From: Clostridioides difficile
GTDB taxonomy: Bacteria > Bacillota > Clostridia > Peptostreptococcales > Peptostreptococcaceae
Reading direction: 5' to 3'
NCBI RefSeq assembly: GCF_001299635.1
Contig: NZ_JRHN01000038.1
Coordinates: 186,001-250,000, forward strand
DNA length: 64,000 nt
Position numbers and translations under genes: made by a program. Position 1 is the stretch's first letter, and the number at the start of each line of letters is the position of its first letter. The notes under the pieces were generated by a model, which saw only the letters and a program-made list of their open reading frames with translations, had not been told where the DNA came from and ran no database searches. Below are positions 1 through 64,000 of the stretch, piece by piece.

Positions 1-627
1 TTTTAAATCAGCACTACTAAGTGACATATGTGTAGATATAGAATACATTAGGAACATAAATATAAAATACTTAAATGAATATATACTAGGTGTTAACAAC
101 ATTACTTTTATAAAATTAGAAATATCATCTATAATAATGTGTATAAAACCGTTTATATTGAAACTATTAATCATACTTACATATAATTTTAAGTCTATAT
201 TTTGTGTCACTTTCATATAACTCTCTGGCAACAATATATTAAAAAGTAAAATAATCATTATTGTTCCACCTATAATAGGTGCAATTCCTATAAAGAAATT
301 TCCTATACTTTGATAAAGACTATCTTTCTTATAACTATGACTTACATATCCTAATATGCCATCATTTTTACTTTCTATTGGTCTGAAAAATTTAACTGAA
401 TTTATTTTATGCATAAAAATCAAGCACATTATCAAATGACTAAGTTCATGAATAAATGTTCCTATAGCTCCAGTTACAATAATCCCAGTTTTTCCAAAAG
501 ATGAAAATATAAATTTATTGTTTAGATTTTCTGTAATACTAAAAATCAGTCCAAAAACAATAAATATTCCTAAAAAGCAAAAGATATTTATCATACTTAT
601 TTTTAAAATTTCGATTATATGAATCAT
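1..627 (-). CDS. Partial membrane protein with HELSH metalloprotease-like motif (runs off left edge)
   Basis: An open frame starts at the ATG at 627-625, with a GAGG ribosome binding site just upstream, and stays open for 209 codons to the window edge, so the C-terminus is missing. The N-terminus is a hydrophobic helix (MIHIIEILKISMINIFCFLG). It is followed by GAIGTFIHELSHLIMCLIF, which holds an HExxH zinc-metalloprotease signature (HELSH) inside a membrane-like segment. Further hydrophobic segments follow. The layout resembles intramembrane or membrane-bound M50-type proteases, but the second metal-ligand motif cannot be confirmed on this fragment. The catalytic reading is inference; the HExxH and the membrane character are seen directly. 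Confidence 0.6.
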   Translation of the reverse strand, partial: MIHIIEILKISMINIFCFLGIFIVFGLIFSITENLNNKFIFSSFGKTGIIVTGAIGTFIHELSHLIMCLIFMHKINSVKFFRPIESKNDGILGYVSHSYKKDSLYQSIGNFFIGIAPIIGGTIMIILLFNILLPESYMKVTQNIDLKLYVSMINSFNINGFIHIIIDDISNFIKVMLLTPSIYSFKYFIFMFLMYSISTHMSLSSADLK

Positions 628-656
628 AAATTAAAACCTCATGTAGAAGTATTTGA

Positions 657-1028
657 CTACTCTACTTCATATCCATTACAAGTTAGAATTTTACAAGCAT
701 TTTCTATATCTTTTTCTTTTATTAAAATATAATCTGTATCATATGTAGAAATTGCAAATATGCTTATTTTATTTTCTGCTAATAAGCCACTTAGTTTAGA
801 TAAAATTCCTATAAGTGAAAAATCTAAAGGTCCTAGTATCTTAAGTATTCTCCACTCTTTTTCCGACTTAACATCAGAAGGAATATTATTATTTGAACAT
901 ACAACACTTAATTCATCCTCAGTCTTAGTTATAGAGTAAAAGTTTTTTGTATCTATCCATGTTGGTATTTTACTATCATTATTTAATCTACATACTGCAT
1001 ACTCTTCTGCAAATAATTTTAATTTCAT
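657..1028 (-). CDS. ACT domain-containing protein
   Basis: A 123-residue protein. The start is placed at the ATG at 1028 because GGAGGAG (1044-1038) lies 9 bases upstream; an in-frame TTG further upstream would overlap that site. The C-terminal half (about residues 60-118) has the ACT pattern: a strand, then GPLDFSLIGILSKLSGLLAE, then ISIFAISTYDTDYILIKE. This resembles the two-ACT CASTOR-like small proteins of Firmicutes, which bind amino acids or other small ligands. No catalytic domain is attached, so it is probably a stand-alone ligand sensor or subunit; the ligand is unknown. It sits between spoVS and the HELSH membrane protein, all on the same strand. Confidence 0.75.
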   Translation of the reverse strand: MKLKLFAEEYAVCRLNNDSKIPTWIDTKNFYSITKTEDELSVVCSNNNIPSDVKSEKEWRILKILGPLDFSLIGILSKLSGLLAENKISIFAISTYDTDYILIKEKDIENACKILTCNGYEVE

Positions 1029-1108
1029 AATGTATATCTCCTCCAAACTTATTTGTCTACTTAAGATTATACATTAAAAATTATATAAAATAAAACATAT
1101 AACGTAAA

Positions 1109-1148
1109 AAAGGTTCACTATAGTATCCTATTTCTATAGCCAACCTTT
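1109..1148 (-). terminator. Rho-independent terminator downstream of spoVS
   Basis: On the minus strand AAAGGTT pairs with AACCTTT, with an additional CTATAG/CTATAG inner stem. A run of T follows the 3' arm (TTTTTT at about 1106-1111 on the complementary reading). It lies just past the spoVS stop and isolates spoVS from the ACT gene. Confidence 0.7.
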
Positions 1149-1180
1149 AAAACTTAATTAAATTCTAATAAAAAGATATA

Positions 1181-1441
1181 TTATCTAGGTTCAATTATAA
1201 GTTTAATGGCTGTTTTCTTATCACCCTCGATTTCTATATCAGTAAATGCGGGAATGCAAACTAAATCCATTCCACTAGGTGCAACAAAACCTCTTGCTAT
1301 TGCAATTGATTTTATCGCTTGATTTAGAGCTCCAGCTCCTATAGCTTGTATTTCTGCAATACCTCGTTCTCTCAGTACTCCAGCCAAGGCTCCAGCTACA
1401 GAATTAGGATTAGATTTTGATGAAACTTTTAGTACTTCCAT
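1181..1441 (-). CDS. spoVS: Stage V sporulation protein S
   Basis: An 86-residue protein matching the small, highly conserved SpoVS family along its full length: MEVLKVSSKSNPNSVAGALA at the start, then an RGIAEIQAIGAGALNQA region, then IAIARGFVAPSG. The family has an Alba-like fold and is needed for normal stage V (coat and cortex) progression and septation control in Bacillus. The start is an ATG with AAGGAG 9 bases upstream. The gene is monocistronic, with its own terminator downstream, and points to an endospore former. Confidence 0.95.
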   Translation of the reverse strand: MEVLKVSSKSNPNSVAGALAGVLRERGIAEIQAIGAGALNQAIKSIAIARGFVAPSGMDLVCIPAFTDIEIEGDKKTAIKLIIEPR

Positions 1442-1629
1442 TTCAACATCTCCTTGTTAATTTGTTAAAGTATCCATTACCTAAAGTACTAAATCACAAT
1501 TGCCATTTACTAATTACAATCATCATTTAAAGTATACTTTTATAAAAATATACTTCTATAATTGTTTTAAGAAAACCTTTATTTTTTAAAACCATTTTAT
1601 AATGAAAAAACTACAAATTTCTTTATATT

Positions 1630-2574
1630 CTATAAGCATTTTCCAATATTTCTAAATTTATTATATCTTTGAGTCATAATTTCTTCTTTATCCATATCTT
1701 TATAATGATTTAATCTTTCTAAAATATAAGCTTTTATTTCCTTTGAAACAGCTTCTACATCTTTTTGTGCTCCTCCAATAGGCTCTTTTATAATCTTATC
1801 GATTATTTTTAAATCATACAAATCATCACTTGTAAGTTTCATAACATTACAAGCTTCTTTAGCTTTAGAAGAATCTTTAAATAGGATACTAGAAAGACCT
1901 TCAGGTGATATTACAGAATAAACTGAGTGTTCTAACATGCAAACATCATTACCTACTCCAATACCCAAAGCTCCTCCACTACCACCTTCACCAATTACAA
2001 AAGTGATTACTGGAACAGAAAGTTTACTCATTTCAAGTAAGTTTCTTGCAATAGCTTCTCCTTGTCCTCTTTCTTCTGCTTCTAAACCACAAAAAGCTCC
2101 TGATGTATCAATAAACGTTATTATTGGTCTATTGAATTTCTCAGCTTGTTTCATAAGTCTTAGTGCTTTTCTATATCCTTCTGGATGAGGCATTCCAAAA
2201 TTTCTTTTTATATTTTCCTTCGTATCTCTTCCTTTTTGATGACCAACTATAGTAACATTGAATCTTCCTATCTGACCTATTCCTCCAACAATAGAAGGGT
2301 CATCTTTAAAAAGCCTATCTCCATGAAGCTCTAAAAAATTAGAACAAATGTGTTCTATGTATTCTAAAGTCGTAGGTCTTTTTATATCTCTACTTAACAT
2401 CACTTTTTCATATGGAGATAGATGGGAAAAGGCTTCTTCTTTAAGTTTTTCCAATTTCTCATTAAGTGAATTTATTTTATCACTTAAATCTATATTATTT
2501 GCCTCAGAAATAGTTATTAATTGTTTAATATCATTTTCTAAAACCTTTATTTTTTCGCTATTATTTTCAATCAA
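1630..2574 (-). CDS. accA: Acetyl-CoA carboxylase, carboxyltransferase subunit alpha
   Basis: A 314-residue carboxyltransferase alpha subunit. With AccD it transfers the carboxyl group from carboxybiotin on AccB to acetyl-CoA, giving malonyl-CoA for fatty acid synthesis in the cytoplasm. An N-terminal coiled-coil (about 1-55) precedes the crotonase-like carboxyltransferase core, with the glycine-rich GEGGSGGALGIGVGNDVCML and the downstream YSVISPEGLSSILF oxyanion region. The start is a TTG at 2574: a full AAGGAGG site lies about 7 bases upstream and no better ATG exists. It is the last gene of accBCDA, 20 bases after accD. Length is usual for the family. Confidence 0.95.
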   Translation of the reverse strand: MIENNSEKIKVLENDIKQLITISEANNIDLSDKINSLNEKLEKLKEEAFSHLSPYEKVMLSRDIKRPTTLEYIEHICSNFLELHGDRLFKDDPSIVGGIGQIGRFNVTIVGHQKGRDTKENIKRNFGMPHPEGYRKALRLMKQAEKFNRPIITFIDTSGAFCGLEAEERGQGEAIARNLLEMSKLSVPVITFVIGEGGSGGALGIGVGNDVCMLEHSVYSVISPEGLSSILFKDSSKAKEACNVMKLTSDDLYDLKIIDKIIKEPIGGAQKDVEAVSKEIKAYILERLNHYKDMDKEEIMTQRYNKFRNIGKCL

Positions 2575-2594
2575 AACAGTTCCTCCTTCATGCC

Positions 2595-3449
2595 CTATTT
2601 CTTGTGCATAGCAAGAATTTGATATAATACTTCCTTCATTTTTCTTCTATCTACTATCATGTCAATAAAACCTTTTTCAAGTAAAAACTCAGAAGTTTGG
2701 AATCCTTCAGGAAGTTTCTGATTTATTGTTTGTTCTATTACTCTTGGACCTGCAAAGCCTATCAATGTATTTGGTTCAGAAATTATAATATCTCCAAGCA
2801 TAGCAAAACTAGCAGTTACTCCTCCTGTAGTAGGGTCAGTTAGAACTGATATATATGGCAATGATTTTTCTTCAAGTTTAGAAAGTGCTTGAGAAGTCTT
2901 TGCCATCTGCATAAGAGATACCATACCTTCTTGCATTCTAGCTCCTCCTGAAGCAGAACAAATAATTATAGGTAAATTATTTTCAGCAGCATATTCTATT
3001 GAATAAGTTATTTTCTCTCCAACAATAGAACCCATACTTCCCATCATAAAATCAGGATTCATTACACAAATAACTGTTTTAATTCCATTTAATCTTCCAT
3101 AACCTGTGACAACAGCTTCTGACTCATTCGTTTTTTCCTTATAAGAGTCTACTTTTTCTTTGTATTTAGGAAAGTTTAGTGGGTTTTGAAATTCTACCTC
3201 AGAATTAAACTCCATAAAAGTTCCCTTATCAATCAATAAATTTATTCTTTTTCTTGCTCTTAATCCATAATGTCTTGAACATTTTGGACATACAAATGAA
3301 TTTTCTTCTATGTCCTTTCTAAATACATGACTATCGCAACCTTTGCAATAAGTCCAAAATTTATCATCTACACTATTCTTTTTAAAGTTGTCATCTAAAG
3401 AAATCGTAACATACTTAGATTCTTTTGATGATAAAAATTTTTTTATCAT
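2595..3449 (-). CDS. accD: Acetyl-CoA carboxylase, carboxyltransferase subunit beta
   Basis: A 284-residue carboxyltransferase beta subunit, partner of AccA. The N-terminus carries a four-cysteine zinc ribbon (C35, C38, C54, C57). The crotonase-like core follows, with the diagnostic IICSASGGARMQEGMVSLMQ segment and the later LTDPTTGGVTASFAMLGDI region. The ATG start has AAGGAG upstream. It is the third gene of the acc operon, 14 bases after accC and 20 bases before accA. The family also binds its own mRNA through the zinc ribbon in some bacteria; nothing in this sequence tests that. Confidence 0.95.
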   Translation of the reverse strand: MIKKFLSSKESKYVTISLDDNFKKNSVDDKFWTYCKGCDSHVFRKDIEENSFVCPKCSRHYGLRARKRINLLIDKGTFMEFNSEVEFQNPLNFPKYKEKVDSYKEKTNESEAVVTGYGRLNGIKTVICVMNPDFMMGSMGSIVGEKITYSIEYAAENNLPIIICSASGGARMQEGMVSLMQMAKTSQALSKLEEKSLPYISVLTDPTTGGVTASFAMLGDIIISEPNTLIGFAGPRVIEQTINQKLPEGFQTSEFLLEKGFIDMIVDRRKMKEVLYQILAMHKK

Positions 3450-3463
3450 AATCTATTTACTCC

Positions 3464-4825
3464 TTATAATGTAGCAAATTCTTTCTTCATAAAGACATCT
3501 TCTATAAATTTGGTATGATGAGTATCTTCTCTAAACTCTTCACTTGTTACAAGTGCCTTTTGGAATTCTACATTTGTATTAATACCTTCTACAATAATTT
3601 CGTCTAGAGCTCTATACATTCTATTTATACATTCTTCTCTAGTCTCAGCCCAACATATTAATTTACCTATCATAGAATCATATAAAGGTGGTATGGTATA
3701 TCCTGCATATACAAAAGTATCAAATCTAACACCAAAACCTCCAGGTAAATTTAACGATTCTATCTTACCTGGTGATGGAGCAAAGTTATTTGATGAATCT
3801 TCAGCATTTATTCTACACTCAATAGCATGACCTCTAAAAGTAATATCTTCTTGTTTAAAAGGAATTTCTTCCCCATTAGCTATAGATATTTGAAGCTTTA
3901 TAAGGTCAAGACTTGTTACCATCTCTGTAACTGGATGCTCAACTTGTATTCTTGTATTCATCTCTATAAAATAAAAGCTTTTATCTTTGTCAACTATAAA
4001 CTCAATAGTACCAGCACCAATATAACCTACACCTTTTACTATATCTACTGCGATTTTATGAAGTTTTTGTCTCTCTTCATCTGAAAGGTATGGACTTAAA
4101 GATTCTTCTATTACTTTTTGATTTCTTCTCTGCATAGAACAATCTCTATCACCTAAATGTATTGCATTTGAGTGTTTGTCCCCAAATACTTGTACTTCTA
4201 TATGTCTAGGATTTTCTATGAATTTTTCCATATATAAATCGCTATTAGAAAATGCTGCTAGAGCTTCTGAACTTGCCATGTCAAAATTTGAAAAAAGTTC
4301 TTCTTCTTTTCTAACGATTCTCATACCTTTTCCACCGCCTCCACTTGAGGCTTTTATCATAACAGGATAGCCAATTTCTCTTGCAACTTCTAAAGCTTCT
4401 TCCTTAGTTTTCAAAACAGATTCTGAACCAGGAACAACAGGGATATTTAATTCCATCATAGTTTCTCTTGCTCTAGATTTATCTCCCATCAAAATCATTT
4501 GTTCTCTTGTTGGACCTATAAAAATAATATTATTCTCTTCACATTGTCTTGCAAATTCAGGATTCTCTGATAAAAAACCAAAACCTGGATGAATAGCATC
4601 ACACTTTAATTTAAGAGCAAGGTATATTATATTTTCTATATTGTTATAACTCTTGCTTATATTGTTTGGCCCTATACAAATAGATTCATCAGCTATATAT
4701 CTATGAAAACAATCTTTATCTATTTCAGAATAGATAGCAACAGTCTTTATACCTAATTCTTTACATGTTCTGATGATTCTAACTGCTATATCGCCTCTAT
4801 TTGCAACTAGTATTTTTTTTATCAA
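3464..4825 (-). CDS. accC: Acetyl-CoA carboxylase, biotin carboxylase subunit
   Basis: A 453-residue ATP-grasp enzyme that carboxylates the biotin on AccB with bicarbonate and ATP. It begins with the biotin-carboxylase N domain (KKILVANRGDIAVRIIRTCK), followed by the glycine-rich ATP lid (KASSGGGGKGM), the HLGDRDCSMQRRNQKVIEE catalytic segment and FIEMNTRIQVEHPVTEM with the metal and catalytic residues. Length is usual. The start is a TTG at 4825 with AGGAGG 8-9 bases upstream. It is the second gene of the operon, 15 bases after accB. Confidence 0.96.
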   Translation of the reverse strand: MIKKILVANRGDIAVRIIRTCKELGIKTVAIYSEIDKDCFHRYIADESICIGPNNISKSYNNIENIIYLALKLKCDAIHPGFGFLSENPEFARQCEENNIIFIGPTREQMILMGDKSRARETMMELNIPVVPGSESVLKTKEEALEVAREIGYPVMIKASSGGGGKGMRIVRKEEELFSNFDMASSEALAAFSNSDLYMEKFIENPRHIEVQVFGDKHSNAIHLGDRDCSMQRRNQKVIEESLSPYLSDEERQKLHKIAVDIVKGVGYIGAGTIEFIVDKDKSFYFIEMNTRIQVEHPVTEMVTSLDLIKLQISIANGEEIPFKQEDITFRGHAIECRINAEDSSNNFAPSPGKIESLNLPGGFGVRFDTFVYAGYTIPPLYDSMIGKLICWAETREECINRMYRALDEIIVEGINTNVEFQKALVTSEEFREDTHHTKFIEDVFMKKEFATL

Positions 4826-4840
4826 CTTAAATACCTCCTA

Positions 4841-5293
4841 CTACAATGGTTTTATCTTAAATAAAGGTTGATTATATTCTACTAGTTCTTCATTATCAAC
4901 TAATACTTCAATTATTTCACCTTTAATTTCACTTGTTATCTCATTCATAAGCTTCATCGCTTCTAATATACATAAAGTATCGCCTTCTTCAACTACATCG
5001 CCAACTTTGACAAAACTATCTGCATCTGGACTTGGAGAATCATAGAATGTTCCCATCAAAGGAGCTACTACCACTGATAGATTCTCATTAGATGCGACAG
5101 GTATATCGTTTACAACTGGCTTTTCTAAAGAAAGATCCACTACTGATTCTTGTTGTACGCTTAAAACAGGTGAACTTGTAACTTGAGCTTTTTTAGATAC
5201 TTCTAATTTTAAATCGCTGCTTTCAAGTTTTACATATTCTAAGTTAGTTGAGTCTATAACCTTTAATAATTCCTTAATTTCATTGATGTTCAT
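4841..5293 (-). CDS. accB: Acetyl-CoA carboxylase, biotin carboxyl carrier protein
   Basis: A 150-residue biotin carboxyl carrier protein. The C-terminal lipoyl/biotinyl domain holds the attachment motif EAMKLMNEI, with the biotinylated lysine at about K114. It is preceded by the protruding-thumb type segment of bacterial BCCP (APLMGTFYDSPSPDADSFV). A flexible Ser/Val/Pro-rich linker (about 35-75) separates it from the N-terminal helix that docks on AccC. The ATG start has AGGGGG 6-8 bases upstream. It is the first gene of accBCDA and lies directly behind a FapR-like operator. Confidence 0.96.
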   Translation of the reverse strand: MNINEIKELLKVIDSTNLEYVKLESSDLKLEVSKKAQVTSSPVLSVQQESVVDLSLEKPVVNDIPVASNENLSVVVAPLMGTFYDSPSPDADSFVKVGDVVEEGDTLCILEAMKLMNEITSEIKGEIIEVLVDNEELVEYNQPLFKIKPL

Positions 5294-5310
5294 GTTGTTA
5301 CCCCCTTGTA

Positions 5311-5327
5311 TTATTACCTGGTGCTAA
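5311..5327 (-). promoter_or_regulatory. FapR-like operator at the acc operon promoter
   Basis: Minus-strand TTAGCACCAGGTAATAA is a near-palindrome built around ACC-N-GGT and matches the known FapR box layout (TTAGTACC-N-GGTACTAA) at most positions. It sits just after a TATAAT at 5334-5329 and 18 bases before accB, where a bound repressor would block transcription. FapR represses lipid-synthesis genes until malonyl-CoA, the product of this very operon, releases it. The site is read from sequence; the binding protein is inference. Confidence 0.6.
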
Positions 5328-5328
5328 T

Positions 5329-5334
5329 ATTATA
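5329..5334 (-). promoter_or_regulatory. Probable -10 element of the acc operon
   Basis: TATAAT on the minus strand, 36 bases upstream of the accB start and touching the FapR-like box. The matching -35 region is AT-rich and weak. Confidence 0.45.
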
Positions 5335-5363
5335 TCACAAAAAACAAATTTATAAAAGAAAAA

Positions 5364-5385
5364 GTGCTGACTAGAGAATCAACAC
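5364..5385 (-). terminator. Terminator between the 5563-6009 gene and the acc operon
   Basis: The minus-strand hairpin GTGTTGA...TCAGCAC is followed by TTTTTCTTTT. It should stop read-through from the upstream membrane-protein gene just before the acc promoter. Confidence 0.6.
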
Positions 5386-5562
5386 ATTAATATATATTTT
5401 AATTTTAGATTAACAACAAGTAACTTATATTTGTTTTAATTTTCCATTATTAATATAGATTATAAGTATAAAATGAATAAAATTCAATATTTTTTGCAAA
5501 ATACAAGAGAATACAAATTAATACCTCGGGGATTTTTAAGACAAATACCAATATTATGCAAT

Positions 5563-6009
5563 TTAGACTTCGCTTTCTTTCAAATTAGTATCATTTTCTT
5601 TATCTTTACATAGAATATACTTTAACTTAGTTATTAAAATATCACTATACATGTTAAAAGTTATTAAAATTGCAGGAATTATAAAATAAACTCTAGCACC
5701 TATAAAGCCAAAAACTACTGTAAGAAATATTAATCTTTTATTTAAAGTAAAAAAAGGTATATTAAAGATACTTTTATCAGATGTCTTTGGAGTATAAGAA
5801 CATATAATTCCAAAAATTACAGTTAACATACAAAGTGGGAGTAATATATAACTTGAAATTATTCCTAAAAAGCCGATACTTTCAAAGTATTTACTAGCAC
5901 TATTTGTATAAACAAACATGTATCCATTTAAGTAAGCGCATATACACGATATAATGCCAAAAGTTCCTCCTAGGGATTGAGTGTACCAATTAAAAAATTT
6001 AGATTCCAT
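5563..6009 (-). CDS. Small multi-pass membrane protein of unknown function
   Basis: A 148-residue protein with four hydrophobic segments: about 15-38, 48-70, 85-105 and a fourth around FIIPAILITFNMYSDILI. A charged tail (KDKENDTNLKESEV) follows. The start is the ATG at 6009, because AGGAGG (6023-6018) is 8 bases upstream; the upstream GTG overlaps that site. I recognise no family. It is transcribed toward the acc operon but separated from it by a terminator, and it is divergent from the 6281 gene. Confidence 0.65.
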   Translation of the reverse strand: MESKFFNWYTQSLGGTFGIISCICAYLNGYMFVYTNSASKYFESIGFLGIISSYILLPLCMLTVIFGIICSYTPKTSDKSIFNIPFFTLNKRLIFLTVVFGFIGARVYFIIPAILITFNMYSDILITKLKYILCKDKENDTNLKESEV

Positions 6010-6280
6010 ATACCTCACCTCCTAAAACTGTATATATAATGATATGCGTTTAAATAATGAAATATATCTTTATATGCTTATGAATAAATTTTTGTTAATT
6101 TCATTAATTTATGTTTAAGAAATTTGAAGTATAGTGTAGTATATATTAATGTAGATAAAGTTTTATGCTACTCAATTAATTTATCTCATTATGGATTTAA
6201 CACAGGTTTAAAAATTATTACAGGGTTTTATATTTTTGTTGAGCTGAAAAATTTATTATAAATGAAGGGATGTTTTCGCT

Positions 6281-6559
6281 TTGGTAGATACATTAGAATT
6301 TGGTCTTAAAATTTTATTTTTTATATTATCAATTATTTGGATGGGTAAAATAATGATTTTAAGAACTGATAAGCAAATAGTAATCAATCCTTTGCTTATT
6401 GGTATATCTGCAGTCCTTGTGATGTTGCATACCTCACAAAGTAACATTGAATTTTTTGGACTAGATGTCCAGTATATAAGAATAGTTTTATATATCATAT
6501 ATTCATTAATAATTTTAATAGGAATATGGGCTACTAACAGAAGAAATGGTATTTTCTAG
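6281..6559 (+). CDS. Small membrane protein
   Basis: A 92-residue hydrophobic protein with three likely transmembrane segments (about 5-22, 34-50 and 64-83) and a short basic tail (NRRNGIF). The start is TTG at 6281, with AAGGGA 8 bases upstream; the ATG at 6270 reads into a stop after a few codons. It ends just before a strong bidirectional terminator. No family is recognised. An 80-residue frame on the other strand over the same bases has no ribosome binding site and looks like a shadow. Confidence 0.5.
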   Translation: MVDTLEFGLKILFFILSIIWMGKIMILRTDKQIVINPLLIGISAVLVMLHTSQSNIEFFGLDVQYIRIVLYIIYSLIILIGIWATNRRNGIF

Positions 6560-6585
6560 ATAATCTATTTTTAATAGATATCTAA

Positions 6586-6639
6586 AGGTTGCTAGTAACA
6601 AAGTGCTAATAATAGTGCTCTGTTACCAGCAACCTTTAT
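6586..6639. terminator. Bidirectional terminator between convergent genes
   Basis: A 17-bp stem, AAAGGTTGCTAGTAACA against TGTTACCAGCAACCTTT, has one mismatch and is followed by a T-rich tail on the plus side. It lies between the convergent 6281 and 6693 genes. Confidence 0.8.
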
Positions 6640-6692
6640 TTTAGTTATACATTTAAATTAAAAATTAAATTATTAAGTAAGTTGACATATAC

Positions 6693-7424
6693 TTATTTTA
6701 CATTGAAAGTGATTAGAACTTCTTGAGATGTATTTAAATCATTTTTGTCACTTAGTACAACTTTTACTACAGCTTGACCTGTTTTATTACCTTTAACAGT
6801 CATACCTTCATATGAAATTATGTTTTTATCACTTACAGATACAGTAAAATCTAAATCCTTTGGAAGGCTATCAGTAACTTCCCAATACTTATAATAGCTA
6901 TCAATTTTCTTTGTAATTATTTTTCTCAAATCAATACTTTCACCTTTTGCTATATCAACATTATGATATTTAGAATCCAGTTTATATTGATTGTCTTTTG
7001 TATCAATAAAATTCAAATCACAATTCACATCCACACCATTATCAGAAAGAGAATTTACTACACCATCATCAACCAAATAATTATTTGCTAAATTGATTGA
7101 ATCCATATCTTTTAGACTTAAAGCTTCTCTAGGAACTTCTTTTATATTATTGTTCCAAAAAATAAAATTGTCTACATTTTCAAGATAGGATATTCCTTTT
7201 AAATTTGAAATGTTTTCACCAGTTGCATAAAATTCTCCATCTAAAGCCTTTATATTGCTTATAGTCATCTCATCTGGGTTTATATATCGTTTTACAACTG
7301 CTCTTAGATTGGCATCAGGAAAAATATTTTTAAGTTGATTGTCGCTTAAAACATTATCATTTGAATTTATTGGACTTAAAGCTGCCGCAGAAATAAGAAA
7401 TGGTATTACATTAGCTAAATTCAT
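6693..7424 (-). CDS. Secreted or surface protein with a leucine-rich-like segment
   Basis: A 243-residue protein. The ATG at 7424 is chosen because GGGAGGG lies 4-5 bases upstream; an in-frame ATG at 7439 would place that site inside the gene. The N-terminus (MNLANVIPFLISAAALSPIN) looks like a short signal peptide. Residues about 30-140 contain DANLRAVVKRYIN, LKGISYLENVDNFIFWNNN and LKDMDSINLANN, an internalin-like leucine-rich pattern with few repeats. The C-terminal ~100 residues are strand-rich and Ig/cadherin-like, ending in a QEVLITFNV strand. No wall-anchor motif (LPxTG, CWB2, SLH) is visible. The function is unknown; a role in surface binding is inference. Confidence 0.6.
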   Translation of the reverse strand: MNLANVIPFLISAAALSPINSNDNVLSDNQLKNIFPDANLRAVVKRYINPDEMTISNIKALDGEFYATGENISNLKGISYLENVDNFIFWNNNIKEVPREALSLKDMDSINLANNYLVDDGVVNSLSDNGVDVNCDLNFIDTKDNQYKLDSKYHNVDIAKGESIDLRKIITKKIDSYYKYWEVTDSLPKDLDFTVSVSDKNIISYEGMTVKGNKTGQAVVKVVLSDKNDLNTSQEVLITFNVK

Positions 7425-7568
7425 AGTACCCTCCCACATAAATTTTTTATATATAGTAATTTAATTTCTATGAGAGGGTTCTGTTTCCTTGTTGTATATA
7501 CCTACTTTCGTACACTTTATTAATATAAATTAAAATAAATTTCTACTATTAAACTTATAAACATATTG

Positions 7569-8213
7569 CTAGTTACGTTTTTTAGCCTCACATCTAAATA
7601 TTCGCATACCTTGTGACATAAATTTGTCCTCATACTCTGTTGTAACATTATTTTCATACTCACTATTTCCTAAATCAAGAGAAATATTCTTCAATAGCCA
7701 ATTATTTGCAGCAATTTCATTTAAACTAAACTCGAATAATTTTTCATTATCTGTTTTAAAGTGAATTTCGCCATTATCTTCTAAAACCTTGTTATACATA
7801 TCTAAAAATCCAGAATGAGTGAGTCTTCTTTTACTCCATCTATTTTTAGGCCATGGGTCACAGAAGTTTATATAAATTCTTGACAATTCTTTAGCTTCAA
7901 AGTAATCTAAAATATTACTTACATCTCCCCATAAAAATAATATATTATTTAAATTAGAAACATCAGCCTTTTCAACAGCCTTTAAAAGAACTTCTTCTTT
8001 AAGTTCCATAGCAATATAATTTATGTCAGGGTTTTGCTGGGCTAAAGTTGTTATAAACTTACCTTTACCAGTACCAAATTCCACATGTATTGGATTATCA
8101 TTACCAAACTTAAAACTCCACTTACCTTTTAATTCTTCTATATTGTCTCTTAAAACGTATTTTGTATAACTTAAAAGTTTTTCATCTGCACCTTTTTTTC
8201 GTCTTCTTCTCAC
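7569..8213 (-). CDS. trmB: tRNA (guanine-N7-)-methyltransferase
   Basis: A 214-residue SAM-dependent methyltransferase that makes m7G46 in the tRNA variable loop. It has the motif I loop EFGTGKGKFITTLA, a basic N-terminus (RRRRKKGADEK), and the family-specific DPWPKNRWSKRRLTHSGFL catalytic segment. Length is typical of bacterial TrmB. The start is GTG at 8213 with AAGGAG 7 bases upstream. It is monocistronic in appearance. Confidence 0.93.
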   Translation of the reverse strand: MRRRRKKGADEKLLSYTKYVLRDNIEELKGKWSFKFGNDNPIHVEFGTGKGKFITTLAQQNPDINYIAMELKEEVLLKAVEKADVSNLNNILFLWGDVSNILDYFEAKELSRIYINFCDPWPKNRWSKRRLTHSGFLDMYNKVLEDNGEIHFKTDNEKLFEFSLNEIAANNWLLKNISLDLGNSEYENNVTTEYEDKFMSQGMRIFRCEAKKRN

Positions 8214-8284
8214 AATAATTCTCCTTATATATAAAAATTAGTAAAATACATTTTTTATTATACATTATCTAAGCAAAAAATAAA

Positions 8285-8330
8285 AAGAACTCTCTTAAAA
8301 TAGAAATCTATTTCTATAAAGAGAGCTCTT
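8285..8330 (-). terminator. Terminator downstream of the HesB-like gene
   Basis: A long hairpin: AAGAGAGCTCTT pairs with AAGAGAGTTCTT (reading the minus strand as stem arms), with an inner TAGAAA/TTTCTA stem. It is followed on the minus strand by TTTTTATTTTTT. Confidence 0.75.
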
Positions 8331-8350
8331 AATCTGCTAAAAAATTAATC

Positions 8351-8671
8351 TTAGTGGCACCCTGAACACCCAGAGCATCCTCCTCCACCTTGATCTTTCA
8401 TATTTTCAGGAATAACTCTAAATCCAAATCCTGTATCTTCTATTGTTATATCTCCATACTGACTATATTCATCAGAGCTCATTACAAATTGTAATTCTCC
8501 AACTTCATAAGTTAAGTCATCTTCTTTTTTCTCATCTAAAGCTAATCCAAAAGAAGGACCTCCACAACCAACACCTGCAAAGTATACTCTTATATTATTA
8601 GGTTTATCTTGATTGTCTTTTAAGATACTTTTCAAAGTATCAATAGCTGTTTCTGGTAAAGTAATTTTCAT
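8351..8671 (-). CDS. HesB/IscA-like protein with C-terminal cysteine cluster
   Basis: A 106-residue protein. The start is ATG at 8671 with AAAGGGA 8-9 bases upstream; a TTG at 8689 is less well placed. The fold pattern is that of HesB/IscA A-type iron-sulfur scaffolds: VYFAGVGCGGPSFGLALDE, then FVMSSDEYSQYGDITI, then GFGFRVIP. The tail is GGGGCSGCSGCH. The C-terminal cluster recalls clostridial HesB-like proteins, some of which carry selenocysteine in this region; here all positions are ordinary cysteines. A role in Fe-S binding or redox chemistry is inferred from the family. It has its own terminator. Confidence 0.75.
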   Translation of the reverse strand: MKITLPETAIDTLKSILKDNQDKPNNIRVYFAGVGCGGPSFGLALDEKKEDDLTYEVGELQFVMSSDEYSQYGDITIEDTGFGFRVIPENMKDQGGGGCSGCSGCH

Positions 8672-8851
8672 TAAATCATTCCCTTTCAAATATTTTATTA
8701 AAACAATATCTATTATATACCCATATAAGGTACATAATCAATTAGTTTTTGCATATTTTACTAAAACTTCTGCCAAATATTACTTAAAGCTTTAAAATAT
8801 TTTATATGATATTTTATTTCCTTAAGTAAATACCCTATTGTATGCATAGTA

Positions 8852-8895
8852 AACAAATAAAAGTTTTGCTAAAAAATATAATTCTTTTATTTGTT
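8852..8895. repeat. 12-bp perfect inverted repeat
   Basis: AACAAATAAAAG (8852-8863) and CTTTTATTTGTT (8884-8895) flank a 20-base spacer. Neither side is followed by a T run, so it is not an obvious terminator. It lies upstream of the HesB-like gene and could be a binding site or an RNA structure. Confidence 0.5.
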
Positions 8896-8981
8896 GCCTT
8901 AATATTATAACACATTTGATAATGACCAATTCATATATGCAAAATTTATATATTTGAAAGCTTCTCTGTATACAACAAGAA

Positions 8982-9009
8982 AAGCACAATGGTACGTATC
9001 ATCGTGCTT
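8982..9009 (-). terminator. Terminator downstream of the VOC gene
   Basis: AAGCACGATG pairs with CATTGTGCTT around an 8-base loop (one mismatch), followed by TTTTCTTGTTG on the minus strand. Confidence 0.65.
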
Positions 9010-9058
9010 CTTCTTTCTTTTTATAATTTCCATTTGTAACTACTCAAAGATGTTGTGG

Positions 9059-9484
9059 CTATAACAATGCAAAATGGCTACTCTCAATAACTGATTTCAT
9101 CTGACATAAGCAAAAAGGATGTCCAGCTGGGTCAAACATAACTTTCCAATCATCAGAAAATTGCTCTTTTGCGATTGTCGCTCCACAATGAATTGCATAC
9201 TGAACTGCTTTTTCCAAATCATTAACAGCAAAATCCATATGAGCCATCTGCTGTTGAGCTTCGGGCTTTCCTGGCCATACAGGTTGTTTATACTCAGGAT
9301 TTCGTTGGAACGTTATACCAGGATATGTACCTTGATTTGTTCCTGGAGCACCAACACATGCAAATTCTTCATTATAAAATGGTATTTCCCACTTAAGTAA
9401 TGTTGCATAGAATTTTGCTAATTCATATGGGTCTTTACAATCCATTGTAAATGAATACATTTTTATTTTCAATTCATCATACAT
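9059..9484 (-). CDS. VOC (glyoxalase-like) family protein
   Basis: A 141-residue vicinal-oxygen-chelate protein with two beta-alpha-beta-beta-beta units. The first is MYSFTMDCKDPYELAKFYAT; the second starts HMDFAVNDLEKAVQYAIHCGA and ends VMFDPAGHPFCLCQ. This is the glyoxalase-like subgroup that often binds drugs or hydrophobic ligands rather than acting as true glyoxalase I. The start is ATG at 9484 with GGAGG 10 bases upstream. The substrate cannot be told from sequence. Confidence 0.8.
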   Translation of the reverse strand: MYDELKIKMYSFTMDCKDPYELAKFYATLLKWEIPFYNEEFACVGAPGTNQGTYPGITFQRNPEYKQPVWPGKPEAQQQMAHMDFAVNDLEKAVQYAIHCGATIAKEQFSDDWKVMFDPAGHPFCLCQMKSVIESSHFALL

Positions 9485-9614
9485 AACTTAATTACCTCCA
9501 ATAATCTAAATTCAAACATTGAGTTTGTAAGCTATTTTACGTGTCCTTATATTATGTACTAAGTATTTAGTTCTTGCAATATAAAAAAACTTATATTTTA
9601 ACATTTTATAATTA

Positions 9615-9742
9615 TTGAAACTGTTTAATAAATTCAGCAGGCTACATCGTATGTTTTGAAACTTCTTCAACACTTAAACCTAGTTTTAACAACCTTTTTA
9701 TGACACTTTCCACGCTCTCTGAAACTTCTAATTTATTGGTAA
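9615..9742 (-). pseudogene. Remnant of an Rpn/PD-(D/E)XK transposase-like protein C-terminus
   Basis: The minus-strand translation gives LEVSESVESVIKRLLKLGLS followed by VEEVSKHTM, then an in-frame stop and PAEFIKQFQ. The pattern 'LLKLGLSVEEVSKxT' is the characteristic tail of Rpn-family recombination-promoting nuclease/putative transposase proteins. There is no start codon, no ribosome binding site and an internal stop, so this is a decayed fragment. It sits directly behind the ABC transporter genes, a sign of past insertion or rearrangement. Confidence 0.5.
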
Positions 9743-9761
9743 TTCATATCCTAGCAACTCA

Positions 9762-10448
9762 TTATACAATTAAACCATCTAAAACTGTAATAGTACGGCT
9801 ACTACTTTTAGCTGCTTCTAATGAGTGGGTTACCATAATTATAGTTTGACCACTTTCTCTGTTTATTTTACTTAGTAAATTTATTATTTCTGTTCCTGTA
9901 TTGCTATCTAAATTTCCAGTAGGTTCATCAGCAAATAAAATTTCTGGCTTTCCTATTAAAGCCCTAGCTATAGCAACACGTTGTTGTTGACCACCAGATA
10001 ACTCTCGTGGTGTATGTTTACGTCTATCACATAAACCTACTATATCTAATATTTCATCTAATTGATTTTTATAATCTTTTAAATTCTTACCATCTAATAA
10101 TAAGGGAAGCATTATATTTTCTTCAACATTTAGATTTGGTATTAGATTATAAAATTGAAATACAAATCCTATATTTCTACGACGTATCATACTCATATTA
10201 TCATCATCAAAATGTGATATATCAGTTCCATTTATATACACTTTTCCATTAGTTGGAGTATCTAAGCCTCCTAAGATATATAAAAGAGTGCTTTTCCCAG
10301 AACCAGATTGACCCATAATAGAAACAAATTCACCTTTCATTACTTGCAAGGATATATCTTTTAGCACCCTAGTTGTTGCATTTCCAATTTTGAATTCTTT
10401 AATAATATTTTTAGCTTCTACAGCTAAACTCTTAAATATAGTTTTCAT
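9762..10448 (-). CDS. ABC transporter ATP-binding protein (LolD/MacB type)
   Basis: A 228-residue ATPase with Walker A GQSGSGKST, signature [15 protein letters not shown], Walker [14 protein letters not shown] and the H-loop histidine in IIMVTHSLEAA. The start is ATG at 10448, with GGAGG 5 bases upstream; the ATG at 10460 overlaps that site. It follows the FtsX-type permease by a short gap and should power it. Closest in layout to ATPases of peptide-resistance or lipoprotein-type (MacB/LolCDE) exporters. The substrate is unknown. Confidence 0.9.
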   Translation of the reverse strand: MKTIFKSLAVEAKNIIKEFKIGNATTRVLKDISLQVMKGEFVSIMGQSGSGKSTLLYILGGLDTPTNGKVYINGTDISHFDDDNMSMIRRRNIGFVFQFYNLIPNLNVEENIMLPLLLDGKNLKDYKNQLDEILDIVGLCDRRKHTPRELSGGQQQRVAIARALIGKPEILFADEPTGNLDSNTGTEIINLLSKINRESGQTIIMVTHSLEAAKSSSRTITVLDGLIV

Positions 10449-10462
10449 ATTAACCTCCATTA

Positions 10463-12940
10463 TTATTCAAATTTAATTTCTTCTACTAGATTCATTTTCT
10501 TACTTTTTACAATTGGGACTATTGAACCTATTAAAGTTACTACAATTCCCAATAATCCTACAATAATGAATGTTTTAAAATCCAATTCTGGTGACATTGA
10601 AATCTTTGGTCCTGCAACTATGAATATAGTTTGAATTTCCATTATAGATATTACAATTCCAATAATAGAACCGAGCAAACCTGAGGTAAAACCTTCAATC
10701 AATGTCATTTTTACATTTTGTTTATTGCTTTGCCCTACCGATTTATACATAGCTATAGAACGTCTTTTTTGAATATAATTAATTATTAGGTTATTGATAA
10801 TCCCAACTGTAGCAAGAATAAAAATGAAATAGGTCATTTTATTCATAGGAGATAAAAAACTATTTATAGTTTTTAAAGCATCATTATTAAATTCTTTAAC
10901 TGTACGGCTCCAGTTAGATGTATCTTTAAATAGGTCTCTTATCTGAATCATAACAGCATCTGGATTAACTGCTGTATATGTTAAAAGACCATAATTAGTT
11001 TCATCAAAATCGCTAACAGCATAATGTGATGGTATAACAGCTTCTACATCACTTGCACGAGATTTAAAACTACCTACTATACTATAAGAAAATTCATATT
11101 TATTATTAGATAAAGTTACTGTATCTCCTATAGATAAACCTAGTTTTTTTAAAGTATCTTCATTCAAAATAACAGAACGCTTATCTTCAAAAGATTCAAT
11201 TACTTGTTTTTTCATATCAGAATTTGTATAATTGATTGCAAGCATAGAACTATACAATTTTAAATTATCTGTGGCTTCTAGTCTTGAAAATGTTGTATTG
11301 TTACCACAAATCTTATTATTCATAACATAAATAGGTAAAATATTTTTAATTCCACTTATATGTCTAACATCTTCAATAAACTCTTCATCCATCTTTCCAT
11401 CTGCAAAACCTTGTAGTTCTGCATCACGAAATACATCACCTACATAAGTTTTGACAAAACTGCCAACAACACTTATTACAATCACTGCAGAAATACTTAT
11501 AAATAATAACGTAATATTCTGTGTAATATTTTTGTTATTTTTCATATTTCTAGCAGCTAATTTCCCCTCATTACCTAAAATCTTTTCATAAACAAACTCA
11601 AAAATTGTAGACATGGTATCAGTAAAAGGAGGTATTAACACAATAGTAGATACGATTAATCCCAGTAATGAAAATCCACCAGCTAAATACAGTGTATTTT
11701 CAGGTGATATTCTTGGTAGTAGAATAGACAAAATAAGTATAATAGTGCCTATAAAAAGTATATGACGATTTGAAACATTCTTTTCTTCTACAGTTCCTAA
11801 TACGACATTTTTAATAGGTAAATGACTAGCTTTTTTAACAGGTATATATGCACTAAATAAAGAAACAATTATTGCTACTATAACAGAGATAATCACCCCA
11901 AGAGGAGATATTACTGTTGGAATTGATATTCCTTGTTCAAGAGAATTTCCAAGTCCATGTAGCATAATATTTAAAACAACTATACCAATAGGAATAGCAA
12001 TCACTCCTCCAATACTTCCATATAGCAAACTTTCAAACATTAAAATATAAGTTACAGTTTTTTCATTAGCTCCAACACTTCTAAAAGTACCAATAAATGG
12101 AATGCGTTCTAGTGTAATCACTTTATAACTACTGTATATGATAAATATACTAAGAGTTAATGCGAAAAAGCTTATTAAGAAGAAAGGCATTGTTTTTTGT
12201 CTAGCATCTGCAACTATCTTACTTTCATTTATGGTACTTGATACCTTGTATTTTTCAGTTGGAAGTTCTTCAGACAATTTACTTACTAGACTTTCTGTCT
12301 TTTCTCCTTTTGATTCGATAAGAACTCTTGTATATCCATTTACTTTATTTAATATTTTAGATAGAGTTTCTTTAGGTAATAGTGCATTTACACCTCTTGT
12401 ATGTCTCAAAAATACTGTATCATATGAAGCAATATCACTAACTTCAAAAGTATAGGGCTTCCCATAGATTTGTAAAGTAATAGAATCACCTTTTTTTATT
12501 TTATATTTTGATGTAAAACTGTTGGGAAGAATAATCTTATCACCAGAAAAATCAGTAATACTATTCCCATTTTCCAATCGTGGTTTGTTGATTTTATTCA
12601 GTTGATTTAAGTCTGCTGATATAAGACTGAATGATTCATAATATCCATCCTTATGATAAATAGCAGAACTTTCTAATATCCCAGCCTTTGATTTTATAGA
12701 ATTTAGATTAGGAATATCTTCTAGACTAGTTAACATATCTGGATTTTTATTTTGGATAGATATAGTTGCACTACCAAACATACCTCTTGCCATCTTTCTC
12801 TGTGCACTTTCGTAAGATAATCCAATCGAGAACGAAACAAAAAGTAAAACTGTCGATAAAACTATGGACAATAACATAACTGTTGTCCTAATTTTTCTTT
12901 CTCTAACATTTGTTAAAATATACTTTAATATAATCTTCAA
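10463..12940 (-). CDS. ABC transporter permease, FtsX family (two FtsX units)
   Basis: An 825-residue permease. An N-terminal membrane helix (about 18-40) precedes an extracytoplasmic domain. A first FtsX block (about 250-375) contains ITLERIPFIGTFRSVGANEK. A second half has another helix (about 470-495), a second extracytoplasmic domain, and a C-terminal FtsX block starting with IQKRRSIAMYKSVGQSNKQN. This double-FtsX design suits mechanotransmission or peptide/lipid export. The start is TTG at 12940, with AGGTG upstream. It forms an operon with the ATPase at 9762-10448. Confidence 0.88.
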   Translation of the reverse strand: MKIILKYILTNVRERKIRTTVMLLSIVLSTVLLFVSFSIGLSYESAQRKMARGMFGSATISIQNKNPDMLTSLEDIPNLNSIKSKAGILESSAIYHKDGYYESFSLISADLNQLNKINKPRLENGNSITDFSGDKIILPNSFTSKYKIKKGDSITLQIYGKPYTFEVSDIASYDTVFLRHTRGVNALLPKETLSKILNKVNGYTRVLIESKGEKTESLVSKLSEELPTEKYKVSSTINESKIVADARQKTMPFFLISFFALTLSIFIIYSSYKVITLERIPFIGTFRSVGANEKTVTYILMFESLLYGSIGGVIAIPIGIVVLNIMLHGLGNSLEQGISIPTVISPLGVIISVIVAIIVSLFSAYIPVKKASHLPIKNVVLGTVEEKNVSNRHILFIGTIILILSILLPRISPENTLYLAGGFSLLGLIVSTIVLIPPFTDTMSTIFEFVYEKILGNEGKLAARNMKNNKNITQNITLLFISISAVIVISVVGSFVKTYVGDVFRDAELQGFADGKMDEEFIEDVRHISGIKNILPIYVMNNKICGNNTTFSRLEATDNLKLYSSMLAINYTNSDMKKQVIESFEDKRSVILNEDTLKKLGLSIGDTVTLSNNKYEFSYSIVGSFKSRASDVEAVIPSHYAVSDFDETNYGLLTYTAVNPDAVMIQIRDLFKDTSNWSRTVKEFNNDALKTINSFLSPMNKMTYFIFILATVGIINNLIINYIQKRRSIAMYKSVGQSNKQNVKMTLIEGFTSGLLGSIIGIVISIMEIQTIFIVAGPKISMSPELDFKTFIIVGLLGIVVTLIGSIVPIVKSKKMNLVEEIKFE

Positions 12941-13056
12941 ATTTACACCTACTTCCTTAATTAAATTTAACCTAGACTTAGATTTAATCCAATCTATGTA
13001 GAATCTCTAATACAACTTTTTATTCTGTTTTCAACTAAACAAAATCCTAAATAAAA

Positions 13057-13100
13057 AAGATTGATAAACTATTATATAAACATAATAATCTACCAATCTT
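13057..13100 (-). terminator. Terminator downstream of the histidine kinase gene
   Basis: AAGATTG pairs with CAATCTT with further imperfect inner pairing, followed by TTTTTTATTT on the minus strand. It separates the kinase (13131-14537) from the permease downstream. Confidence 0.65.
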
Positions 13101-13130
13101 AATATATTTTTTAATTAACCTTAATTAACC

Positions 13131-14537
13131 TTAATTAAGTGGAAAGCAGATATGAAATGAACTGCCTAGACCCAATTCACTTTCAATAGATATATCTCCT
13201 TTATGAATTTCAATGATTTGCTTTGTTATTGCTAATCCTAAGCCAGTTCCATTTTTTCTTTGCTTTTGCGTGGTTCCTCTATAATAACGATTAAATAAAT
13301 TTGACACTTCTTCTCTTGTAATCCCTTTTCCATTATCTGAAATAGTAATTTCAATTTGTTCATTCAACGCTATATTCACAACAACTTTGGTATCCTTATT
13401 TCCATATGTAAAAGCATTAATGATAAGATTACTAAAAGCACGTTTTAATAGTGTATAATCAAAACTAAAGTTAATAATGTCTGTATCATTTTTAAATTCA
13501 ATTATATTTAACTCATACTCTGGGTAGTTTAAAATATCAATGGCCAATTCCTTCAAAAACCTTACTAAATCATCATTTTTCTTATTTAAAGGAATAGTTC
13601 CATTTTGTAATTGATAGGTTAACTTTAAATCGCTTATAAGTTTATTTGTATATTCTATATTTTTTAACATGATTGAAGCGTATTTATGTATCTTTTCGGA
13701 TGAATGAGTAATACTGTTATCTGCAAGGAGTTCTGCGTATCCTTTTATTGGTGAAAGTGGAGTTTTTAAATCATGGGTTATATTTGAAATCCATTCTTCT
13801 CGCATAATATCAGTTTTCTTTTGTATCTCGTCACTTTTATGAATTTCTTCACTCAGAAGATTTAAACTATTATAAACATCAGCAAAAACTCCTTTAATCT
13901 TAATTGGTAGATAGCTTCTTTTTGAAACATCACTAACAGCAATTGTAATATTGGAAATACACTTTGTTACCCAGTAACTATAAATGACTCCAAAAATCAA
14001 AATTATTAAAAATATAATTACTATAATTGAAAATATAATTGACTTTCCACCTATAAATTTATTACCATCAAAAAACATATTTACTTTAGATATATTTAAT
14101 GGAAAATGTATAATATAAATAAAATCATTTTTGTTATTTGTAATAGTATTAAAGTATGTAGTGCCATCACTAGAATTATTTTGCTCAACTAATGCTAACA
14201 ATTCAGAATTAGAATAGTAATTTTTATGGTCTTTGGGTTCCGAAAATCCATAAACTATATTTCCATTAGAATCTAAAATTTGCAACCACAATTTGTTTTC
14301 TTGAAGTTTTTCTAAACCATATTCTTTTATTTGTGGTTTATTATCTATAAACATTATTTGTTCATTAAAATCTTCAGTAAATTTTTTAGCCCAATCACTA
14401 TGTACATACTTCCCATTTGGCTGTTGAATAGTAATAAGGGATAAGAAAATGCCTATTACAATAAAAATTAAACAAAGAAAAATTACGAAAAAAATAAGGT
14501 ATGAATGGAGTATTGTCTTGTAACTAGGTTTACGCAT
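13131..14537 (-). CDS. Sensor histidine kinase without adjacent response regulator
   Basis: A 468-residue membrane kinase. Transmembrane helix about 12-38, extracytoplasmic domain about 40-160, second helix about 168-190, and a HAMP-like linker. The dimerisation/phosphoacceptor box is WISNITHDLKTPLSPIKGYA, and the HATPase domain has an N box (LIINAFTYGN), G1 (DNGKGI) and G2 (NGTGLGLAI). It should autophosphorylate on the H-box histidine in response to an envelope signal. No response regulator lies beside it, which is unusual because partners are normally adjacent. It is upstream of the ABC pair at 9762-12940 and separated from it by a terminator; control of that transporter is inference. Confidence 0.9.
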   Translation of the reverse strand: MRKPSYKTILHSYLIFFVIFLCLIFIVIGIFLSLITIQQPNGKYVHSDWAKKFTEDFNEQIMFIDNKPQIKEYGLEKLQENKLWLQILDSNGNIVYGFSEPKDHKNYYSNSELLALVEQNNSSDGTTYFNTITNNKNDFIYIIHFPLNISKVNMFFDGNKFIGGKSIIFSIIVIIFLIILIFGVIYSYWVTKCISNITIAVSDVSKRSYLPIKIKGVFADVYNSLNLLSEEIHKSDEIQKKTDIMREEWISNITHDLKTPLSPIKGYAELLADNSITHSSEKIHKYASIMLKNIEYTNKLISDLKLTYQLQNGTIPLNKKNDDLVRFLKELAIDILNYPEYELNIIEFKNDTDIINFSFDYTLLKRAFSNLIINAFTYGNKDTKVVVNIALNEQIEITISDNGKGITREEVSNLFNRYYRGTTQKQRKNGTGLGLAITKQIIEIHKGDISIESELGLGSSFHICFPLN

Positions 14538-14927
14538 TTAATCAACTCTTTTCTTAAGCTTGTATTTTGATTTAAAAATATAACTATCTATATAAATTAT
14601 ATTTATATTACTTTATGTTATCAAGATAGTTATTGTCTTCAATAAATTTAAATAAAAGTATCTCAGCATATTAAACAATATAAAGAAATTCTTCATATAA
14701 CTATCTTTATAGGGGATACTTTATAAAAGAACTAAAAAATTATAACATATAAAACTTTCATAGATAAATAACAATATTAGTAAAAATATTAAAACACTAT
14801 ATAAAATTCACAAATATTAAGAATAATGAAACACTTGAAATTACTTATATCAAGAAAAATTTATATAATATAAATTGGTCAAATATGTTATAATATTAAA
14901 TTGTGACAAGTTCATGGAGGTGTTTAT
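14538..14927. other. 390-base intergenic region between divergent genes
   Basis: No gene seen. In particular there is no trace of a receiver domain or winged-helix C-terminus that would mark a lost response regulator. The sequence is AT-rich and must hold the promoters of the kinase and of the yitT-like gene. Confidence 0.55.
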
Positions 14928-15788
14928 ATGAAAAAACAAAAGTCGCCAATTTTACTTGAGATGTTTGGTCTATTTTTTGGTTGTATATCAATGAGTATTG
15001 GTATAAATATGTTTTTAAAACCACATACAATTGCTCCAGGTGGGCTTAGTGGTCTATCATTAGTATTAAACAAAGTTACAGGACTTCCAGTATCAGCCAT
15101 CATGTTAATTATAGGTATACCATTAGTAATACTTGCTTTTAGAATTATGGGAACAAAAAATTCATTAAAAACGTTATTTGGTACAATCGTGTTTTCTGCT
15201 ATAGTCCAATTAACAGACCCATTATCAAAATTAAGATTTACTGATGACTTACTATTATCTGCTATTGCAGGTGGAATATTAGTTGGTATTGGTTTAGGAA
15301 TAATGTTTAAGTCAGATGCTTCTACTGGGGGAACAGATTTAATTGCACTCATACTTAGTAAAAAATTCCCAGGAATAAAAGCTACAAAATTCATGTCATG
15401 TTTAGATGGAATGGTTGTTATATCTTCTGGTATAGTAAATCGTAGTTTAGAAACTGCTCTTTACTCTGGTATAGCACTTTGTATATTAATAAAAATAGCA
15501 GACATGATAATAGAAGGATTTGACCATTCAAAAGCATTTTTTATTATTTCTGATGAGCCAGAAAATTTAAGAAAAGCTATAACTGAAGAACTTGATAGAG
15601 GTCTTACTATTCTAGATGGTAAGGGTGGATATACTAGAGAAAATAAAGAGGTCTTATTAGTTGTAGTTTCTAAAAAACAAGAGCTTTATCTAAAGAGATT
15701 GGTTAAAAGAACTGACCCTACTGCATTTGTTATAGTTACAGATGTACATGAAGTTCTTGGAGAAGGGTTTAAAAAATTAGAAAATTAA
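14928..15788 (+). CDS. YitT family membrane protein (DUF161 + DUF2179)
   Basis: A 286-residue protein with five to six hydrophobic segments in the first ~190 residues, including GCISMSIGINMFLKPHTIAP and the glycine-rich GGILVGIGLGIMFKSDASTG. A cytoplasmic C-terminal domain follows (about 205-285, GLTILDGKGGYTRENKEVLL to the end), matching DUF2179. This is the YitT/YvjA family of Firmicutes, of unproven transport function. The start is ATG at 14928 with GGAGGTG 5-6 bases upstream. It is monocistronic, with a terminator at 15838. Confidence 0.88.
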   Translation: MKKQKSPILLEMFGLFFGCISMSIGINMFLKPHTIAPGGLSGLSLVLNKVTGLPVSAIMLIIGIPLVILAFRIMGTKNSLKTLFGTIVFSAIVQLTDPLSKLRFTDDLLLSAIAGGILVGIGLGIMFKSDASTGGTDLIALILSKKFPGIKATKFMSCLDGMVVISSGIVNRSLETALYSGIALCILIKIADMIIEGFDHSKAFFIISDEPENLRKAITEELDRGLTILDGKGGYTRENKEVLLVVVSKKQELYLKRLVKRTDPTAFVIVTDVHEVLGEGFKKLEN

Positions 15789-15837
15789 TTATAAAGTTAA
15801 TACTTTAATTAATTTTGCTTAATAAGAATTTTATATA

Positions 15838-15872
15838 AAAGGGCATGAGTCTGAAAGTCTCATGTCCTTTTT
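15838..15872 (+). terminator. Terminator downstream of the yitT-like gene
   Basis: AAAGGGCATGAG pairs with CTCATGTCCTTT (one G-U), followed by TTTTTGTTT. Confidence 0.8.
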
Positions 15873-15909
15873 GTTTAAACTTTATTAGTATATTAAATAC
15901 TTATATCTA

Positions 15910-16464
15910 TTATTTTCTCAATTCATATTGATAACAAGGAACATTTTTTACAATACTACCAGCATGAATTTTCTTAATATGTTTTCCCATACATTTAAAT
16001 CCTAGCAAATCTAATGATTTTGTAGAATTCTGATTTTCTTCATATGTTATAGCAATGATTTTATTTAAGTTTAATTCTCTAAACCCATACTGTATTACTC
16101 TTTTAGTTATCTCAGTAGCAAAATCATGTCCCCAATAGTTTGGGTTGATACATATACCTATTTCTGCTTCCAATGCTTTGGGATTTATATTATTAAACCC
16201 CATATTTCCAATAACTTTATTGTCTTTTTTATATACTATAGCAAAATGACCAATCTTTCCTTTTTTATAAGGATTTAGAAAAAAAGATTTTATAAACTTT
16301 CTTGTATCTTCTAAAGATTTGTGTTCACTAAATGGTAAATGCTTTACTACTACTTTATTTTTATAACAATCAAAAAAATCTTCAACATCCTCTAAGGATG
16401 CAGGTCTTAGTATACAGTTTCTAGTTTCTAAGGTTTTCATTTGAGGATATCCAGAATCAGACAT
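15910..16464 (-). CDS. GNAT family N-acetyltransferase (RimJ/RimL-like)
   Basis: A 184-residue acetyltransferase. The start is ATG at 16464 with AAGGGGG 8 bases upstream; the ATG at 16506 would add an unlikely leader. Features include ETRNCILRPASLEDVEDFF at the N-terminus, the strand with HFAIVYKKDNKVIGNMGFN, the acetyl-CoA loop region around NPNYWGHDFATEITKRVIQY, and the terminal LNKIIAITYEENQNSTKSLD. It resembles ribosomal-protein-serine/alanine acetyltransferases, a broad group; the true acceptor is unknown. Confidence 0.85.
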   Translation of the reverse strand: MSDSGYPQMKTLETRNCILRPASLEDVEDFFDCYKNKVVVKHLPFSEHKSLEDTRKFIKSFFLNPYKKGKIGHFAIVYKKDNKVIGNMGFNNINPKALEAEIGICINPNYWGHDFATEITKRVIQYGFRELNLNKIIAITYEENQNSTKSLDLLGFKCMGKHIKKIHAGSIVKNVPCYQYELRK

Positions 16465-16653
16465 TTCTAATCCCCCTTTATACATTAATCTAAATATACT
16501 GTTCATATTTAAAATACGATATTAATTATATAAATGTTCTCAAATTAACCTTATTTCTATTTTTAATAAAAACTAGCTTATTATATGAATCTTTCAAACG
16601 TACAAACTTGTATCCACTTTGTATATCAACACACTTGTTATATACATTCTAAA

Positions 16654-17541
16654 TTACATATTATTTGAAATCATACTTAAAAATTCTTTCGTTGCTAAAG
16701 ACAAGGAGATATCCTTTAAGTGACAGTACCCTATACTTCTCTTAGGTATTGGCTCTTTTATATCCAATTTAAATAATTTTTCGCTTTCCAAATAATCTAT
16801 ACTGAATTCTTCTATAACACAAGATACGCCAAGATTTATGTACGCAAATTCTAAAAGTAATTCATGAGAACCCAATTCTATATCTGGGTTTAGTTTTATA
16901 CCTTTTGATAAAAAATATTCATTTACATACAACCTTGAATTTGCTTTATTTTCCAACATTATCAAAGGCAATGTATTTAATTCTTCTAAGGATATTTTTT
17001 TACCTTTATATTCTATGTAATCATCTGCACATACAAATATATCATGTATTTCAATACACTCAACAATATTTAGTGAATCATCTTCTATTGGCATATTTAT
17101 AATTGCTATATCTATATTTCCATCTTTAAGTAAGGATATAAGTTCTCTACTCGTTCTATTTATTGTAGATACATGTATATGTGGATACTTCTTATGAAAG
17201 ATTTCTAAATACTTTAATAAGAAAAAACGTGCAGCAGTATCTCCTACTCCTATTTTTAAAGAACCATATTCTAATTTTTTAAATTTATTTATTCTATCTT
17301 CTCCAGATGCTATTAGCTTTAATGCAGTAGTTACATGTTCACTTAAAATCTTTCCCTCTGGTGTTAATTTTACACCTTTATTATTTCTATAAAACAGTAT
17401 AGTGTCCAATTGTTCTTCTAATTGTTTTATTGACTGGCTTACAGCTGGCTGTGACATAAATAATTCTTTGGCAGCAAGAGAAAAACTCTTATTACTTGCA
17501 ACTGCATTAAAAATCCTATATAGTTCAAGTTTTATATTCAT
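16654..17541 (-). CDS. LysR-type transcriptional regulator
   Basis: A 295-residue LysR regulator. The N-terminal winged helix-turn-helix (about 1-60) contains SFSLAAKELFMSQPAVSQSI. A periplasmic-binding-protein-like effector domain follows (about 88-290). The ATG start has AAGGAG 9 bases upstream. It is divergent from the CofE-like gene at 17660 with 118 bases between starts, the usual arrangement when a LysR protein controls its neighbour. The effector is unknown. Confidence 0.9.
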   Translation of the reverse strand: MNIKLELYRIFNAVASNKSFSLAAKELFMSQPAVSQSIKQLEEQLDTILFYRNNKGVKLTPEGKILSEHVTTALKLIASGEDRINKFKKLEYGSLKIGVGDTAARFFLLKYLEIFHKKYPHIHVSTINRTSRELISLLKDGNIDIAIINMPIEDDSLNIVECIEIHDIFVCADDYIEYKGKKISLEELNTLPLIMLENKANSRLYVNEYFLSKGIKLNPDIELGSHELLLEFAYINLGVSCVIEEFSIDYLESEKLFKLDIKEPIPKRSIGYCHLKDISLSLATKEFLSMISNNM

Positions 17542-17659
17542 ATATAATTACTCCTTATGTCAAATATTAGTATTATTTATTTTACTTATAATCATATTTG
17601 AATTATAATATACATGGTACTAATATGACAATATTAATTCTTTAGGAGGATTTTGAATA

Positions 17660-18859
17660 ATGAATAGATTAGTTGGGACTGTTTCAAGAGGGGTTAGAGC
17701 ACCTATTATAAGACAAGGAGATGACTTAGTCAAAATAGTTGTTGATTCTGTTTTAAATGCGTCAAAAAGTGAAAACTTTGAAGTTAGAGACAAAGATGTA
17801 ATTGCAGTTACAGAAGCTGTTGTAGCTAGAGCACAAGGAAATTATGCTCATGTTGATAATATTGCGACAGATGTAAAAGATAAATTTGGAGATGATACTG
17901 TTGGTGTTATATTCCCAATTTTAAGTAGAAACCGTTTTGCAATATGTTTAAAAGGAATTGCAAAAGGATGTAGAAAAGTTGTATTAATGTTAAGCTACCC
18001 TTCTGATGAAGTTGGAAACCATTTAATAAGTATTGATGAACTTGATGATAAAGGAATAAATCCTTGGTCAGATGTTTTAACAGAGGAAAAATATAGAGAG
18101 TTATTTGGATATAACAAACATACATTTACTGGCGTAGATTATGTTGATTATTATAAGAATTTAATTAAAGATTGTGGTGCAGAAGTAGAAATTATATTTG
18201 CCAATAATCCAAAAACTATTCTTGACTATACAACAAGTATTTTAACTTGTGATATACATACAAGACAAAGAACAAAGAGAATTTTAAAGCAAAATGGTGC
18301 TAAAAAAGTGTATTCTCTTGATGATATAATGACATCAAGTGTAGATGGTAGTGGGTATAATGACCAATACGGACTTTTAGGTTCAAACAAAGCTACAGAA
18401 GAAACAGTAAAATTATTCCCTATAAATTGTGATGAGGTTGTAAACAAAATTCAAGGTGACATAAAAGAAATCACAGGTAAAAATGTAGAAGTAATGGTTT
18501 ATGGAGATGGAGCTTTTAAAGACCCTGTAGGGAAAATATGGGAGTTAGCTGACCCAGTAGTATCTCCTGCTTATACAAAAGGTTTAGAAGGAACTCCAAA
18601 TGAAGTGAAATTAAAATATTTAGCAGATAATGATTTTGCTGACTTATCTGGTGATGAATTAAAAGAAGCTATTTCTAAATACATAGTTGAAAAAGATAAT
18701 AAATCTGATGATTTAACAGGAAATATGGTTTCTCAAGGTACTACTCCAAGAAGATTAACAGACCTTATAGGTTCTTTAGCAGATTTAACATCTGGAAGTG
18801 GAGATAAAGGTACTCCTATTATTTACATACAAGGATACTTTGACAATTATACAAAATAA
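17660..18859 (+). CDS. CofE-like protein (coenzyme F420-0:L-glutamate ligase family)
   Basis: A 399-residue protein. The N-terminal ~250 residues match the F420-0:gamma-glutamyl ligase fold: VRDKDVIAVTEAVVARAQGN, then FPILSRNRFAICLKGIAKGC, then GLLGSNKATEETVKLFP. The region VMVYGDGAFKDPVGKIWELA also fits. It is longer than archaeal CofE (about 250 residues). F420 synthesis is not known from this group of bacteria, so another glutamylation or related ligase substrate is likely; that is inference. The start is ATG at 17660 with GGAGG upstream; a TATAAT lies at 17604-17609 with a TTTACT 17 bases further up. It is divergent from a LysR regulator. Confidence 0.75.
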   Translation: MNRLVGTVSRGVRAPIIRQGDDLVKIVVDSVLNASKSENFEVRDKDVIAVTEAVVARAQGNYAHVDNIATDVKDKFGDDTVGVIFPILSRNRFAICLKGIAKGCRKVVLMLSYPSDEVGNHLISIDELDDKGINPWSDVLTEEKYRELFGYNKHTFTGVDYVDYYKNLIKDCGAEVEIIFANNPKTILDYTTSILTCDIHTRQRTKRILKQNGAKKVYSLDDIMTSSVDGSGYNDQYGLLGSNKATEETVKLFPINCDEVVNKIQGDIKEITGKNVEVMVYGDGAFKDPVGKIWELADPVVSPAYTKGLEGTPNEVKLKYLADNDFADLSGDELKEAISKYIVEKDNKSDDLTGNMVSQGTTPRRLTDLIGSLADLTSGSGDKGTPIIYIQGYFDNYTK

Positions 18860-18908
18860 TTTTTTTAAAGAGGATTTTATTTCTCTATATTAAATTTAAA
18901 ATTTATTA

Positions 18909-18954
18909 AAACCTCTTAATTGATACATTTTACTATGTATCAATTAAGAGGTTT
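18909..18954 (+). terminator. Strong terminator downstream of the CofE-like gene
   Basis: A 20-bp perfect inverted repeat (18909-18928 against 18935-18954) with a 6-base loop. The stem starts AAACCTCTT and is followed by a TTATTT tail. It also serves the convergent permease gene at 19032. Confidence 0.85.
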
Positions 18955-19031
18955 ATTTAATGACTCTAGAAATGACTAACTCTAAGGCATTTTTAGATTA
19001 TATAAACATTCTTATTTAGATTTATACAATT

Positions 19032-21587
19032 CTAGCTCTTGCTTATTTCTGATATAATATCATTTTTTAAAATTTGCTTTACTGGAATAATAACTGCAAC
19101 GATGCTGATAATAATATTTAAAACAATCATGCCTATATAGAGAGGTGCATTTACTTCAAAGATTGGATTTATATATAAATATATGCGTTTTACCATAAAA
19201 TAAATCATAAATTGTCCAATAATACTTCCAATTATCATTATAATACTTGCATATAATCCATATAAGAAACCTTCTCTCATCATCATAAGTAAAAAGCTAT
19301 TATCCGTAATACCCATAGCTCTTAAAATCCCAAATTCATGTCTTCTTGAAAAAACTAAGTAACTTACTGTATTGATAATATGAAACAGACTTATTGCTAG
19401 AAGTACAAATACAATACCATATATAAATAAAAGTTTTTGATTTAAATAGGTATTATTTTTTTCAATAGCTATGGTATAGTCTGTTACTATACATCTCTTT
19501 ATATTATTTACAACACTTTTTATATTTTCAGACAACTCTACGCTATTACTTTCTTTTGTCTTTTTTATACTTACTGAATTGTAATTTTCAATATTAAAGT
19601 TATTCTTCATTTGTTCATTTGTCATAACTATATCCATACCATAGTCGCCAATAAAATATATGTTATTAGCCATTACACGTTTTACAGTAGCAGCAACTAC
19701 AAATTCTTTTGTTACATAATCATCCTTATTTTCTTCTTTAAATTTAACAATTTCACCTGTTGGTTCCATTGTTTTTGGTACTTTAACCTTTATTGTATTT
19801 CCTGGTTTTATATCCACTGCATCATACATACCAGTCCCATCCATAGGTAATCTAACTATAACTTTATTATTTTTGACCATATCATCATGATTAACTTTTC
19901 CATCTATGACATAAGAATTTAGCCCTTCTAACATTCCATTGTTATATCCATATATATTGGTTTTTAAAAGGTATCCACCTTCACTTTGTTTTGTACAAAT
20001 ACCATTAAAAAAATTCTTTATTCTATAATCTTTCTCAAGAGGTTTAAAGAAGTCTTTCCAAAATAATTGTTTTTCTTTAATTTGTATAGCTCCAAACAAA
20101 TACTTTACTGGATAAACTCGTGATAATCCCTCAACCTCATTGAGTCTTGAAATTTTACCTTTAGGTATACCTATATCAAAATCGGTTGTTTGCATAGTTA
20201 CTTGGTAGTCAGAATTTAAACCATCATCAGCTTTCATTGTAAGTTCATTATTATTTTTAGTAAGCTGTATAGAGTAACTGGAACATAGGAAAATAATCCC
20301 ACCAAGTGACAATGAAAATAAAATACCCACAAACATTCCCTTTTTTTGAGTCATGTATTTATGAGATAGTACCTTTGTCATATTAGAATGTCTTACACTT
20401 TCTAAAGTCCTTTTTTGCTTATTAGTGACCTTAAAATTTTTCATGGATTCTATACTAGAATATTTATTTAATTGATGTACAACACGCACAGTAATTATAA
20501 TTAACAGTAATAAAATAAATAAGAATCCCAAATAAATAGATTTTTCGCTTATAAAAAATGCTCCTGGAGTAATATCACTGCTCAAAAATATATGTGGAAA
20601 TCGTTCATATATTGTAGATGCTACTCCAATACCCAATATACAACCTATAGGAAATCCAATAATAAAAAGTAAAAATAACTCTAAAAATAGTAAGAATAAG
20701 AGTTGTTTATTATTGGCACCTAATACTTCTAAAACTCCATATTGTGATATTCTCTGAAGTATTGAAACGTGGAAAATACTATATACTGCTGCTGCGCCAA
20801 ATACTCCAACAAGTAAGATAATTGCATTTGTATTTAGCTCTAGATTTTTTAAGAACTCAAATATATTATATTTTTCTATGCCTTTTGGAGGCTTTACTCC
20901 AAATTCAATTGATAAGTGCCAATTTACACGAGCGTTTTCTTTTGATATATTGAATTTTTTTATAAATTTAGAGTTTTGCTTATTTATATTTTTATTTTCA
21001 TCATACTTTACATAAACTAAATAAGAATTATTTTCTTTAGGTTGTGAATAATCATTTACAAATCCTTGCATATCAGTTTTGGGATTTGTAAGATTTGATA
21101 AAATACCACATAATTTATAAGTTTTACCATCTAATTTAATTGTCGTTCCAATCTCTTTTTTTACATTTAAATTATTTAGTGAATCTGTGTCAAAAGCTAT
21201 CTCTCCATCTTTACTAGGAAGACTTCCTTGCAATAATTTTCTACCTGTCATATCTAGGTATGATGAATCTGCATTTAAAAATTCTATAATAAAAGGTTCA
21301 TCTATATGAGATTTAGCATTTGTAACTCCAAGTTTATCTATAGTGTATTTTTTTGATTTTTTATTTTCTTTAATTTTTTTTAGTTGTTTCTCGTTTACTT
21401 TATAGTAAAAATGATAATTTCCACTATCTTCCCTTATTTTTTCGATTGCACTTTTATTTGCACTATGAACTAGAGAACCAATTCCTGTCAAGAGTGCTAC
21501 TGATAATACTATGCTTAAAAATATAGATATAGATTGTTTTTTATAATGTTTAATATATTGAATTGCAAACTTTATCAAAGACATCAT
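19032..21587 (-). CDS. ABC transporter permease, FtsX family (module 2)
   Basis: An 851-residue permease with a membrane helix near the N-terminus (about 17-38) and an extracytoplasmic domain to about 235. The first FtsX block contains ILQRISQYGVLEVLGANNKQ. A second helix (about 415-435) and a second extracytoplasmic domain follow. The C-terminal FtsX block starts FSRRHEFGILRAMGITDNSF. The start ATG overlaps the stop of the ATPase gene by 4 bases (ATGA), showing translational coupling. It is the last gene of the response regulator-kinase-ATPase-permease operon, a design typical of antimicrobial-peptide sensing and resistance modules; the ligand is not known. Confidence 0.9.
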   Translation of the reverse strand: MMSLIKFAIQYIKHYKKQSISIFLSIVLSVALLTGIGSLVHSANKSAIEKIREDSGNYHFYYKVNEKQLKKIKENKKSKKYTIDKLGVTNAKSHIDEPFIIEFLNADSSYLDMTGRKLLQGSLPSKDGEIAFDTDSLNNLNVKKEIGTTIKLDGKTYKLCGILSNLTNPKTDMQGFVNDYSQPKENNSYLVYVKYDENKNINKQNSKFIKKFNISKENARVNWHLSIEFGVKPPKGIEKYNIFEFLKNLELNTNAIILLVGVFGAAAVYSIFHVSILQRISQYGVLEVLGANNKQLLFLLFLELFLLFIIGFPIGCILGIGVASTIYERFPHIFLSSDITPGAFFISEKSIYLGFLFILLLLIIITVRVVHQLNKYSSIESMKNFKVTNKQKRTLESVRHSNMTKVLSHKYMTQKKGMFVGILFSLSLGGIIFLCSSYSIQLTKNNNELTMKADDGLNSDYQVTMQTTDFDIGIPKGKISRLNEVEGLSRVYPVKYLFGAIQIKEKQLFWKDFFKPLEKDYRIKNFFNGICTKQSEGGYLLKTNIYGYNNGMLEGLNSYVIDGKVNHDDMVKNNKVIVRLPMDGTGMYDAVDIKPGNTIKVKVPKTMEPTGEIVKFKEENKDDYVTKEFVVAATVKRVMANNIYFIGDYGMDIVMTNEQMKNNFNIENYNSVSIKKTKESNSVELSENIKSVVNNIKRCIVTDYTIAIEKNNTYLNQKLLFIYGIVFVLLAISLFHIINTVSYLVFSRRHEFGILRAMGITDNSFLLMMMREGFLYGLYASIIMIIGSIIGQFMIYFMVKRIYLYINPIFEVNAPLYIGMIVLNIIISIVAVIIPVKQILKNDIISEISKS

Positions 21588-22270
21588 AGTACTCCACCAC
21601 CATTATTTACTACAATTCCATCTTCAATATGTATAATTGAATCACATACTTGTGCTATATTTTCATTATGTGTTACCATCAGTATCGTTTGATGAAATTT
21701 TGCACTACTTTCTTTTAATAAACATACTACTTCCATTGTGGTTTTACTATCAAGATTTCCAGTTGGTTCATCTGCTAATATAAGTGCAGGTTTATTTGCT
21801 AAAGCCCTAGCAATTGCTACTCTTTGTTGCTGTCCACCAGAAAGCTCATTTGGAAACTTTAGACGCTTATCCCAAATCCCCAATGTATTCATCAACATTT
21901 CAATATATTCATGGTCTACATTATTTCCTCTATCTAATGTAACAGGAAGAGTTATATTATCATAAGTGTTCAGTACTGGTATTAAACTGTAGTTTTGAAA
22001 TATAAACCCTATATTTCTTCTTCTAAATACTGTTAAATCTTTTTTTCCTATTTTAGATATATTCTTTCCTTTAATTATTACATCACCTGATGTTGGATTA
22101 TCTAATCCACCTATAATGTTTAATAATGTGCTTTTACCAGAACCAGAAGTTCCAACTATAGCAGTAAACGTAGCTCGTTCAATTTCTATACTTACTCCAT
22201 TTAAAGCTTTGACTTTAGTCTCATCTTTTCCATAGTGTTTTACTAAATTATTCGTCATTAATATACTCAT
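21584..22270 (-). CDS. ABC transporter ATP-binding protein (module 2)
   Basis: A 228-residue ATPase with Walker [10 protein letters not shown], signature [15 protein letters not shown], Walker [14 protein letters not shown] and H-loop ILMVTHNENIA. The start is ATG at 22270 with AAAGGAG about 8 bases upstream. The stop overlaps the permease start by 4 bases. A 77-base gap separates it from the kinase stop. Confidence 0.92.
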   Translation of the reverse strand: MSILMTNNLVKHYGKDETKVKALNGVSIEIERATFTAIVGTSGSGKSTLLNIIGGLDNPTSGDVIIKGKNISKIGKKDLTVFRRRNIGFIFQNYSLIPVLNTYDNITLPVTLDRGNNVDHEYIEMLMNTLGIWDKRLKFPNELSGGQQQRVAIARALANKPALILADEPTGNLDSKTTMEVVCLLKESSAKFHQTILMVTHNENIAQVCDSIIHIEDGIVVNNGGGVL

Positions 22271-22347
22271 TTAATTTCTCCTTTCAGTACAGGTATATGT
22301 TCTTATAAGATATTGTAAATGACGATAATTACACTCATCCTACAAAG

Positions 22348-23256
22348 TTAATTTAAACTCTTACAGTTTTGTAAGAAGATACTAAAACAACTTCCATTTC
22401 CTAACTTAGATTCTACTATAATATTCCCATTTTCTTTTTCTAAAATTAACCTTGCAAGATATAGACCAATCCCTGTTCCATTTTGATTTTCTACATTCTT
22501 GCTTCTATAAAACCTTTTAAAAATATCATTTAACTCTTTACTATCAATGCCTATTCCTTCATCTTTAATAGTGATTTTAGTATACAATTCCATTTTTATT
22601 ATAGAGACAGTAATTACACTATTTGATGGTGAGTATTTTATTGCATTTTCTAATACATTTACAATTGCTTCTATAGTCCATTTTTTATTATGGACTAGCT
22701 TTACATCTGAAAATGGTTCTAGACTTATCCTTATATTTTTAGCCTCTGCTTTATTAAAAACAGTACTAATACTTTGCAGAATAGTATCTTTTATTAACAG
22801 TTCCTCTACCTCAAAATTAATGACTCCATCTTCTAATTTAGTCATCTTAAATAGAGATTGTAATAACCAATCAATCTTAAAGGTTTCATTTTTCATCTTT
22901 TGTAAAAACTCCTTTTTCTGTGATGTAGAAATATTCATATTCTCCAGAAGTTCGCAATAAATAGTTATATTTGAAAGTGGAGTTTTTAATTGATGTGACA
23001 TATTTGAGATTAAACTTTTAATTGCTTCTTTTTCTAATTTTGACTGTTCTACTTCTATTTCTATCATATCTTTAACTTTTTTTACTTGGTGAGAAATTTT
23101 TGATAATCTTGTATCTTTAGTATCTGAATAAGTAATTTCTTTACCTTCCAATATTTGATTTAACATTAAGCTCAATTCATCATATCTATTTTGATTTTTT
23201 TTAGTGATTATGATACATATAGCTACTATACATATCATAAAAGCTAATACCATCAT
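22348..23256 (-). CDS. Sensor histidine kinase (module 2)
   Basis: A 302-residue kinase with one clear N-terminal membrane helix (MMVLAFMICIVAICIIIT) and almost no extracytoplasmic domain. Such an intramembrane-sensing kinase usually depends on its partner ABC permease to detect the peptide. The H box is ISNMSHQLKTPLSNITIYCE. The HATPase domain has an N box (IVNVLENAIKYSP), G1 (DEGIGI) and G2 (NGTGIGLYLAR). It starts one base after the response regulator stop, with GAGG inside the upstream gene. Confidence 0.9.
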   Translation of the reverse strand: MMVLAFMICIVAICIIITKKNQNRYDELSLMLNQILEGKEITYSDTKDTRLSKISHQVKKVKDMIEIEVEQSKLEKEAIKSLISNMSHQLKTPLSNITIYCELLENMNISTSQKKEFLQKMKNETFKIDWLLQSLFKMTKLEDGVINFEVEELLIKDTILQSISTVFNKAEAKNIRISLEPFSDVKLVHNKKWTIEAIVNVLENAIKYSPSNSVITVSIIKMELYTKITIKDEGIGIDSKELNDIFKRFYRSKNVENQNGTGIGLYLARLILEKENGNIIVESKLGNGSCFSIFLQNCKSLN

Positions 23257-23257
23257 C

Positions 23258-23929
23258 TTATTCTACCTCGTTCCATAGATACCCCATTCCATAAGCTGTT
23301 TTTATATATTTTGGATTAGATGGATTATCTTCTACTTTTATTCTAAGTCTTCTTATATTTACAGATACAATATTCTCATCAACATAATTTTCTTCACTAT
23401 CCCAAATATGATGCAAAATTTGTTCCTTTAATAATATCTGACCTTTATTTTCAATTAGGTAACTTAGAAGCTTATATTCTACAGAGCTAAGTTCTAAACA
23501 TTCTTCATTTTTATATACTCTAAGTAAGTTTTGGTCCAATTTTATTCCATTAGAATATATTACTTTATTATTTAATTTTTTTCTTATTGCTACTTTAACC
23601 CTTGCCTTTAATACAGATAAAGAGAATGGTTTTGTAATGTAATCATCAAGTCCTATTTCTAATCCTTTTACCTCATCAATTTCTGAATCTCTTGCAGTAA
23701 GCATTATAATTGGTGTATCTGACTTTTCTCTTATTAACTTACACACATCAAATCCATTTCCATCTGGGAGATTACAGTCCAAAATTATAAGGTCTATATT
23801 TTTATTATTAAATACATGCAATCCTTCTTGTACTGTGTAAGCCTTAAATACATTAAATCCATCACTTTCAAACGCATAAAAAAGGCCTTCGTTTAAGTTT
23901 ATATCATCCTCAATAATTAATAAGTTCAA
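23258..23929 (-). CDS. OmpR-family response regulator (module 2)
   Basis: A 223-residue regulator. The receiver domain has the acidic pair E7/D8-D9 and phospho-acceptor D51 (LIILDCNLPDG), and the conserved K in DYITKPFSLSVL. The winged-helix DNA-binding domain (about 130-220) ends IKTAYGMGYLWNEVE. The start is TTG at 23929 with AAGGAG 8 bases upstream. It is the first gene of the operon and should control the ABC genes behind it. Confidence 0.93.
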   Translation of the reverse strand: MNLLIIEDDINLNEGLFYAFESDGFNVFKAYTVQEGLHVFNNKNIDLIILDCNLPDGNGFDVCKLIREKSDTPIIMLTARDSEIDEVKGLEIGLDDYITKPFSLSVLKARVKVAIRKKLNNKVIYSNGIKLDQNLLRVYKNEECLELSSVEYKLLSYLIENKGQILLKEQILHHIWDSEENYVDENIVSVNIRRLRIKVEDNPSNPKYIKTAYGMGYLWNEVE

Positions 23930-24052
23930 TTTTACACTCCTTTAAATTTTAATTATTTTTGTCTTGTTATAGTTTTAATATATATTTATTTCACTAAAAA
24001 GACTGTAATTAAATTTGTTTTTCAAATCTAGTTACAGTCTTATATCTTGTAC

Positions 24053-24700
24053 TTACTCTTCATTCTTAGAATATGCCTCATAAAACATTTTGATTGAATC
24101 TAAATTATCATCAGTTATAATAGGTACACCACTTGCACTTAAAAATTCAGATAAAAATTCAATACGCTTGAAATATTTTTCTGTACTATCTCTAAATAAT
24201 ATTGGGTCTAGCCAAATATTAATTAAAATTATGAATACTTCAGATACTTCATCTGGATAATCTGTTTTAAAAATACCTTCTTCTACGCCTTGCTTTATTA
24301 GACAAGATAATAAAGGAGTTATTTCAATAGTAGATGCTCGTATATTCTTTATAAAAAAAGTTGGTTTTTTTTGACTGCACATATAATCAATCAATTTTTT
24401 TCTTATTTCTGAACTAGATATATATAAAATAAATTCAGATATTTTTTCTCTAACAGTTAACTTAGGATTGTTTAATAATGACTTTAGATTTTCAACTTCT
24501 ACTCTTAAACTATTTAATACTATCTCTTCAAATAGCATTTCCTTGTCTTTAAAATGATAATACACAGCCTCTTTAGATATATCAAGAGTATCAACGATTT
24601 GTTGCATAGTTACATCATCATAATCTTGCTCTTCAAATATTTTCCATGCGACTTCTAGTATCTGATTTTTTATTTTATCAGAGTATTTATTTCTTGACAT
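24053..24700 (-). CDS. TetR family transcriptional regulator
   Basis: A 215-residue regulator. The N-terminal helix-turn-helix (about 10-55) contains DYDDVTMQQIVDTLDISKEA and VYYHFKDKEMLFEEI; the rest is an all-helical ligand domain. The ATG start has AAGAAG upstream. A perfect TACTAAT-C-ATTAGTA palindrome lies 30-44 bases upstream, where it could autoregulate. It is divergent from the iron-sulfur protein gene at 24993, its likely target. Confidence 0.9.
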   Translation of the reverse strand: MSRNKYSDKIKNQILEVAWKIFEEQDYDDVTMQQIVDTLDISKEAVYYHFKDKEMLFEEIVLNSLRVEVENLKSLLNNPKLTVREKISEFILYISSSEIRKKLIDYMCSQKKPTFFIKNIRASTIEITPLLSCLIKQGVEEGIFKTDYPDEVSEVFIILINIWLDPILFRDSTEKYFKRIEFLSEFLSASGVPIITDDNLDSIKMFYEAYSKNEE

Positions 24701-24729
24701 ATAAATTCACTTCTTTCTTTATTAGTTTA

Positions 24730-24744
24730 TACTAATCATTAGTA
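24730..24744. promoter_or_regulatory. Perfect palindromic operator for the TetR regulator
   Basis: TACTAATCATTAGTA, 7-bp arms around one central base, 30 bases upstream of the TetR start in the divergent intergenic region. Confidence 0.65.
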
Positions 24745-24992
24745 CATTAATTATAATAAGATTCTTTACAATATGTCAACACACTCCATTTAAAGACAAC
24801 AAAACGTATTTGCTCCTAATTTTTTTAATATTAATATAATTTCCTTATAAAAATATTATAATTAATTATGTAGTTATACATTTCTCAATTTAACTACACT
24901 TAAATTGAAAATACAACGTTGTTCTTATATAATTAAATTATACAACAATAATGATATATTTTTTAAGTATATTTTTACTAGGGGGAATAGAG

Positions 24993-26057
24993 ATGAAAAG
25001 GGTTGATGAAAGAAATACTATGTTTGCAAGGGCAAATTATAAAAAGGATAGTACTGCTTATAATGACTATTATAAGCAAAATCCTGAGAAAAAAGAAATT
25101 GATGATAGTATAAGAAGCAGACCAAACTTATGTAGCGAAGGAACAATGACTTACAACAAAGTAAATTCTCCAATGGCAAGTAGTGCATTTGATTTTTTAT
25201 CTGATATAAAGTCCTTATGTGAAGGAAACGTTTCTGACACAAAAGTAGATGTAGACGCAAAATCAATGACAAAAAAAATAAAAGGTTTTGCAAAACAATA
25301 TGGTGCTTCTGTAGTTGGTATAACTAAATTAAAAGACTATCATATTTATACAAATAGGGGAAGACATGAAGAAAATTATGGAGAAGAAGTTAATCTGACT
25401 CACAAGTATGCTATTGTATTTGGATGTGAAATGGATAAAGAAATGATAAATAGAGCACCAATGATATGTGAAGTTATAGAAACATCAAAGTGTTATGTAG
25501 ATGCTTCTATTGTTGGAATGATTTTAAGTTACTACATAAGAAACTTAGGATATGATGCCAGAAATCATATGGATGCTAACTATTTAGTAATGCCTGTTTT
25601 TATAGCTCGTGATGCTGGTCTGGGCGATATAGGAAGAAATGCTATTCTTACAAATAAAGATTATGGTTCTAGACTTAGATTAGGTGTTGTTACTACAGAT
25701 ATTCCACTTTTAGAAGATGAATATGTTGATTTTGGATTAGAAGATTTTTGCAAGGTCTGTAAAAAATGTTCTTTTAACTGTCCTTCTCACTCACTTTCTA
25801 ATGATATTAAGATTAGTGATGATGGAAAGTATAATTGGGTAATTGAACATGAAACATGTTATATTAAATGGAGATATTTAGGTACAGATTGTGGTATGTG
25901 TATATCTGCTTGCCCATTCAGCCAAAATCTTGAAACTATAAAAAATACCACTTCTTTTAAGGGTAATAATGAACTTATTGAAAAAGCTTTAGATGAGTAT
26001 ACTTCAAAATTTGGTAAAAGAATATTTGTACCTGGCAACCCTTCTTGGTTAAAATAG
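24993..26057 (+). CDS. Cytoplasmic 4Fe-4S protein related to reductive dehalogenases
   Basis: A 354-residue protein. The start is ATG at 24993 with AGGGGGA 6-8 bases upstream; the ATG at 24951 adds a leader with no ribosome binding site. The middle region (about 120-260) has the RdhA-like core: AIVFGCEMDKEMINRAP and DAGLGDIGRNAILTNKDYGS. Two ferredoxin clusters follow, CKVCKKCSFNCP and CGMCISACPF. No twin-arginine signal is present, so it is cytoplasmic, unlike respiratory dehalogenases. The corrinoid-binding fold is shared with epoxyqueuosine reductase QueG, another possible relation. Divergent TetR control suggests induction by a small molecule. The substrate is unknown. Confidence 0.78.
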   Translation: MKRVDERNTMFARANYKKDSTAYNDYYKQNPEKKEIDDSIRSRPNLCSEGTMTYNKVNSPMASSAFDFLSDIKSLCEGNVSDTKVDVDAKSMTKKIKGFAKQYGASVVGITKLKDYHIYTNRGRHEENYGEEVNLTHKYAIVFGCEMDKEMINRAPMICEVIETSKCYVDASIVGMILSYYIRNLGYDARNHMDANYLVMPVFIARDAGLGDIGRNAILTNKDYGSRLRLGVVTTDIPLLEDEYVDFGLEDFCKVCKKCSFNCPSHSLSNDIKISDDGKYNWVIEHETCYIKWRYLGTDCGMCISACPFSQNLETIKNTTSFKGNNELIEKALDEYTSKFGKRIFVPGNPSWLK

Positions 26058-26074
26058 TTCTACTTAGTCAAGAG

Positions 26075-26108
26075 TCTGTCCTATGATGAATTATAGGACA
26101 GATTTTTT
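26075..26108 (+). terminator. Terminator downstream of the Fe-S protein gene
   Basis: A 10-bp perfect stem, TCTGTCCTAT / ATAGGACAGA, with an 8-base loop, followed by TTTTTT. Confidence 0.85.
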
Positions 26109-26176
26109 ATTAAATACATAGATTATAAAGGATTTTTTCTTGACTATAACAATTCAGCAATATTTTAAATTTATAA

Positions 26177-26196
26177 TTGACATTATAAAATGTCAA
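26177..26196 (+). promoter_or_regulatory. Inverted repeat upstream of response regulator (module 3)
   Basis: TTGACATT-ATAA-AATGTCAA, a perfect 8-bp inverted repeat ending 19 bases before the response regulator ATG. It is a good candidate for an autoregulatory operator. Confidence 0.5.
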
Positions 26197-26215
26197 ACAT
26201 AAAAGGAGTATATAT

Positions 26216-26902
26216 ATGGAAAAGATATTGATTGTGGAAGATGATACTATATTAAATAAAACTCTGTCATATAACCTAACAGAAGATGGATATTTGATTA
26301 CTTCAAAATTTACAGCTATTTCTGCATTAAAGTCTATTATGGAGTATAAATTCGACTTAATCATTTTAGATGTTAATTTACCAGATAAGAGTGGATTTGA
26401 ATTATGTAAAGAAATTAAGATGAATTGTGATATACCAATAATTTTTTTAACAGCTAATGATATGGAATACGATATGATTAAAGGTTATGAGCTTGGAGCT
26501 TTAGATTATATAACAAAACCCTTTAATATAAATGTATTTAAGCAGAAAGTAAAAGCTCTTTTAAATCATATTACAATAAAAACAAAACAAGATTGCTATG
26601 ATGATGGATATCTTGAAATTAACTTTTCTGAGCTATCAGCCAACATAAATGGAAATCAAATTATATTTACTCCATTAGAGTTTCGTACATTGAAGCTATT
26701 TACTGAAAATCCTAAAAACATATTAACAAGAAAAATACTTTTAGAAAAACTCTGGGATATAGATGCTAACTTTGTAGATGAACATACTTTAACATCTGTT
26801 ATAAGTAGAATTAGAAGTAAGATTGAAAAGGATAATTTTCAATATATTAAAACAGTATATGGTATGGGGTATATGTGGTTGGGTGAAAGAAATGAAGTTT
26901 AA
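26216..26902 (+). CDS. OmpR-family response regulator (module 3)
   Basis: A 228-residue regulator with receiver residues E8/D9-D10, phospho-acceptor D52 (LILDVNLPDKSG), the conserved lysine in DYITKPFNI, and a winged-helix domain ending in IKTVYGMGYMWLGERNE. The ATG start has AAGGAG 8-9 bases upstream. It is the first gene of a second complete regulator-kinase-ATPase-permease set, on the opposite strand from module 2. The overlap with the kinase start is 11 bases. Confidence 0.93.
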   Translation: MEKILIVEDDTILNKTLSYNLTEDGYLITSKFTAISALKSIMEYKFDLIILDVNLPDKSGFELCKEIKMNCDIPIIFLTANDMEYDMIKGYELGALDYITKPFNINVFKQKVKALLNHITIKTKQDCYDDGYLEINFSELSANINGNQIIFTPLEFRTLKLFTENPKNILTRKILLEKLWDIDANFVDEHTLTSVISRIRSKIEKDNFQYIKTVYGMGYMWLGERNEV

Positions 26903-27923
26903 AAAATTTTCTTTTAGCTCTATTTATTTAACAATTGCCATTGGTCTAATTTTTACAGCCATTCTATTTAGTATAGTAATTTATGTAATAATTGATGATA
27001 TAAAACTAGTTGTATTATTATTAATATATACAATAATACTTTGTGGATTTATGGCCCTAATAGTATTTTTACTTCATAAAAAAATAACTATGTTTTGTTC
27101 TGAAATATGTCATACTTTAGATAGTATGATGAATAGTGAAGACAATATTGAAATTGTATTAGAAGAAGAAACTATTTTATCACGTATCAATCATAGATTA
27201 GTTAGAATGTATGAAGTTATTCAAGAAAATCGTCATAATGTTGCTATGGAAAAAGCTAACTTACAAGAATTAGTTTCTGATATATCTCACCAAATTAAAA
27301 CTCCTATTGCAAATTTAAAGATGATTAATACTACTCTACTCAATCAAAAATTTAAAACAGAAATTCAAAATGAGTTTTTGATGGATATGGAAGGTCAATT
27401 AGATAAATTAGATTTTTTGATGCAGTCTATGGTGAAAACATCTAGATTAGAAACAGGTATAATTACACTATCTAAAAAGAAAAATTTAATTTATGAAACA
27501 ATTGCTATAGCACTTAGTGGAATTTTATTTGATGCTGAAAAAAAGAACATTGAAGTTACAGTCGATTGTGACCCTAATTTATATATAGTTCATGATAAAA
27601 AATGGACTTCTGAAGCTATTTTTAATATATTGGATAATGCAGTAAAATACACGAATGCTAATGGGAAAATACATGTATCTACAGAATGTTGGGTTATGTA
27701 CACCAAAATAGATATCACTGATAATGGAAAAGGAATATCAGAAAGTCATCAAGCAGAAATATTTAAAAGATTCTATCGTGAGGAAGATGTACATGATATA
27801 GATGGTATTGGAATAGGTCTATATCTTTCAAGAAAAATTATATCTCTTCAAGGTGGATATATTAAAGTTACATCAGATATTGGAAAAGGGGCTACATTTT
27901 CTATATTCTTACCAAATAAATAG
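26892..27923 (+). CDS. Sensor histidine kinase (module 3)
   Basis: A 343-residue kinase. The start is ATG at 26892, inside the end of the regulator gene, with GGGTGAAAG just upstream; a longer in-frame reading would run through the regulator's coding sequence. Two close hydrophobic helices (about 8-32 and 38-62) with almost no loop mark it as intramembrane-sensing. The H box is LVSDISHQIKTPIANLKMI, and the HATPase domain has an N box (FNILDNAVKYTN), G1 (DNGKGI) and G2 (DGIGIGLYLSR). Confidence 0.9.
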   Translation: MKFKKFSFSSIYLTIAIGLIFTAILFSIVIYVIIDDIKLVVLLLIYTIILCGFMALIVFLLHKKITMFCSEICHTLDSMMNSEDNIEIVLEEETILSRINHRLVRMYEVIQENRHNVAMEKANLQELVSDISHQIKTPIANLKMINTTLLNQKFKTEIQNEFLMDMEGQLDKLDFLMQSMVKTSRLETGIITLSKKKNLIYETIAIALSGILFDAEKKNIEVTVDCDPNLYIVHDKKWTSEAIFNILDNAVKYTNANGKIHVSTECWVMYTKIDITDNGKGISESHQAEIFKRFYREEDVHDIDGIGIGLYLSRKIISLQGGYIKVTSDIGKGATFSIFLPNK

Positions 27924-28001
27924 CTCTTTAAATATTTTATTTGTGATAATTCTGCAACATTTTGATTTTATACTGTTCTTATAATATATTAAGGAGGTTT
28001 T

Positions 28002-28670
28002 ATGATGAGTATTTTACAAGTAATTGATTTGAAGAAATATTATGGTGAAAATTCAAATATTACAAAAGCTCTCGATGGTGTAAGTTTATCTATTGAGAAA
28101 GGTGAGTTTATCTCTATTGTAGGTACATCTGGAAGTGGTAAATCAACATTATTAAATATGATGGGAGGATTAGATAATCCTACATCTGGAAAGGTTGTTA
28201 TAAGAGATAAAGAATTATCAAATATGACTGACGAACAACTTACAATTTTTAGACGTAGAAACATAGGTTTTATATTTCAAAATTATAATCTTGTTCCTTT
28301 GCTTAATGTATATGAGAATATTATTTTACCAATAGGATTAGATGGAGAGACGATAGATAAAGATTTTATAGATGAAATTATAAGCATGCTTTCTCTAGAA
28401 GAAAAACTATATGATATACCAAGCAATCTTTCTGGAGGACAACAACAACGTGTTGCTATAGCTAGGGCACTTGTAACAAAACCTGCTATTATACTAGCAG
28501 ACGAACCAACAGGTAATCTTGATAGTAAAACGAGTACAGATGTGTTAGCTTTACTGAAAATGACAAGTGAAAAATTCAATCAAACAATTGTAATGATTAC
28601 TCACAATAATGAAATTGCTCAACTAACTGATAGAATTATTCGTATTGAAGATGGAAAAATTGATAATTAG
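28002..28670 (+). CDS. ABC transporter ATP-binding protein (module 3)
   Basis: A 222-residue ATPase with Walker [10 protein letters not shown], signature [15 protein letters not shown], Walker [14 protein letters not shown] and H-loop [11 protein letters not shown]. Two tandem ATG codons (28002 and 28005) follow AAGGAGG. It lies 78 bases after the kinase and 12 bases before the permease. Confidence 0.92.
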
Positions 28671-28682
28671 GAGGTGTAATAT

Positions 28683-31100
28683 ATGTTTAAAAATAACAAT
28701 CGTGCTTTTATAAGAAAAATAGCTTTAAATGATTTGAAAATTAATAAACTCAAAACATCTCTTTCAGGTATTATTATAATGATTTCTACATGTTTACTGT
28801 TAACAGTAGCCTTAGTTTCATATAATGGTTCTGTAGATTTAGTTAATTCATCTCCATATCATGCTATATATAAGTCTGTAAATGAAAAATCAAAAAACAT
28901 ACTATATCGAGATAAAAATTTTAGTGATGTAGGAACATACAAGTTAATTGGCAGTAACAAGAAGACAGATTATATGATGTCAACTATTTATGCAGATAAT
29001 ATAGCAATCAAACTTATGAATTTTCAACCAATGAAAGGTACTATGCCTACAAATAAAAATGAGATTGCTATTTCAGAAAAATACTTACAGCAACTTTCTT
29101 TAAATAAAGACATTGGAGACAGTATTAAATTAACTTATCGTGATAATATGACGAATAAAGAAATACAAAGAGATTTTGTTATTGTTGGCCTTTTAGAAAA
29201 TTATTATCAAGATAATGCTAAACAATATTATACAGTTGTTTCAAATGACTATTTTAAGAACACAATTTCTACATCTTTACAAAACAAAAGTAGCAATTTT
29301 GATGATACAAGACCTAACGATGTAGATGTATTAGTAAAATTGTCAGAAGAAAATACAAAGAAAGATTCAGCTTCAATTAAGGCACAATTAAAAGATATTG
29401 GCTTTTCTTTAGGGATTAAAAAACATAATATATACTTAAATGATAAATATATTGAATCAAATTTAATCGATAGTGAACAGGTTATTACAGTTTTGGCAGT
29501 TGGAATAGTTATTCTTTTTTCTAGTATTTTTGTTATATACAGTATTTTTTATGTTTCAGTTGTTAATTCGGTTCATGTGTATGCTAAGTTGAAATCTTTA
29601 GGAATGACTTCTTTTCAGTTAAAAAAGATTATTTCTCTACAAGGAAATTTTTTATCGATTGTTTTTATTCCATTAGGTATCATTATATCGTGTATAATTG
29701 CTTACATAATTCAGCCATTGGCATGGCAGATAATAGATGATTCATTTATACTCTTAATTTTATCACTAGTAATGTACTTAACTGTTAGAATTTCTCTACA
29801 TAAACCTGCTAGAATTATTTCCAAAATATCTGCTATTGAAGCTATGCAATACACAGAAATTAAATTTAGAAAAAAAATAAAAAACTTTAATTATATAAAT
29901 ATTAAAAATTTAGCCTTAAAAAATATTGAGTCAAATAAAAAGAAGAACTTAATTGCATTAATCTCACTAAGTATTAGTGGAATTTTATTTATTTCAATTG
30001 CTAATCTTGCTAATTCGATAAATTTTAAGAAACAGTTGTCACAACAATTTGTATATAACGAAAATTACCTTGTTAGCATTAAGAGTGATAATTTATATGA
30101 ACGCATTACACAAATTCAACAAAACAACCCATTAACAGATTCCCTTAAAAATGAGATTGAATCTATTCATGGAGTAAAAAAAGTAATTGAATCTAAATCA
30201 ATTAAAGGTAATCTTATAGAGCCTTCTATCAAAGATAAAGATGAAAAACAATTTACTACTTTAATTAAAGGTCTTACACCTGAACTTTTAAAATCATTTG
30301 AAGAATATATTGTAAGTGGAAAATCAGATTATAAAAAACTTAACTCAAATGATTTAATTGTAAATAAGTATAGAGCAAAATCCTATGGATTAGATTTAAA
30401 ACTTGGAGATACAGTTACATTTGATATTTTTAGTGGAAATAATATTATTAAAAAACAAATGAAAATTAAAGGAATTATTGATAATTCTAATACAGGTAGT
30501 ATGTTTTTTGCTTTGGATAAAACCTTAGAATCTCTAACTCCATATAATACAAGCTTAGATTTTTCTATTTTGGTAGATAAAAAATATTCTAAAGAAGTTG
30601 AGGAAAAGTTGCTAAGTATCATTCAGGAACATTCTAGTTTAATGCTTTATTCATATGAGGATGATTATAAAATGATTACTAGAGCATTTAAGTATATAGT
30701 TGTAACTTCATACATTTTTGTTGGTTTAATTTCTTGTTTTGGTATACTAAATATGACCAATATTCTAATAAATAGTATTTTAATCAGAAAAAGAGAATTT
30801 GCTTTACTTCAAGCTGTTGGAATGACAAAAAAGCAACTTCGAAATATGCTTTACAGAGAAGGTTTAAATATAAGTATTAAAGCTGTATGTATTTCAAGTT
30901 TATTAGGTTATTTGGGTTCAAGTTTACTTTGTACTTTTATAAAAGATGTAGTTAGAGTAGATTTTATTAATTTTAACTTTTCTATATTTACTATTTTAAT
31001 TTTTTCTTTTGTATTAATTGGAATACAAGTTTTAACAACTGAATTACTTGTAAGAAATATAGAAAAAAAATCACTTACAGAACGCTTGCGCTCTCAATAA
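28683..31100 (+). CDS. ABC transporter permease, FtsX family (module 3)
   Basis: An 805-residue permease with a membrane helix at about 30-50, a large extracytoplasmic domain to about 255, the first FtsX block (about 265-385), and a second helix at about 420-445. A second extracytoplasmic domain follows, then a C-terminal FtsX block (about 665-795) with the motif LIRKREFALLQAVGMTKKQL. The ATG has AGGAGGTG upstream. It closes the module-3 operon and is followed by a terminator. Confidence 0.9.
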   Translation: MFKNNNRAFIRKIALNDLKINKLKTSLSGIIIMISTCLLLTVALVSYNGSVDLVNSSPYHAIYKSVNEKSKNILYRDKNFSDVGTYKLIGSNKKTDYMMSTIYADNIAIKLMNFQPMKGTMPTNKNEIAISEKYLQQLSLNKDIGDSIKLTYRDNMTNKEIQRDFVIVGLLENYYQDNAKQYYTVVSNDYFKNTISTSLQNKSSNFDDTRPNDVDVLVKLSEENTKKDSASIKAQLKDIGFSLGIKKHNIYLNDKYIESNLIDSEQVITVLAVGIVILFSSIFVIYSIFYVSVVNSVHVYAKLKSLGMTSFQLKKIISLQGNFLSIVFIPLGIIISCIIAYIIQPLAWQIIDDSFILLILSLVMYLTVRISLHKPARIISKISAIEAMQYTEIKFRKKIKNFNYINIKNLALKNIESNKKKNLIALISLSISGILFISIANLANSINFKKQLSQQFVYNENYLVSIKSDNLYERITQIQQNNPLTDSLKNEIESIHGVKKVIESKSIKGNLIEPSIKDKDEKQFTTLIKGLTPELLKSFEEYIVSGKSDYKKLNSNDLIVNKYRAKSYGLDLKLGDTVTFDIFSGNNIIKKQMKIKGIIDNSNTGSMFFALDKTLESLTPYNTSLDFSILVDKKYSKEVEEKLLSIIQEHSSLMLYSYEDDYKMITRAFKYIVVTSYIFVGLISCFGILNMTNILINSILIRKREFALLQAVGMTKKQLRNMLYREGLNISIKAVCISSLLGYLGSSLLCTFIKDVVRVDFINFNFSIFTILIFSFVLIGIQVLTTELLVRNIEKKSLTERLRSQ

Positions 31101-31101
31101 A

Positions 31102-31152
31102 AAAATAGGAGTTACAATTAATCTATCAGTAGATAGTTGCAACTCCTATTTT
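31102..31152. terminator. Bidirectional terminator between convergent operons
   Basis: AAAATAGGAGTTACAA pairs with TTGCAACTCCTATTTT (one mismatch), with A and T runs on the two sides. It lies between the convergent module-3 permease and the 31157 permease gene. Confidence 0.8.
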
Positions 31153-31156
31153 AACT

Positions 31157-32548
31157 TTAAATACTTTTCTTTTTTTCTAATATTTCATATACACAATCTT
31201 CTGTTGAGTTAATATCTTTTTCTCTTCTCTTTTTAGAATCGATTAAAACAAAATACAGTATAAATCCTACAACAAGTCCCCATGTTCCACCTTTAGCAGC
31301 AATCACACCTCCCATAAGCCCAATTAATCCCTTCTCTACACCAGTATTACATAGTTCCATTGACAACTTTGTACATAAATAACCTTGAACTAAGAGTGTC
31401 ACTGAAAGTGCTAATGGTATAAGAGGAGTAGCAATCTGAGCAACTGGATAAAAACATATAAAAATAGCTGAAACCCACACTAATGTACCCATACCACTAA
31501 AAATGGACTGCATTGCTTCCTTTCCAACCTTATATCTTTGAGCAACACTTCCAGTAAGTGTCGCAGCTAATGGACCACACATTGGTATATATGGAGAAAT
31601 AACTGCCATAACAATATTTCTTATACCACTTATAATATTAGACCTATTTGAATTGAAATCTATATATTCATCTTTTCTGTTTTCACTTTCAGAAAGTACT
31701 AAATTTTCACCTGTTATAAAATCACCAAATGCAATTATATATATCATAAAAGCCATTGGTAACCCTTGTATAAATAACATCATGTTTGGAAAACCTATTC
31801 CAAGAGGAGATACTGTATTTATTAAATTTTTTAAGTCTACTATGTAAATTATTTTATCAAAACTCAAACTAGGAATTCCTATTTCTTTGCTAAATATACC
31901 TACAATTAAACTCACTAAAATAGCTGATACTACTCCATATTCTCCTAAATGAAATAGAAATTTATTTTTAACTTTTAAAGTGTCAAATCTTTCAGAAAAC
32001 ATTACAAAACAGGCAACCAAAATTCCTACTGTTATAGCTATTGGATAAGAATCAAATCTACCTTTAGGACTAAATTCTGATATTACAGTAGAGATACCAA
32101 CACCCATTAATATCCCACCTTTAATAGAATTTGGTATTTTACTAACTAACTTTCCAGCTACTCCAGTTATTCCCATCAAAATAAATATGATTCCTAAATC
32201 TATTTGTAAAGCTGTTAATGCTTGTATTCTTTCAATGCCCATGCTAAACTTTAACAAATATGCAGTTGTAAGAGTTATAGAAGCCGTAATCCAACCAGGT
32301 ACAACTGGGTCTCCCATAAAAACATGTAAGCAGTATAATATGGAGTTGATTATAGCCATACTCCATGCTACTTCATAAGGTAATCCCAAAATTTGTGTAC
32401 TAAGACCAATAGTTCCTAAACTTGTCATACTTGATATTATTCCTTGAATAGCTTCTGGTTTCTCAAACCTGTAATGTATAAATGGAATTCGTATCTTGAA
32501 CAATCCAAATTTTATATGAGGTTGCTCTATTCTAGTGAGTCTTTCCAT
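31157..32548 (-). CDS. Multi-pass permease of uncertain family
   Basis: A 463-residue protein with about 11-13 hydrophobic segments across nearly its whole length. The segment MGDPVVPGWITASITLTTAY and later GPLAATLTGSVAQRYKVGKE resemble the nucleobase/sulfate (NCS2/SulP-like) transporter fold, but I do not recognise a specific family. Both ends are cytoplasmic and charged. The ATG start has AAGGTGGAG upstream. The next gene on the strand encodes a BAAT-like hydrolase; a shared substrate is possible but unproven. Confidence 0.6.
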   Translation of the reverse strand: MERLTRIEQPHIKFGLFKIRIPFIHYRFEKPEAIQGIISSMTSLGTIGLSTQILGLPYEVAWSMAIINSILYCLHVFMGDPVVPGWITASITLTTAYLLKFSMGIERIQALTALQIDLGIIFILMGITGVAGKLVSKIPNSIKGGILMGVGISTVISEFSPKGRFDSYPIAITVGILVACFVMFSERFDTLKVKNKFLFHLGEYGVVSAILVSLIVGIFSKEIGIPSLSFDKIIYIVDLKNLINTVSPLGIGFPNMMLFIQGLPMAFMIYIIAFGDFITGENLVLSESENRKDEYIDFNSNRSNIISGIRNIVMAVISPYIPMCGPLAATLTGSVAQRYKVGKEAMQSIFSGMGTLVWVSAIFICFYPVAQIATPLIPLALSVTLLVQGYLCTKLSMELCNTGVEKGLIGLMGGVIAAKGGTWGLVVGFILYFVLIDSKKRREKDINSTEDCVYEILEKKKSI

Positions 32549-32714
32549 AATTTCACTCCACCTTTCGATAACTCTTATAAATTTACAACCTTATAATTGT
32601 TTATAAATTATCAATGTCGTTAAAACTAGTATATAACATGCAAATTGCATAAACAATAAATTAAATTTATAAAATTGATAGATTTTGTGCATATATGGAA
32701 AGACATCTTCATTT

Positions 32715-34013
32715 TTATTTGTTTATATCACTTGATAAAGGCTCTTTATAAAACTCAATGGTTCTTTTCCATGATTCAAATTGCCCTTGTGTATTTCCTT
32801 CTATCGTTCCTCCTGAAGAAAAGATACCTCCACCTACATTCATACATAAGGTCTCTTTTAAAGGTATAACATATGGAATTGGTAATGGATGCCCCATATT
32901 ATTATATGTTAATAATTCTACTTTACATGGATAATTGTTTTCTTTAAGTATTTCTAATGCCTCTAAACAAGCGTCATAACTATTCCATATATTATCTTTT
33001 TTCCCAGCAATCATAAGTATGTCTGCTTTGGAATTTTCTATTCTTATTCTAGCTTCATTTCTATTATTCGCTCTTTCAAGATTTTTTTTATAAGAATTGG
33101 CAAATCCAAATGGAATTCCTTTTGAGATAGCTTTCTTTTGTTCTTCAAGAAAGATATCATCATCTAAGTGGATATATGAAAATGGTTCCCCTTTATACGA
33201 CCATGATGAAGTATCTTTTCCATTCTCCAATCCATTAAGAGCTTGGAAACAATAAGTATGTGGAGCTGATACTACAACTTTTTTAATCTGTTCATATTTT
33301 GAGGCAAGTAAAAGTGCTAACTCTCCACCCTTTGATGTTCCATGAATAAAGATTTCTTTAGTATTAGTAATTTCATTTTCACTAATCCATTTAAATACTT
33401 TTTCAAAATATTCTAATGGAACTTCTTCTAATTTATCTGGTAGACCCTCTAAGGCAAAATAAGCAACTGTTAGTACATTGAATCCCCTAGATGCAAGTGG
33501 AGCTGCTAAAAGGTCTAGAGCATCTAAACTCCCATCAGAACCACCCAACATTAGAATTGTTTTATTATTAGAATTTTGTTTATAAAATAATTTTCCTATA
33601 AATTCATCAGATATGTATTTTGTAGTAATATCATGTGATTTAAATAGTCTTTTCAGTTTAACTTCTTTTCTTTCATTAGAAGATTCAAATATCATATTCA
33701 TGATTATTGGCTTATCTATAGATATATTTTCTGCAAAATTATTACCTTCAGTTTTAGATTTTTCCAGCGAATAAATTAATCCCATACAGTCAGGATTTTT
33801 ATAAGTACCTTCTATAGGTTCAACTGAATCTAAATCTACTTCTCCCTTTTCATTTGAAGAAAATACTCCATAAGAAGAGAATTCTTCTCCCTTACACCAT
33901 GGAAATTCCATTTTCATGCTTACTTTAAGTTTAGTATTTGGAGTTAAATCTGAAACTATAATTTTAAGTCTTTCATCTACAAACGATTCTAAATTGTATA
34001 CATTTACTTTCAT
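32715..34013 (-). CDS. BAAT/acyl-CoA thioester hydrolase-like protein
   Basis: A 432-residue protein. The N-terminal ~130 residues match the Ig-like BAAT N domain (LKIIVSDLTPNTKLKVSMKM). An alpha/beta-hydrolase domain follows, with nucleophile S227 (HGTSKGGELA), probable acid D340 (IAGKKDNIW) and H375 (NNMGHPLPIP). In animals this family comprises bile-acid-CoA:amino-acid N-acyltransferase (Cys nucleophile) and acyl-CoA thioesterases (Ser nucleophile). The serine favours a thioesterase or acyl-transfer reaction. The ATG start has AAGGAG upstream. The substrate is not known; a gut bacterium makes bile-acid or peptide-acyl chemistry worth testing. Confidence 0.8.
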   Translation of the reverse strand: MKVNVYNLESFVDERLKIIVSDLTPNTKLKVSMKMEFPWCKGEEFSSYGVFSSNEKGEVDLDSVEPIEGTYKNPDCMGLIYSLEKSKTEGNNFAENISIDKPIIMNMIFESSNERKEVKLKRLFKSHDITTKYISDEFIGKLFYKQNSNNKTILMLGGSDGSLDALDLLAAPLASRGFNVLTVAYFALEGLPDKLEEVPLEYFEKVFKWISENEITNTKEIFIHGTSKGGELALLLASKYEQIKKVVVSAPHTYCFQALNGLENGKDTSSWSYKGEPFSYIHLDDDIFLEEQKKAISKGIPFGFANSYKKNLERANNRNEARIRIENSKADILMIAGKKDNIWNSYDACLEALEILKENNYPCKVELLTYNNMGHPLPIPYVIPLKETLCMNVGGGIFSSGGTIEGNTQGQFESWKRTIEFYKEPLSSDINK

Positions 34014-34091
34014 AATCCATTTCTCCTTATAATATTAGTGATTTATATATTTAAAATAACTTTATCTAATGTAATATGAATCCTCTAAATT

Positions 34092-34153
34092 AAGACATCA
34101 TATTGACTATTTTATTGTATCAACTCATCAACTTTTTGTCAATATGATGTCTT
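34092..34153 (+). terminator. Perfect 16-bp hairpin with T tail on the plus strand
   Basis: AAGACATCATATTGAC (34092-34107) pairs with GTCAATATGATGTCTT (34138-34153), followed by TTTATTC on the plus strand. No plus-strand gene ends here; it may terminate an antisense or small RNA. Confidence 0.5.
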
Positions 34154-34209
34154 TTTATTCATTTTAAATTATCACTAATATACTCTCTCTATTTAATATC
34201 ATCATAAAT

Positions 34210-34239
34210 AAAAACCACTCTTTCTAAAGAATGGTTTTT
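34210..34239 (-). terminator. Terminator downstream of the 34324 gene
   Basis: AAAAACCATTCTT pairs with AAGAGTGGTTTTT (one mismatch) around a 4-base loop, with TTTTTATTT continuing on the minus strand. Confidence 0.7.
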
Positions 34240-34290
34240 GATAAATGTTATTTTATATTGACAAGTTTATCTTTTAATTTAAATTTATAT

Positions 34291-34320
34291 AATTAGATAT
34301 TTTTTATTTAATATCTAATT
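34291..34320. repeat. 11-bp perfect inverted repeat just past a stop codon
   Basis: AATTAGATATT (34291-34301) and AATATCTAATT (34310-34320) with an 8-base loop, 3 bases after the 34324 gene stop. There is no U tail, so it is probably an mRNA 3' structure. The remainder of 34014-34323 holds only this and the two hairpins listed separately. Confidence 0.5.
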
Positions 34321-34323
34321 ATA

Positions 34324-35199
34324 TCATGCATTTGCAAAAGTATATATGGCATTAATTCTTGCTATATATAAATTTTCATCGCTACATCCAATATATTTAG
34401 CATATTTCTCTATCTTTTCTTTTGCATTTTCAACATCACTTTCATCACTCTCCATTAACTCATTTATATAAATATCCATTAATGAAGCTTTATAATCTTT
34501 TATATCATAACCTAAAAATTCAGTTAATCTCTCAATTTCCTTATTGAAATCTCCATCTTCTTTCACCAAAAATTCGTATACATCTTCTCTATATGGATTT
34601 AAGGTTATTATTTGTTTTACAACCTTACATTCATCAGCTTTTCCAATAAAGCCATCTTTATAATTATTAAATAATGCATTAGATTTTTTTATAGATTCTT
34701 CATCAATATAAGAATGTACCTCAGTTACCCTATTTTCTATAAGAGCATCCACTACAGCATAATGAATTTTAAAACAATCATTATATAAATAATTACTCAT
34801 TTTTTTTACTGTTGATTCTATTTCTAAAAAACTAGCATGACCATTTTTTTTATTTTTATTTGGAATGATAAAAGTTTTATTCAAATTATTAAAAAGTCTC
34901 TTAAAATCCAAGTATTTTTCGCAATAAACACTTTTAAAGGTATCGATATCTATAGTTATAATTCCAAAACTTACTATAGTCTCAATGCCTTTCTTAAAAG
35001 ATTCCTCTATATATTTTTCTCCTAAATTTAAACCTCTATCTGATATTTGTTTTAAATTTTGAAAATTATTTAAACAATCTCTTTCAAAGTTTTTAGAAAT
35101 TTCCAAAGCGTATAGTTTAAAGATTTTCCTTATCTTATTATAATTATTTTTCGTATCATCAAATCTGATAATAGCTCCATTTACATCAAAAGTAATCAT
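34324..35199 (-). CDS. Unrecognised cytoplasmic protein, mostly helical
   Basis: A 291-residue protein without signal peptide or membrane helices. It starts with a short strand (MITFDVNGAIIRFDD), then long charged helices. The segment TLNPYREDVYEFLVKEDG followed by EIERLTEFLGYDI has a tetratricopeptide-like spacing and resembles helical segments I associate with uncharacterised Firmicute proteins. I do not recognise the family, and no catalytic motif is visible. The ATG start has GGGGAGG 10 bases upstream. It is a single gene bounded by hairpins. Confidence 0.65.
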   Translation of the reverse strand: MITFDVNGAIIRFDDTKNNYNKIRKIFKLYALEISKNFERDCLNNFQNLKQISDRGLNLGEKYIEESFKKGIETIVSFGIITIDIDTFKSVYCEKYLDFKRLFNNLNKTFIIPNKNKKNGHASFLEIESTVKKMSNYLYNDCFKIHYAVVDALIENRVTEVHSYIDEESIKKSNALFNNYKDGFIGKADECKVVKQIITLNPYREDVYEFLVKEDGDFNKEIERLTEFLGYDIKDYKASLMDIYINELMESDESDVENAKEKIEKYAKYIGCSDENLYIARINAIYTFANA

Positions 35200-35330
35200 T
35201 GAGTTTTAACCTCCCCATTAGTTTCATCAATAAAATAAATTTAATATAAACTTTATAATCATAATATTAAACTTATTTATACTATAATTATTAATTTGAT
35301 GATAAAAGCTATTTTCCTTCTAAATAAAAA

Positions 35331-35364
35331 ATTTGTCTAAAGTTTTTAAAAAAATTAGACAAAT
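35331..35364 (-). terminator. Terminator downstream of the DUF554 gene
   Basis: ATTTGTCTAA pairs with TTAGACAAAT around a 14-base loop, followed by TTTTTTATTTAG on the minus strand. Confidence 0.7.
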
Positions 35365-35380
35365 CTTAGACTATTATTCT

Positions 35381-36067
35381 TTAAATTATTCCAAATACTC
35401 CAAATAATATTGGTATAAATATAGCTGGCAACAAATTTGCTACTTTTATATTTGTTAGTTTAAGTACATTTAAACCGAGACCTATAATCAGTAAGCTTCC
35501 AGCTGCTGTCATCTCTGTAACTACAGGGTCACTTAAGAATCCATTTAAAAACGATGCACCTAAACATATAATACCTTCATATAAAAATACGGATATTGCA
35601 GAAAACATTACACCTATACCTAAAGAAGCAGTGAATATAATAGAAGCTATTCCATCTATTACAGATTTTACAAATAATGTATCATGACTTCCTGTAAGTC
35701 CACTTTCTAGTGCTCCAACTACTGCCATAGCTCCTATACAAAATAATAAACTAGATGATATAAAACCTTCCGCAATAGAATCTTTTTTATTTCCTTTAGA
35801 GAATTTACTTTGTAAAAAAACTCCTAGTTTGTTTACCCATTTATCTATATCTATTAACTCTCCTATTAAAGCACCTATAGCTATAGATGTTATTGTTACT
35901 AACGTATTTTTCCCCTCTAAAGCTCCTGATATACCGATATACAATACACATAAAGCAATTCCATTCATTATAGTATCACTTACTCTTTGAGGTAGTCCTC
36001 CTTTAATTATAAGACCTACTATACATCCACCTGCAATTGCTAGACTATTTGCTATTACTCCAAACAT
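35381..36067 (-). CDS. DUF554 family membrane protein
   Basis: A 228-residue protein with six to seven hydrophobic segments. The start ANSLAIAGGCIVGLIIKGGL, the middle FCIGAMAVVGALESGLTGSH and IDGIASIIFTASLGIGVMFS are characteristic of DUF554 (YdfK/YqgA type). The transport function is unproven. The ATG has AGGGGAG 5 bases upstream. It lies 50 bases after the YbaK-like gene, probably in one transcription unit. Confidence 0.88.
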   Translation of the reverse strand: MFGVIANSLAIAGGCIVGLIIKGGLPQRVSDTIMNGIALCVLYIGISGALEGKNTLVTITSIAIGALIGELIDIDKWVNKLGVFLQSKFSKGNKKDSIAEGFISSSLLFCIGAMAVVGALESGLTGSHDTLFVKSVIDGIASIIFTASLGIGVMFSAISVFLYEGIICLGASFLNGFLSDPVVTEMTAAGSLLIIGLGLNVLKLTNIKVANLLPAIFIPILFGVFGII

Positions 36068-36116
36068 TTTTTCTCCCCTCGATTAGCTAATTAAAATTTA
36101 CTCATATTATCAAAAC

Positions 36117-36656
36117 TTAAACATCAATAGTTTGTAGTGGATATTTTAAATATTCCAAAAATTCTTCAAATCCTTTTCTAGATATATTTACAGTTTTAGT
36201 ATTTATATTTGGATGAAAATTTAAGAAATCTTCTTTAATTACATCCTTGTCTATGTAAAGCTCCACTTTTCTTTCTGTGTCATTTATCAATGAAAAAGGA
36301 TTTACACTTCCTGGAAGAAGTTTAAGTACATTGTATAATCTTTCAGGCGAAGCAAATGATAACCTAGAACTTCCTATCTTATCTTTAAGTGAGTTTAAAT
36401 CAACCTGCTTTTCTCCTTTAACTACAATAAGGTAATACTTATTTCCTTTAGCATTTCTTAAAAATAAATTTTTACATTGGCATCCTTTTGTTATTTCATC
36501 CAAAATTACTAGTTGTTCTGCTGTATATACAGCTTCATGCTCTACTACATCATATTCAATATTTAATTTGTCCAAGACACTATATATTTTAGTTTCATTA
36601 ATTCTCACTTCATTTTCGTCTTCTTCTTTCATAACTTTATCTTTCAAATCATTCAT
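36117..36656 (-). CDS. YbaK/ProX-type aminoacyl-tRNA editing domain protein
   Basis: A 179-residue stand-alone editing domain that hydrolyses mischarged tRNA, typically Ala-tRNA(Pro) or Cys-tRNA(Pro). Diagnostic parts are EYDVVEHEAVYTAEQLVI, CKNLFLRNAKGNKYYLIVVK with the conserved lysines, and LLPGSVNPFSLINDTERKVE (the GxxxP loop). The first ~25 residues are charged and variable. The ATG has GGAGAAAAG upstream. It lies between a cyclase and a DUF554 gene. The precise tRNA is an inference from family. Confidence 0.88.
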   Translation of the reverse strand: MNDLKDKVMKEEDENEVRINETKIYSVLDKLNIEYDVVEHEAVYTAEQLVILDEITKGCQCKNLFLRNAKGNKYYLIVVKGEKQVDLNSLKDKIGSSRLSFASPERLYNVLKLLPGSVNPFSLINDTERKVELYIDKDVIKEDFLNFHPNINTKTVNISRKGFEEFLEYLKYPLQTIDV

Positions 36657-36708
36657 ATTTCTCTTTTCTCCTTAAACACTTTGTTATTTCTATACCCTCT
36701 TTAAGATA

Positions 36709-37341
36709 TTACTCTACAATAGCTATTGCTCTTACTGGAGCACCATCAGCGTCATTATACTTAAATGGAGCTGCTATAAATAGAAATTTTTCTGGAACAT
36801 TTTCTAGATTTGTAAGATTTTCTATTATTATTTTACCTTTTTCAAATAGAATATGATGCACTTTAAAAACTGATGTATCATATCTATCAACTGATAGCAT
36901 GTCTATGCCTATACCTTTTATATTAGTATCAGCTATATAATTTGCAGCTTCTTCTGTTAATGTAGGATAACCTACATAGTACTGCTTTTTATCCCAAAAC
37001 TTTGACCAACCTGATTTAAATATTATAAAATCACTACGTTTTATTTCATCTTCATATTTTTTTAGATATTCTAGCTCTATATTCTTGTTTCCTTTTTCAA
37101 GTTCCAATACATAAGCTTTTCCAACAAAATTTTCTATATCCAATTTGTCTAGGGTCTCACCTTTAGTATACATATGTCTTGGTGAATCCATATGAGTTCC
37201 ATTATGAGAAAATACACTAATAAGTGTTTCTTGATAACCATTTTCTTCAATAATTGCTACTTTTTTGATATCTGGTCTGTTAGGCTCTGCATATACAGGC
37301 ATGTCGTTATGTGTCACATGAGTTAAATCAAAAACCTTCAT
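36709..37341 (-). CDS. Cyclase family protein (kynurenine formamidase-like)
   Basis: A 210-residue metal-dependent hydrolase of the cyclase/arylformamidase family. The signature HNGTHMDSPRHMY (HxGTHxDxPxH) supplies metal ligands; a further metal-site region lies near FKVHHILFEKGKIIIENLTN. The start DLTHVTHNDMPVYAEP is typical. Relatives hydrolyse N-formylkynurenine or cyclic amides; the substrate here is unknown. The ATG has AGGGGG 8-9 bases upstream. Confidence 0.87.
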   Translation of the reverse strand: MKVFDLTHVTHNDMPVYAEPNRPDIKKVAIIEENGYQETLISVFSHNGTHMDSPRHMYTKGETLDKLDIENFVGKAYVLELEKGNKNIELEYLKKYEDEIKRSDFIIFKSGWSKFWDKKQYYVGYPTLTEEAANYIADTNIKGIGIDMLSVDRYDTSVFKVHHILFEKGKIIIENLTNLENVPEKFLFIAAPFKYNDADGAPVRAIAIVE

Positions 37342-37426
37342 TTTTATATACCCCCTATGTTTTATTTTCTATTATATACCTAAATTCACTTTATTTCTAT
37401 CAGTTTTTATTCCATTATATACCATA

Positions 37427-38509
37427 CTAATATATAGTTTTTATAAATTTCAAGGGATTTACAGAAAAATCTTGAAAAGAATTATCAGTAAATATAACAT
37501 CTTCTCCTAAAAAACGTTTGTATCTTCCTTCTTCTTTTTTCAATGTAATTCTTTGTTTCTGTGAATGATTGTTAAAAACCATTATTTTAAGTGGAGCTTT
37601 TTTTCTATTTGTCTGAACTCTTTTTAACATGTATTTTATATGCATATCAGCTTCAGGAAATGAATATCCACAAAATATTAAAAGGTCAGTATCTCTTAAC
37701 GTTTTTTCTGTTTCATTCCAAACATTACTTAAAAATATATTTGACATATTCTTAAAATATGTTGGTGGGACTATAATAGGTTCTGTCAATTCACCACATT
37801 CTAGACATTTTGTTTCTGAACTATTTTCAATAAGTTTCATGACACCACCTTCATGTGGGGTAAGAGTTACACTATTACAAATAGGGCAATAAAGCCAATT
37901 TAATGACCCATGTACCTTATATAATTTTATTAGTGGTTCTTTTGGTTTTCTCCAATTTATTTCTTCCTTAAAATTAGTAAATTCCACACCATAATCAAGC
38001 ATAATTGGAGAATCATTTTTGTCCCTTAAACCAGTGACTGTATTGTCTATATGTATATCATAATTTGCACTAATAAAAGTGGTATCAAGAAGTAAATCAC
38101 TTTCTAAAAGGTTTTCAACTAAAAGTTTATGATATTTACTATCTGTTCTAGGTGTATTATGAATTGCTTCAGCCATTAATAATATTAAGTATTGTCTCAA
38201 AAAACGTATACTATCACTTCTATTATTTAGATTTTCTAGACCAAAGTTTCTAAAGGCCTCTCTTCTTTGTTCTGCTAAATCCAAAAGACCTAGAACTTCC
38301 TCAAATGTAGGAAAGTTTGCATTATCTAGATTATCTTTTACTATATCAATGTTGAACATCTGTTTAAAAAAATTGTATAATTCTCTATTCATATTGGTAT
38401 TATAGTTTTTAGGATTTAGTTTTTTAAAATATTCACTAAAAAGTTCATTTTGAATAGGTAGATTTTCCGCTGCTGAAGCTCCTGCTCCTAAAAATATAGC
38501 TATTTTCAT
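37427..38509 (-). CDS. SIR2-like domain protein, stand-alone
   Basis: A 360-residue protein. It begins with the NAD-binding loop IFLGAGAS (G8-S12) and later has TFISANYDIHIDN, the equivalent of the sirtuin catalytic region. A four-cysteine zinc site follows (CPIC, about 215, and CLEC, about 245), then LLIFCGYSFPEADMHIKYML, which closes the Rossmann fold. This is the SIR2_2-type group common in anti-phage NADases (Thoeris ThsA, DSR, prokaryotic Argonaute partners). No second effector domain or partner gene is seen, so whether it cleaves NAD or deacetylates is open. The ATG has AGGAGG upstream. Confidence 0.8.
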   Translation of the reverse strand: MKIAIFLGAGASAAENLPIQNELFSEYFKKLNPKNYNTNMNRELYNFFKQMFNIDIVKDNLDNANFPTFEEVLGLLDLAEQRREAFRNFGLENLNNRSDSIRFLRQYLILLMAEAIHNTPRTDSKYHKLLVENLLESDLLLDTTFISANYDIHIDNTVTGLRDKNDSPIMLDYGVEFTNFKEEINWRKPKEPLIKLYKVHGSLNWLYCPICNSVTLTPHEGGVMKLIENSSETKCLECGELTEPIIVPPTYFKNMSNIFLSNVWNETEKTLRDTDLLIFCGYSFPEADMHIKYMLKRVQTNRKKAPLKIMVFNNHSQKQRITLKKEEGRYKRFLGEDVIFTDNSFQDFSVNPLKFIKTIY

Positions 38510-38590
38510 ATGATTCCTCCTAATATAAATATTACTACTGTTTTTTATATCTATTAAATATTCATATCATGTCTTTAATAATACAACAAT

Positions 38591-38634
38591 AAAGCTGTCT
38601 CTTCCTAGAAAAAATCCTATTACAAGACAGCCTT
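38591..38634 (-). terminator. Hairpin downstream of the M20 dipeptidase gene
   Basis: AAGGCTGTCTTG pairs with AGACAGCTTT with one mismatch; the U tail on the minus strand is short (TTTATTG). Confidence 0.5.
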
Positions 38635-38643
38635 ATATTTATA

Positions 38644-39990
38644 TTAAATCTTTAATAATTCATAAATAGAAAGAGCATATATTTGAGTAGCCTTTACAAT
38701 ATCCTCTACTATTAAATATTCATTAGCTTGATGTTCTGTTTCTGGTTTTCCTGGGAAAATAGCTCCAAATGCAACACAATTATCTAAAGCTCTTGCATAA
38801 GTTGCTCCTCCAGATGAAAGTGGTGTTCCATCAAGACCAGTTTCTTCTTCGTATACTTTTCTAAGTGTTTTTACAAGAAGTGTATCTTCTGGAACATAGA
38901 TTGAATCTAAGAAATCATACTCCTTATAAGTTAAATTGTACTTATCTGTCATTTTCTTTAATTCTTTTACAAAGTCATCTTTTTTGTATGTTACTGGAAT
39001 TCTTATATCTATTCCAGCAAATTCTTTTTCACTATCAATAGTTACTCTACCTATATTTACTGTTAGCTTGCCAGATACATCATCCTTACAATTAGGAATT
39101 ATATTATTACCATTAGCATCCTCTCCAATGACTTCTGCTAAGAACTTAATTATATTAGAATCTATACCTATATTATTAAGAGCTATACAAAGTCTAGCTA
39201 CTGCATTTATACCAGTATCACTTGCTGCTGAATGGACACTTTTTCCTATTATACATATTTTATTTCCTTCAACAGTATATTCAAAATTTAACTTATCAAG
39301 TTCTTTTTTTAATTTATCAGAATATTTTCCAATATAAATCGCTTTTCCTGGAACCGCATTTAAGGCTTTTCCAACTGACAATTCTATATCACTTTTACTA
39401 TCACAAGTTAAGTGAACTTGTAAAAGACCTTTTTCTGCATTTGTTATTGGAAATCTAGAATCTGGAGTAAATCCGTAATTTGGTATTTCTTCATTATTTT
39501 CTTTATATTTATTTATACATCTCCAAAGATTTTCTTCATCAGCTCCAAAAATAAATCTTATTCTCTTATTAAAGTCTACCTTTAAATCCATAAGAGCTTT
39601 TACTGCATAAATTGCTGATATTGTAGGACCTTTATCATCTTGTGTTCCTCTTCCATATAAATTACCATTTTCTAGGACAGCTTCAAATGGAGGATGATTC
39701 CAACTTTCCAAATCACCTTCTGGAACTACATCAACATGACCAAGTATACCTATCATCTTTTCGCCTTGTCCGATTTCAGCATATCCATAATATCCATCCT
39801 TATATACTGTCTTAAATCCTAGAGATTTACATAAGTCTAATATACCTCTTAAAGCCTTATCTACATTTTCACCAAATGGACAGTTTTCAGTTGCTTCAGA
39901 TATAACACTAGGTATTTTTACACTTTCTTGTATAGAAGAAATCATTTCATCTTGTAGAGAATTTACTTTTTCTTTAATTTGCTCTTTCAT
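38644..39990 (-). CDS. M20 family dipeptidase (PepV-like)
   Basis: A 448-residue zinc peptidase. The ATG at 39990 is chosen because GGGTGAT lies 3-9 bases upstream; the upstream in-frame start encodes that site. Metal-site motifs are ILGHVDVVPEGD, LYGRGTQDDKGPTISAIYA, FGADEENLWRC and the C-terminal HQANEYL histidine. A lid/dimerisation domain is inserted at about 190-370. It resembles PepV/Xaa-His dipeptidases, which cleave dipeptides in the cytoplasm for amino acid supply. Confidence 0.9.
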   Translation of the reverse strand: MKEQIKEKVNSLQDEMISSIQESVKIPSVISEATENCPFGENVDKALRGILDLCKSLGFKTVYKDGYYGYAEIGQGEKMIGILGHVDVVPEGDLESWNHPPFEAVLENGNLYGRGTQDDKGPTISAIYAVKALMDLKVDFNKRIRFIFGADEENLWRCINKYKENNEEIPNYGFTPDSRFPITNAEKGLLQVHLTCDSKSDIELSVGKALNAVPGKAIYIGKYSDKLKKELDKLNFEYTVEGNKICIIGKSVHSAASDTGINAVARLCIALNNIGIDSNIIKFLAEVIGEDANGNNIIPNCKDDVSGKLTVNIGRVTIDSEKEFAGIDIRIPVTYKKDDFVKELKKMTDKYNLTYKEYDFLDSIYVPEDTLLVKTLRKVYEEETGLDGTPLSSGGATYARALDNCVAFGAIFPGKPETEHQANEYLIVEDIVKATQIYALSIYELLKI

Positions 39991-40058
39991 ATTATCACCC
40001 TTCAATTTTCATCATAATATACTAATAAATATTTTGACCTTTTTAAAAAAAAATATGC

Positions 40059-41339
40059 TTATTTTTTCAGTTTTTTTATAAATTCAATCGCTTTTAAAGT
40101 CCCCATTTTAGAATGGTCAAATGTAAGTCCACCTTGGAAATAGACGTTATAAGGAGGTCTTATTGGAGCATCTGCACTTAACTCTATAGAAGAACCTTGG
40201 ATAAAAGCTCCTGCTGCCATTATGACTTCACTTTCATATCCAGGCATGTCCCAAGGAACAGGTTTTACATAAGAATCAACTGGTGCAGCTTCTTGTATCC
40301 CTTCACAAAAACTTATTACCTCATCAGCATCATTAAGTCTAATACATTGAATAATATCACTTCTTAAATCATCGTATTTTGGCAATACATTATAACCTAA
40401 CTTTTCAAAAGCTCTTGAACAAAATATGGCTCCCATTACAGCCTGAGACACTATATAAGGTGCCAAGAAGAATCCTTGAAGTACATTTCTAGTAGTTCCA
40501 AAAGTAAGACCACATTCTTTTCCTATTCCAGGAGAAGTCATTCTATAAGATATAAGTTCAATTAAATCTTTTTTACCAGCAATATATCCACCTGTTAATG
40601 CAAGACCACCACCAGGATTTTTTATTAGAGAACCAGCCATAACATCTGCTCCAACATCAGTAGGTTCTTTAGTATCTAAAAACTCACCATAACAATTATC
40701 AACCATTACAATAACTTCTGGTTTAACAGACTTTATTACATCAATAGCTTCTTTTATATCACTAATTGAAAGCGATTTTCTCCAAGAATATCCTTTTGAC
40801 CTTTGTATCATAACAAGTTTAGTTCTATCATTTATTTTATTTCTAATTCCTTCTAAATCTAAATTCCCATTTTCTAAAAAATCTACATCATCATATGTAA
40901 CACCATACTCTTTTAATGAACCTTTTTCTTCTCTTATCCCTATAACACCTTCTAAAGTATCATATGGTCTACCAGTAACAGACAAAATTTCATCTCCTGG
41001 TCTAACTATACCTTGTATGCACAAAGTAAGTGCATGTGTTCCATTTACAATTATTGGTCTTACAAGAGCATCTTCTGTATTAAAAACTTTAGAATAAATT
41101 TCTTCTATTTTTTCACGACCAATATCATTATATCCATATCCTGTAGTCCAGTTAAAGTGCATATCACTTAGTTTAGACTCTTGCATAGCTTTTAAAACTT
41201 TATATTGATTATATTCTCTTATTTCCTTTATTTCTTCAAACTTGTCCTTTATTTCTTCCATTACTTCTTGCGATAGTTTAAAAGTATCATCATCTATCCC
41301 ATAGTAATCTTTTAATAATTCTTTTGTCTCATTAAGCAT
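40059..41339 (-). CDS. ynbB: PLP-dependent 'aluminium resistance'/methionine gamma-lyase-like protein
   Basis: A 426-residue fold-type I PLP enzyme. The probable Schiff-base lysine is in GSLIKNPGGGLALTGGYIAG, and the aspartate pairing with PLP is in VMVDNCYGEFL. The family is annotated both as aluminium resistance protein and as methionine gamma-lyase-like; the true reaction is not established. In Bacillus its homologue YnbB sits near hfq and miaA, as here, which supports the identity. The ATG has AGGTG upstream. Confidence 0.85.
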   Translation of the reverse strand: MLNETKELLKDYYGIDDDTFKLSQEVMEEIKDKFEEIKEIREYNQYKVLKAMQESKLSDMHFNWTTGYGYNDIGREKIEEIYSKVFNTEDALVRPIIVNGTHALTLCIQGIVRPGDEILSVTGRPYDTLEGVIGIREEKGSLKEYGVTYDDVDFLENGNLDLEGIRNKINDRTKLVMIQRSKGYSWRKSLSISDIKEAIDVIKSVKPEVIVMVDNCYGEFLDTKEPTDVGADVMAGSLIKNPGGGLALTGGYIAGKKDLIELISYRMTSPGIGKECGLTFGTTRNVLQGFFLAPYIVSQAVMGAIFCSRAFEKLGYNVLPKYDDLRSDIIQCIRLNDADEVISFCEGIQEAAPVDSYVKPVPWDMPGYESEVIMAAGAFIQGSSIELSADAPIRPPYNVYFQGGLTFDHSKMGTLKAIEFIKKLKK

Positions 41340-41382
41340 TTTATCACCTGTCTCTTTATTATTTTATTTAAACATGCCAAAG

Positions 41383-41437
41383 GAGACTATTTTACTAAAA
41401 CAAATAAATCATAGTTTATAGGTTAGTATAAGTCTCC
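41383..41437 (-). terminator. Hairpin between hfq and the ynbB-like gene
   Basis: GGAGACTTATACTAA can pair with TTAGTAAAATAGTCTCC, with a large loop and a short T tail (TTT) on the minus strand. A weak terminator or a processing structure. Confidence 0.45.
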
Positions 41438-41465
41438 TCTCAATCATCTTAAATTAAATTATTAT

Positions 41466-41726
41466 CTATCTGTTGTTATTATTGTTATTGTTTTGATTTT
41501 GATTTGTTAGATTAATATACTTTCCAGGTTGTATAGTTGAAACAGCATGTTTATAAATCATGTTTTGCTGTCTATTATCTCCTTCTATTAATATTATATA
41601 ACTATCAAATCCTTTTACAAGCCCTTTAACTTGTACTCCATTAACTAAGTATATAGTAACAGGTATCCTTTCTTTCCTAGCATTATTTAAAAACAAATCT
41701 TGTAAATTTAAAACTGTATTTTTCAT
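41466..41726 (-). CDS. hfq: RNA chaperone Hfq
   Basis: An 86-residue Sm-like protein that forms hexameric rings and pairs small RNAs with mRNAs. The Sm1 part is [20 protein letters not shown]; Sm2 ends [11 protein letters not shown], the conserved family core with the YKHA motif. The C-terminus is unusual: an Asn/Gln-rich tail ([15 protein letters not shown]), short and probably disordered. The ATG has GGGAGGG about 10 bases upstream. It lies between miaA and the ynbB-like gene, as in many Firmicutes. Confidence 0.95.
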
Positions 41727-41839
41727 TAGATTTGTACCCTCCCAAGATTAAATTGAACTTCTAAAATATTCCTACCTTATATTCTATATAAGTTATGATA
41801 AATTTTCAATATTAAGTTGTATACTTAAAAAATTATATA

Positions 41840-42775
41840 TTATTTTATAGAATCTTTAATATATAAGATTATTTCATTTTTTAATGTATCTATGCTTTCA
41901 TATTTATCTAAATCAAACCATTTTGCTATTTCATATCTTTTAAACCAAGTTATCTGACGCTTTGCATACCTTCTAGAATCTCTTTTGATTATTTCGATAG
42001 CTTCTTCGTATGTATATTCTCCATCTAGATACTTTAATATCTCTTTATAGCCTATACCTTGCATGGATATCATGTCTTTTTTAAATCCCATACTTAAAAG
42101 TTTTTTGACTTCTTCAACCAACCCATTTTCAAGCATGATGTCAACTCTCATATTTATTCTTTCATATAAGTGTTCTCTATTTCTATTTAATACAATTATT
42201 ATTGGTTCATACTCTTCATTAAATTTTAAATCACTTGAAAAGTCATTCATTTTCTTACCGCTTAGACAAACTTCAAGTGCCCTTATAACTCTTTTAGTAT
42301 TGTTCTTATGAATTCTATTAGCAGCTTCTTCATCGAGTGATTTCAATCTATCATGCATGTAATCTATTCCCTTTTCAGCAAGCTGATTTTGAAGTTCATC
42401 TCTCAATTCATTATTGGCATCAGATTTTGCAAAATCCATATTATATATTAAAGAATTTAAATAAAGCCCTGTGCCTCCAGTTACTAATACAGATTTTCCT
42501 TTTTGATTTATTTCATATATATACTTTTTTGCCCTTTGTTGAAACTCTGAGACTGAAAATGGATAGTCAGGCTTAACTTCATCTATAAGATAGTGCTTTA
42601 CTCCCTGCATCTCTTCTTCTGTAACTTTTGCACTTCCAATATCCATATATTTATATATTTGCATAGAATCTGCTGAAATTATCTCTGCATTCATGTCTTT
42701 TGCTAATTTTATTGACAAATCTGTCTTTCCAACAGCAGTTGGACCTGTAAGTATTATAAGTGGTATTTTTTTCAT
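41840..42775 (-). CDS. miaA: tRNA dimethylallyltransferase
   Basis: A 311-residue enzyme that adds the dimethylallyl group to A37 of tRNAs reading UNN codons, the first step toward ms2i6A; MiaB (54944-56380) does the second. The P-loop is LTGPTAVGKTDLSIKLA. ISADSMQIYKYMDIGSAK and VLVTGGTGLYLNSLIYN are family motifs; the C-terminal RYAKRQITWFKR segment is also typical. The start is ATG at 42775 with AAAGGA upstream; the in-frame start at 42790 has no site. It lies 37 bases after mutL. Confidence 0.95.
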   Translation of the reverse strand: MKKIPLIILTGPTAVGKTDLSIKLAKDMNAEIISADSMQIYKYMDIGSAKVTEEEMQGVKHYLIDEVKPDYPFSVSEFQQRAKKYIYEINQKGKSVLVTGGTGLYLNSLIYNMDFAKSDANNELRDELQNQLAEKGIDYMHDRLKSLDEEAANRIHKNNTKRVIRALEVCLSGKKMNDFSSDLKFNEEYEPIIIVLNRNREHLYERINMRVDIMLENGLVEEVKKLLSMGFKKDMISMQGIGYKEILKYLDGEYTYEEAIEIIKRDSRRYAKRQITWFKRYEIAKWFDLDKYESIDTLKNEIILYIKDSIK

Positions 42776-42812
42776 AATATTCCTTTCCATATATTTTAAC
42801 TATCCAAATATT

Positions 42813-44777
42813 TTACATGATTCTTTTAAACATTTTTTCTATTTCCGTCTTAGATATTTCGACCATTATAGGTCTTCCATGAGGACATGTAAATGGATTC
42901 TCACAATCTTCTAATTGTTTTAACAGACTTTTTATTTCAATATCATATATTTTATCATTTGCTTTTATAGCAGACCTACATGCCATAGATGCAAATCTTT
43001 CTCCCTTTAAATCATAATTACTTGTAATCTCTTCTATATTATCAACTATCTGAAGGATGAACTTTTCAGTTTCAGGAACTCCAAATATAGTTGGTACACA
43101 TCTTATCATTATATGATTATTACCAAATACTTCTAATTCAAAACCAAATTTCATAAATAACTCTAAATTATTTTCAATTTGAAGCATATCTACATTTGAT
43201 ACTTCAATTACCACTGGGTCTAAAAGTATTTGCATATTGATATCTTGTCTATAAAACTTTTCCATATATCTCTCATATAATATTCTTTCATGTGCAGCAT
43301 GTTGGTCCAACAAATACATAGAATCATCTTTGTTTAAAATTATATAAGTATTAAACACAACACCAATTACAGAATATCCATATAGAGAAAATTTAACTTT
43401 TGAACTATATAAATATTCTTCTTCACACTCTCTAATGCTATCAATATAACAGTTACCATCGCTTCTTGAACCATCAACTTGAAATTCTTCTTGTATGTTG
43501 TCATTTACAGTATCTTCACTTAGATACTTAGTGTTTTTTAATTCATCTTCTACACTTTCATTTAATACTTCACTTACCGATTGAAATTTATTTATTGGTT
43601 TTTCACTCGATAAAGTTATAACTTCAATAGCTTCATCTTTTTCTTTAGTAATATTGTTATTTTTAGAATCATCTTCTAATAAATTATTATTTTTCAATTC
43701 AAAACCTGTACTTTTTTCTCTATTATTAATAGCAATTCTAGGTTGCGTTTTTTTATCTGAATAAGTAGCATACTTTCCAATAAGATTTGAATGTATCAGT
43801 TTAACCTTTAGAAAATCTCTAAGTTCTATATAGACTTCTTGTTCTTTTTCAAATTTAATTTCGAGTTTATTAGGATGTATATTTACATCGATACATGATG
43901 GTTCCACTTCTATATTTAAGAAACAAACTGCATGTTTACCTATTGGAATTATAGACTTATAACTTTCTGTTATTGCATCTATGATTATTTTGCTTTTTAC
44001 AAATCTTTTATTTATATAGATATGTTGTAAATTTTTATTGGAACGATATATATTGTTATTACTTATATATCCATTCATTTTAAAGTGATTACATTTAAAC
44101 TCCACATCTATTATATTTTCTGTTATTTCTTTTCCATATATGCTTCTAATGGTATTTACTAGTTTACCATCTCCTGGAGTATTTAACATTTGTTTGTTAT
44201 TATTTGTATATTTAAATTGAACACTTGGATTACCTATTGCAAGTTTATTTATTAAATCACTTATATTTATAGTTTCTGCATGAGTAGACTTTAAAAACTT
44301 CTGTCTTGCTGGTGTATTAAAGAAAATATCTTTTATAATGATTGTAGTCCCATTAGTAGAACCAATTGGTTCTTTTGATATTATTTTTCCACCCTCAACG
44401 TATATTTTAGTTCCTATAATCTCATCCTTTGTTTTAGTAGTCATATCTAATTTGGATACAGCTGAAATAGATGCTAATGCCTCCCCTCTAAAACCAAGAG
44501 AATATAAGTCGTACAAATCATCAATTTCTTTAATTTTACTAGTAGCATGTCTTAAAAATGATTTCTCAACTTCACTTGAAGGTATTCCTATTCCATTATC
44601 TGTAATCTTAATTAAACTCTTGCCTCCATCAACTATATCTATAGAAATTTTGCTTGCACCTGCATCGATAGAGTTTTCAATAAGTTCTTTCACTACAGAA
44701 GAAGGTCTTTCTACAACTTCACCTGCTGCTATCTTATTTATAGTTAAATCATCTAGGATGTTAATTATATTTTTCAT
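42813..44777 (-). CDS. mutL: DNA mismatch repair protein MutL
   Basis: A 654-residue GHKL ATPase. N-terminal motifs are KELIENSIDAGA, KITDNGIGI and GFRGEALASISAV. A variable acidic linker covers about 340-460. The C-terminal domain carries the endonuclease motif DQHAAHERILYE (about 490-501) and CPHGRPIMVEI, so this is a nicking MutL of the type found in bacteria without MutH. The ATG at 44777 is chosen with AGAGG 7 bases upstream; a GTG two codons earlier overlaps that site. It starts 10 bases after mutS. Confidence 0.95.
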   Translation of the reverse strand: MKNIINILDDLTINKIAAGEVVERPSSVVKELIENSIDAGASKISIDIVDGGKSLIKITDNGIGIPSSEVEKSFLRHATSKIKEIDDLYDLYSLGFRGEALASISAVSKLDMTTKTKDEIIGTKIYVEGGKIISKEPIGSTNGTTIIIKDIFFNTPARQKFLKSTHAETINISDLINKLAIGNPSVQFKYTNNNKQMLNTPGDGKLVNTIRSIYGKEITENIIDVEFKCNHFKMNGYISNNNIYRSNKNLQHIYINKRFVKSKIIIDAITESYKSIIPIGKHAVCFLNIEVEPSCIDVNIHPNKLEIKFEKEQEVYIELRDFLKVKLIHSNLIGKYATYSDKKTQPRIAINNREKSTGFELKNNNLLEDDSKNNNITKEKDEAIEVITLSSEKPINKFQSVSEVLNESVEDELKNTKYLSEDTVNDNIQEEFQVDGSRSDGNCYIDSIRECEEEYLYSSKVKFSLYGYSVIGVVFNTYIILNKDDSMYLLDQHAAHERILYERYMEKFYRQDINMQILLDPVVIEVSNVDMLQIENNLELFMKFGFELEVFGNNHIMIRCVPTIFGVPETEKFILQIVDNIEEITSNYDLKGERFASMACRSAIKANDKIYDIEIKSLLKQLEDCENPFTCPHGRPIMVEISKTEIEKMFKRIM

Positions 44778-44787
44778 TTGCACACCT

Positions 44788-47631
44788 CTAAGATTTTATT
44801 TCTTTTGCTTTTTTTTGAAGATTATAAAGAGAATTTATCGCATCCAATGGAGTCATATTTAGGATATCTAGATTTAAAATTTCTTCTGATAGTATGTCTC
44901 TCTTTACACTGTCAAAAGATATTTGAGTTAATGCTACTTCTTTTACAGAATCTTCTTTATTGGTTTTCTCCATATCATCATTTTCCTTTATTAAAGCAAC
45001 TTCATCATTTAGTAACTTAAATTTAGAATTTAATTTATCATAATCCTTTTTTATATGCTTATAGTCTTTTACTATAAGTTCATGTTCTATTTTTAGAGAT
45101 TCATATTTATTCTTAAAATTACTTTGATTTACCTTAAGCAATTCTTCATCTAAATTAATGCTAGTCGCATTAGTTTTTTCTTTATCACCATTTATCGCTA
45201 CACTGTTATAGACATGATTTTTTTCCAAGTCTTTAAGTATATATTTTGCTCTTTCTATGACTTCATCTGGTAGTTTAGCTAATTTAGCAACATATATTCC
45301 ATAACTCTTATCTGCCCCTTGAGGAATTATTTTTCTTAAAAAGATTATTCCTTCTCCATCTTCTTTGACTGCTATTGAATAATTCTTAACCTCTTTAAAC
45401 TCCTCTTCTAAATCAGTAAGTTCATGATAATGTGTTGCAAATAATGTTTTGCATCTAATATTCTTCTGAATATATTCCACTATTGACCATGCTAAACTTA
45501 TACCATCATAAGTGCTGGTTCCACGACCTATTTCATCTAATATAACTAGACTTCTCTCTGTAGCATTTTTTAGTATAAGAGATACTTCATTCATTTCCAC
45601 CATAAAAGTAGACTGCCCTTGAGATAAGTCATCACTAGCTCCAACTCTAGTAAATATTCTATCTAAGATTGGAATATCAGCATATTCTGCTGGTACAAAT
45701 GAACCTATATGTGCCATAAGTGCTATTATAGCAGTTTGTCTCATATAGGTTGATTTCCCAGACATATTAGGACCAGTTATTATGTTAATAATGTTTTCTC
45801 CACGGTTTAGATATGTATCATTTGGAACGAAATTTTCCTCACCTACTATATTTTCAACAACTGGATGTCTACCATTTCTTATATCAAGTTTATTATTTTC
45901 ATTTATTGCTGGCTTTACATAATTATTTATGTGTGCAACTGTTGCCAGAGATACAAAAACATCTATATTAGCTATAGTTTTAGCTACTTTTTGTATTCTA
46001 TCTATATTTTTGTATATAGTATCTCTTATACCTACAAATATCTCGTATTCTAGAGACTTAATTTTTTCTTCAGCATGTAATATCTTTTCTTCTATTTCCT
46101 TTAATTCTGGAGTTATATATCTTTCTGCATTACTAAGTGTCTGCTTTCTTATATATGTCTCATCTAGTTTTGCCTGTTTAAAGTTAGCTTTTGTTATTTC
46201 TATATAGTAACCAAAAACTTTATTAAAACCTATTTTTAATGATTTAACTCCTGTCTTTTCTCTTTCCCTATTTTCTATTTCTTTTACAAGAAAAGCTCCA
46301 TTTTTAGAAATATCTCTTAATTCTTTAAGCTCTTCACTAAAATCAGACTTAATTATATTTCCATCTTTTATAGTTATTGTAGGTTCTTCTAAAATAGCTT
46401 CATCTATTAAATTGTATATATCATCCAATTTATCCATTTCTGAAACATACTCTTTTAATATTGTTGCATTTGATAAATCTATTGTGTCTTTTAAATTTGG
46501 TAATTTTTCTATTGAATTTTTTAAGTGAACTAATTCTTTTGGTGTAACCCTTTCAAATGCTATCTTTCCACATATTCTTTCTATATCGTATATATTTTTA
46601 AGTATATCATTTAAATCTTCTCTTAATATAAAATCATCTTTTATCTCTTCTATTACATCTAATCTATTTTCAATTTTAGATTTATTTATCAAAGGTTCTT
46701 CAACATATTTTCTTAAAAGTCTACCTCCCATTGCTGTAGAAGTTTTATCAAGAACATGCAATAATGAACCTTTCTTCTTATTGCCTCTTATAGTTTGAGT
46801 AAGCTCTAAGTTAGTTCTAGTAAACATATCTAAAACCATGTATTCTGATGAATTGTATATATTTATATTATTTATATTAGATGTTATTTGTTTTTGAGTA
46901 TTATATATATAATTCAGAAGAATTGATAAGCTTGACTTTATAAGACCTTTATCATCAAACTTTAGTTTTTGTAGATAAACCTCTGGAAAATATTCTCTTA
47001 ATATGTTTATATCCAAATAGTTATCGCTAAAACTTTCATTTATGTATATATTACTTACAGTAGCTATATCTCTAAGCTTTTCTATAAAGTCTAAATCATT
47101 TATAATTATTTCTGTAGGATGGATTTTTGCAATCTCTTCAATTACTTTATCTTCATTTAAACAAGTTGCATTAGTTTCTCCAGTACTTATATCGACATAA
47201 GTTAGCCCTATATTAGAACCATCCTTATATAAAGACAACAAATAATTATTTTTTTTATTTTCAAGTAAATTTCCATCTAAAACAGTTCCAGGAGTGATGA
47301 CTCTTATAACCTCTCTTCTAACAATTCCTTTTGCAGTAGATGGGTCTTCCATTTGTTCACCTATTGCTACTTTATATCCATTTTCAACTAATTTTGATAT
47401 ATATGAATTGGCTGAGTGGAAAGGCACACCACACATAGGAGCACGTTCTTCTAAACCACAAGCTTTTCCTGTTAATGCTATTTCAAGAGCTTTTGAAGCT
47501 ACTAATGCATCTTCAAAAAACATTTCATAAAAATCTCCCAATCTAAAAAACAGTATACAATCTTTATATCGGTTTTTTACTTCAAGGTACTGCTTCATCA
47601 TAGGAGTCAATTTATTCATATCTATTTGCAT
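44788..47631 (-). CDS. mutS: DNA mismatch repair protein MutS
   Basis: A 947-residue mismatch-recognition ATPase. The N-terminal mismatch-binding motif is GDFYEMFFEDA. The ATPase has Walker A ITGPNMSGKSTYMRQ, and Walker B and D-loop in VILDEIGRGTSTYDGISLAW. The protein is longer than usual (about 860): after the ATPase (about residue 795) a charged coiled-coil-like stretch of roughly 100 residues precedes the C-terminal MTPLDAINSLYNLQKKAKEI. The start is ATG at 47631 with AAGGAGG 7 bases upstream. Confidence 0.95.
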   Translation of the reverse strand: MQIDMNKLTPMMKQYLEVKNRYKDCILFFRLGDFYEMFFEDALVASKALEIALTGKACGLEERAPMCGVPFHSANSYISKLVENGYKVAIGEQMEDPSTAKGIVRREVIRVITPGTVLDGNLLENKKNNYLLSLYKDGSNIGLTYVDISTGETNATCLNEDKVIEEIAKIHPTEIIINDLDFIEKLRDIATVSNIYINESFSDNYLDINILREYFPEVYLQKLKFDDKGLIKSSLSILLNYIYNTQKQITSNINNINIYNSSEYMVLDMFTRTNLELTQTIRGNKKKGSLLHVLDKTSTAMGGRLLRKYVEEPLINKSKIENRLDVIEEIKDDFILREDLNDILKNIYDIERICGKIAFERVTPKELVHLKNSIEKLPNLKDTIDLSNATILKEYVSEMDKLDDIYNLIDEAILEEPTITIKDGNIIKSDFSEELKELRDISKNGAFLVKEIENREREKTGVKSLKIGFNKVFGYYIEITKANFKQAKLDETYIRKQTLSNAERYITPELKEIEEKILHAEEKIKSLEYEIFVGIRDTIYKNIDRIQKVAKTIANIDVFVSLATVAHINNYVKPAINENNKLDIRNGRHPVVENIVGEENFVPNDTYLNRGENIINIITGPNMSGKSTYMRQTAIIALMAHIGSFVPAEYADIPILDRIFTRVGASDDLSQGQSTFMVEMNEVSLILKNATERSLVILDEIGRGTSTYDGISLAWSIVEYIQKNIRCKTLFATHYHELTDLEEEFKEVKNYSIAVKEDGEGIIFLRKIIPQGADKSYGIYVAKLAKLPDEVIERAKYILKDLEKNHVYNSVAINGDKEKTNATSINLDEELLKVNQSNFKNKYESLKIEHELIVKDYKHIKKDYDKLNSKFKLLNDEVALIKENDDMEKTNKEDSVKEVALTQISFDSVKRDILSEEILNLDILNMTPLDAINSLYNLQKKAKEIKS

Positions 47632-47724
47632 TATCAAACCTCCTTCTTTTCTAATTAAATATTATATCATAGTAGATGATTATTATTAACATAATATATA
47701 AAATTTTGACGTATAACTAAAAAA

Positions 47725-47756
47725 CAATCCAAAATGTATAATTGCATTTTGGATTG
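47725..47756 (-). terminator. Terminator of the thiamine-precursor transport operon
   Basis: A 12-bp perfect stem (CAATCCAAAATG / CATTTTGGATTG) with an 8-base loop, followed by TTTTTTAGTT on the minus strand. Confidence 0.85.
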
Positions 47757-47796
47757 CTAGGTTTAATACTCTTTGAATAAAGCATATATATAATTT

Positions 47797-49534
<1,738 letters not shown>

Positions 49535-50305
49535 TTAATCTGCTAATCTATGTCTTATAACAATTTTTTTTACTACTTGTACAACTCCTACAAATATTAA
49601 ACTAAATATAACTACCAATATAGTAGATGCAAATACTTTATCAAGAGCATATGCACTTTTTGACCTTAGCATATAAACACCAAGACCTTTGGTTCCACCT
49701 AACCACTCTGCAACAGTCGCTGCCATTACAGCATAGGTCGCAGATATTTTAAGCCCAGAAAAAAATTTATCCATTGCCATAGGAAATTTAAGATGAATAA
49801 ATGTATTAATTTTATTTGAATTCATAGTCTTAAATAAATTTAAATAATCTTTATCAATATTCTCGATTCCATCTACAAAACTTATTAATATAGGAAAAAA
49901 ACAAGTAAGCGTTACCATCAATATTTTTGGCATTGTCCCAAAGCCAAACCATATCATAAAAAGTGGAGCTATAATTATTGTAGGTATCATTTGAGTGACC
50001 AACATAATAGGATAAAGACACTTTTTTATTATCGACACAAAATCCATCAATACACCAATTATTAATGATATTATAATTGCAACTATAAAACCAAGTATTG
50101 CTTCTCCTATAGTAACTACAGCATGCATGGATAAATTTTGAGAGTCTTTAAAAAATACATTAAGTATATCTACTGGCGTGGGTAGTATATACTGTGGGAC
50201 TTTTAAAACTTCTACCACAGATTGCCAAAGAATAAGTATAAACAAAAATGTTGCTATTGGATATATACTATCTTTAACTTTATCTATGATTTCTAAGTTT
50301 TTCAT
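49535..50305 (-). CDS. thiX: Thiamine-precursor ABC transporter permease (ThiX-like)
   Basis: A 256-residue permease with six hydrophobic segments and the binding-protein-dependent transport signature in the loop AVMAATVAEWLGGTKGLGVY. The start ATG (50305) lies 26 bases inside the preceding thiamine-binding gene. It belongs with ThiY and ThiZ behind a TPP riboswitch, which sets the substrate class. Confidence 0.9.
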   Translation of the reverse strand: MKNLEIIDKVKDSIYPIATFLFILILWQSVVEVLKVPQYILPTPVDILNVFFKDSQNLSMHAVVTIGEAILGFIVAIIISLIIGVLMDFVSIIKKCLYPIMLVTQMIPTIIIAPLFMIWFGFGTMPKILMVTLTCFFPILISFVDGIENIDKDYLNLFKTMNSNKINTFIHLKFPMAMDKFFSGLKISATYAVMAATVAEWLGGTKGLGVYMLRSKSAYALDKVFASTILVVIFSLIFVGVVQVVKKIVIRHRLAD

Positions 50306-50570
50306 CTATAGTCAAACCCCCAGCTTTTTCATCTACTCTAGCTACTGTTATAACTCTTTCACATCCAAGGTTAAAAGGGATTTTATGTACTTTCTTCAAT
50401 AATTCAAAAACTTCATCAAAATCACCTTCAACAGTCGTACTCATTGCACCTATTTCACATTTAAGACCACTTTTTTCAATTTCAGCAATACAAGCATCTA
50501 CTACTTTATACATTTCTTCTTCACCTTTGTAAGGTCTTAGTGGCATTACTGCTATGTCTGCGATTACCAT
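50280..50570 (-). CDS. Thiamine-binding protein, MTH1187/YkoF-like family
   Basis: A 96-residue protein of the DUF77 (MTH1187/YkoF) ferredoxin-like fold, which binds thiamine or its pyrimidine moiety: VIADIAVMPLRPYKGEEEMY, then GLKCEIGAMSTTVEGDFDEV, then LGCERVITVARVDE. It is the first gene after the TPP riboswitch and overlaps the permease gene by 26 bases. The ATG has AAAGGAG about 8 bases upstream. Confidence 0.85.
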   Translation of the reverse strand: MVIADIAVMPLRPYKGEEEMYKVVDACIAEIEKSGLKCEIGAMSTTVEGDFDEVFELLKKVHKIPFNLGCERVITVARVDEKAGGLTIDEKLRNHR

Positions 50571-50668
50571 TTAAATCACTCCTTTAAAAATAATTAATAC
50601 CTACTAGGTATATTTTGCTTTTTATTAAAAATTTTACTTCTAAAAGATAATATATTTAAATAAAATAA

Positions 50669-50696
50669 AAGTCTTATCCACAATAGGATAAGACTT
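50669..50696 (-). terminator. Riboswitch-controlled terminator
   Basis: An 11-bp perfect stem (AAGTCTTATCC / GGATAAGACTT) with a 6-base loop and TTTTATTTTAT tail on the minus strand, directly after the TPP aptamer. It should form when TPP is bound. Confidence 0.8.
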
Positions 50697-50705
50697 ATTT
50701 TCATC

Positions 50706-50790
50706 TTTACTGGTCTCCCTACACTGGCATTATCCAAACAGGTTCAAAGGGTCGAGATAAAATCTCCTCTCAGCACATTAGCTCCCCGAA
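50706..50790 (-). ncRNA. TPP (THI-box) riboswitch
   Basis: The minus strand reads GGGGAGC, then GCTGAGAGGA, then GACCCTTTGAACCTG, then GGATAATGCCAG, then GTAGGGA: the conserved THI-box segments in order. It controls the downstream thiamine-precursor transport operon by transcription attenuation. A TATAAT at 50800-50795 fits a start close to the aptamer. Confidence 0.95.
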
Positions 50791-50794
50791 ATAT

Positions 50795-50800
50795 ATTATA
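50795..50800 (-). promoter_or_regulatory. Probable -10 element upstream of the TPP riboswitch
   Basis: TATAAT on the minus strand about 7 bases before the conserved GGGGAGC; the -35 region is weak. Confidence 0.5.
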
Positions 50801-51254
50801 TCTTTTCTACTTGATTATACTACACTTATCATATTTTAACAAATTTTTTATTCATATTATATATTTTATCTATTTTAAAATATATAATACCAAAATAGTA
50901 TTTTTTAGTATTTTTAAAAAAGTATATTGCCACAATACCTACTCATCATAATTTATTAGAGTTTGATTAAATTTTAAAACTTAGTTATAAAAATATACTA
51001 TTATAATGATTTTTCTTTATTTTATTAACCATTTGACTTTATTTAGCTTTATTCTACTGCCTCAAATCAGTTCAATTTAGGTTAATAATAAAAACCTCTT
51101 ATTCTGATTTGTATATATAAACTATATAATGTAATTATTTTACCTAATTTATTTTTGAAAAATAAATTATTTTTTTTAATTTTTAAATTTTTTAATATGT
51201 ACCTTGAAAAATCAAACGTTTTCCTATATGATTGTAATTGTAGAATAAAACTAA
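50801..51254. other. AT-rich intergenic region between divergent riboswitches
   Basis: About 450 bases without a supported gene. It separates the TPP leader (minus) from the c-di-GMP leader (plus) and must hold promoters for both; a TATAAT occurs at about 51124-51129 on the plus strand. Confidence 0.5.
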
Positions 51255-51337
51255 ATAGGCAAAACTAGAGAAATTTAGTGACGCAAAGCTATAGGGACTA
51301 AGACTTATGAAACGAGTTATGTCAGCCAGTTGCCAAA
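51255..51337 (+). ncRNA. Cyclic di-GMP-I (GEMM) riboswitch, copy 1
   Basis: P1 is closed by GGCAA (51258-51262) and TTGCC (51330-51334). The core has GACGCAAAGC, then AGGGAC, then GTCAGCCAG, the conserved GEMM-I segments. Just after P1 a small hairpin AAAAAGA/TCTTTTT with a T-rich run could be the expression platform. It lies in front of the 58-codon ORF at 51390. Confidence 0.88.
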
Positions 51338-51389
51338 AAGATATTTTCTTTTTGTTTTTATGAAAGTTTTTTAGGGGGATAAATGATAT

Positions 51390-51566
51390 ATGTTTATAGA
51401 TAAAATGGATAGATGTACGCATATACTAACTGCATATATATGCAGTTCATACGATTACTGCAATTTTATAGATACACAATTAAATGACTTTATACTAGAA
51501 TATGGAGAGAACGTGGTAGAATCTTGTTTGCATCAAGTGATGGTATTGGTAAGCAGATATAATTAA
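51390..51566 (+). CDS. 58-residue protein behind a c-di-GMP riboswitch
   Basis: ATG at 51390 with GGGGGA (51374-51379) about 10 bases upstream; stop at 51564-51566. The protein starts MFIDKMDRCTHILTAYICSS and has four cysteines (about residues 9, 18, 24 and 46). There is no signal peptide or membrane helix, and I do not recognise a family. It is the only plus-strand reading frame behind the riboswitch before the converging HxlR gene. It may be a real small protein or the surviving start of a decayed gene. Confidence 0.45.
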   Translation: MFIDKMDRCTHILTAYICSSYDYCNFIDTQLNDFILEYGENVVESCLHQVMVLVSRYN

Positions 51567-51680
51567 AGAAATTTTATTTTCTAGAAAAACCTTTTTAGTT
51601 TTATCTACGTTTTATAATACATTAAAGAACTAATTAAAATAAGCTTCATTATCTATTTTTCATGAAGTAAACAGTTGAGT

Positions 51681-52037
51681 TTATCTCATATACTGTTTAC
51701 CCCAATTACATAATTCTAATAATATCGATTCCAATGATTTACCACGTTTAGTAGACAAATATTCAACTTTTGGAGGAATAGTCGGATAAGAAATCCTCTT
51801 AATAAGTCCATCTCTTTCAAGATACTTTAATTCTTGTGACAGTATCTTATGACTTATATGAACAACTTCTTTTTTTAATTGACTGTAACGTATTGGCTCT
51901 TGTTTTAAAATATGCCATAAAATAATTGCCCTCCATTTACTTCCTATCACAGTCATGGTAAAACCAATTGAACAATTAAAATCTTTTTGTCTTTCTTCAA
52001 TATTTGGAAATTCTTCAAAATTATTATCTATATCCAT
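51681..52037 (-). CDS. HxlR family transcriptional regulator
   Basis: A 118-residue winged-helix regulator: CSIGFTMTVIGSKWRAIILW, then YSQLKKEVVHISHKILSQEL, then DGLIKRISYPTIPPKVEYL. The start is ATG at 52037 with AGAGGA 5-6 bases upstream. Such proteins often respond to redox or electrophile stress. It is divergent from the PhzF-like gene at 52293, its probable target. Confidence 0.88.
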   Translation of the reverse strand: MDIDNNFEEFPNIEERQKDFNCSIGFTMTVIGSKWRAIILWHILKQEPIRYSQLKKEVVHISHKILSQELKYLERDGLIKRISYPTIPPKVEYLSTKRGKSLESILLELCNWGKQYMR

Positions 52038-52292
52038 CCCAATCCTCTCTTTCAAAATAGTAAGTATCTAACTAAAAAGTGCATTCTTGTTTAGCATACT
52101 AATTCGTAATATAATCTTGATTGTAGCATAGAGCCTTACATAATACTACTTTTTTAGATGTATATGTTTAAATTTTAATATAGACATATACTGTTTTATT
52201 AATTTTATTTAAATAGATAATAATAAGTAATAACTTATCTAAAGTTTTCTATGTACACAAACTACTCTAATATTTAGAAAGGATTATATAAT

Positions 52293-53213
52293 ATGAATAA
52301 AACATTTCGTCTTTATCAAGTTGACTCATTTACAAAAGAAAAATTTACAGGTAATCCAGCTGGTGTAATTACAAATGCTGATGGCTTATCTGAATCACAA
52401 ATGCAAAAAATAGCAAGAGAATTAAATAATTCAGAAACTGCTTTTATTTTCAATAAATTTGTTAAAAATCATCAAGAAAATTATGATGTACATATCAGAT
52501 TTTTTACACCAACTAATGAGGTTCCTATATGTGGTCATGCTACTATTGCTGCCCATTATGCTAGAGCAGTAGAAAACCAACTCAATAGCACAACAGTATT
52601 TCAAAAAACTGGTGCTGGAATATTGCCAGTTGATATTATAAAAAAAGATAATGATTATGAAATAATTATGACACAAGGAAAAATTGAAGTATCTCCACCA
52701 TTAAAACAAACATATCAAGAAAGATTACTTAATGCATTTGGTATTTTAAAGGAAGATATTCATACAGATTGTCCTATTGCCATAGCATCTACAGGACATT
52801 CAAAGGTTATGATTGGAATAAAGAGATTATCAACATTAAATAATTTATCTCCAAATTTATATGAATTATCGAAAATAAGTCAAGAAATAAAATGTAATGG
52901 ATATTATATTTTTACATTAAATAATAAAGAAATGCTACAAGTTCATGGAAGGATGTTTGCTCCTGCAATTGGTATTTCAGAAGACCCTGTTACAGGAAAT
53001 GCTAATGGGCCTTTAGGTGCGTATATTGTACATTATAAAGTAATACCTACACCTAACACACAGTTTATATTTGAAGCAGTTCAAGGAGAAGCAATAAAAC
53101 GCAAAGGCAAGATGTTAGTAAAAGTAATTATTTCAGATAATAAGCCAGTTGAAGTAAAAATAATTGGAAAAGCTATAATTGCATTCTCAACAAACATAGA
53201 AATTGAATTATAG
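52293..53213 (+). CDS. PhzF family isomerase-like protein
   Basis: A 306-residue protein with the diaminopimelate-epimerase-like fold of PhzF. The catalytic glutamate is in ELNNSETAFIF (about E45), and EVPICGHATIAAHYA and the later SEDPVTGNANGPLGAY are family motifs. Family members isomerise dihydroxyanthranilate-like substrates, but most are uncharacterised. The ATG has AAAGGA upstream. It is divergent from an HxlR regulator. Confidence 0.9.
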   Translation: MNKTFRLYQVDSFTKEKFTGNPAGVITNADGLSESQMQKIARELNNSETAFIFNKFVKNHQENYDVHIRFFTPTNEVPICGHATIAAHYARAVENQLNSTTVFQKTGAGILPVDIIKKDNDYEIIMTQGKIEVSPPLKQTYQERLLNAFGILKEDIHTDCPIAIASTGHSKVMIGIKRLSTLNNLSPNLYELSKISQEIKCNGYYIFTLNNKEMLQVHGRMFAPAIGISEDPVTGNANGPLGAYIVHYKVIPTPNTQFIFEAVQGEAIKRKGKMLVKVIISDNKPVEVKIIGKAIIAFSTNIEIEL

Positions 53214-53442
53214 AATACATCTAAGTAAAATTTTGAACTTTTTAATTCTAATTGATACTAATTTAATAACAAACTAATTTATATACAAATTAATTTTTTT
53301 ATTATTTGTTAATATATATTTATCATTATATTATATAATAATATAGATAGTTACTATATCTTAAATTAGATAAATCATAATTATATATTATTGTCAAAAC
53401 TCAATTATATAATTTTTAATAATATTATTTTAGGAGGAAAAA

Positions 53443-54054
53443 ATGATAAACGATATTAAAAATAAGTTCAAAGATTACAAACCATATATAAATGGATATA
53501 AAAATATGAAAAGAGCATCTGTTTTAATTCCAATAGTAGAAATAAATAACATACATCATATATTATTTGAAGTTCGCTCAAAGAATTTAAAGCATCAACC
53601 TAATGAAATTTCTTTTCCTGGTGGCAAAATAGAATCCAATGAAACTCCATATAATGCTGCTATCAGAGAAACTTGTGAGGAATTAGGCACTTTTAGTGAC
53701 AATATAGAAATCATATCTAGTCTAGACCTACTTATAACACCTGTAAAATTTATAATACATCCTTATTTAGGATATATAAAAAACATTAACAATTTAAATA
53801 TAAATAAAGATGAAGTTGACCATACTTTTTTGGTACCTATAAAATATCTTTTAGAAAATCCTCCAAATACTTATAATAATACTGTAAAAGTTTTTCCTGA
53901 TGAAAATCTACCCTATGGATCAATTCCAAACCAAAAAGATTATAAGTTTGAAAGTGGAAGTTACCCTATTCTATTCTATAAATATAAAGATTATGTAATA
54001 TGGGGTATGACAGCAAAAATACTAGAAAACTTTTTAAACTTCTTATCAGAATAA
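53443..54054 (+). CDS. Nudix hydrolase, CoA-pyrophosphatase-like
   Basis: A 203-residue Nudix protein. The Nudix box GGKIESNETPYNAAIRETCE continues EELG, and the preceding HQPNEISFPGG segment matches the CoA-pyrophosphatase (NUDT7-like) group. It should hydrolyse CoA or related nucleoside diphosphate derivatives. The ATG has AGGAGG 6 bases upstream. No operon partner is seen. Confidence 0.85.
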   Translation: MINDIKNKFKDYKPYINGYKNMKRASVLIPIVEINNIHHILFEVRSKNLKHQPNEISFPGGKIESNETPYNAAIRETCEELGTFSDNIEIISSLDLLITPVKFIIHPYLGYIKNINNLNINKDEVDHTFLVPIKYLLENPPNTYNNTVKVFPDENLPYGSIPNQKDYKFESGSYPILFYKYKDYVIWGMTAKILENFLNFLSE

Positions 54055-54325
54055 TACTTGTAAGTGAATATTCAAAATTTTAAATGTAATAATTCTAAAA
54101 AATATAAGAAATTATGTTTTATAATTTTTTATTTAATTATTATTACATAATTACCAATACAATTTCAAGGTAAATACTAAGTGTTATTATCATACTATAG
54201 ATAAATTATAGCATAATAATATATCTAATAAGGTTAAGATATGAAATAAATGATTTTAATGTATCTTTATGGTAAAATATAACAAGTTAGTAAACTGTAA
54301 ATCAAAGTATATGGAGGTGCTTATA

Positions 54326-54664
54326 ATGTTTGCAGTAGGATTTATTGTTATATCCGCAATTGCCCTTTTCATTTTAAGTATATTATTATTTAATGGAAAA
54401 GCAAGTATGCTATTAGCAGGGTATAATACTATGAGTGATAAAGAGAAAGCTAGATATGATAAAAAAAAATTATGTAGAAGTTCTAGCATTGTTATTTTTA
54501 TTGTATCTATAATGTTGTTTATTATGGCATTTCTTGGTTATAGAGTAGAGAATGGACAAATGGGTGAAAAAGAAATGCTTCCATTTGCTGTGATATTTAT
54601 AATCGTTATACTTGCTAGTGTGTTTTTCAATATCTATTATTCTAATAAGAAATGTAAAAAATAA
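54326..54664 (+). CDS. DUF3784-type small membrane protein
   Basis: A 112-residue protein with three hydrophobic helices (about 3-24, 50-71 and 81-103). The loop YNTMSDKEKARYDKKKLCRS between helices 1 and 2 is the DUF3784 signature. The start is ATG at 54326 with GGAGGTG 6-8 bases upstream. Function unknown. Confidence 0.8.
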   Translation: MFAVGFIVISAIALFILSILLFNGKASMLLAGYNTMSDKEKARYDKKKLCRSSSIVIFIVSIMLFIMAFLGYRVENGQMGEKEMLPFAVIFIIVILASVFFNIYYSNKKCKK

Positions 54665-54677
54665 TATTTAGTAAGCT

Positions 54678-54704
54678 AAGCAGTTAATTAAAGATTAACT
54701 GCTT
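54678..54704 (+). terminator. Terminator downstream of the DUF3784 gene
   Basis: AAGCAGTTAAT pairs with ATTAACTGCTT around a 5-base loop, followed by TTCTAT. Confidence 0.75.
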
Positions 54705-54781
54705 TTCTATGTTTATTCTATAACATATTAGTATATAATAAGGAAAGATTAATATATAGTTAGGTAAAACTTGATAAAATA

Positions 54782-54908
54782 AAAATAGATGTACTATCAA
54801 TTTACATTTTATATCAAATTTATTTATAATAAAAACTGAAATTAACATAACATATGTAATGTATGTTTTTAAAATTTGATATATTTTGTTTTATAGTACA
54901 TCTATTTT
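54782..54908 (-). repeat. Long imperfect hairpin downstream of miaB
   Basis: AAAATAGATGTACTAT (54782-54797) pairs perfectly with ATAGTACATCTATTTT (54893-54908), and ATATCAAATTT (54811-54821) with AAATTTGATAT (54872-54882). On the minus strand a TTTTTATTTTAT tail follows, so it may be the miaB terminator. Its size and nested arms also recall a small MITE-like element. Confidence 0.55.
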
Positions 54909-54943
54909 GATAAGTTTACATAATTTTATTATATTGTACAATA

Positions 54944-56380
54944 TTAATCATTTATTAGTACTCCATTTAATGAAAAAGTTCTAGGTTCAGTAATTCTAAC
55001 CATAACTAATTCCCCAATTAAATTATCATTTCCGCCTTCGAAATTTACAAGTTTATTTTGTCTAGTTCTACCAGCAAATTTATTTTCATTATTTTTACTT
55101 CTTCCTTCAACTAAAACTTCAACTATTCTATTTTTATATCCATTATTTATATCTGCTGAAATCCTATTTACAGCTTCTAACACTCTATTAAATCTCTCAT
55201 GTTTTATTTCTTCTGGTATTTGATTTTCCATTTTGGCAGCAGGTGTTCCCTGTCTTTTGGAATAAATAAACGTAAAAGCTGAATCATATTTTACTTTTTC
55301 AATTACATCTAAAGTATCTAATAAATCTTCTTCTGTTTCTCCTGGAAAACCTATCATTAAATCTGTTGAAAAAGCAATGTCTGGTACTTCTTTTTTAGCC
55401 TTTTTTATTATTTCTAAATAATATTCTTTTGTATAATGTCTATTCATTTTTTTCAAAAGACTACTACTTCCACATTGTATTGGTAAGTGTAAAAATTCAC
55501 ATACCTTATCACAGTCTCTAATTGCATATATTACTTCATCAGATATATCTTTTGGATGAGATGTCATAAATCTAACCCTTTCAATTCCTTCTATATCATT
55601 TACTTTTCTTAGAAGTTCTGCAAATGTAACTGGATTTTCAAGTGTCTTACCATAAGAGTCAACATTTTGTCCAAGTAAAGTTATTTCTTTTGTTCCATTT
55701 GCTACAAGTTCTTTTATCTCATCAATTATATCTTCAGGTGTTCTACTTCTTTCTCTGCCTCTTGTATATGGAACTATACAGTATGTGCAGAAATTATTGC
55801 ATCCATACATTATATTTACAAATGCTTTTAATTCAAATTTTCTATTACTTCTAAGCCCTTCTATTACCTCTCCATCTACATCCCAAACATCTACCAACAT
55901 TTTGTCAGAATCCATTGACTCTGTAAGTAATTGTGGAAATTTATATAGATTATGTGTTCCAAATATAAGGTCTACATGTTTGTATTTTTTTCTTAGTTCT
56001 TCTACAACATGTGGTTGTTGCATCATACACCCACATACAGCTATTTTCATATTTGGATTTTTTCCTTTTAAGTTCTTTAATTGTCCTAAGTTGCCATATA
56101 CTTTTAGTTCTGCATTTTCTCTAACTGCACATGTGTTATATATTATTAAATCACTTTCTTCAACCATCATTGACATTTTGTATCCCATTTCTTCTAGCAT
56201 TGAACATAATTTTTCTGAATCATGTTCATTCATTTGGCATCCAAAGGTTTGAGTAAACACGAGTTTTCTCTTTCCAGTTCTGTTGAAGTATTCTTCATTT
56301 TGTCTGTGTATTTGTTCTATATATTTATCTTGTTCTTGTATTTTCTCTATAGGTATTGTTACTTGTTTTCTTTTGCTCAC
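54944..56380 (-). CDS. miaB: tRNA-2-methylthio-N6-dimethylallyladenosine synthase
   Basis: A 478-residue radical-SAM methylthiotransferase. The N-terminal UPF0004 domain ([17 protein letters not shown]) supplies cysteines for the second cluster, the radical-SAM motif is [20 protein letters not shown], and a TRAM domain ([10 protein letters not shown] to the end) binds tRNA. It adds the methylthio group to i6A37 made by MiaA. The start is GTG at 56380 with AGGAGG 8 bases upstream. Length is usual for the family. Confidence 0.94.
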
Positions 56381-56519
56381 GTCTATTCCTCCTATTTAAT
56401 TTCTTATATTACACATAACCTTAATTATATCAAATAAGAAAAATCTTTTAAAGATATTATTATTTTTATATGTGTGTTTTGATAATAATTTAGATATAGT
56501 ATATTGCTAAAAAATAAAA

Positions 56520-56553
56520 AAAGATGTTTTAAATTTTAATTTAAAACATCTTT
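56520..56553 (-). terminator. Terminator downstream of the CWB2 wall protein gene
   Basis: A 14-bp perfect stem (AAAGATGTTTTAAA / TTTAAAACATCTTT) with a 6-base loop and T-rich tail on the minus strand. Confidence 0.8.
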
Positions 56554-56596
56554 CTTATATTAAAATGACCTATTTCCTACTGAATTATAATTAAAC

Positions 56597-58036
56597 CTAT
56601 TTATTCTCAATCAAATAACAATTATTTAGTATTAAATATTGTCCTTCCTCAACTGTTATATATCTGTTTCCTGAGAAAACATCATTAGTAACTATTCCAT
56701 CCACATCACCCAAGCTATCATCTCTAACTTCATAATATGCATCAGAAGAATTTGAAACTATAGTATATTCTCCAGCAGGAATTTCTAGTCCAATTTTGTA
56801 CATACCATTTCCAAACTTACCATTCTTGGCCTTTTGAACTTTAGCATACTTGGCTAATATCATTGTTGAATCCTCAATTTTAATATACTGCCCATTCTCT
56901 AAAGTTATATATCTAGTTCCACTAAAAATATCATTTGAAAGTATACTATCAGCATTTCCTGTACTATCACTTGTAACTTCATAATAAGAAGCATAACTTC
57001 CTGAATTTGAAGTTATTAAGTATTCCCCTGCTGATATATCTTTTCCAACCTTATACATACCAGCTTTTATAGTCTTTGTAGTCGGCTTAGCATCATCTTT
57101 TATAATTCCAGTATTAATATCTCCAAGTCCATTTGTTACATTTAGACATTGTTGAATTATAGTTGAATTTATATACCCTATAGAAGTTATCTTTTTAGCA
57201 TTCTTTAAGACGCTTTTATTACTGCCATTATCAACTAATACCATTGGACTATTTTTTGATAAAGATGAACCTACAAGAGCATTTGTTAATTCATATGCTC
57301 CAGCTATATAAAAATCTTTAGCATCTTTGTAAAATTTATCTATTATTGCTTTATTAGTTTCAAAGCGAGTACTTCCTCCCAATCTAGTAGATTTAGTCTT
57401 GTTTACTAAAGTAGTACTCATTGAAGATGTTCCTCCTATTACATAAGATTTTAAGCCACTAGTTGAAAAAGGTATACTTCGCCCATTAGTAAGAATTATT
57501 GGTGTACTATCTCTTGCAGCTACAGATGCAATACTTATAGCATCAGCTTCTCCTTTATATGCATTTGTTAACATTACAGTGTCAACTTTTTTTATTGAGT
57601 TTATTTCTTTTGCAACATTATAACTTGTTTTTATTCTGTCACTTCCCTGAATTCTTACAACTTTTATATTTTTAGCTTTTAATGAATTTTCTACAGCTGT
57701 ACTTATAGAATATGTTCCTCCAATTATATAAACTTTTGATACATTTTTTAATCTTGCAGATGTCTCAGTTGGTATAGTATTTTTTTCAGTTAATAATATA
57801 GGTGCATTTAAAGCTCCTGCTAATCCACTTGCACTTAGACCATCTGCTATAGAATTATTAGTATTAATTAGTATAGCAGTCTTATATGCATTTTCATCTG
57901 CTACATTACCTGCAATTTCATACTTATTATTTCCTTGTATCTTCTCTACAGATGATATTGCATTTACTAGTTGAATATTTGCAAATGCAAAAGAAATACT
58001 CAAAGTCAATGTTAACATTCTTTTACAGAATTTCAT
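56597..58036 (-). CDS. Cell wall protein with three CWB2 repeats and a duplicated C-terminal module
   Basis: A 479-residue secreted protein. A signal peptide (MKFCKRMLTLTLSISFAFA) precedes three CWB2 (PF04122) repeats (about 28-300) seen as ILLTEKNTIP/VYIIGGTYSIS-type units. Three tandem CWB2 modules anchor Cwp proteins of C. difficile to the wall polymer PS-II. After a linker, two ~75-residue copies follow, beginning GMYKVGKDISAGEYLITSNS and GMYKIGLEIPAGEYTIVSNS, and sharing NDIFSGTRYITLENGQY / NDVFSGNRYITVEEGQY. Their function is unknown. By position this may be the protein called Cwp28, but that rests on memory. The ATG has GAGGGGG upstream. Confidence 0.9.
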   Translation of the reverse strand: MKFCKRMLTLTLSISFAFANIQLVNAISSVEKIQGNNKYEIAGNVADENAYKTAILINTNNSIADGLSASGLAGALNAPILLTEKNTIPTETSARLKNVSKVYIIGGTYSISTAVENSLKAKNIKVVRIQGSDRIKTSYNVAKEINSIKKVDTVMLTNAYKGEADAISIASVAARDSTPIILTNGRSIPFSTSGLKSYVIGGTSSMSTTLVNKTKSTRLGGSTRFETNKAIIDKFYKDAKDFYIAGAYELTNALVGSSLSKNSPMVLVDNGSNKSVLKNAKKITSIGYINSTIIQQCLNVTNGLGDINTGIIKDDAKPTTKTIKAGMYKVGKDISAGEYLITSNSGSYASYYEVTSDSTGNADSILSNDIFSGTRYITLENGQYIKIEDSTMILAKYAKVQKAKNGKFGNGMYKIGLEIPAGEYTIVSNSSDAYYEVRDDSLGDVDGIVTNDVFSGNRYITVEEGQYLILNNCYLIENK

Positions 58037-58800
58037 AATAAAATTATCCCCCTCATAATAAATTTTTAATATATGAATACATTCTCTTAATTAGGTTATG
58101 TACTTAACAAACTTATGTAAAATCGTAAACTACATTAGATTGTATTACTAATAATCACCAATGCAATTATTCATATAAATATAATTGTATTTACATTTAT
58201 ATTAAAAATCAACTAGATTTATATAAATACTTATAATTTTATTTTTATTCTTAATATTTTTTTTATTATGTTATTTTAATAGATTTATTTTTCTTTTTTA
58301 AGTATATAGATATATTTCTCAAAATATTCTATTTCTATTATAGTTACACATATTTTATTTGGCTAAAGTATTATTTAAATTTAGAATTTTCTATTTTATA
58401 TTAAAAACATATTTTACAGGTATAGTTTTATAAGTTTTAACTAAATTTCATTTTATATTACGAACTATATATTTTTTTCCTAATCAAATTTAAATAAGTT
58501 TTTCACAAAAAATATGCTTTTATTATATTTTTTAGAAATTTATAAATGTAAATATATACAGATTAAATTAAGTAGAAATTTTAGTATATTTAAATAGCTG
58601 ATAAATCAGAGAAGATTAATATACAAATTTATCTTGAAAAAGCAAATTAAAATAAATTTTATATTTAATAACTACAAATGAGATACATATAAGAAGATTA
58701 ACATAGGTATGATAATTTATCTGTTAGGTTGAAGATATATTACTATTATATAAATATTTTATTAAAAACAAAAAAATATAATGCTAAATCTTTAAATAAT
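58037..58800. other. 764-base AT-rich region without a gene
   Basis: I see no supported coding region, RNA or repeat. It lies between the wall-protein start and the trpP terminator and should contain the wall-protein promoter and 5' leader. Confidence 0.5.
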
Positions 58801-58836
58801 ATAAGAATAGAGTAGATATAACTACTCTATTCTTAT
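58801..58836 (-). terminator. Terminator downstream of trpP
   Basis: A 15-bp perfect stem (ATAAGAATAGAGTAG / CTACTCTATTCTTAT) with a 6-base loop. Confidence 0.75.
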
Positions 58837-58884
58837 ATTGCTTGATTATTATAATAGTTTATAAAGTAAAGTATTATTTCATAT

Positions 58885-59436
58885 TTAAGCTTGATAACTA
58901 ACTCTTCTTATTGATAGGCTAACAATCTTGAATAAAAATAGTCCTGCAACTAAATTTATTAAAACAGCTGGTAATACTACTGCTAAAAATAAAGCTGTAA
59001 ATGAAGCACCTGGAAGACCAACTATAGCTTGAGCTGCTAATAAGAAAATTGTTCCACTTACAAGTGTTCCTATTGGCATTATGATTGTAACTACTATAGT
59101 ATCTTGCGCCTTTTTAGCTAATCTTTTTATAAAAGGCATTTTATAACTAATGTTCATTAATAAAAATACTACATTTGCTGTAAGAGTTTTATCTATTACA
59201 TTAGGAATTTGACCTCCTGGAAAACTTGATGTAAGAGCTGTAAATATTCCTGTTACTATACCTGCTATTAAACAAGTTTTATAATCATCTCTATTTAAAA
59301 CTAATATTACAAATAACATTGCTAGTGGTATATCTGGTTTCATTGGTAGCCCTATAGCTGGTGTAATTTGATGTATCAATAATCCCATCGCTAAAAGTAT
59401 TGCATTTAAAGTTAATTTTTTTGTATTTGTTTTCAT
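58885..59436 (-). CDS. trpP: Tryptophan transporter TrpP-like protein
   Basis: A 183-residue membrane protein with five hydrophobic segments, matching the TrpP family: LTLNAILLAMGLLIHQITPA, then PMKPDIPLAMLFVILVLNRD. The start is ATG at 59436 with AGGAGG 10 bases upstream; the upstream in-frame start would encode that site. A T-box leader with a UGG specifier precedes it, independently supporting tryptophan as the substrate. Confidence 0.9.
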   Translation of the reverse strand: MKTNTKKLTLNAILLAMGLLIHQITPAIGLPMKPDIPLAMLFVILVLNRDDYKTCLIAGIVTGIFTALTSSFPGGQIPNVIDKTLTANVVFLLMNISYKMPFIKRLAKKAQDTIVVTIIMPIGTLVSGTIFLLAAQAIVGLPGASFTALFLAVVLPAVLINLVAGLFLFKIVSLSIRRVSYQA

Positions 59437-59572
59437 TTTCGTATTTCCTCCTATTTTTTTAATTTTCAATTTATTTTTTTGCCAATTTATTATATCATCA
59501 TCTTTAACGCTGGAAATTCATAACATCTTTTTCACCACCTTCTATATTTAAATTTTTCAGTAAAATAAAAAA

Positions 59573-59598
59573 CTCCGTCCTAAACTAATAGGACGGAG
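59573..59598 (-). terminator. T-box terminator of the trpP leader
   Basis: CTCCGTCCTA pairs perfectly with TAGGACGGAG around a 6-base loop, followed by TTTTTTATTTTA on the minus strand. It is the alternative to the antiterminator that contains the T-box sequence. Confidence 0.88.
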
Positions 59599-59872
59599 AT
59601 TATCCGCGTTGCCACCTAAATTATATAAAAACTAATACAAAATTTAATTTTTATATATCTCATTATCAGGTACTTACATACCTTATTCGCTATAACGTGC
59701 GACTGACGATAAAGTCTACTCTCAAAACTATGATTTCAATTTACTCCTCTAAGGGCCATTCATTGAATTTTTTCTTGCTAAGATTCCACCATCCTCAGCT
59801 CTCTATAATGAACCTAAATTTAACTACTCTTCCTTTTCATAGGATTTAATTTACTTTATTAAATTTTGTCGT
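59599..59872 (-). ncRNA. T-box leader (tryptophan, UGG specifier)
   Basis: On the minus strand the leader has AGAGAGCTGAGGATGGTGGAA near its start, then a GAA-TGG specifier (TGG at 59758-59756), and then the T-box AGGTGGCAACGCGG at 59617-59604 just before the terminator. Uncharged tRNA-Trp would stabilise the antiterminator and switch the transporter on. A consensus promoter lies directly upstream. Confidence 0.9.
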
Positions 59873-59879
59873 TGAAATA

Positions 59880-59908
59880 ATAATATTATTTTTTCTAAAA
59901 AATGTCAA
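59880..59908 (-). promoter_or_regulatory. Promoter of the trpP T-box leader
   Basis: TTGACA (59908-59903), 17-base spacer, TATTAT (59885-59880) on the minus strand, a near-consensus sigma-A promoter. Confidence 0.75.
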
Positions 59909-59961
59909 TATGTTTTTATAAATTTCAAAATATATTTTTCCTAAAAAATAGTAAAATAAGA

Positions 59962-60564
59962 TTATGTATTTCTTTTTATATCCAAAATCCTGTGAATAAT
60001 TCCTTTGATAATCTGTTTTTTTTGCTCTAATTCTTTCTCTGTTAATTCAGTTAGTGAGTCTTGATGTAATATTGCAAATGATGAATAAAGAACAGCATTT
60101 GCAAGCTCTAAATCCGTTTCAATTGCACAACTCCCAATCTCACCTTTATCACGCATATAGTTTATATATTTTGCTATATGAGGAACTAAACTTTTTAAAG
60201 TTAATTGATTGAGTGCAATTTGCATACTCCAATGAAATTTACCTAATTTAAATGTCTTATACTTTAAAAGAGTTTTTTGTAATAACTCAAATACCACATC
60301 GATTTTAAGATTATTTGGTATACAATCATCATATAAAACATCAGAAAAACTTTTTTCATACTGAGCTAGAAATAATTTTATAACTTCATTGAATATTTCA
60401 TCTTTTGATTTAAAATAGTGATAAAACATACCAACTTCACCACCAACACTATCTAAAATCATTCTTATAGAAGTATTTTCATACCCATATTCTAAAAACA
60501 AATTAAGTGCATTCCCAATAAGTTCATCTCGTTTACCACCATTTAATATTCGTTTTCGTGCCAT
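59962..60564 (-). CDS. TetR family transcriptional regulator
   Basis: A 200-residue regulator. The start is ATG at 60564 with AAGGAG about 9 bases upstream; an upstream in-frame start includes that site. The helix-turn-helix region is FLEYGYENTSIRMILDSVGG, then EVGMFYHYFKSKDEIFNEVI. A CAGAAT-ATC-ATTCTG palindrome lies 20 bases upstream for probable autoregulation. Its target is not obvious because both neighbours point away or are separated by terminators. Confidence 0.88.
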   Translation of the reverse strand: MARKRILNGGKRDELIGNALNLFLEYGYENTSIRMILDSVGGEVGMFYHYFKSKDEIFNEVIKLFLAQYEKSFSDVLYDDCIPNNLKIDVVFELLQKTLLKYKTFKLGKFHWSMQIALNQLTLKSLVPHIAKYINYMRDKGEIGSCAIETDLELANAVLYSSFAILHQDSLTELTEKELEQKKQIIKGIIHRILDIKRNT

Positions 60565-60583
60565 TTTTGTATCTCCTTTTAAA

Positions 60584-60598
60584 CAGAATATCATTCTG
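60584..60598. promoter_or_regulatory. Palindromic operator upstream of the TetR gene
   Basis: CAGAATATCATTCTG: 6-bp perfect arms around ATC, directly upstream of the TetR ribosome binding site. Confidence 0.6.
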
Positions 60599-60812
60599 CT
60601 TAAATTATATCATGCTATAAAATAAACATCAATAATTAGCAAAACGCTATTCTTTAAATTACTATCTAATGAAGAACAAAATCATAACAATATAATTCCA
60701 ACTAAACTATAAAATAGTTATTCATAAAAAAACTTAAAATAAGATGAAAAGCAATATTGTATATAATACAATAAAATCATATAATACAACTATGTAATTT
60801 TTATTCTTGTAT

Positions 60813-61211
60813 TTAATAAAATTTCTTCTTCTTTCTTCTAATAAATATTATCCCAATTAAAACTATAACAATAAATACAACTATTACTGAAAGTATCAAT
60901 TTTGAAAGAATATTATATCTTCCTATGCTTTGACTTTTATGTTTATCTAAATTTCTATGTCCATAATTTTTAGTTCTTATAGTTCTTTTCTTCAAATTAA
61001 CTCTACTTTTTCTAGATTTACTACGTTTATGCTTACTTTTAGATTTAATAGTTTTAAATCTAGTATTATTAGATTTATAATTTTCTTGTGCTGAAGAAAT
61101 GTATACACTAGAATCAATAATAGCTTCAGCTTCAACTTGCAATGGATTTATAGTGCTAATTATAAGCAAAAAAGATATAGCTATTCCAATCAATGTTTTC
61201 TTTTTTTTCAT
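60813..61211 (-). CDS. Small secreted/membrane protein with a very basic middle
   Basis: A 132-residue protein. It has a signal peptide (MKKKKTLIGIAISFLLIIS) with a likely VEAEA cleavage area, then a stretch of about 55 residues extraordinarily rich in Lys, Arg and Ser (KSKSKHKRSKSRKSR, then KKRTIRTKNYGHRN). A C-terminal helix (LILSVIVVFIVIVLIGIIFI) and RRKKKK tail follow. The layout implies a membrane-anchored protein holding a polycationic segment outside the membrane, where it could bind teichoic acid, PS-II or nucleic acid. No family is recognised. The ATG has GAGGGGG about 5 bases upstream. Confidence 0.7.
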   Translation of the reverse strand: MKKKKTLIGIAISFLLIISTINPLQVEAEAIIDSSVYISSAQENYKSNNTRFKTIKSKSKHKRSKSRKSRVNLKKRTIRTKNYGHRNLDKHKSQSIGRYNILSKLILSVIVVFIVIVLIGIIFIRRKKKKFY

Positions 61212-61491
61212 ATTTTCCCCCTCATAAAAATCTTATATCTAGTTTATTATAATATATATAAAACTAAAAATTACAAAATTTTTCAAATTTCTTATATCTT
61301 TTCTTATCTTTAATATTATTTTTATCCTATCAACTTTCTTTTTATTAAAATTTTCTAAATCAATCTCAATTTATGGCACCTAAAATACAAATCATAAGTT
61401 AAATTTATTTTCAATTAAATCTTCGATTTACAATTAAAATGACCTAGTTAATTTATTATATTTAATATTATAATAAGTTTTTTTACAAAAG
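61212..61491. other. AT-rich intergenic region
   Basis: About 280 bases without a gene between the basic protein gene and the SH3b terminator; it should hold the basic protein's promoter. Confidence 0.5.
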
Positions 61492-61521
61492 AAAAAGAAT
61501 CCCATGAATAGGATTCTTTTT
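61492..61521 (-). terminator. Terminator downstream of the SH3b gene
   Basis: AAAAAGAATCC pairs with GGATTCTTTTT around an 8-base loop; A/T runs on both sides. Confidence 0.75.
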
Positions 61522-61561
61522 CTAAAATTTATTAGTATATTTAAAGCTTACTAGTATCCAA

Positions 61562-62050
61562 TTATGATAAACTTAAACATTCTTCTATATATTGACTATA
61601 TACATATCCAGAATATTTTTTTCCATTTCTATCAATATTAACCCTTGCCCATTTGCCAACACTATAACATACTTCAACTTTAAAACCATCAGGAATTGTA
61701 GTTATAATTCTAGAGTCTAATGTTCTATCATTTCTAAGTTCTAGACTTAAGCCATTCGTTCTTATATTTCCTACATAATTCTTTTTTCTATTTTTTACTA
61801 TACCATTACTATTGCTTTTAGCATTACTTAATTTTTCTAAATATTTATAAAGTAACCAACCTTTGTCATAATTACTTTCAACTTCTGCCCATATTCCATC
61901 GACACATTTTAACTTAACAATTTTACCTTCTGGTATACTTTTCAACTTCATACTATTTATGTCTGGTCTTTCTCTTAAATTTAATTTAATTTTAGTCTTA
62001 AAATTGATGCTAGATTCGCCAAAACTTTTCAACATTAATTCAGATATCAT
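61562..62050 (-). CDS. Protein with two bacterial SH3 (SH3b) domains under a c-di-GMP riboswitch
   Basis: A 162-residue protein. The start is ATG at 62050 with AGGAGGG 5-6 bases upstream. SH3b-1 (about 20-75) reads KLNLRERPDINSMKLKSIPE and later WAEVESNYDKGWLLYKYLEK. SH3b-2 (about 95-155) reads LSLELRNDRTLDSRIITTIP and later GKWARVNIDRNGKKYSGYVY. No signal peptide or catalytic domain is visible, which is odd for SH3b domains that usually bind peptidoglycan. It lies about 85 bases behind the second GEMM-I riboswitch and has its own terminator. Confidence 0.75.
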   Translation of the reverse strand: MISELMLKSFGESSINFKTKIKLNLRERPDINSMKLKSIPEGKIVKLKCVDGIWAEVESNYDKGWLLYKYLEKLSNAKSNSNGIVKNRKKNYVGNIRTNGLSLELRNDRTLDSRIITTIPDGFKVEVCYSVGKWARVNIDRNGKKYSGYVYSQYIEECLSLS

Positions 62051-62134
62051 CTTAAGCCCTCCTCTTGCCAAATATTAAGTTATTAAAAATATATAACTTT
62101 AAAAAATACTTTCAACAAAAAGAATTATTATCTT

Positions 62135-62221
62135 TTTGGCAACTGGCTGACATGACCTTTATTATATAAAGATTTTAGTCCCTATAGCTTTGCGTCATTA
62201 GATTTATCTAATATTGCCTAT
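62135..62221 (-). ncRNA. Cyclic di-GMP-I (GEMM) riboswitch, copy 2
   Basis: P1 on the minus strand is GGCAA (62218-62214) with TTGCC (62142-62138). The core has TGACGCAAAGCTATAGGGAC and ATGTCAGCCAGTTGCC. A small AAAAAGA/TCTTTTT hairpin follows, as in copy 1. It precedes the SH3b gene. Confidence 0.88.
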
Positions 62222-62612
62222 ATCTGAATAATAACATAATTTAAACAATTTAAAAATAATATTACATCAAATTTTATATTAATTAAATATAAATTAAATT
62301 TTTAATTAATAATAACCAAAAAATATCTTTATATTTATTAATTTAATTATTCTTCTTCATAATTCATCTAAAAAATAGTAATTTGTATATGATATCACTA
62401 CTTTTAACAAATCTTTTTCAATAAATATTAATATATAAAAATAATCGATAATTTTTTACATCCTTAATTAATATAAAAAATTAATGATTAATAAAAACCT
62501 AAAAATAATTTGTATTAATTATTCTCTTTTTAAAATTTTTACTACTTTATCTATGCTAAATCCTCTCTACGCACTTTATCATAAGATGTATATATTTTAC
62601 TTTTTAAATGAC
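62222..62612. other. AT-rich intergenic region
   Basis: About 390 bases with no supported gene. It separates the leftward c-di-GMP riboswitch (and must hold its promoter) from the rightward permease promoter. Confidence 0.5.
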
Positions 62613-62641
62613 TTGACAAACTAATGATATTATAATATTAT
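62613..62641 (+). promoter_or_regulatory. Promoter of the right-edge permease gene
   Basis: TTGACA (62613-62618), 17-base spacer, TATTAT (62636-62641). The spacer and -10 overlap an AATGATA/TATCATT inverted repeat. Confidence 0.6.
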
Positions 62642-62648
62642 CATTATA

Positions 62649-62659
62649 GACCGACGGTC
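62649..62659. promoter_or_regulatory. GC-rich TetR-type operator
   Basis: GACCGACGGTC, an 11-base palindrome-like site directly downstream of the promoter. Its high GC stands out in this AT-rich DNA, and it has the look of TetR/AcrR-family efflux operators. Confidence 0.55.
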
Positions 62660-62740
62660 AGTTTCTTATTTATGTTTATATAGCTACTAAAAAAATTCTA
62701 AAATATTTAATACAAAATTTTTAAGAAATGAGGATTATTT

Positions 62741-64000
62741 ATGCTAAAAAGAATATTATTAAAAGATTTAACACGAAATAAAGTAGTAACAATTACTCTA
62801 TTTATTTTTATTTTACTTGCATCAATGCTAGTATCTAGTTCAATAAATATCATTATAGAGCTAACTAATTCAATGACTTCCTTGTTTCAAAAATCTCATA
62901 CACCACATTATGTCCAAATGTATTCTGGGAAATTACAACAAAAAGAAATTGATAAGTTCTCAGCTAAAACTCCATATATAAAAAAACAGCAAACTTCTGA
63001 ACTTCTAAATATAAATGGAGCTAATATTTTTCTAGGAAATAAAGCAGAAAATCAAGCTAATAGTGTACTAGAAAATAGTTTTACAAAACAAAACGATAAA
63101 TTTGATTTTTTATTAGATATGGACAATCAAATAATGCAAATAAAAGATGGAGAAATAGGTGTCCCTGTATATTATATGAAACAATCCAATTTGAAAATTG
63201 GAGATACTATAAAAATTATTAATGGTAATTTCTTTATGAAATTTACAATAAAAGATTTTATACGTGACTCACAAATGAACCCTTCACTTGTTACTTCAAA
63301 GCGTTTTTTAATCAGTGATAATGATTGGAACACGTTAAAATCTAATATAGGAGAAAGCGAATATTTAATTGAATTTATATTAGATGATATAAATAAAATT
63401 AGTGAGTTTGAAACGTTATATCAATCAACTAAGCTCCCTCAAACAGGTACATCAGTGACTTATTCTATTTACAAATTACTAAATTCTTTGTCTGATGGGA
63501 TTGTAATTACTATTATCATCTTAATTAGTATTCTTCTTATTACAATTTCTATTTTATGTTTACGATTTACTTTAATTACAACGATTGAAGAAGATTATCG
63601 AGAAATTGGTGTTATGAAGGCCATTGGTATTCAAAATGGTAACATCCAAAACTTATATTTAATAAAATACTTGTTAATTGCATCTTTTGCAAGTTTTCTT
63701 GGTTACATACTCTCATTATTTATAGACCCTCTTTTTACAAAAAATATTTACATTTATATGGGAGCCATAGACAAAACCATTTTTAGTATTCTCGTTCCAT
63801 TTATAGGTTCAGTTCTTGTATTTTTAAGTGTTGTATTCTTTTGTAAAGTTATACTTAAAAAATTCAAAAAAATATCAGTAGTTAATGCATTAAGAGGTAA
63901 CCGTTCTACTAACTCTGTAAAATATGGATTCAGTTTTCAAATACACAAAAATAAAATAACAAATACTAACATACTTTTAGGATTAAACGAAGTGTTTAAA
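62741..64000 (+). CDS. Partial ABC transporter permease, FtsX family (runs off right edge)
   Basis: An open frame from ATG 62741 (GAGG 7-8 bases upstream) through 420 codons to the window edge. It starts MLKRILLKDLTRNKVVTITL with a membrane helix (about 17-40). An extracytoplasmic domain follows (about 45-245), then a first FtsX block with TTIEEDYREIGVMKAIGIQN and further helices. The C-terminal half is missing. The operator at its promoter suggests TetR control rather than the two-component control of modules 2 and 3. No ATPase gene is visible upstream; it may lie beyond the edge. Confidence 0.85.
   Translation, partial: MLKRILLKDLTRNKVVTITLFIFILLASMLVSSSINIIIELTNSMTSLFQKSHTPHYVQMYSGKLQQKEIDKFSAKTPYIKKQQTSELLNINGANIFLGNKAENQANSVLENSFTKQNDKFDFLLDMDNQIMQIKDGEIGVPVYYMKQSNLKIGDTIKIINGNFFMKFTIKDFIRDSQMNPSLVTSKRFLISDNDWNTLKSNIGESEYLIEFILDDINKISEFETLYQSTKLPQTGTSVTYSIYKLLNSLSDGIVITIIILISILLITISILCLRFTLITTIEEDYREIGVMKAIGIQNGNIQNLYLIKYLLIASFASFLGYILSLFIDPLFTKNIYIYMGAIDKTIFSILVPFIGSVLVFLSVVFFCKVILKKFKKISVVNALRGNRSTNSVKYGFSFQIHKNKITNTNILLGLNEVFK

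What the first reader, a model, noticed from the sequence alone, without database searches (positions are those of the whole stretch)
51255..51566. c-di-GMP-I riboswitch controlling an unlisted 58-residue cysteine-containing ORF
The GEMM-I aptamer is complete, and the only plus-strand reading frame behind it is a 58-codon ORF with a GGGGGA ribosome binding site and four cysteines. Riboswitch targets are normally expressed genes, so either this is an overlooked small c-di-GMP-controlled protein, the RNA is itself the product, or the original gene has decayed.
Basis: partly seen in the sequence, partly recalled or inferred. Interest (0 to 1): 0.65.

Follow-up and report, generated by a model that had tools for sequence, protein, structure and literature searches.

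The report
c-di-GMP-switched small protein gene family
The 58-residue reading frame behind this c-di-GMP riboswitch is a real gene, one of many copies of a small protein that we found only in Clostridioides, and a close relative has been reported to hold back spore formation.

Summary
Confirmed. A complete c-di-GMP-I aptamer (51248-51337, 79 bits) precedes an intact 58-codon ORF (51390-51566). The ORF is a gene: intact at this site in 8 of 8 Clostridioides genomes, variable columns at codon positions 1/2/3 being 3/3/26, dN/dS 0.04. Leader, hairpin and ORF form a dispersed cassette; in those genomes 44 of 78 c-di-GMP-I aptamers lead a family ORF (34 intact, 10 broken). The family was found in 8 of 71 Peptostreptococcaceae genomes, all Clostridioides.

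In strain 630 the paralogues CD1990.3, CD2309 and CD3368.2 are also 177 bp and fall with c-di-GMP (published). The family includes CD16671, whose overexpression lowers sporulation (published). New here: CD16671-type copies carry a decayed c-di-GMP aptamer, nest inside the riboswitch clade, and have paired RgaR-like boxes on the antisense strand (the published SpoZ arrangement); another class has such boxes in its own promoter. One small-protein family thus appears wired to c-di-GMP, RgaS-RgaR and an antisense RNA.

Most likely the window gene is an OFF-switched relative of a sporulation-damping protein. That activity is inferred, and its sign conflicts with c-di-GMP's net inhibition of sporulation. 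Spo0E homology was tested and not found.

The parts
51204..51232 (+). sigma-70-type promoter-like site TTGAAA-17-TATGAT
   Evidence: 10 of 12 consensus matches; 7 such sites found against 5.9 expected, so weak alone; position fits a transcript starting just before the aptamer
51240..51612 (+). dispersed cassette: leader, ORF and 3' end, repeated elsewhere in the genome (ends approximate)
   Evidence: 75-95% identity to 31 non-orthologous intact copies in every 20-nt bin from 51240 to 51599, 72% at 51600, lower outside; 12-17 DNA matches per genome, some of the aptamer alone
51248..51337 (+). c-di-GMP-I (GEMM-I) aptamer
   Evidence: RF01051, 79.2 bits
51334..51359 (+). A-U rich terminator-like hairpin (8 pairs) and U5 tract
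   Evidence: -6.7 kcal/mol, z -3.5; all 8 pairs kept in 38 of 42 aptamer-bearing copies; not called by the GC-demanding consensus scan
51373..51379 (+). ribosome binding site AGGGGGA
   Evidence: same region conserved in the class A and B copies aligned
51390..51566 (+). 58-codon gene, class A member of the CD16671/CD19903 small-protein family
   Evidence: PHROG 9888 E 1.5e-40
51581..51598 (+). conserved 3' inverted repeat CTAGAAAAACCTTTTTAG, possible weak terminator
   Evidence: 91% identity in bin 51580; fold only -2.7 kcal/mol, z 0.6

Best explanation
A c-di-GMP OFF riboswitch controls a real 58-aa gene. At low c-di-GMP RNA polymerase reads through the short A-U hairpin and the small helical protein is made. 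At high c-di-GMP the bound aptamer favours termination at 51334-51359 and the protein is not made. The protein belongs to the Clostridioides family that includes CD16671 and most likely acts as CD16671 is reported to act, damping sporulation-specific gene expression when it accumulates. Shown here: real gene, family, cassette, conserved aptamer and hairpin, family wiring. Shown elsewhere for paralogues: c-di-GMP repression, and a sporulation effect of CD16671. Inferred: that this copy switches the same way and has the same activity.
For: Aptamer and ORF. Coding: dN/dS 0.044 over 8 orthologues and 0.113 over 39 intact copies; codon-position pattern 3/3/26. Hairpin kept in 38 of 42 aptamer-bearing copies. 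Strain 630: CD1990.3, CD2309 and CD3368.2 are 177 bp and fall 4.7- to 8.9-fold in RNA-seq at high c-di-GMP; the Cdi-1-6 riboswitch region falls 6.4-fold. Cdi1_9 gives a 140-nt terminated RNA and a longer transcript repressed at high c-di-GMP. CD16671 link: in G001 the class B ORF and the ORF at the Cdi-1-8-like site are 79.9% nt and 81.0% aa identical; the paper gives 80% and 81% for CD16671 and CD19903. CD16671 overexpression lowers spores 1.8-fold and sigE/sigG 1.6-fold.
Against: Deleting CD16671 alone did not change sporulation, and the spoZ-CD16671 mutant could not be complemented. [quoted passage not shown] I found no experiment on the activity of any class A protein. By qRT-PCR the three 630 paralogues fell only to 0.59, 0.31 and 0.34, and three of the seven class I genes tested did not reach significance (the marks that say which were lost). 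For Cdi-1-6 McKee et al. detected no downstream coding sequence and very low reads, and suggested that such RNAs may be non-functional. The whole leader folds no better than shuffles (z 0.17), the consensus scan found no terminator, and I showed no anti-terminator. Fold searches gave no relative of known function.
Confidence: 0.6

Rival explanations
1. Class A proteins counteract CD16671, for example by forming mixed complexes or competing for its target. Turning them off with c-di-GMP would then free the inhibitor, one route by which c-di-GMP represses sporulation.
For: The sign fits the net inhibitory effect of c-di-GMP. The class B protein is 79-81% identical to the two class A proteins compared, so shared partners are plausible. 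The c-di-GMP route to sporulation is described as unidentified.
Against: No data on complexes or on any class A protein; 17 columns are invariant across the classes in 15 rows, which suggests the same rather than opposite activity.
Confidence: 0.17
2. The protein is real and c-di-GMP-repressed but acts outside sporulation (motility, envelope or another stress response); the CD16671 effect is an overexpression artefact.
For: Small CD16671 effect and no deletion phenotype; no class A member tested; CRISPRi of CD15111, which I take to be class C, did not alter sporulation.
Against: CD16671 overexpression also lowers sigE and sigG, and its transcript rises about 20-fold in rgaS and rgaR mutants, which sporulate poorly. 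The 8-12 family matches per genome, broken ones included, could hide single-gene phenotypes.
Confidence: 0.2
3. The RNA is the product, or the gene has decayed; the ORF is a chance frame.
For: Some aptamer-led copies are indeed decayed (10 of 44); low reads and no detected coding sequence at Cdi-1-6 in 630.
Against: Window copy: dN/dS 0.044, no indel or stop in 8 of 8 orthologues, changes mostly at third positions.
Confidence: 0.03

Closest known systems
CD1990.3, CD2309, CD3368.2, CD1424 and CD1981.2, small genes behind c-di-GMP-I riboswitches of C. difficile 630
   Same: c-di-GMP-I aptamer before a small ORF, 177 bp for the three whose coordinates I saw; four regions reported 88-93% identical. 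In G001, a closed genome of the genus, the counterpart of the window site has the order, strands and spacing that 630 shows for Cdi-1-6, Cdi-1-1 and Cdi-1-8.
   Different: No difference found; the window is another species-level genome. I did not have the 630 sequence itself, so the match of site to CD1981.2 is by position only.
CD16671, with the antisense RNA SpoZ
   Same: 58 aa; the window protein is 79.3% identical to the class B protein that I identify with CD16671.
   Different: CD16671-type loci carry a decayed aptamer and RgaR-like boxes on the antisense strand; the window has a complete aptamer and no such pair: the best antisense pair in the 700 nt past its stop scores 11 of 18, against 15-17 in class B.
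PHROG 9888
   Same: Full-length match, E 1.5e-40.
   Different: An unannotated cluster of viral proteins. The copies I followed are chromosomal or on a plasmid; the phage collection gave no match to the protein, and 20 of 23 IMG/VR matches lie within 2.5 kb of a contig end.
Spo0E-like phosphatases (PF09388)
   Same: Small protein that inhibits sporulation; a T-Q-x-x-D in 15 of 15 aligned family members recalls the Spo0E signature, though two further members have S for D.
   Different: No Pfam match at E up to 1; profile comparison probability 1.3%.

Membership tests
c-di-GMP-I riboswitch (RF01051) | full-length covariance-model match above the gathering score | tested here: met
   79.2 bits against 35, model positions 1-87 of 87
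c-di-GMP-I riboswitch (RF01051) | conserved core motifs GGCAAA and GACGCAAA | tested here: met
   both present; both in 38 of 41 unclipped aptamer-bearing copies and in 0 of 7 class B copies
c-di-GMP-I riboswitch (RF01051) | binds c-di-GMP and changes transcription | not testable with these tools
   published for 630 paralogues; needs in-line probing or in vitro transcription
CD16671/CD19903 small-protein family | 58-60 aa, no other domain, shared invariant residues | tested here: met
   15-row alignment, 17 invariant columns; 79.3% identity to the class B protein
CD16671/CD19903 small-protein family | accumulation lowers sporulation | not testable with these tools
   published for CD16671 only
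SpoZ-type antisense control | paired RgaR-like boxes 21 nt apart on the strand antisense to the ORF | tested here: not met
   best antisense pair in 700 nt past the window stop 11 of 18; 15-17 of 18 in 7 of 7 extracted class B loci, of which 5 passed the stricter cut of 16
Spo0E-like phosphatase (PF09388) | Pfam profile match | tested here: not met
   not listed at E up to 1; hhalign probability 1.3%
Spo0E-like phosphatase (PF09388) | Spo0E fold | tested here: inconclusive
   AF2 model pLDDT 88; no Foldseek match at E 0.001, best Z 7.0 to a helical piece of YcaO

The most novel reading that the evidence does not exclude
c-di-GMP and the RgaS-RgaR system converge on one amplified small-protein family. 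Class A copies are gated by c-di-GMP OFF riboswitches, class C copies are driven by RgaR, and class B (CD16671) is a former riboswitch gene whose aptamer decayed and whose control passed to an RgaR-driven antisense RNA (SpoZ). The family would be a direct route by which c-di-GMP sets the sporulation threshold, which earlier work described as unidentified.
Probability: 0.4. Interest if true: 0.78.

Novelty: new member of a known kind. Interest (0 to 1): 0.52.

Why it matters
The route from c-di-GMP to sporulation in C. difficile was reported as unidentified, with the remark that none of the riboswitches appear to affect sporulation-related genes, though under conditions that do not favour sporulation (PMC8653836, passages). 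Two years later CD16671 was reported as a sporulation-damping protein with CD19903 as a relative, in a paper whose main text holds the word riboswitch 0 times. CD19903 is a riboswitch target. Putting these together makes the question testable: several c-di-GMP riboswitches control close relatives of a sporulation regulator. The decayed aptamer in the CD16671-type leader is also an example of one RNA control layer replaced by another.

Tried and rejected
Spo0E homology: the T-Q-x-x-D of the family looked like the Spo0E S-x-x-x-D signature (recalled). No Pfam match and profile comparison probability 1.3%: rejected. Two further family members have S in place of that D (L131, L173), so the motif is not universal either.

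Fold relatives: Foldseek against PDB and BFVD and VIA-align gave nothing significant (best a helical piece of YcaO, Z 7.0, below the level the tool calls meaningful for helical bundles). PDB sequence searches gave only chance matches.

Four-cysteine metal or disulfide site: only C9 is invariant in 15 rows: not supported.

Phages: tblastn of the window protein and of the class C protein against the phage collection found nothing; the phage hits are the leader only.

Mobile element: transposase, terminal repeats and target duplications were not tested formally; the repeat ends about where the transcription unit ends, so a duplicated gene unit is the simpler reading.

Pair counting in the decayed aptamers was not informative: class B still scores 16-20 of 21 pairs because the region is A-T rich and G-U is allowed. 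The decay claim rests on lost core motifs and absent Rfam matches.

Neighbouring genes: eleven stretches (ten of G001, one of G007) were looked at by eye and recall and showed no common partner gene; six further fetched stretches (L166-L171) were not looked at as gene neighbourhoods.

Rows dropped or clipped: one search used 39 of 65 copies (intact 58-aa only). One search left out 9 loci (class C, and fragments) and put 6 copies with decayed leader and ORF in a group of their own; L071 and L030 were clipped by my slicing and are not counted for the core motifs, L071 not for the hairpin. One search left out L081 (frame misaligned).

Full report
WHAT IS THERE. A complete c-di-GMP-I aptamer lies at 51248-51337 on the + strand (RF01051, 79.2 bits, model 1-87 of 87). 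It is followed by a short A-U hairpin with a U5 tract (51334-51359; -6.7 kcal/mol, z -3.5), AGGGGGA at 51373-51379, and an ATG ORF of 58 codons at 51390-51566. A promoter-like TTGAAA-17-TATGAT lies at 51204-51232, but the region gives about as many such matches as its shuffles (7 against 5.9). The consensus terminator scan, which demands GC pairs, found nothing, and the leader as a whole folds no better than shuffles. The hairpin is therefore supported mainly by conservation.

IT IS A GENE. Searching the 521-bp region in 8 Clostridioides genomes (the window's own included; 8 of 8 matched) showed that this is a dispersed repeat, with 12 to 17 matches per genome, some of them the aptamer alone. 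I extracted 65 copies. The copy at the window's own site is intact in 8 of 8 genomes. Over those eight, variable columns fall 3, 3 and 26 on codon positions 1, 2 and 3, and summed pairwise dN/dS is 0.044; over the 39 intact 58-aa copies it is 0.113. Identity to 31 non-orthologous intact copies is 75-95% in every 20-nt bin from 51240 to 51599; it falls to 57-66% over the promoter region and to about 40% past 51640. The repeated unit is thus roughly the transcription unit.

FAMILY AND DISTRIBUTION. A profile of the family found 8 of 71 Peptostreptococcaceae genomes, all of the window's genus, with 8 to 12 matches each, broken ones included. A scan of genome contigs gave 19 loci, from three strains titled C. 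difficile. NCBIfam gave no match and Pfam only sub-threshold ones (best E 0.096); PHROG 9888, of unknown function, matches full length. RF01051 has 78 matches in the 8 genomes. Of these, 44 lie within 260 nt upstream of a family ORF, 34 intact and 10 broken, and 34 do not. There are 28 further intact members without an Rfam aptamer, and 10 broken ones.

FOUR WIRINGS. Class A (the window) has the aptamer. Class B (one intact copy in each of the 8 genomes; 7 of these 8 extracted with leader) has an intact ORF, but in 7 of 7 GGCAAA has become GGTAAA and GACGCAAA is lost. Both motifs are intact in 38 of 41 unclipped aptamer-bearing copies; the 3 exceptions lack an intact ORF. Rfam at E up to 0.5 finds no RF01051 match in those 7 loci, while a positive control in the same call scores 75 bits. 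The hairpin keeps 4-6 of 8 pairs in class B, against 8 of 8 in 38 of 42 aptamer-bearing copies. On the opposite strand, 372-379 nt past the class B stop, a pair of VirR/RgaR-type boxes 21 nt apart scores 15-17 of 18 in 7 of 7 extracted loci and in the eighth genome's locus L125, the next best pair in each scoring 12-13; at the stricter cut of 16 used first, 5 of the 7 passed. In the window the best such pair past the stop scores 11, and no pair in the whole window exceeds 14. This is the arrangement published for spoZ, whose critical G residues are at -51 and -72, 21 nt apart.

Class C (60 aa, 11 intact) has paired boxes in its own promoter. A strict search for CCAGTTNTNCA pairs over the 8 genomes gave 7 matches and none for the reversed control; all 7 lie 110-142 nt upstream of a class C type ORF with a GTG start. 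The other four class C members do not match strictly: in G001 and in the HC132 locus L129 each differs by a base in one box, one (L057) has a single box, and one was not looked at. In G001 the codon at the start position reads GTC, so that copy may start elsewhere. A plasmid copy (pESS17301a) has the paired boxes too. Class D (one per genome) has a weaker pair in the two copies looked at; class E (own genome only) has none. The box consensus is recalled, not taken from a call.

HISTORY. In a tree of 50 ORFs, A and B together form one side of a branch (100/99). B is one group (100/100) and falls inside A (95/78), and holding A together without B is rejected (AU p 0.008); a quick tree had shown the same before the test, so that p is not from a blind test. 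The riboswitch was therefore most likely present in the ancestor of A and B and was lost in B. The bootstrap had not fully settled, and long branches separate A+B from C-E.

WHAT IS PUBLISHED. Soutourina et al. [quoted passage not shown] McKee et al. 2018 (PMC6200980, section 8 and passages) give CD1990.3, CD2309 and CD3368.2 as 177 bp and 4.7- to 8.9-fold down at high c-di-GMP by RNA-seq, and to 0.59, 0.31 and 0.34 by qRT-PCR, where not all genes reached significance. For Cdi-1-6 they report no downstream coding sequence and very low reads, with the riboswitch region 6.4-fold down. [quoted passage not shown] By order, strand and spacing (630: 10.2 and 11.6 kb; G001: 10.5 and 11.6 kb) the window site corresponds to Cdi-1-6. 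The RgaS-RgaR paper of 2023 (PMC10602386, sections 9 and 10 and passages) reports that CD16671, 58 aa, lowers sporulation 1.8-fold and sigE and sigG 1.6-fold when overexpressed, that its deletion has no effect, that SpoZ is antisense to it, and that CD19903 is 80% nt and 81% aa identical to it. In G001 my class B ORF and the ORF at the Cdi-1-8-like site are 79.9% nt and 81.0% aa identical, which identifies class B with CD16671. That class C is CD15111 is inferred from its boxes and size, not checked by sequence. The mBio review PMC11210211 was seen in passages only, as was PMC8428550.

WHAT SEEMS NEW. In the library searched I found no paper that joins the riboswitch family to the CD16671 family, and none on the decayed aptamer; most papers of subscription journals are not in that library and supplements were not read.

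MECHANISM. OFF switch by termination: inferred for this copy, shown for paralogues. Protein: an all-helical model (pLDDT 88, pTM 0.71) without significant structural relatives. Activity: the best guess is the sporulation damping reported for CD16671. [quoted passage not shown] Either this is an opposing branch, or class A proteins antagonise CD16671, or they do something else. These are separable by the tests listed.

Noticed in passing
window 62135-62228 (-) and 61562-62071 (-): A second c-di-GMP-I aptamer (69.1 bits) leads an ORF that by position matches the SH3-domain protein CD1990; in 630 its riboswitch Cdi-1-1 is the one class I case reported to go up with c-di-GMP.
   Followed up: partly
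window 50699-50798 (-): TPP riboswitch just above gathering score (57.3 against 54.3), upstream of an operon that looks like a thiamine-precursor ABC transporter (gene names from recall).
   Followed up: no
window 59586-59849 (-): T-box leader, 107.7 bits.
   Followed up: no
phages phiCD27, CD1801, phiC2, phiCD418 (hits H1-H6; L209:1501-1688): Phages carry the cassette's leader (80-95% identical over 82-180 nt) without the small ORF, beside the site-specific recombinase gene in phiCD27; by the 2024 review the 630 prophage copies lead antitoxin RNAs.
   Followed up: partly
L131:7001-7183 (plasmid pESS17301a, NZ_CP067354.1): A 136-kb Clostridioides plasmid carries a class C type member with paired RgaR-type boxes upstream.
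   Followed up: partly
G000 contig C37:1901-7458, G005 contig C386:104381-109865, G007:2370939-2377563: Some copies come in local clusters of two or three, some with decayed aptamer and ORF. In L161 and L165 copies sit near BlaI-type regulator genes, an IS605-type transposase fragment or a phage lysis module (gene names from recall).
   Followed up: no
Viral-contig loci L089-L111: 23 IMG/VR contigs carry family members, 20 of 23 within 2.5 kb of a contig end, as if prophages often sit beside these cassettes.
   Followed up: partly
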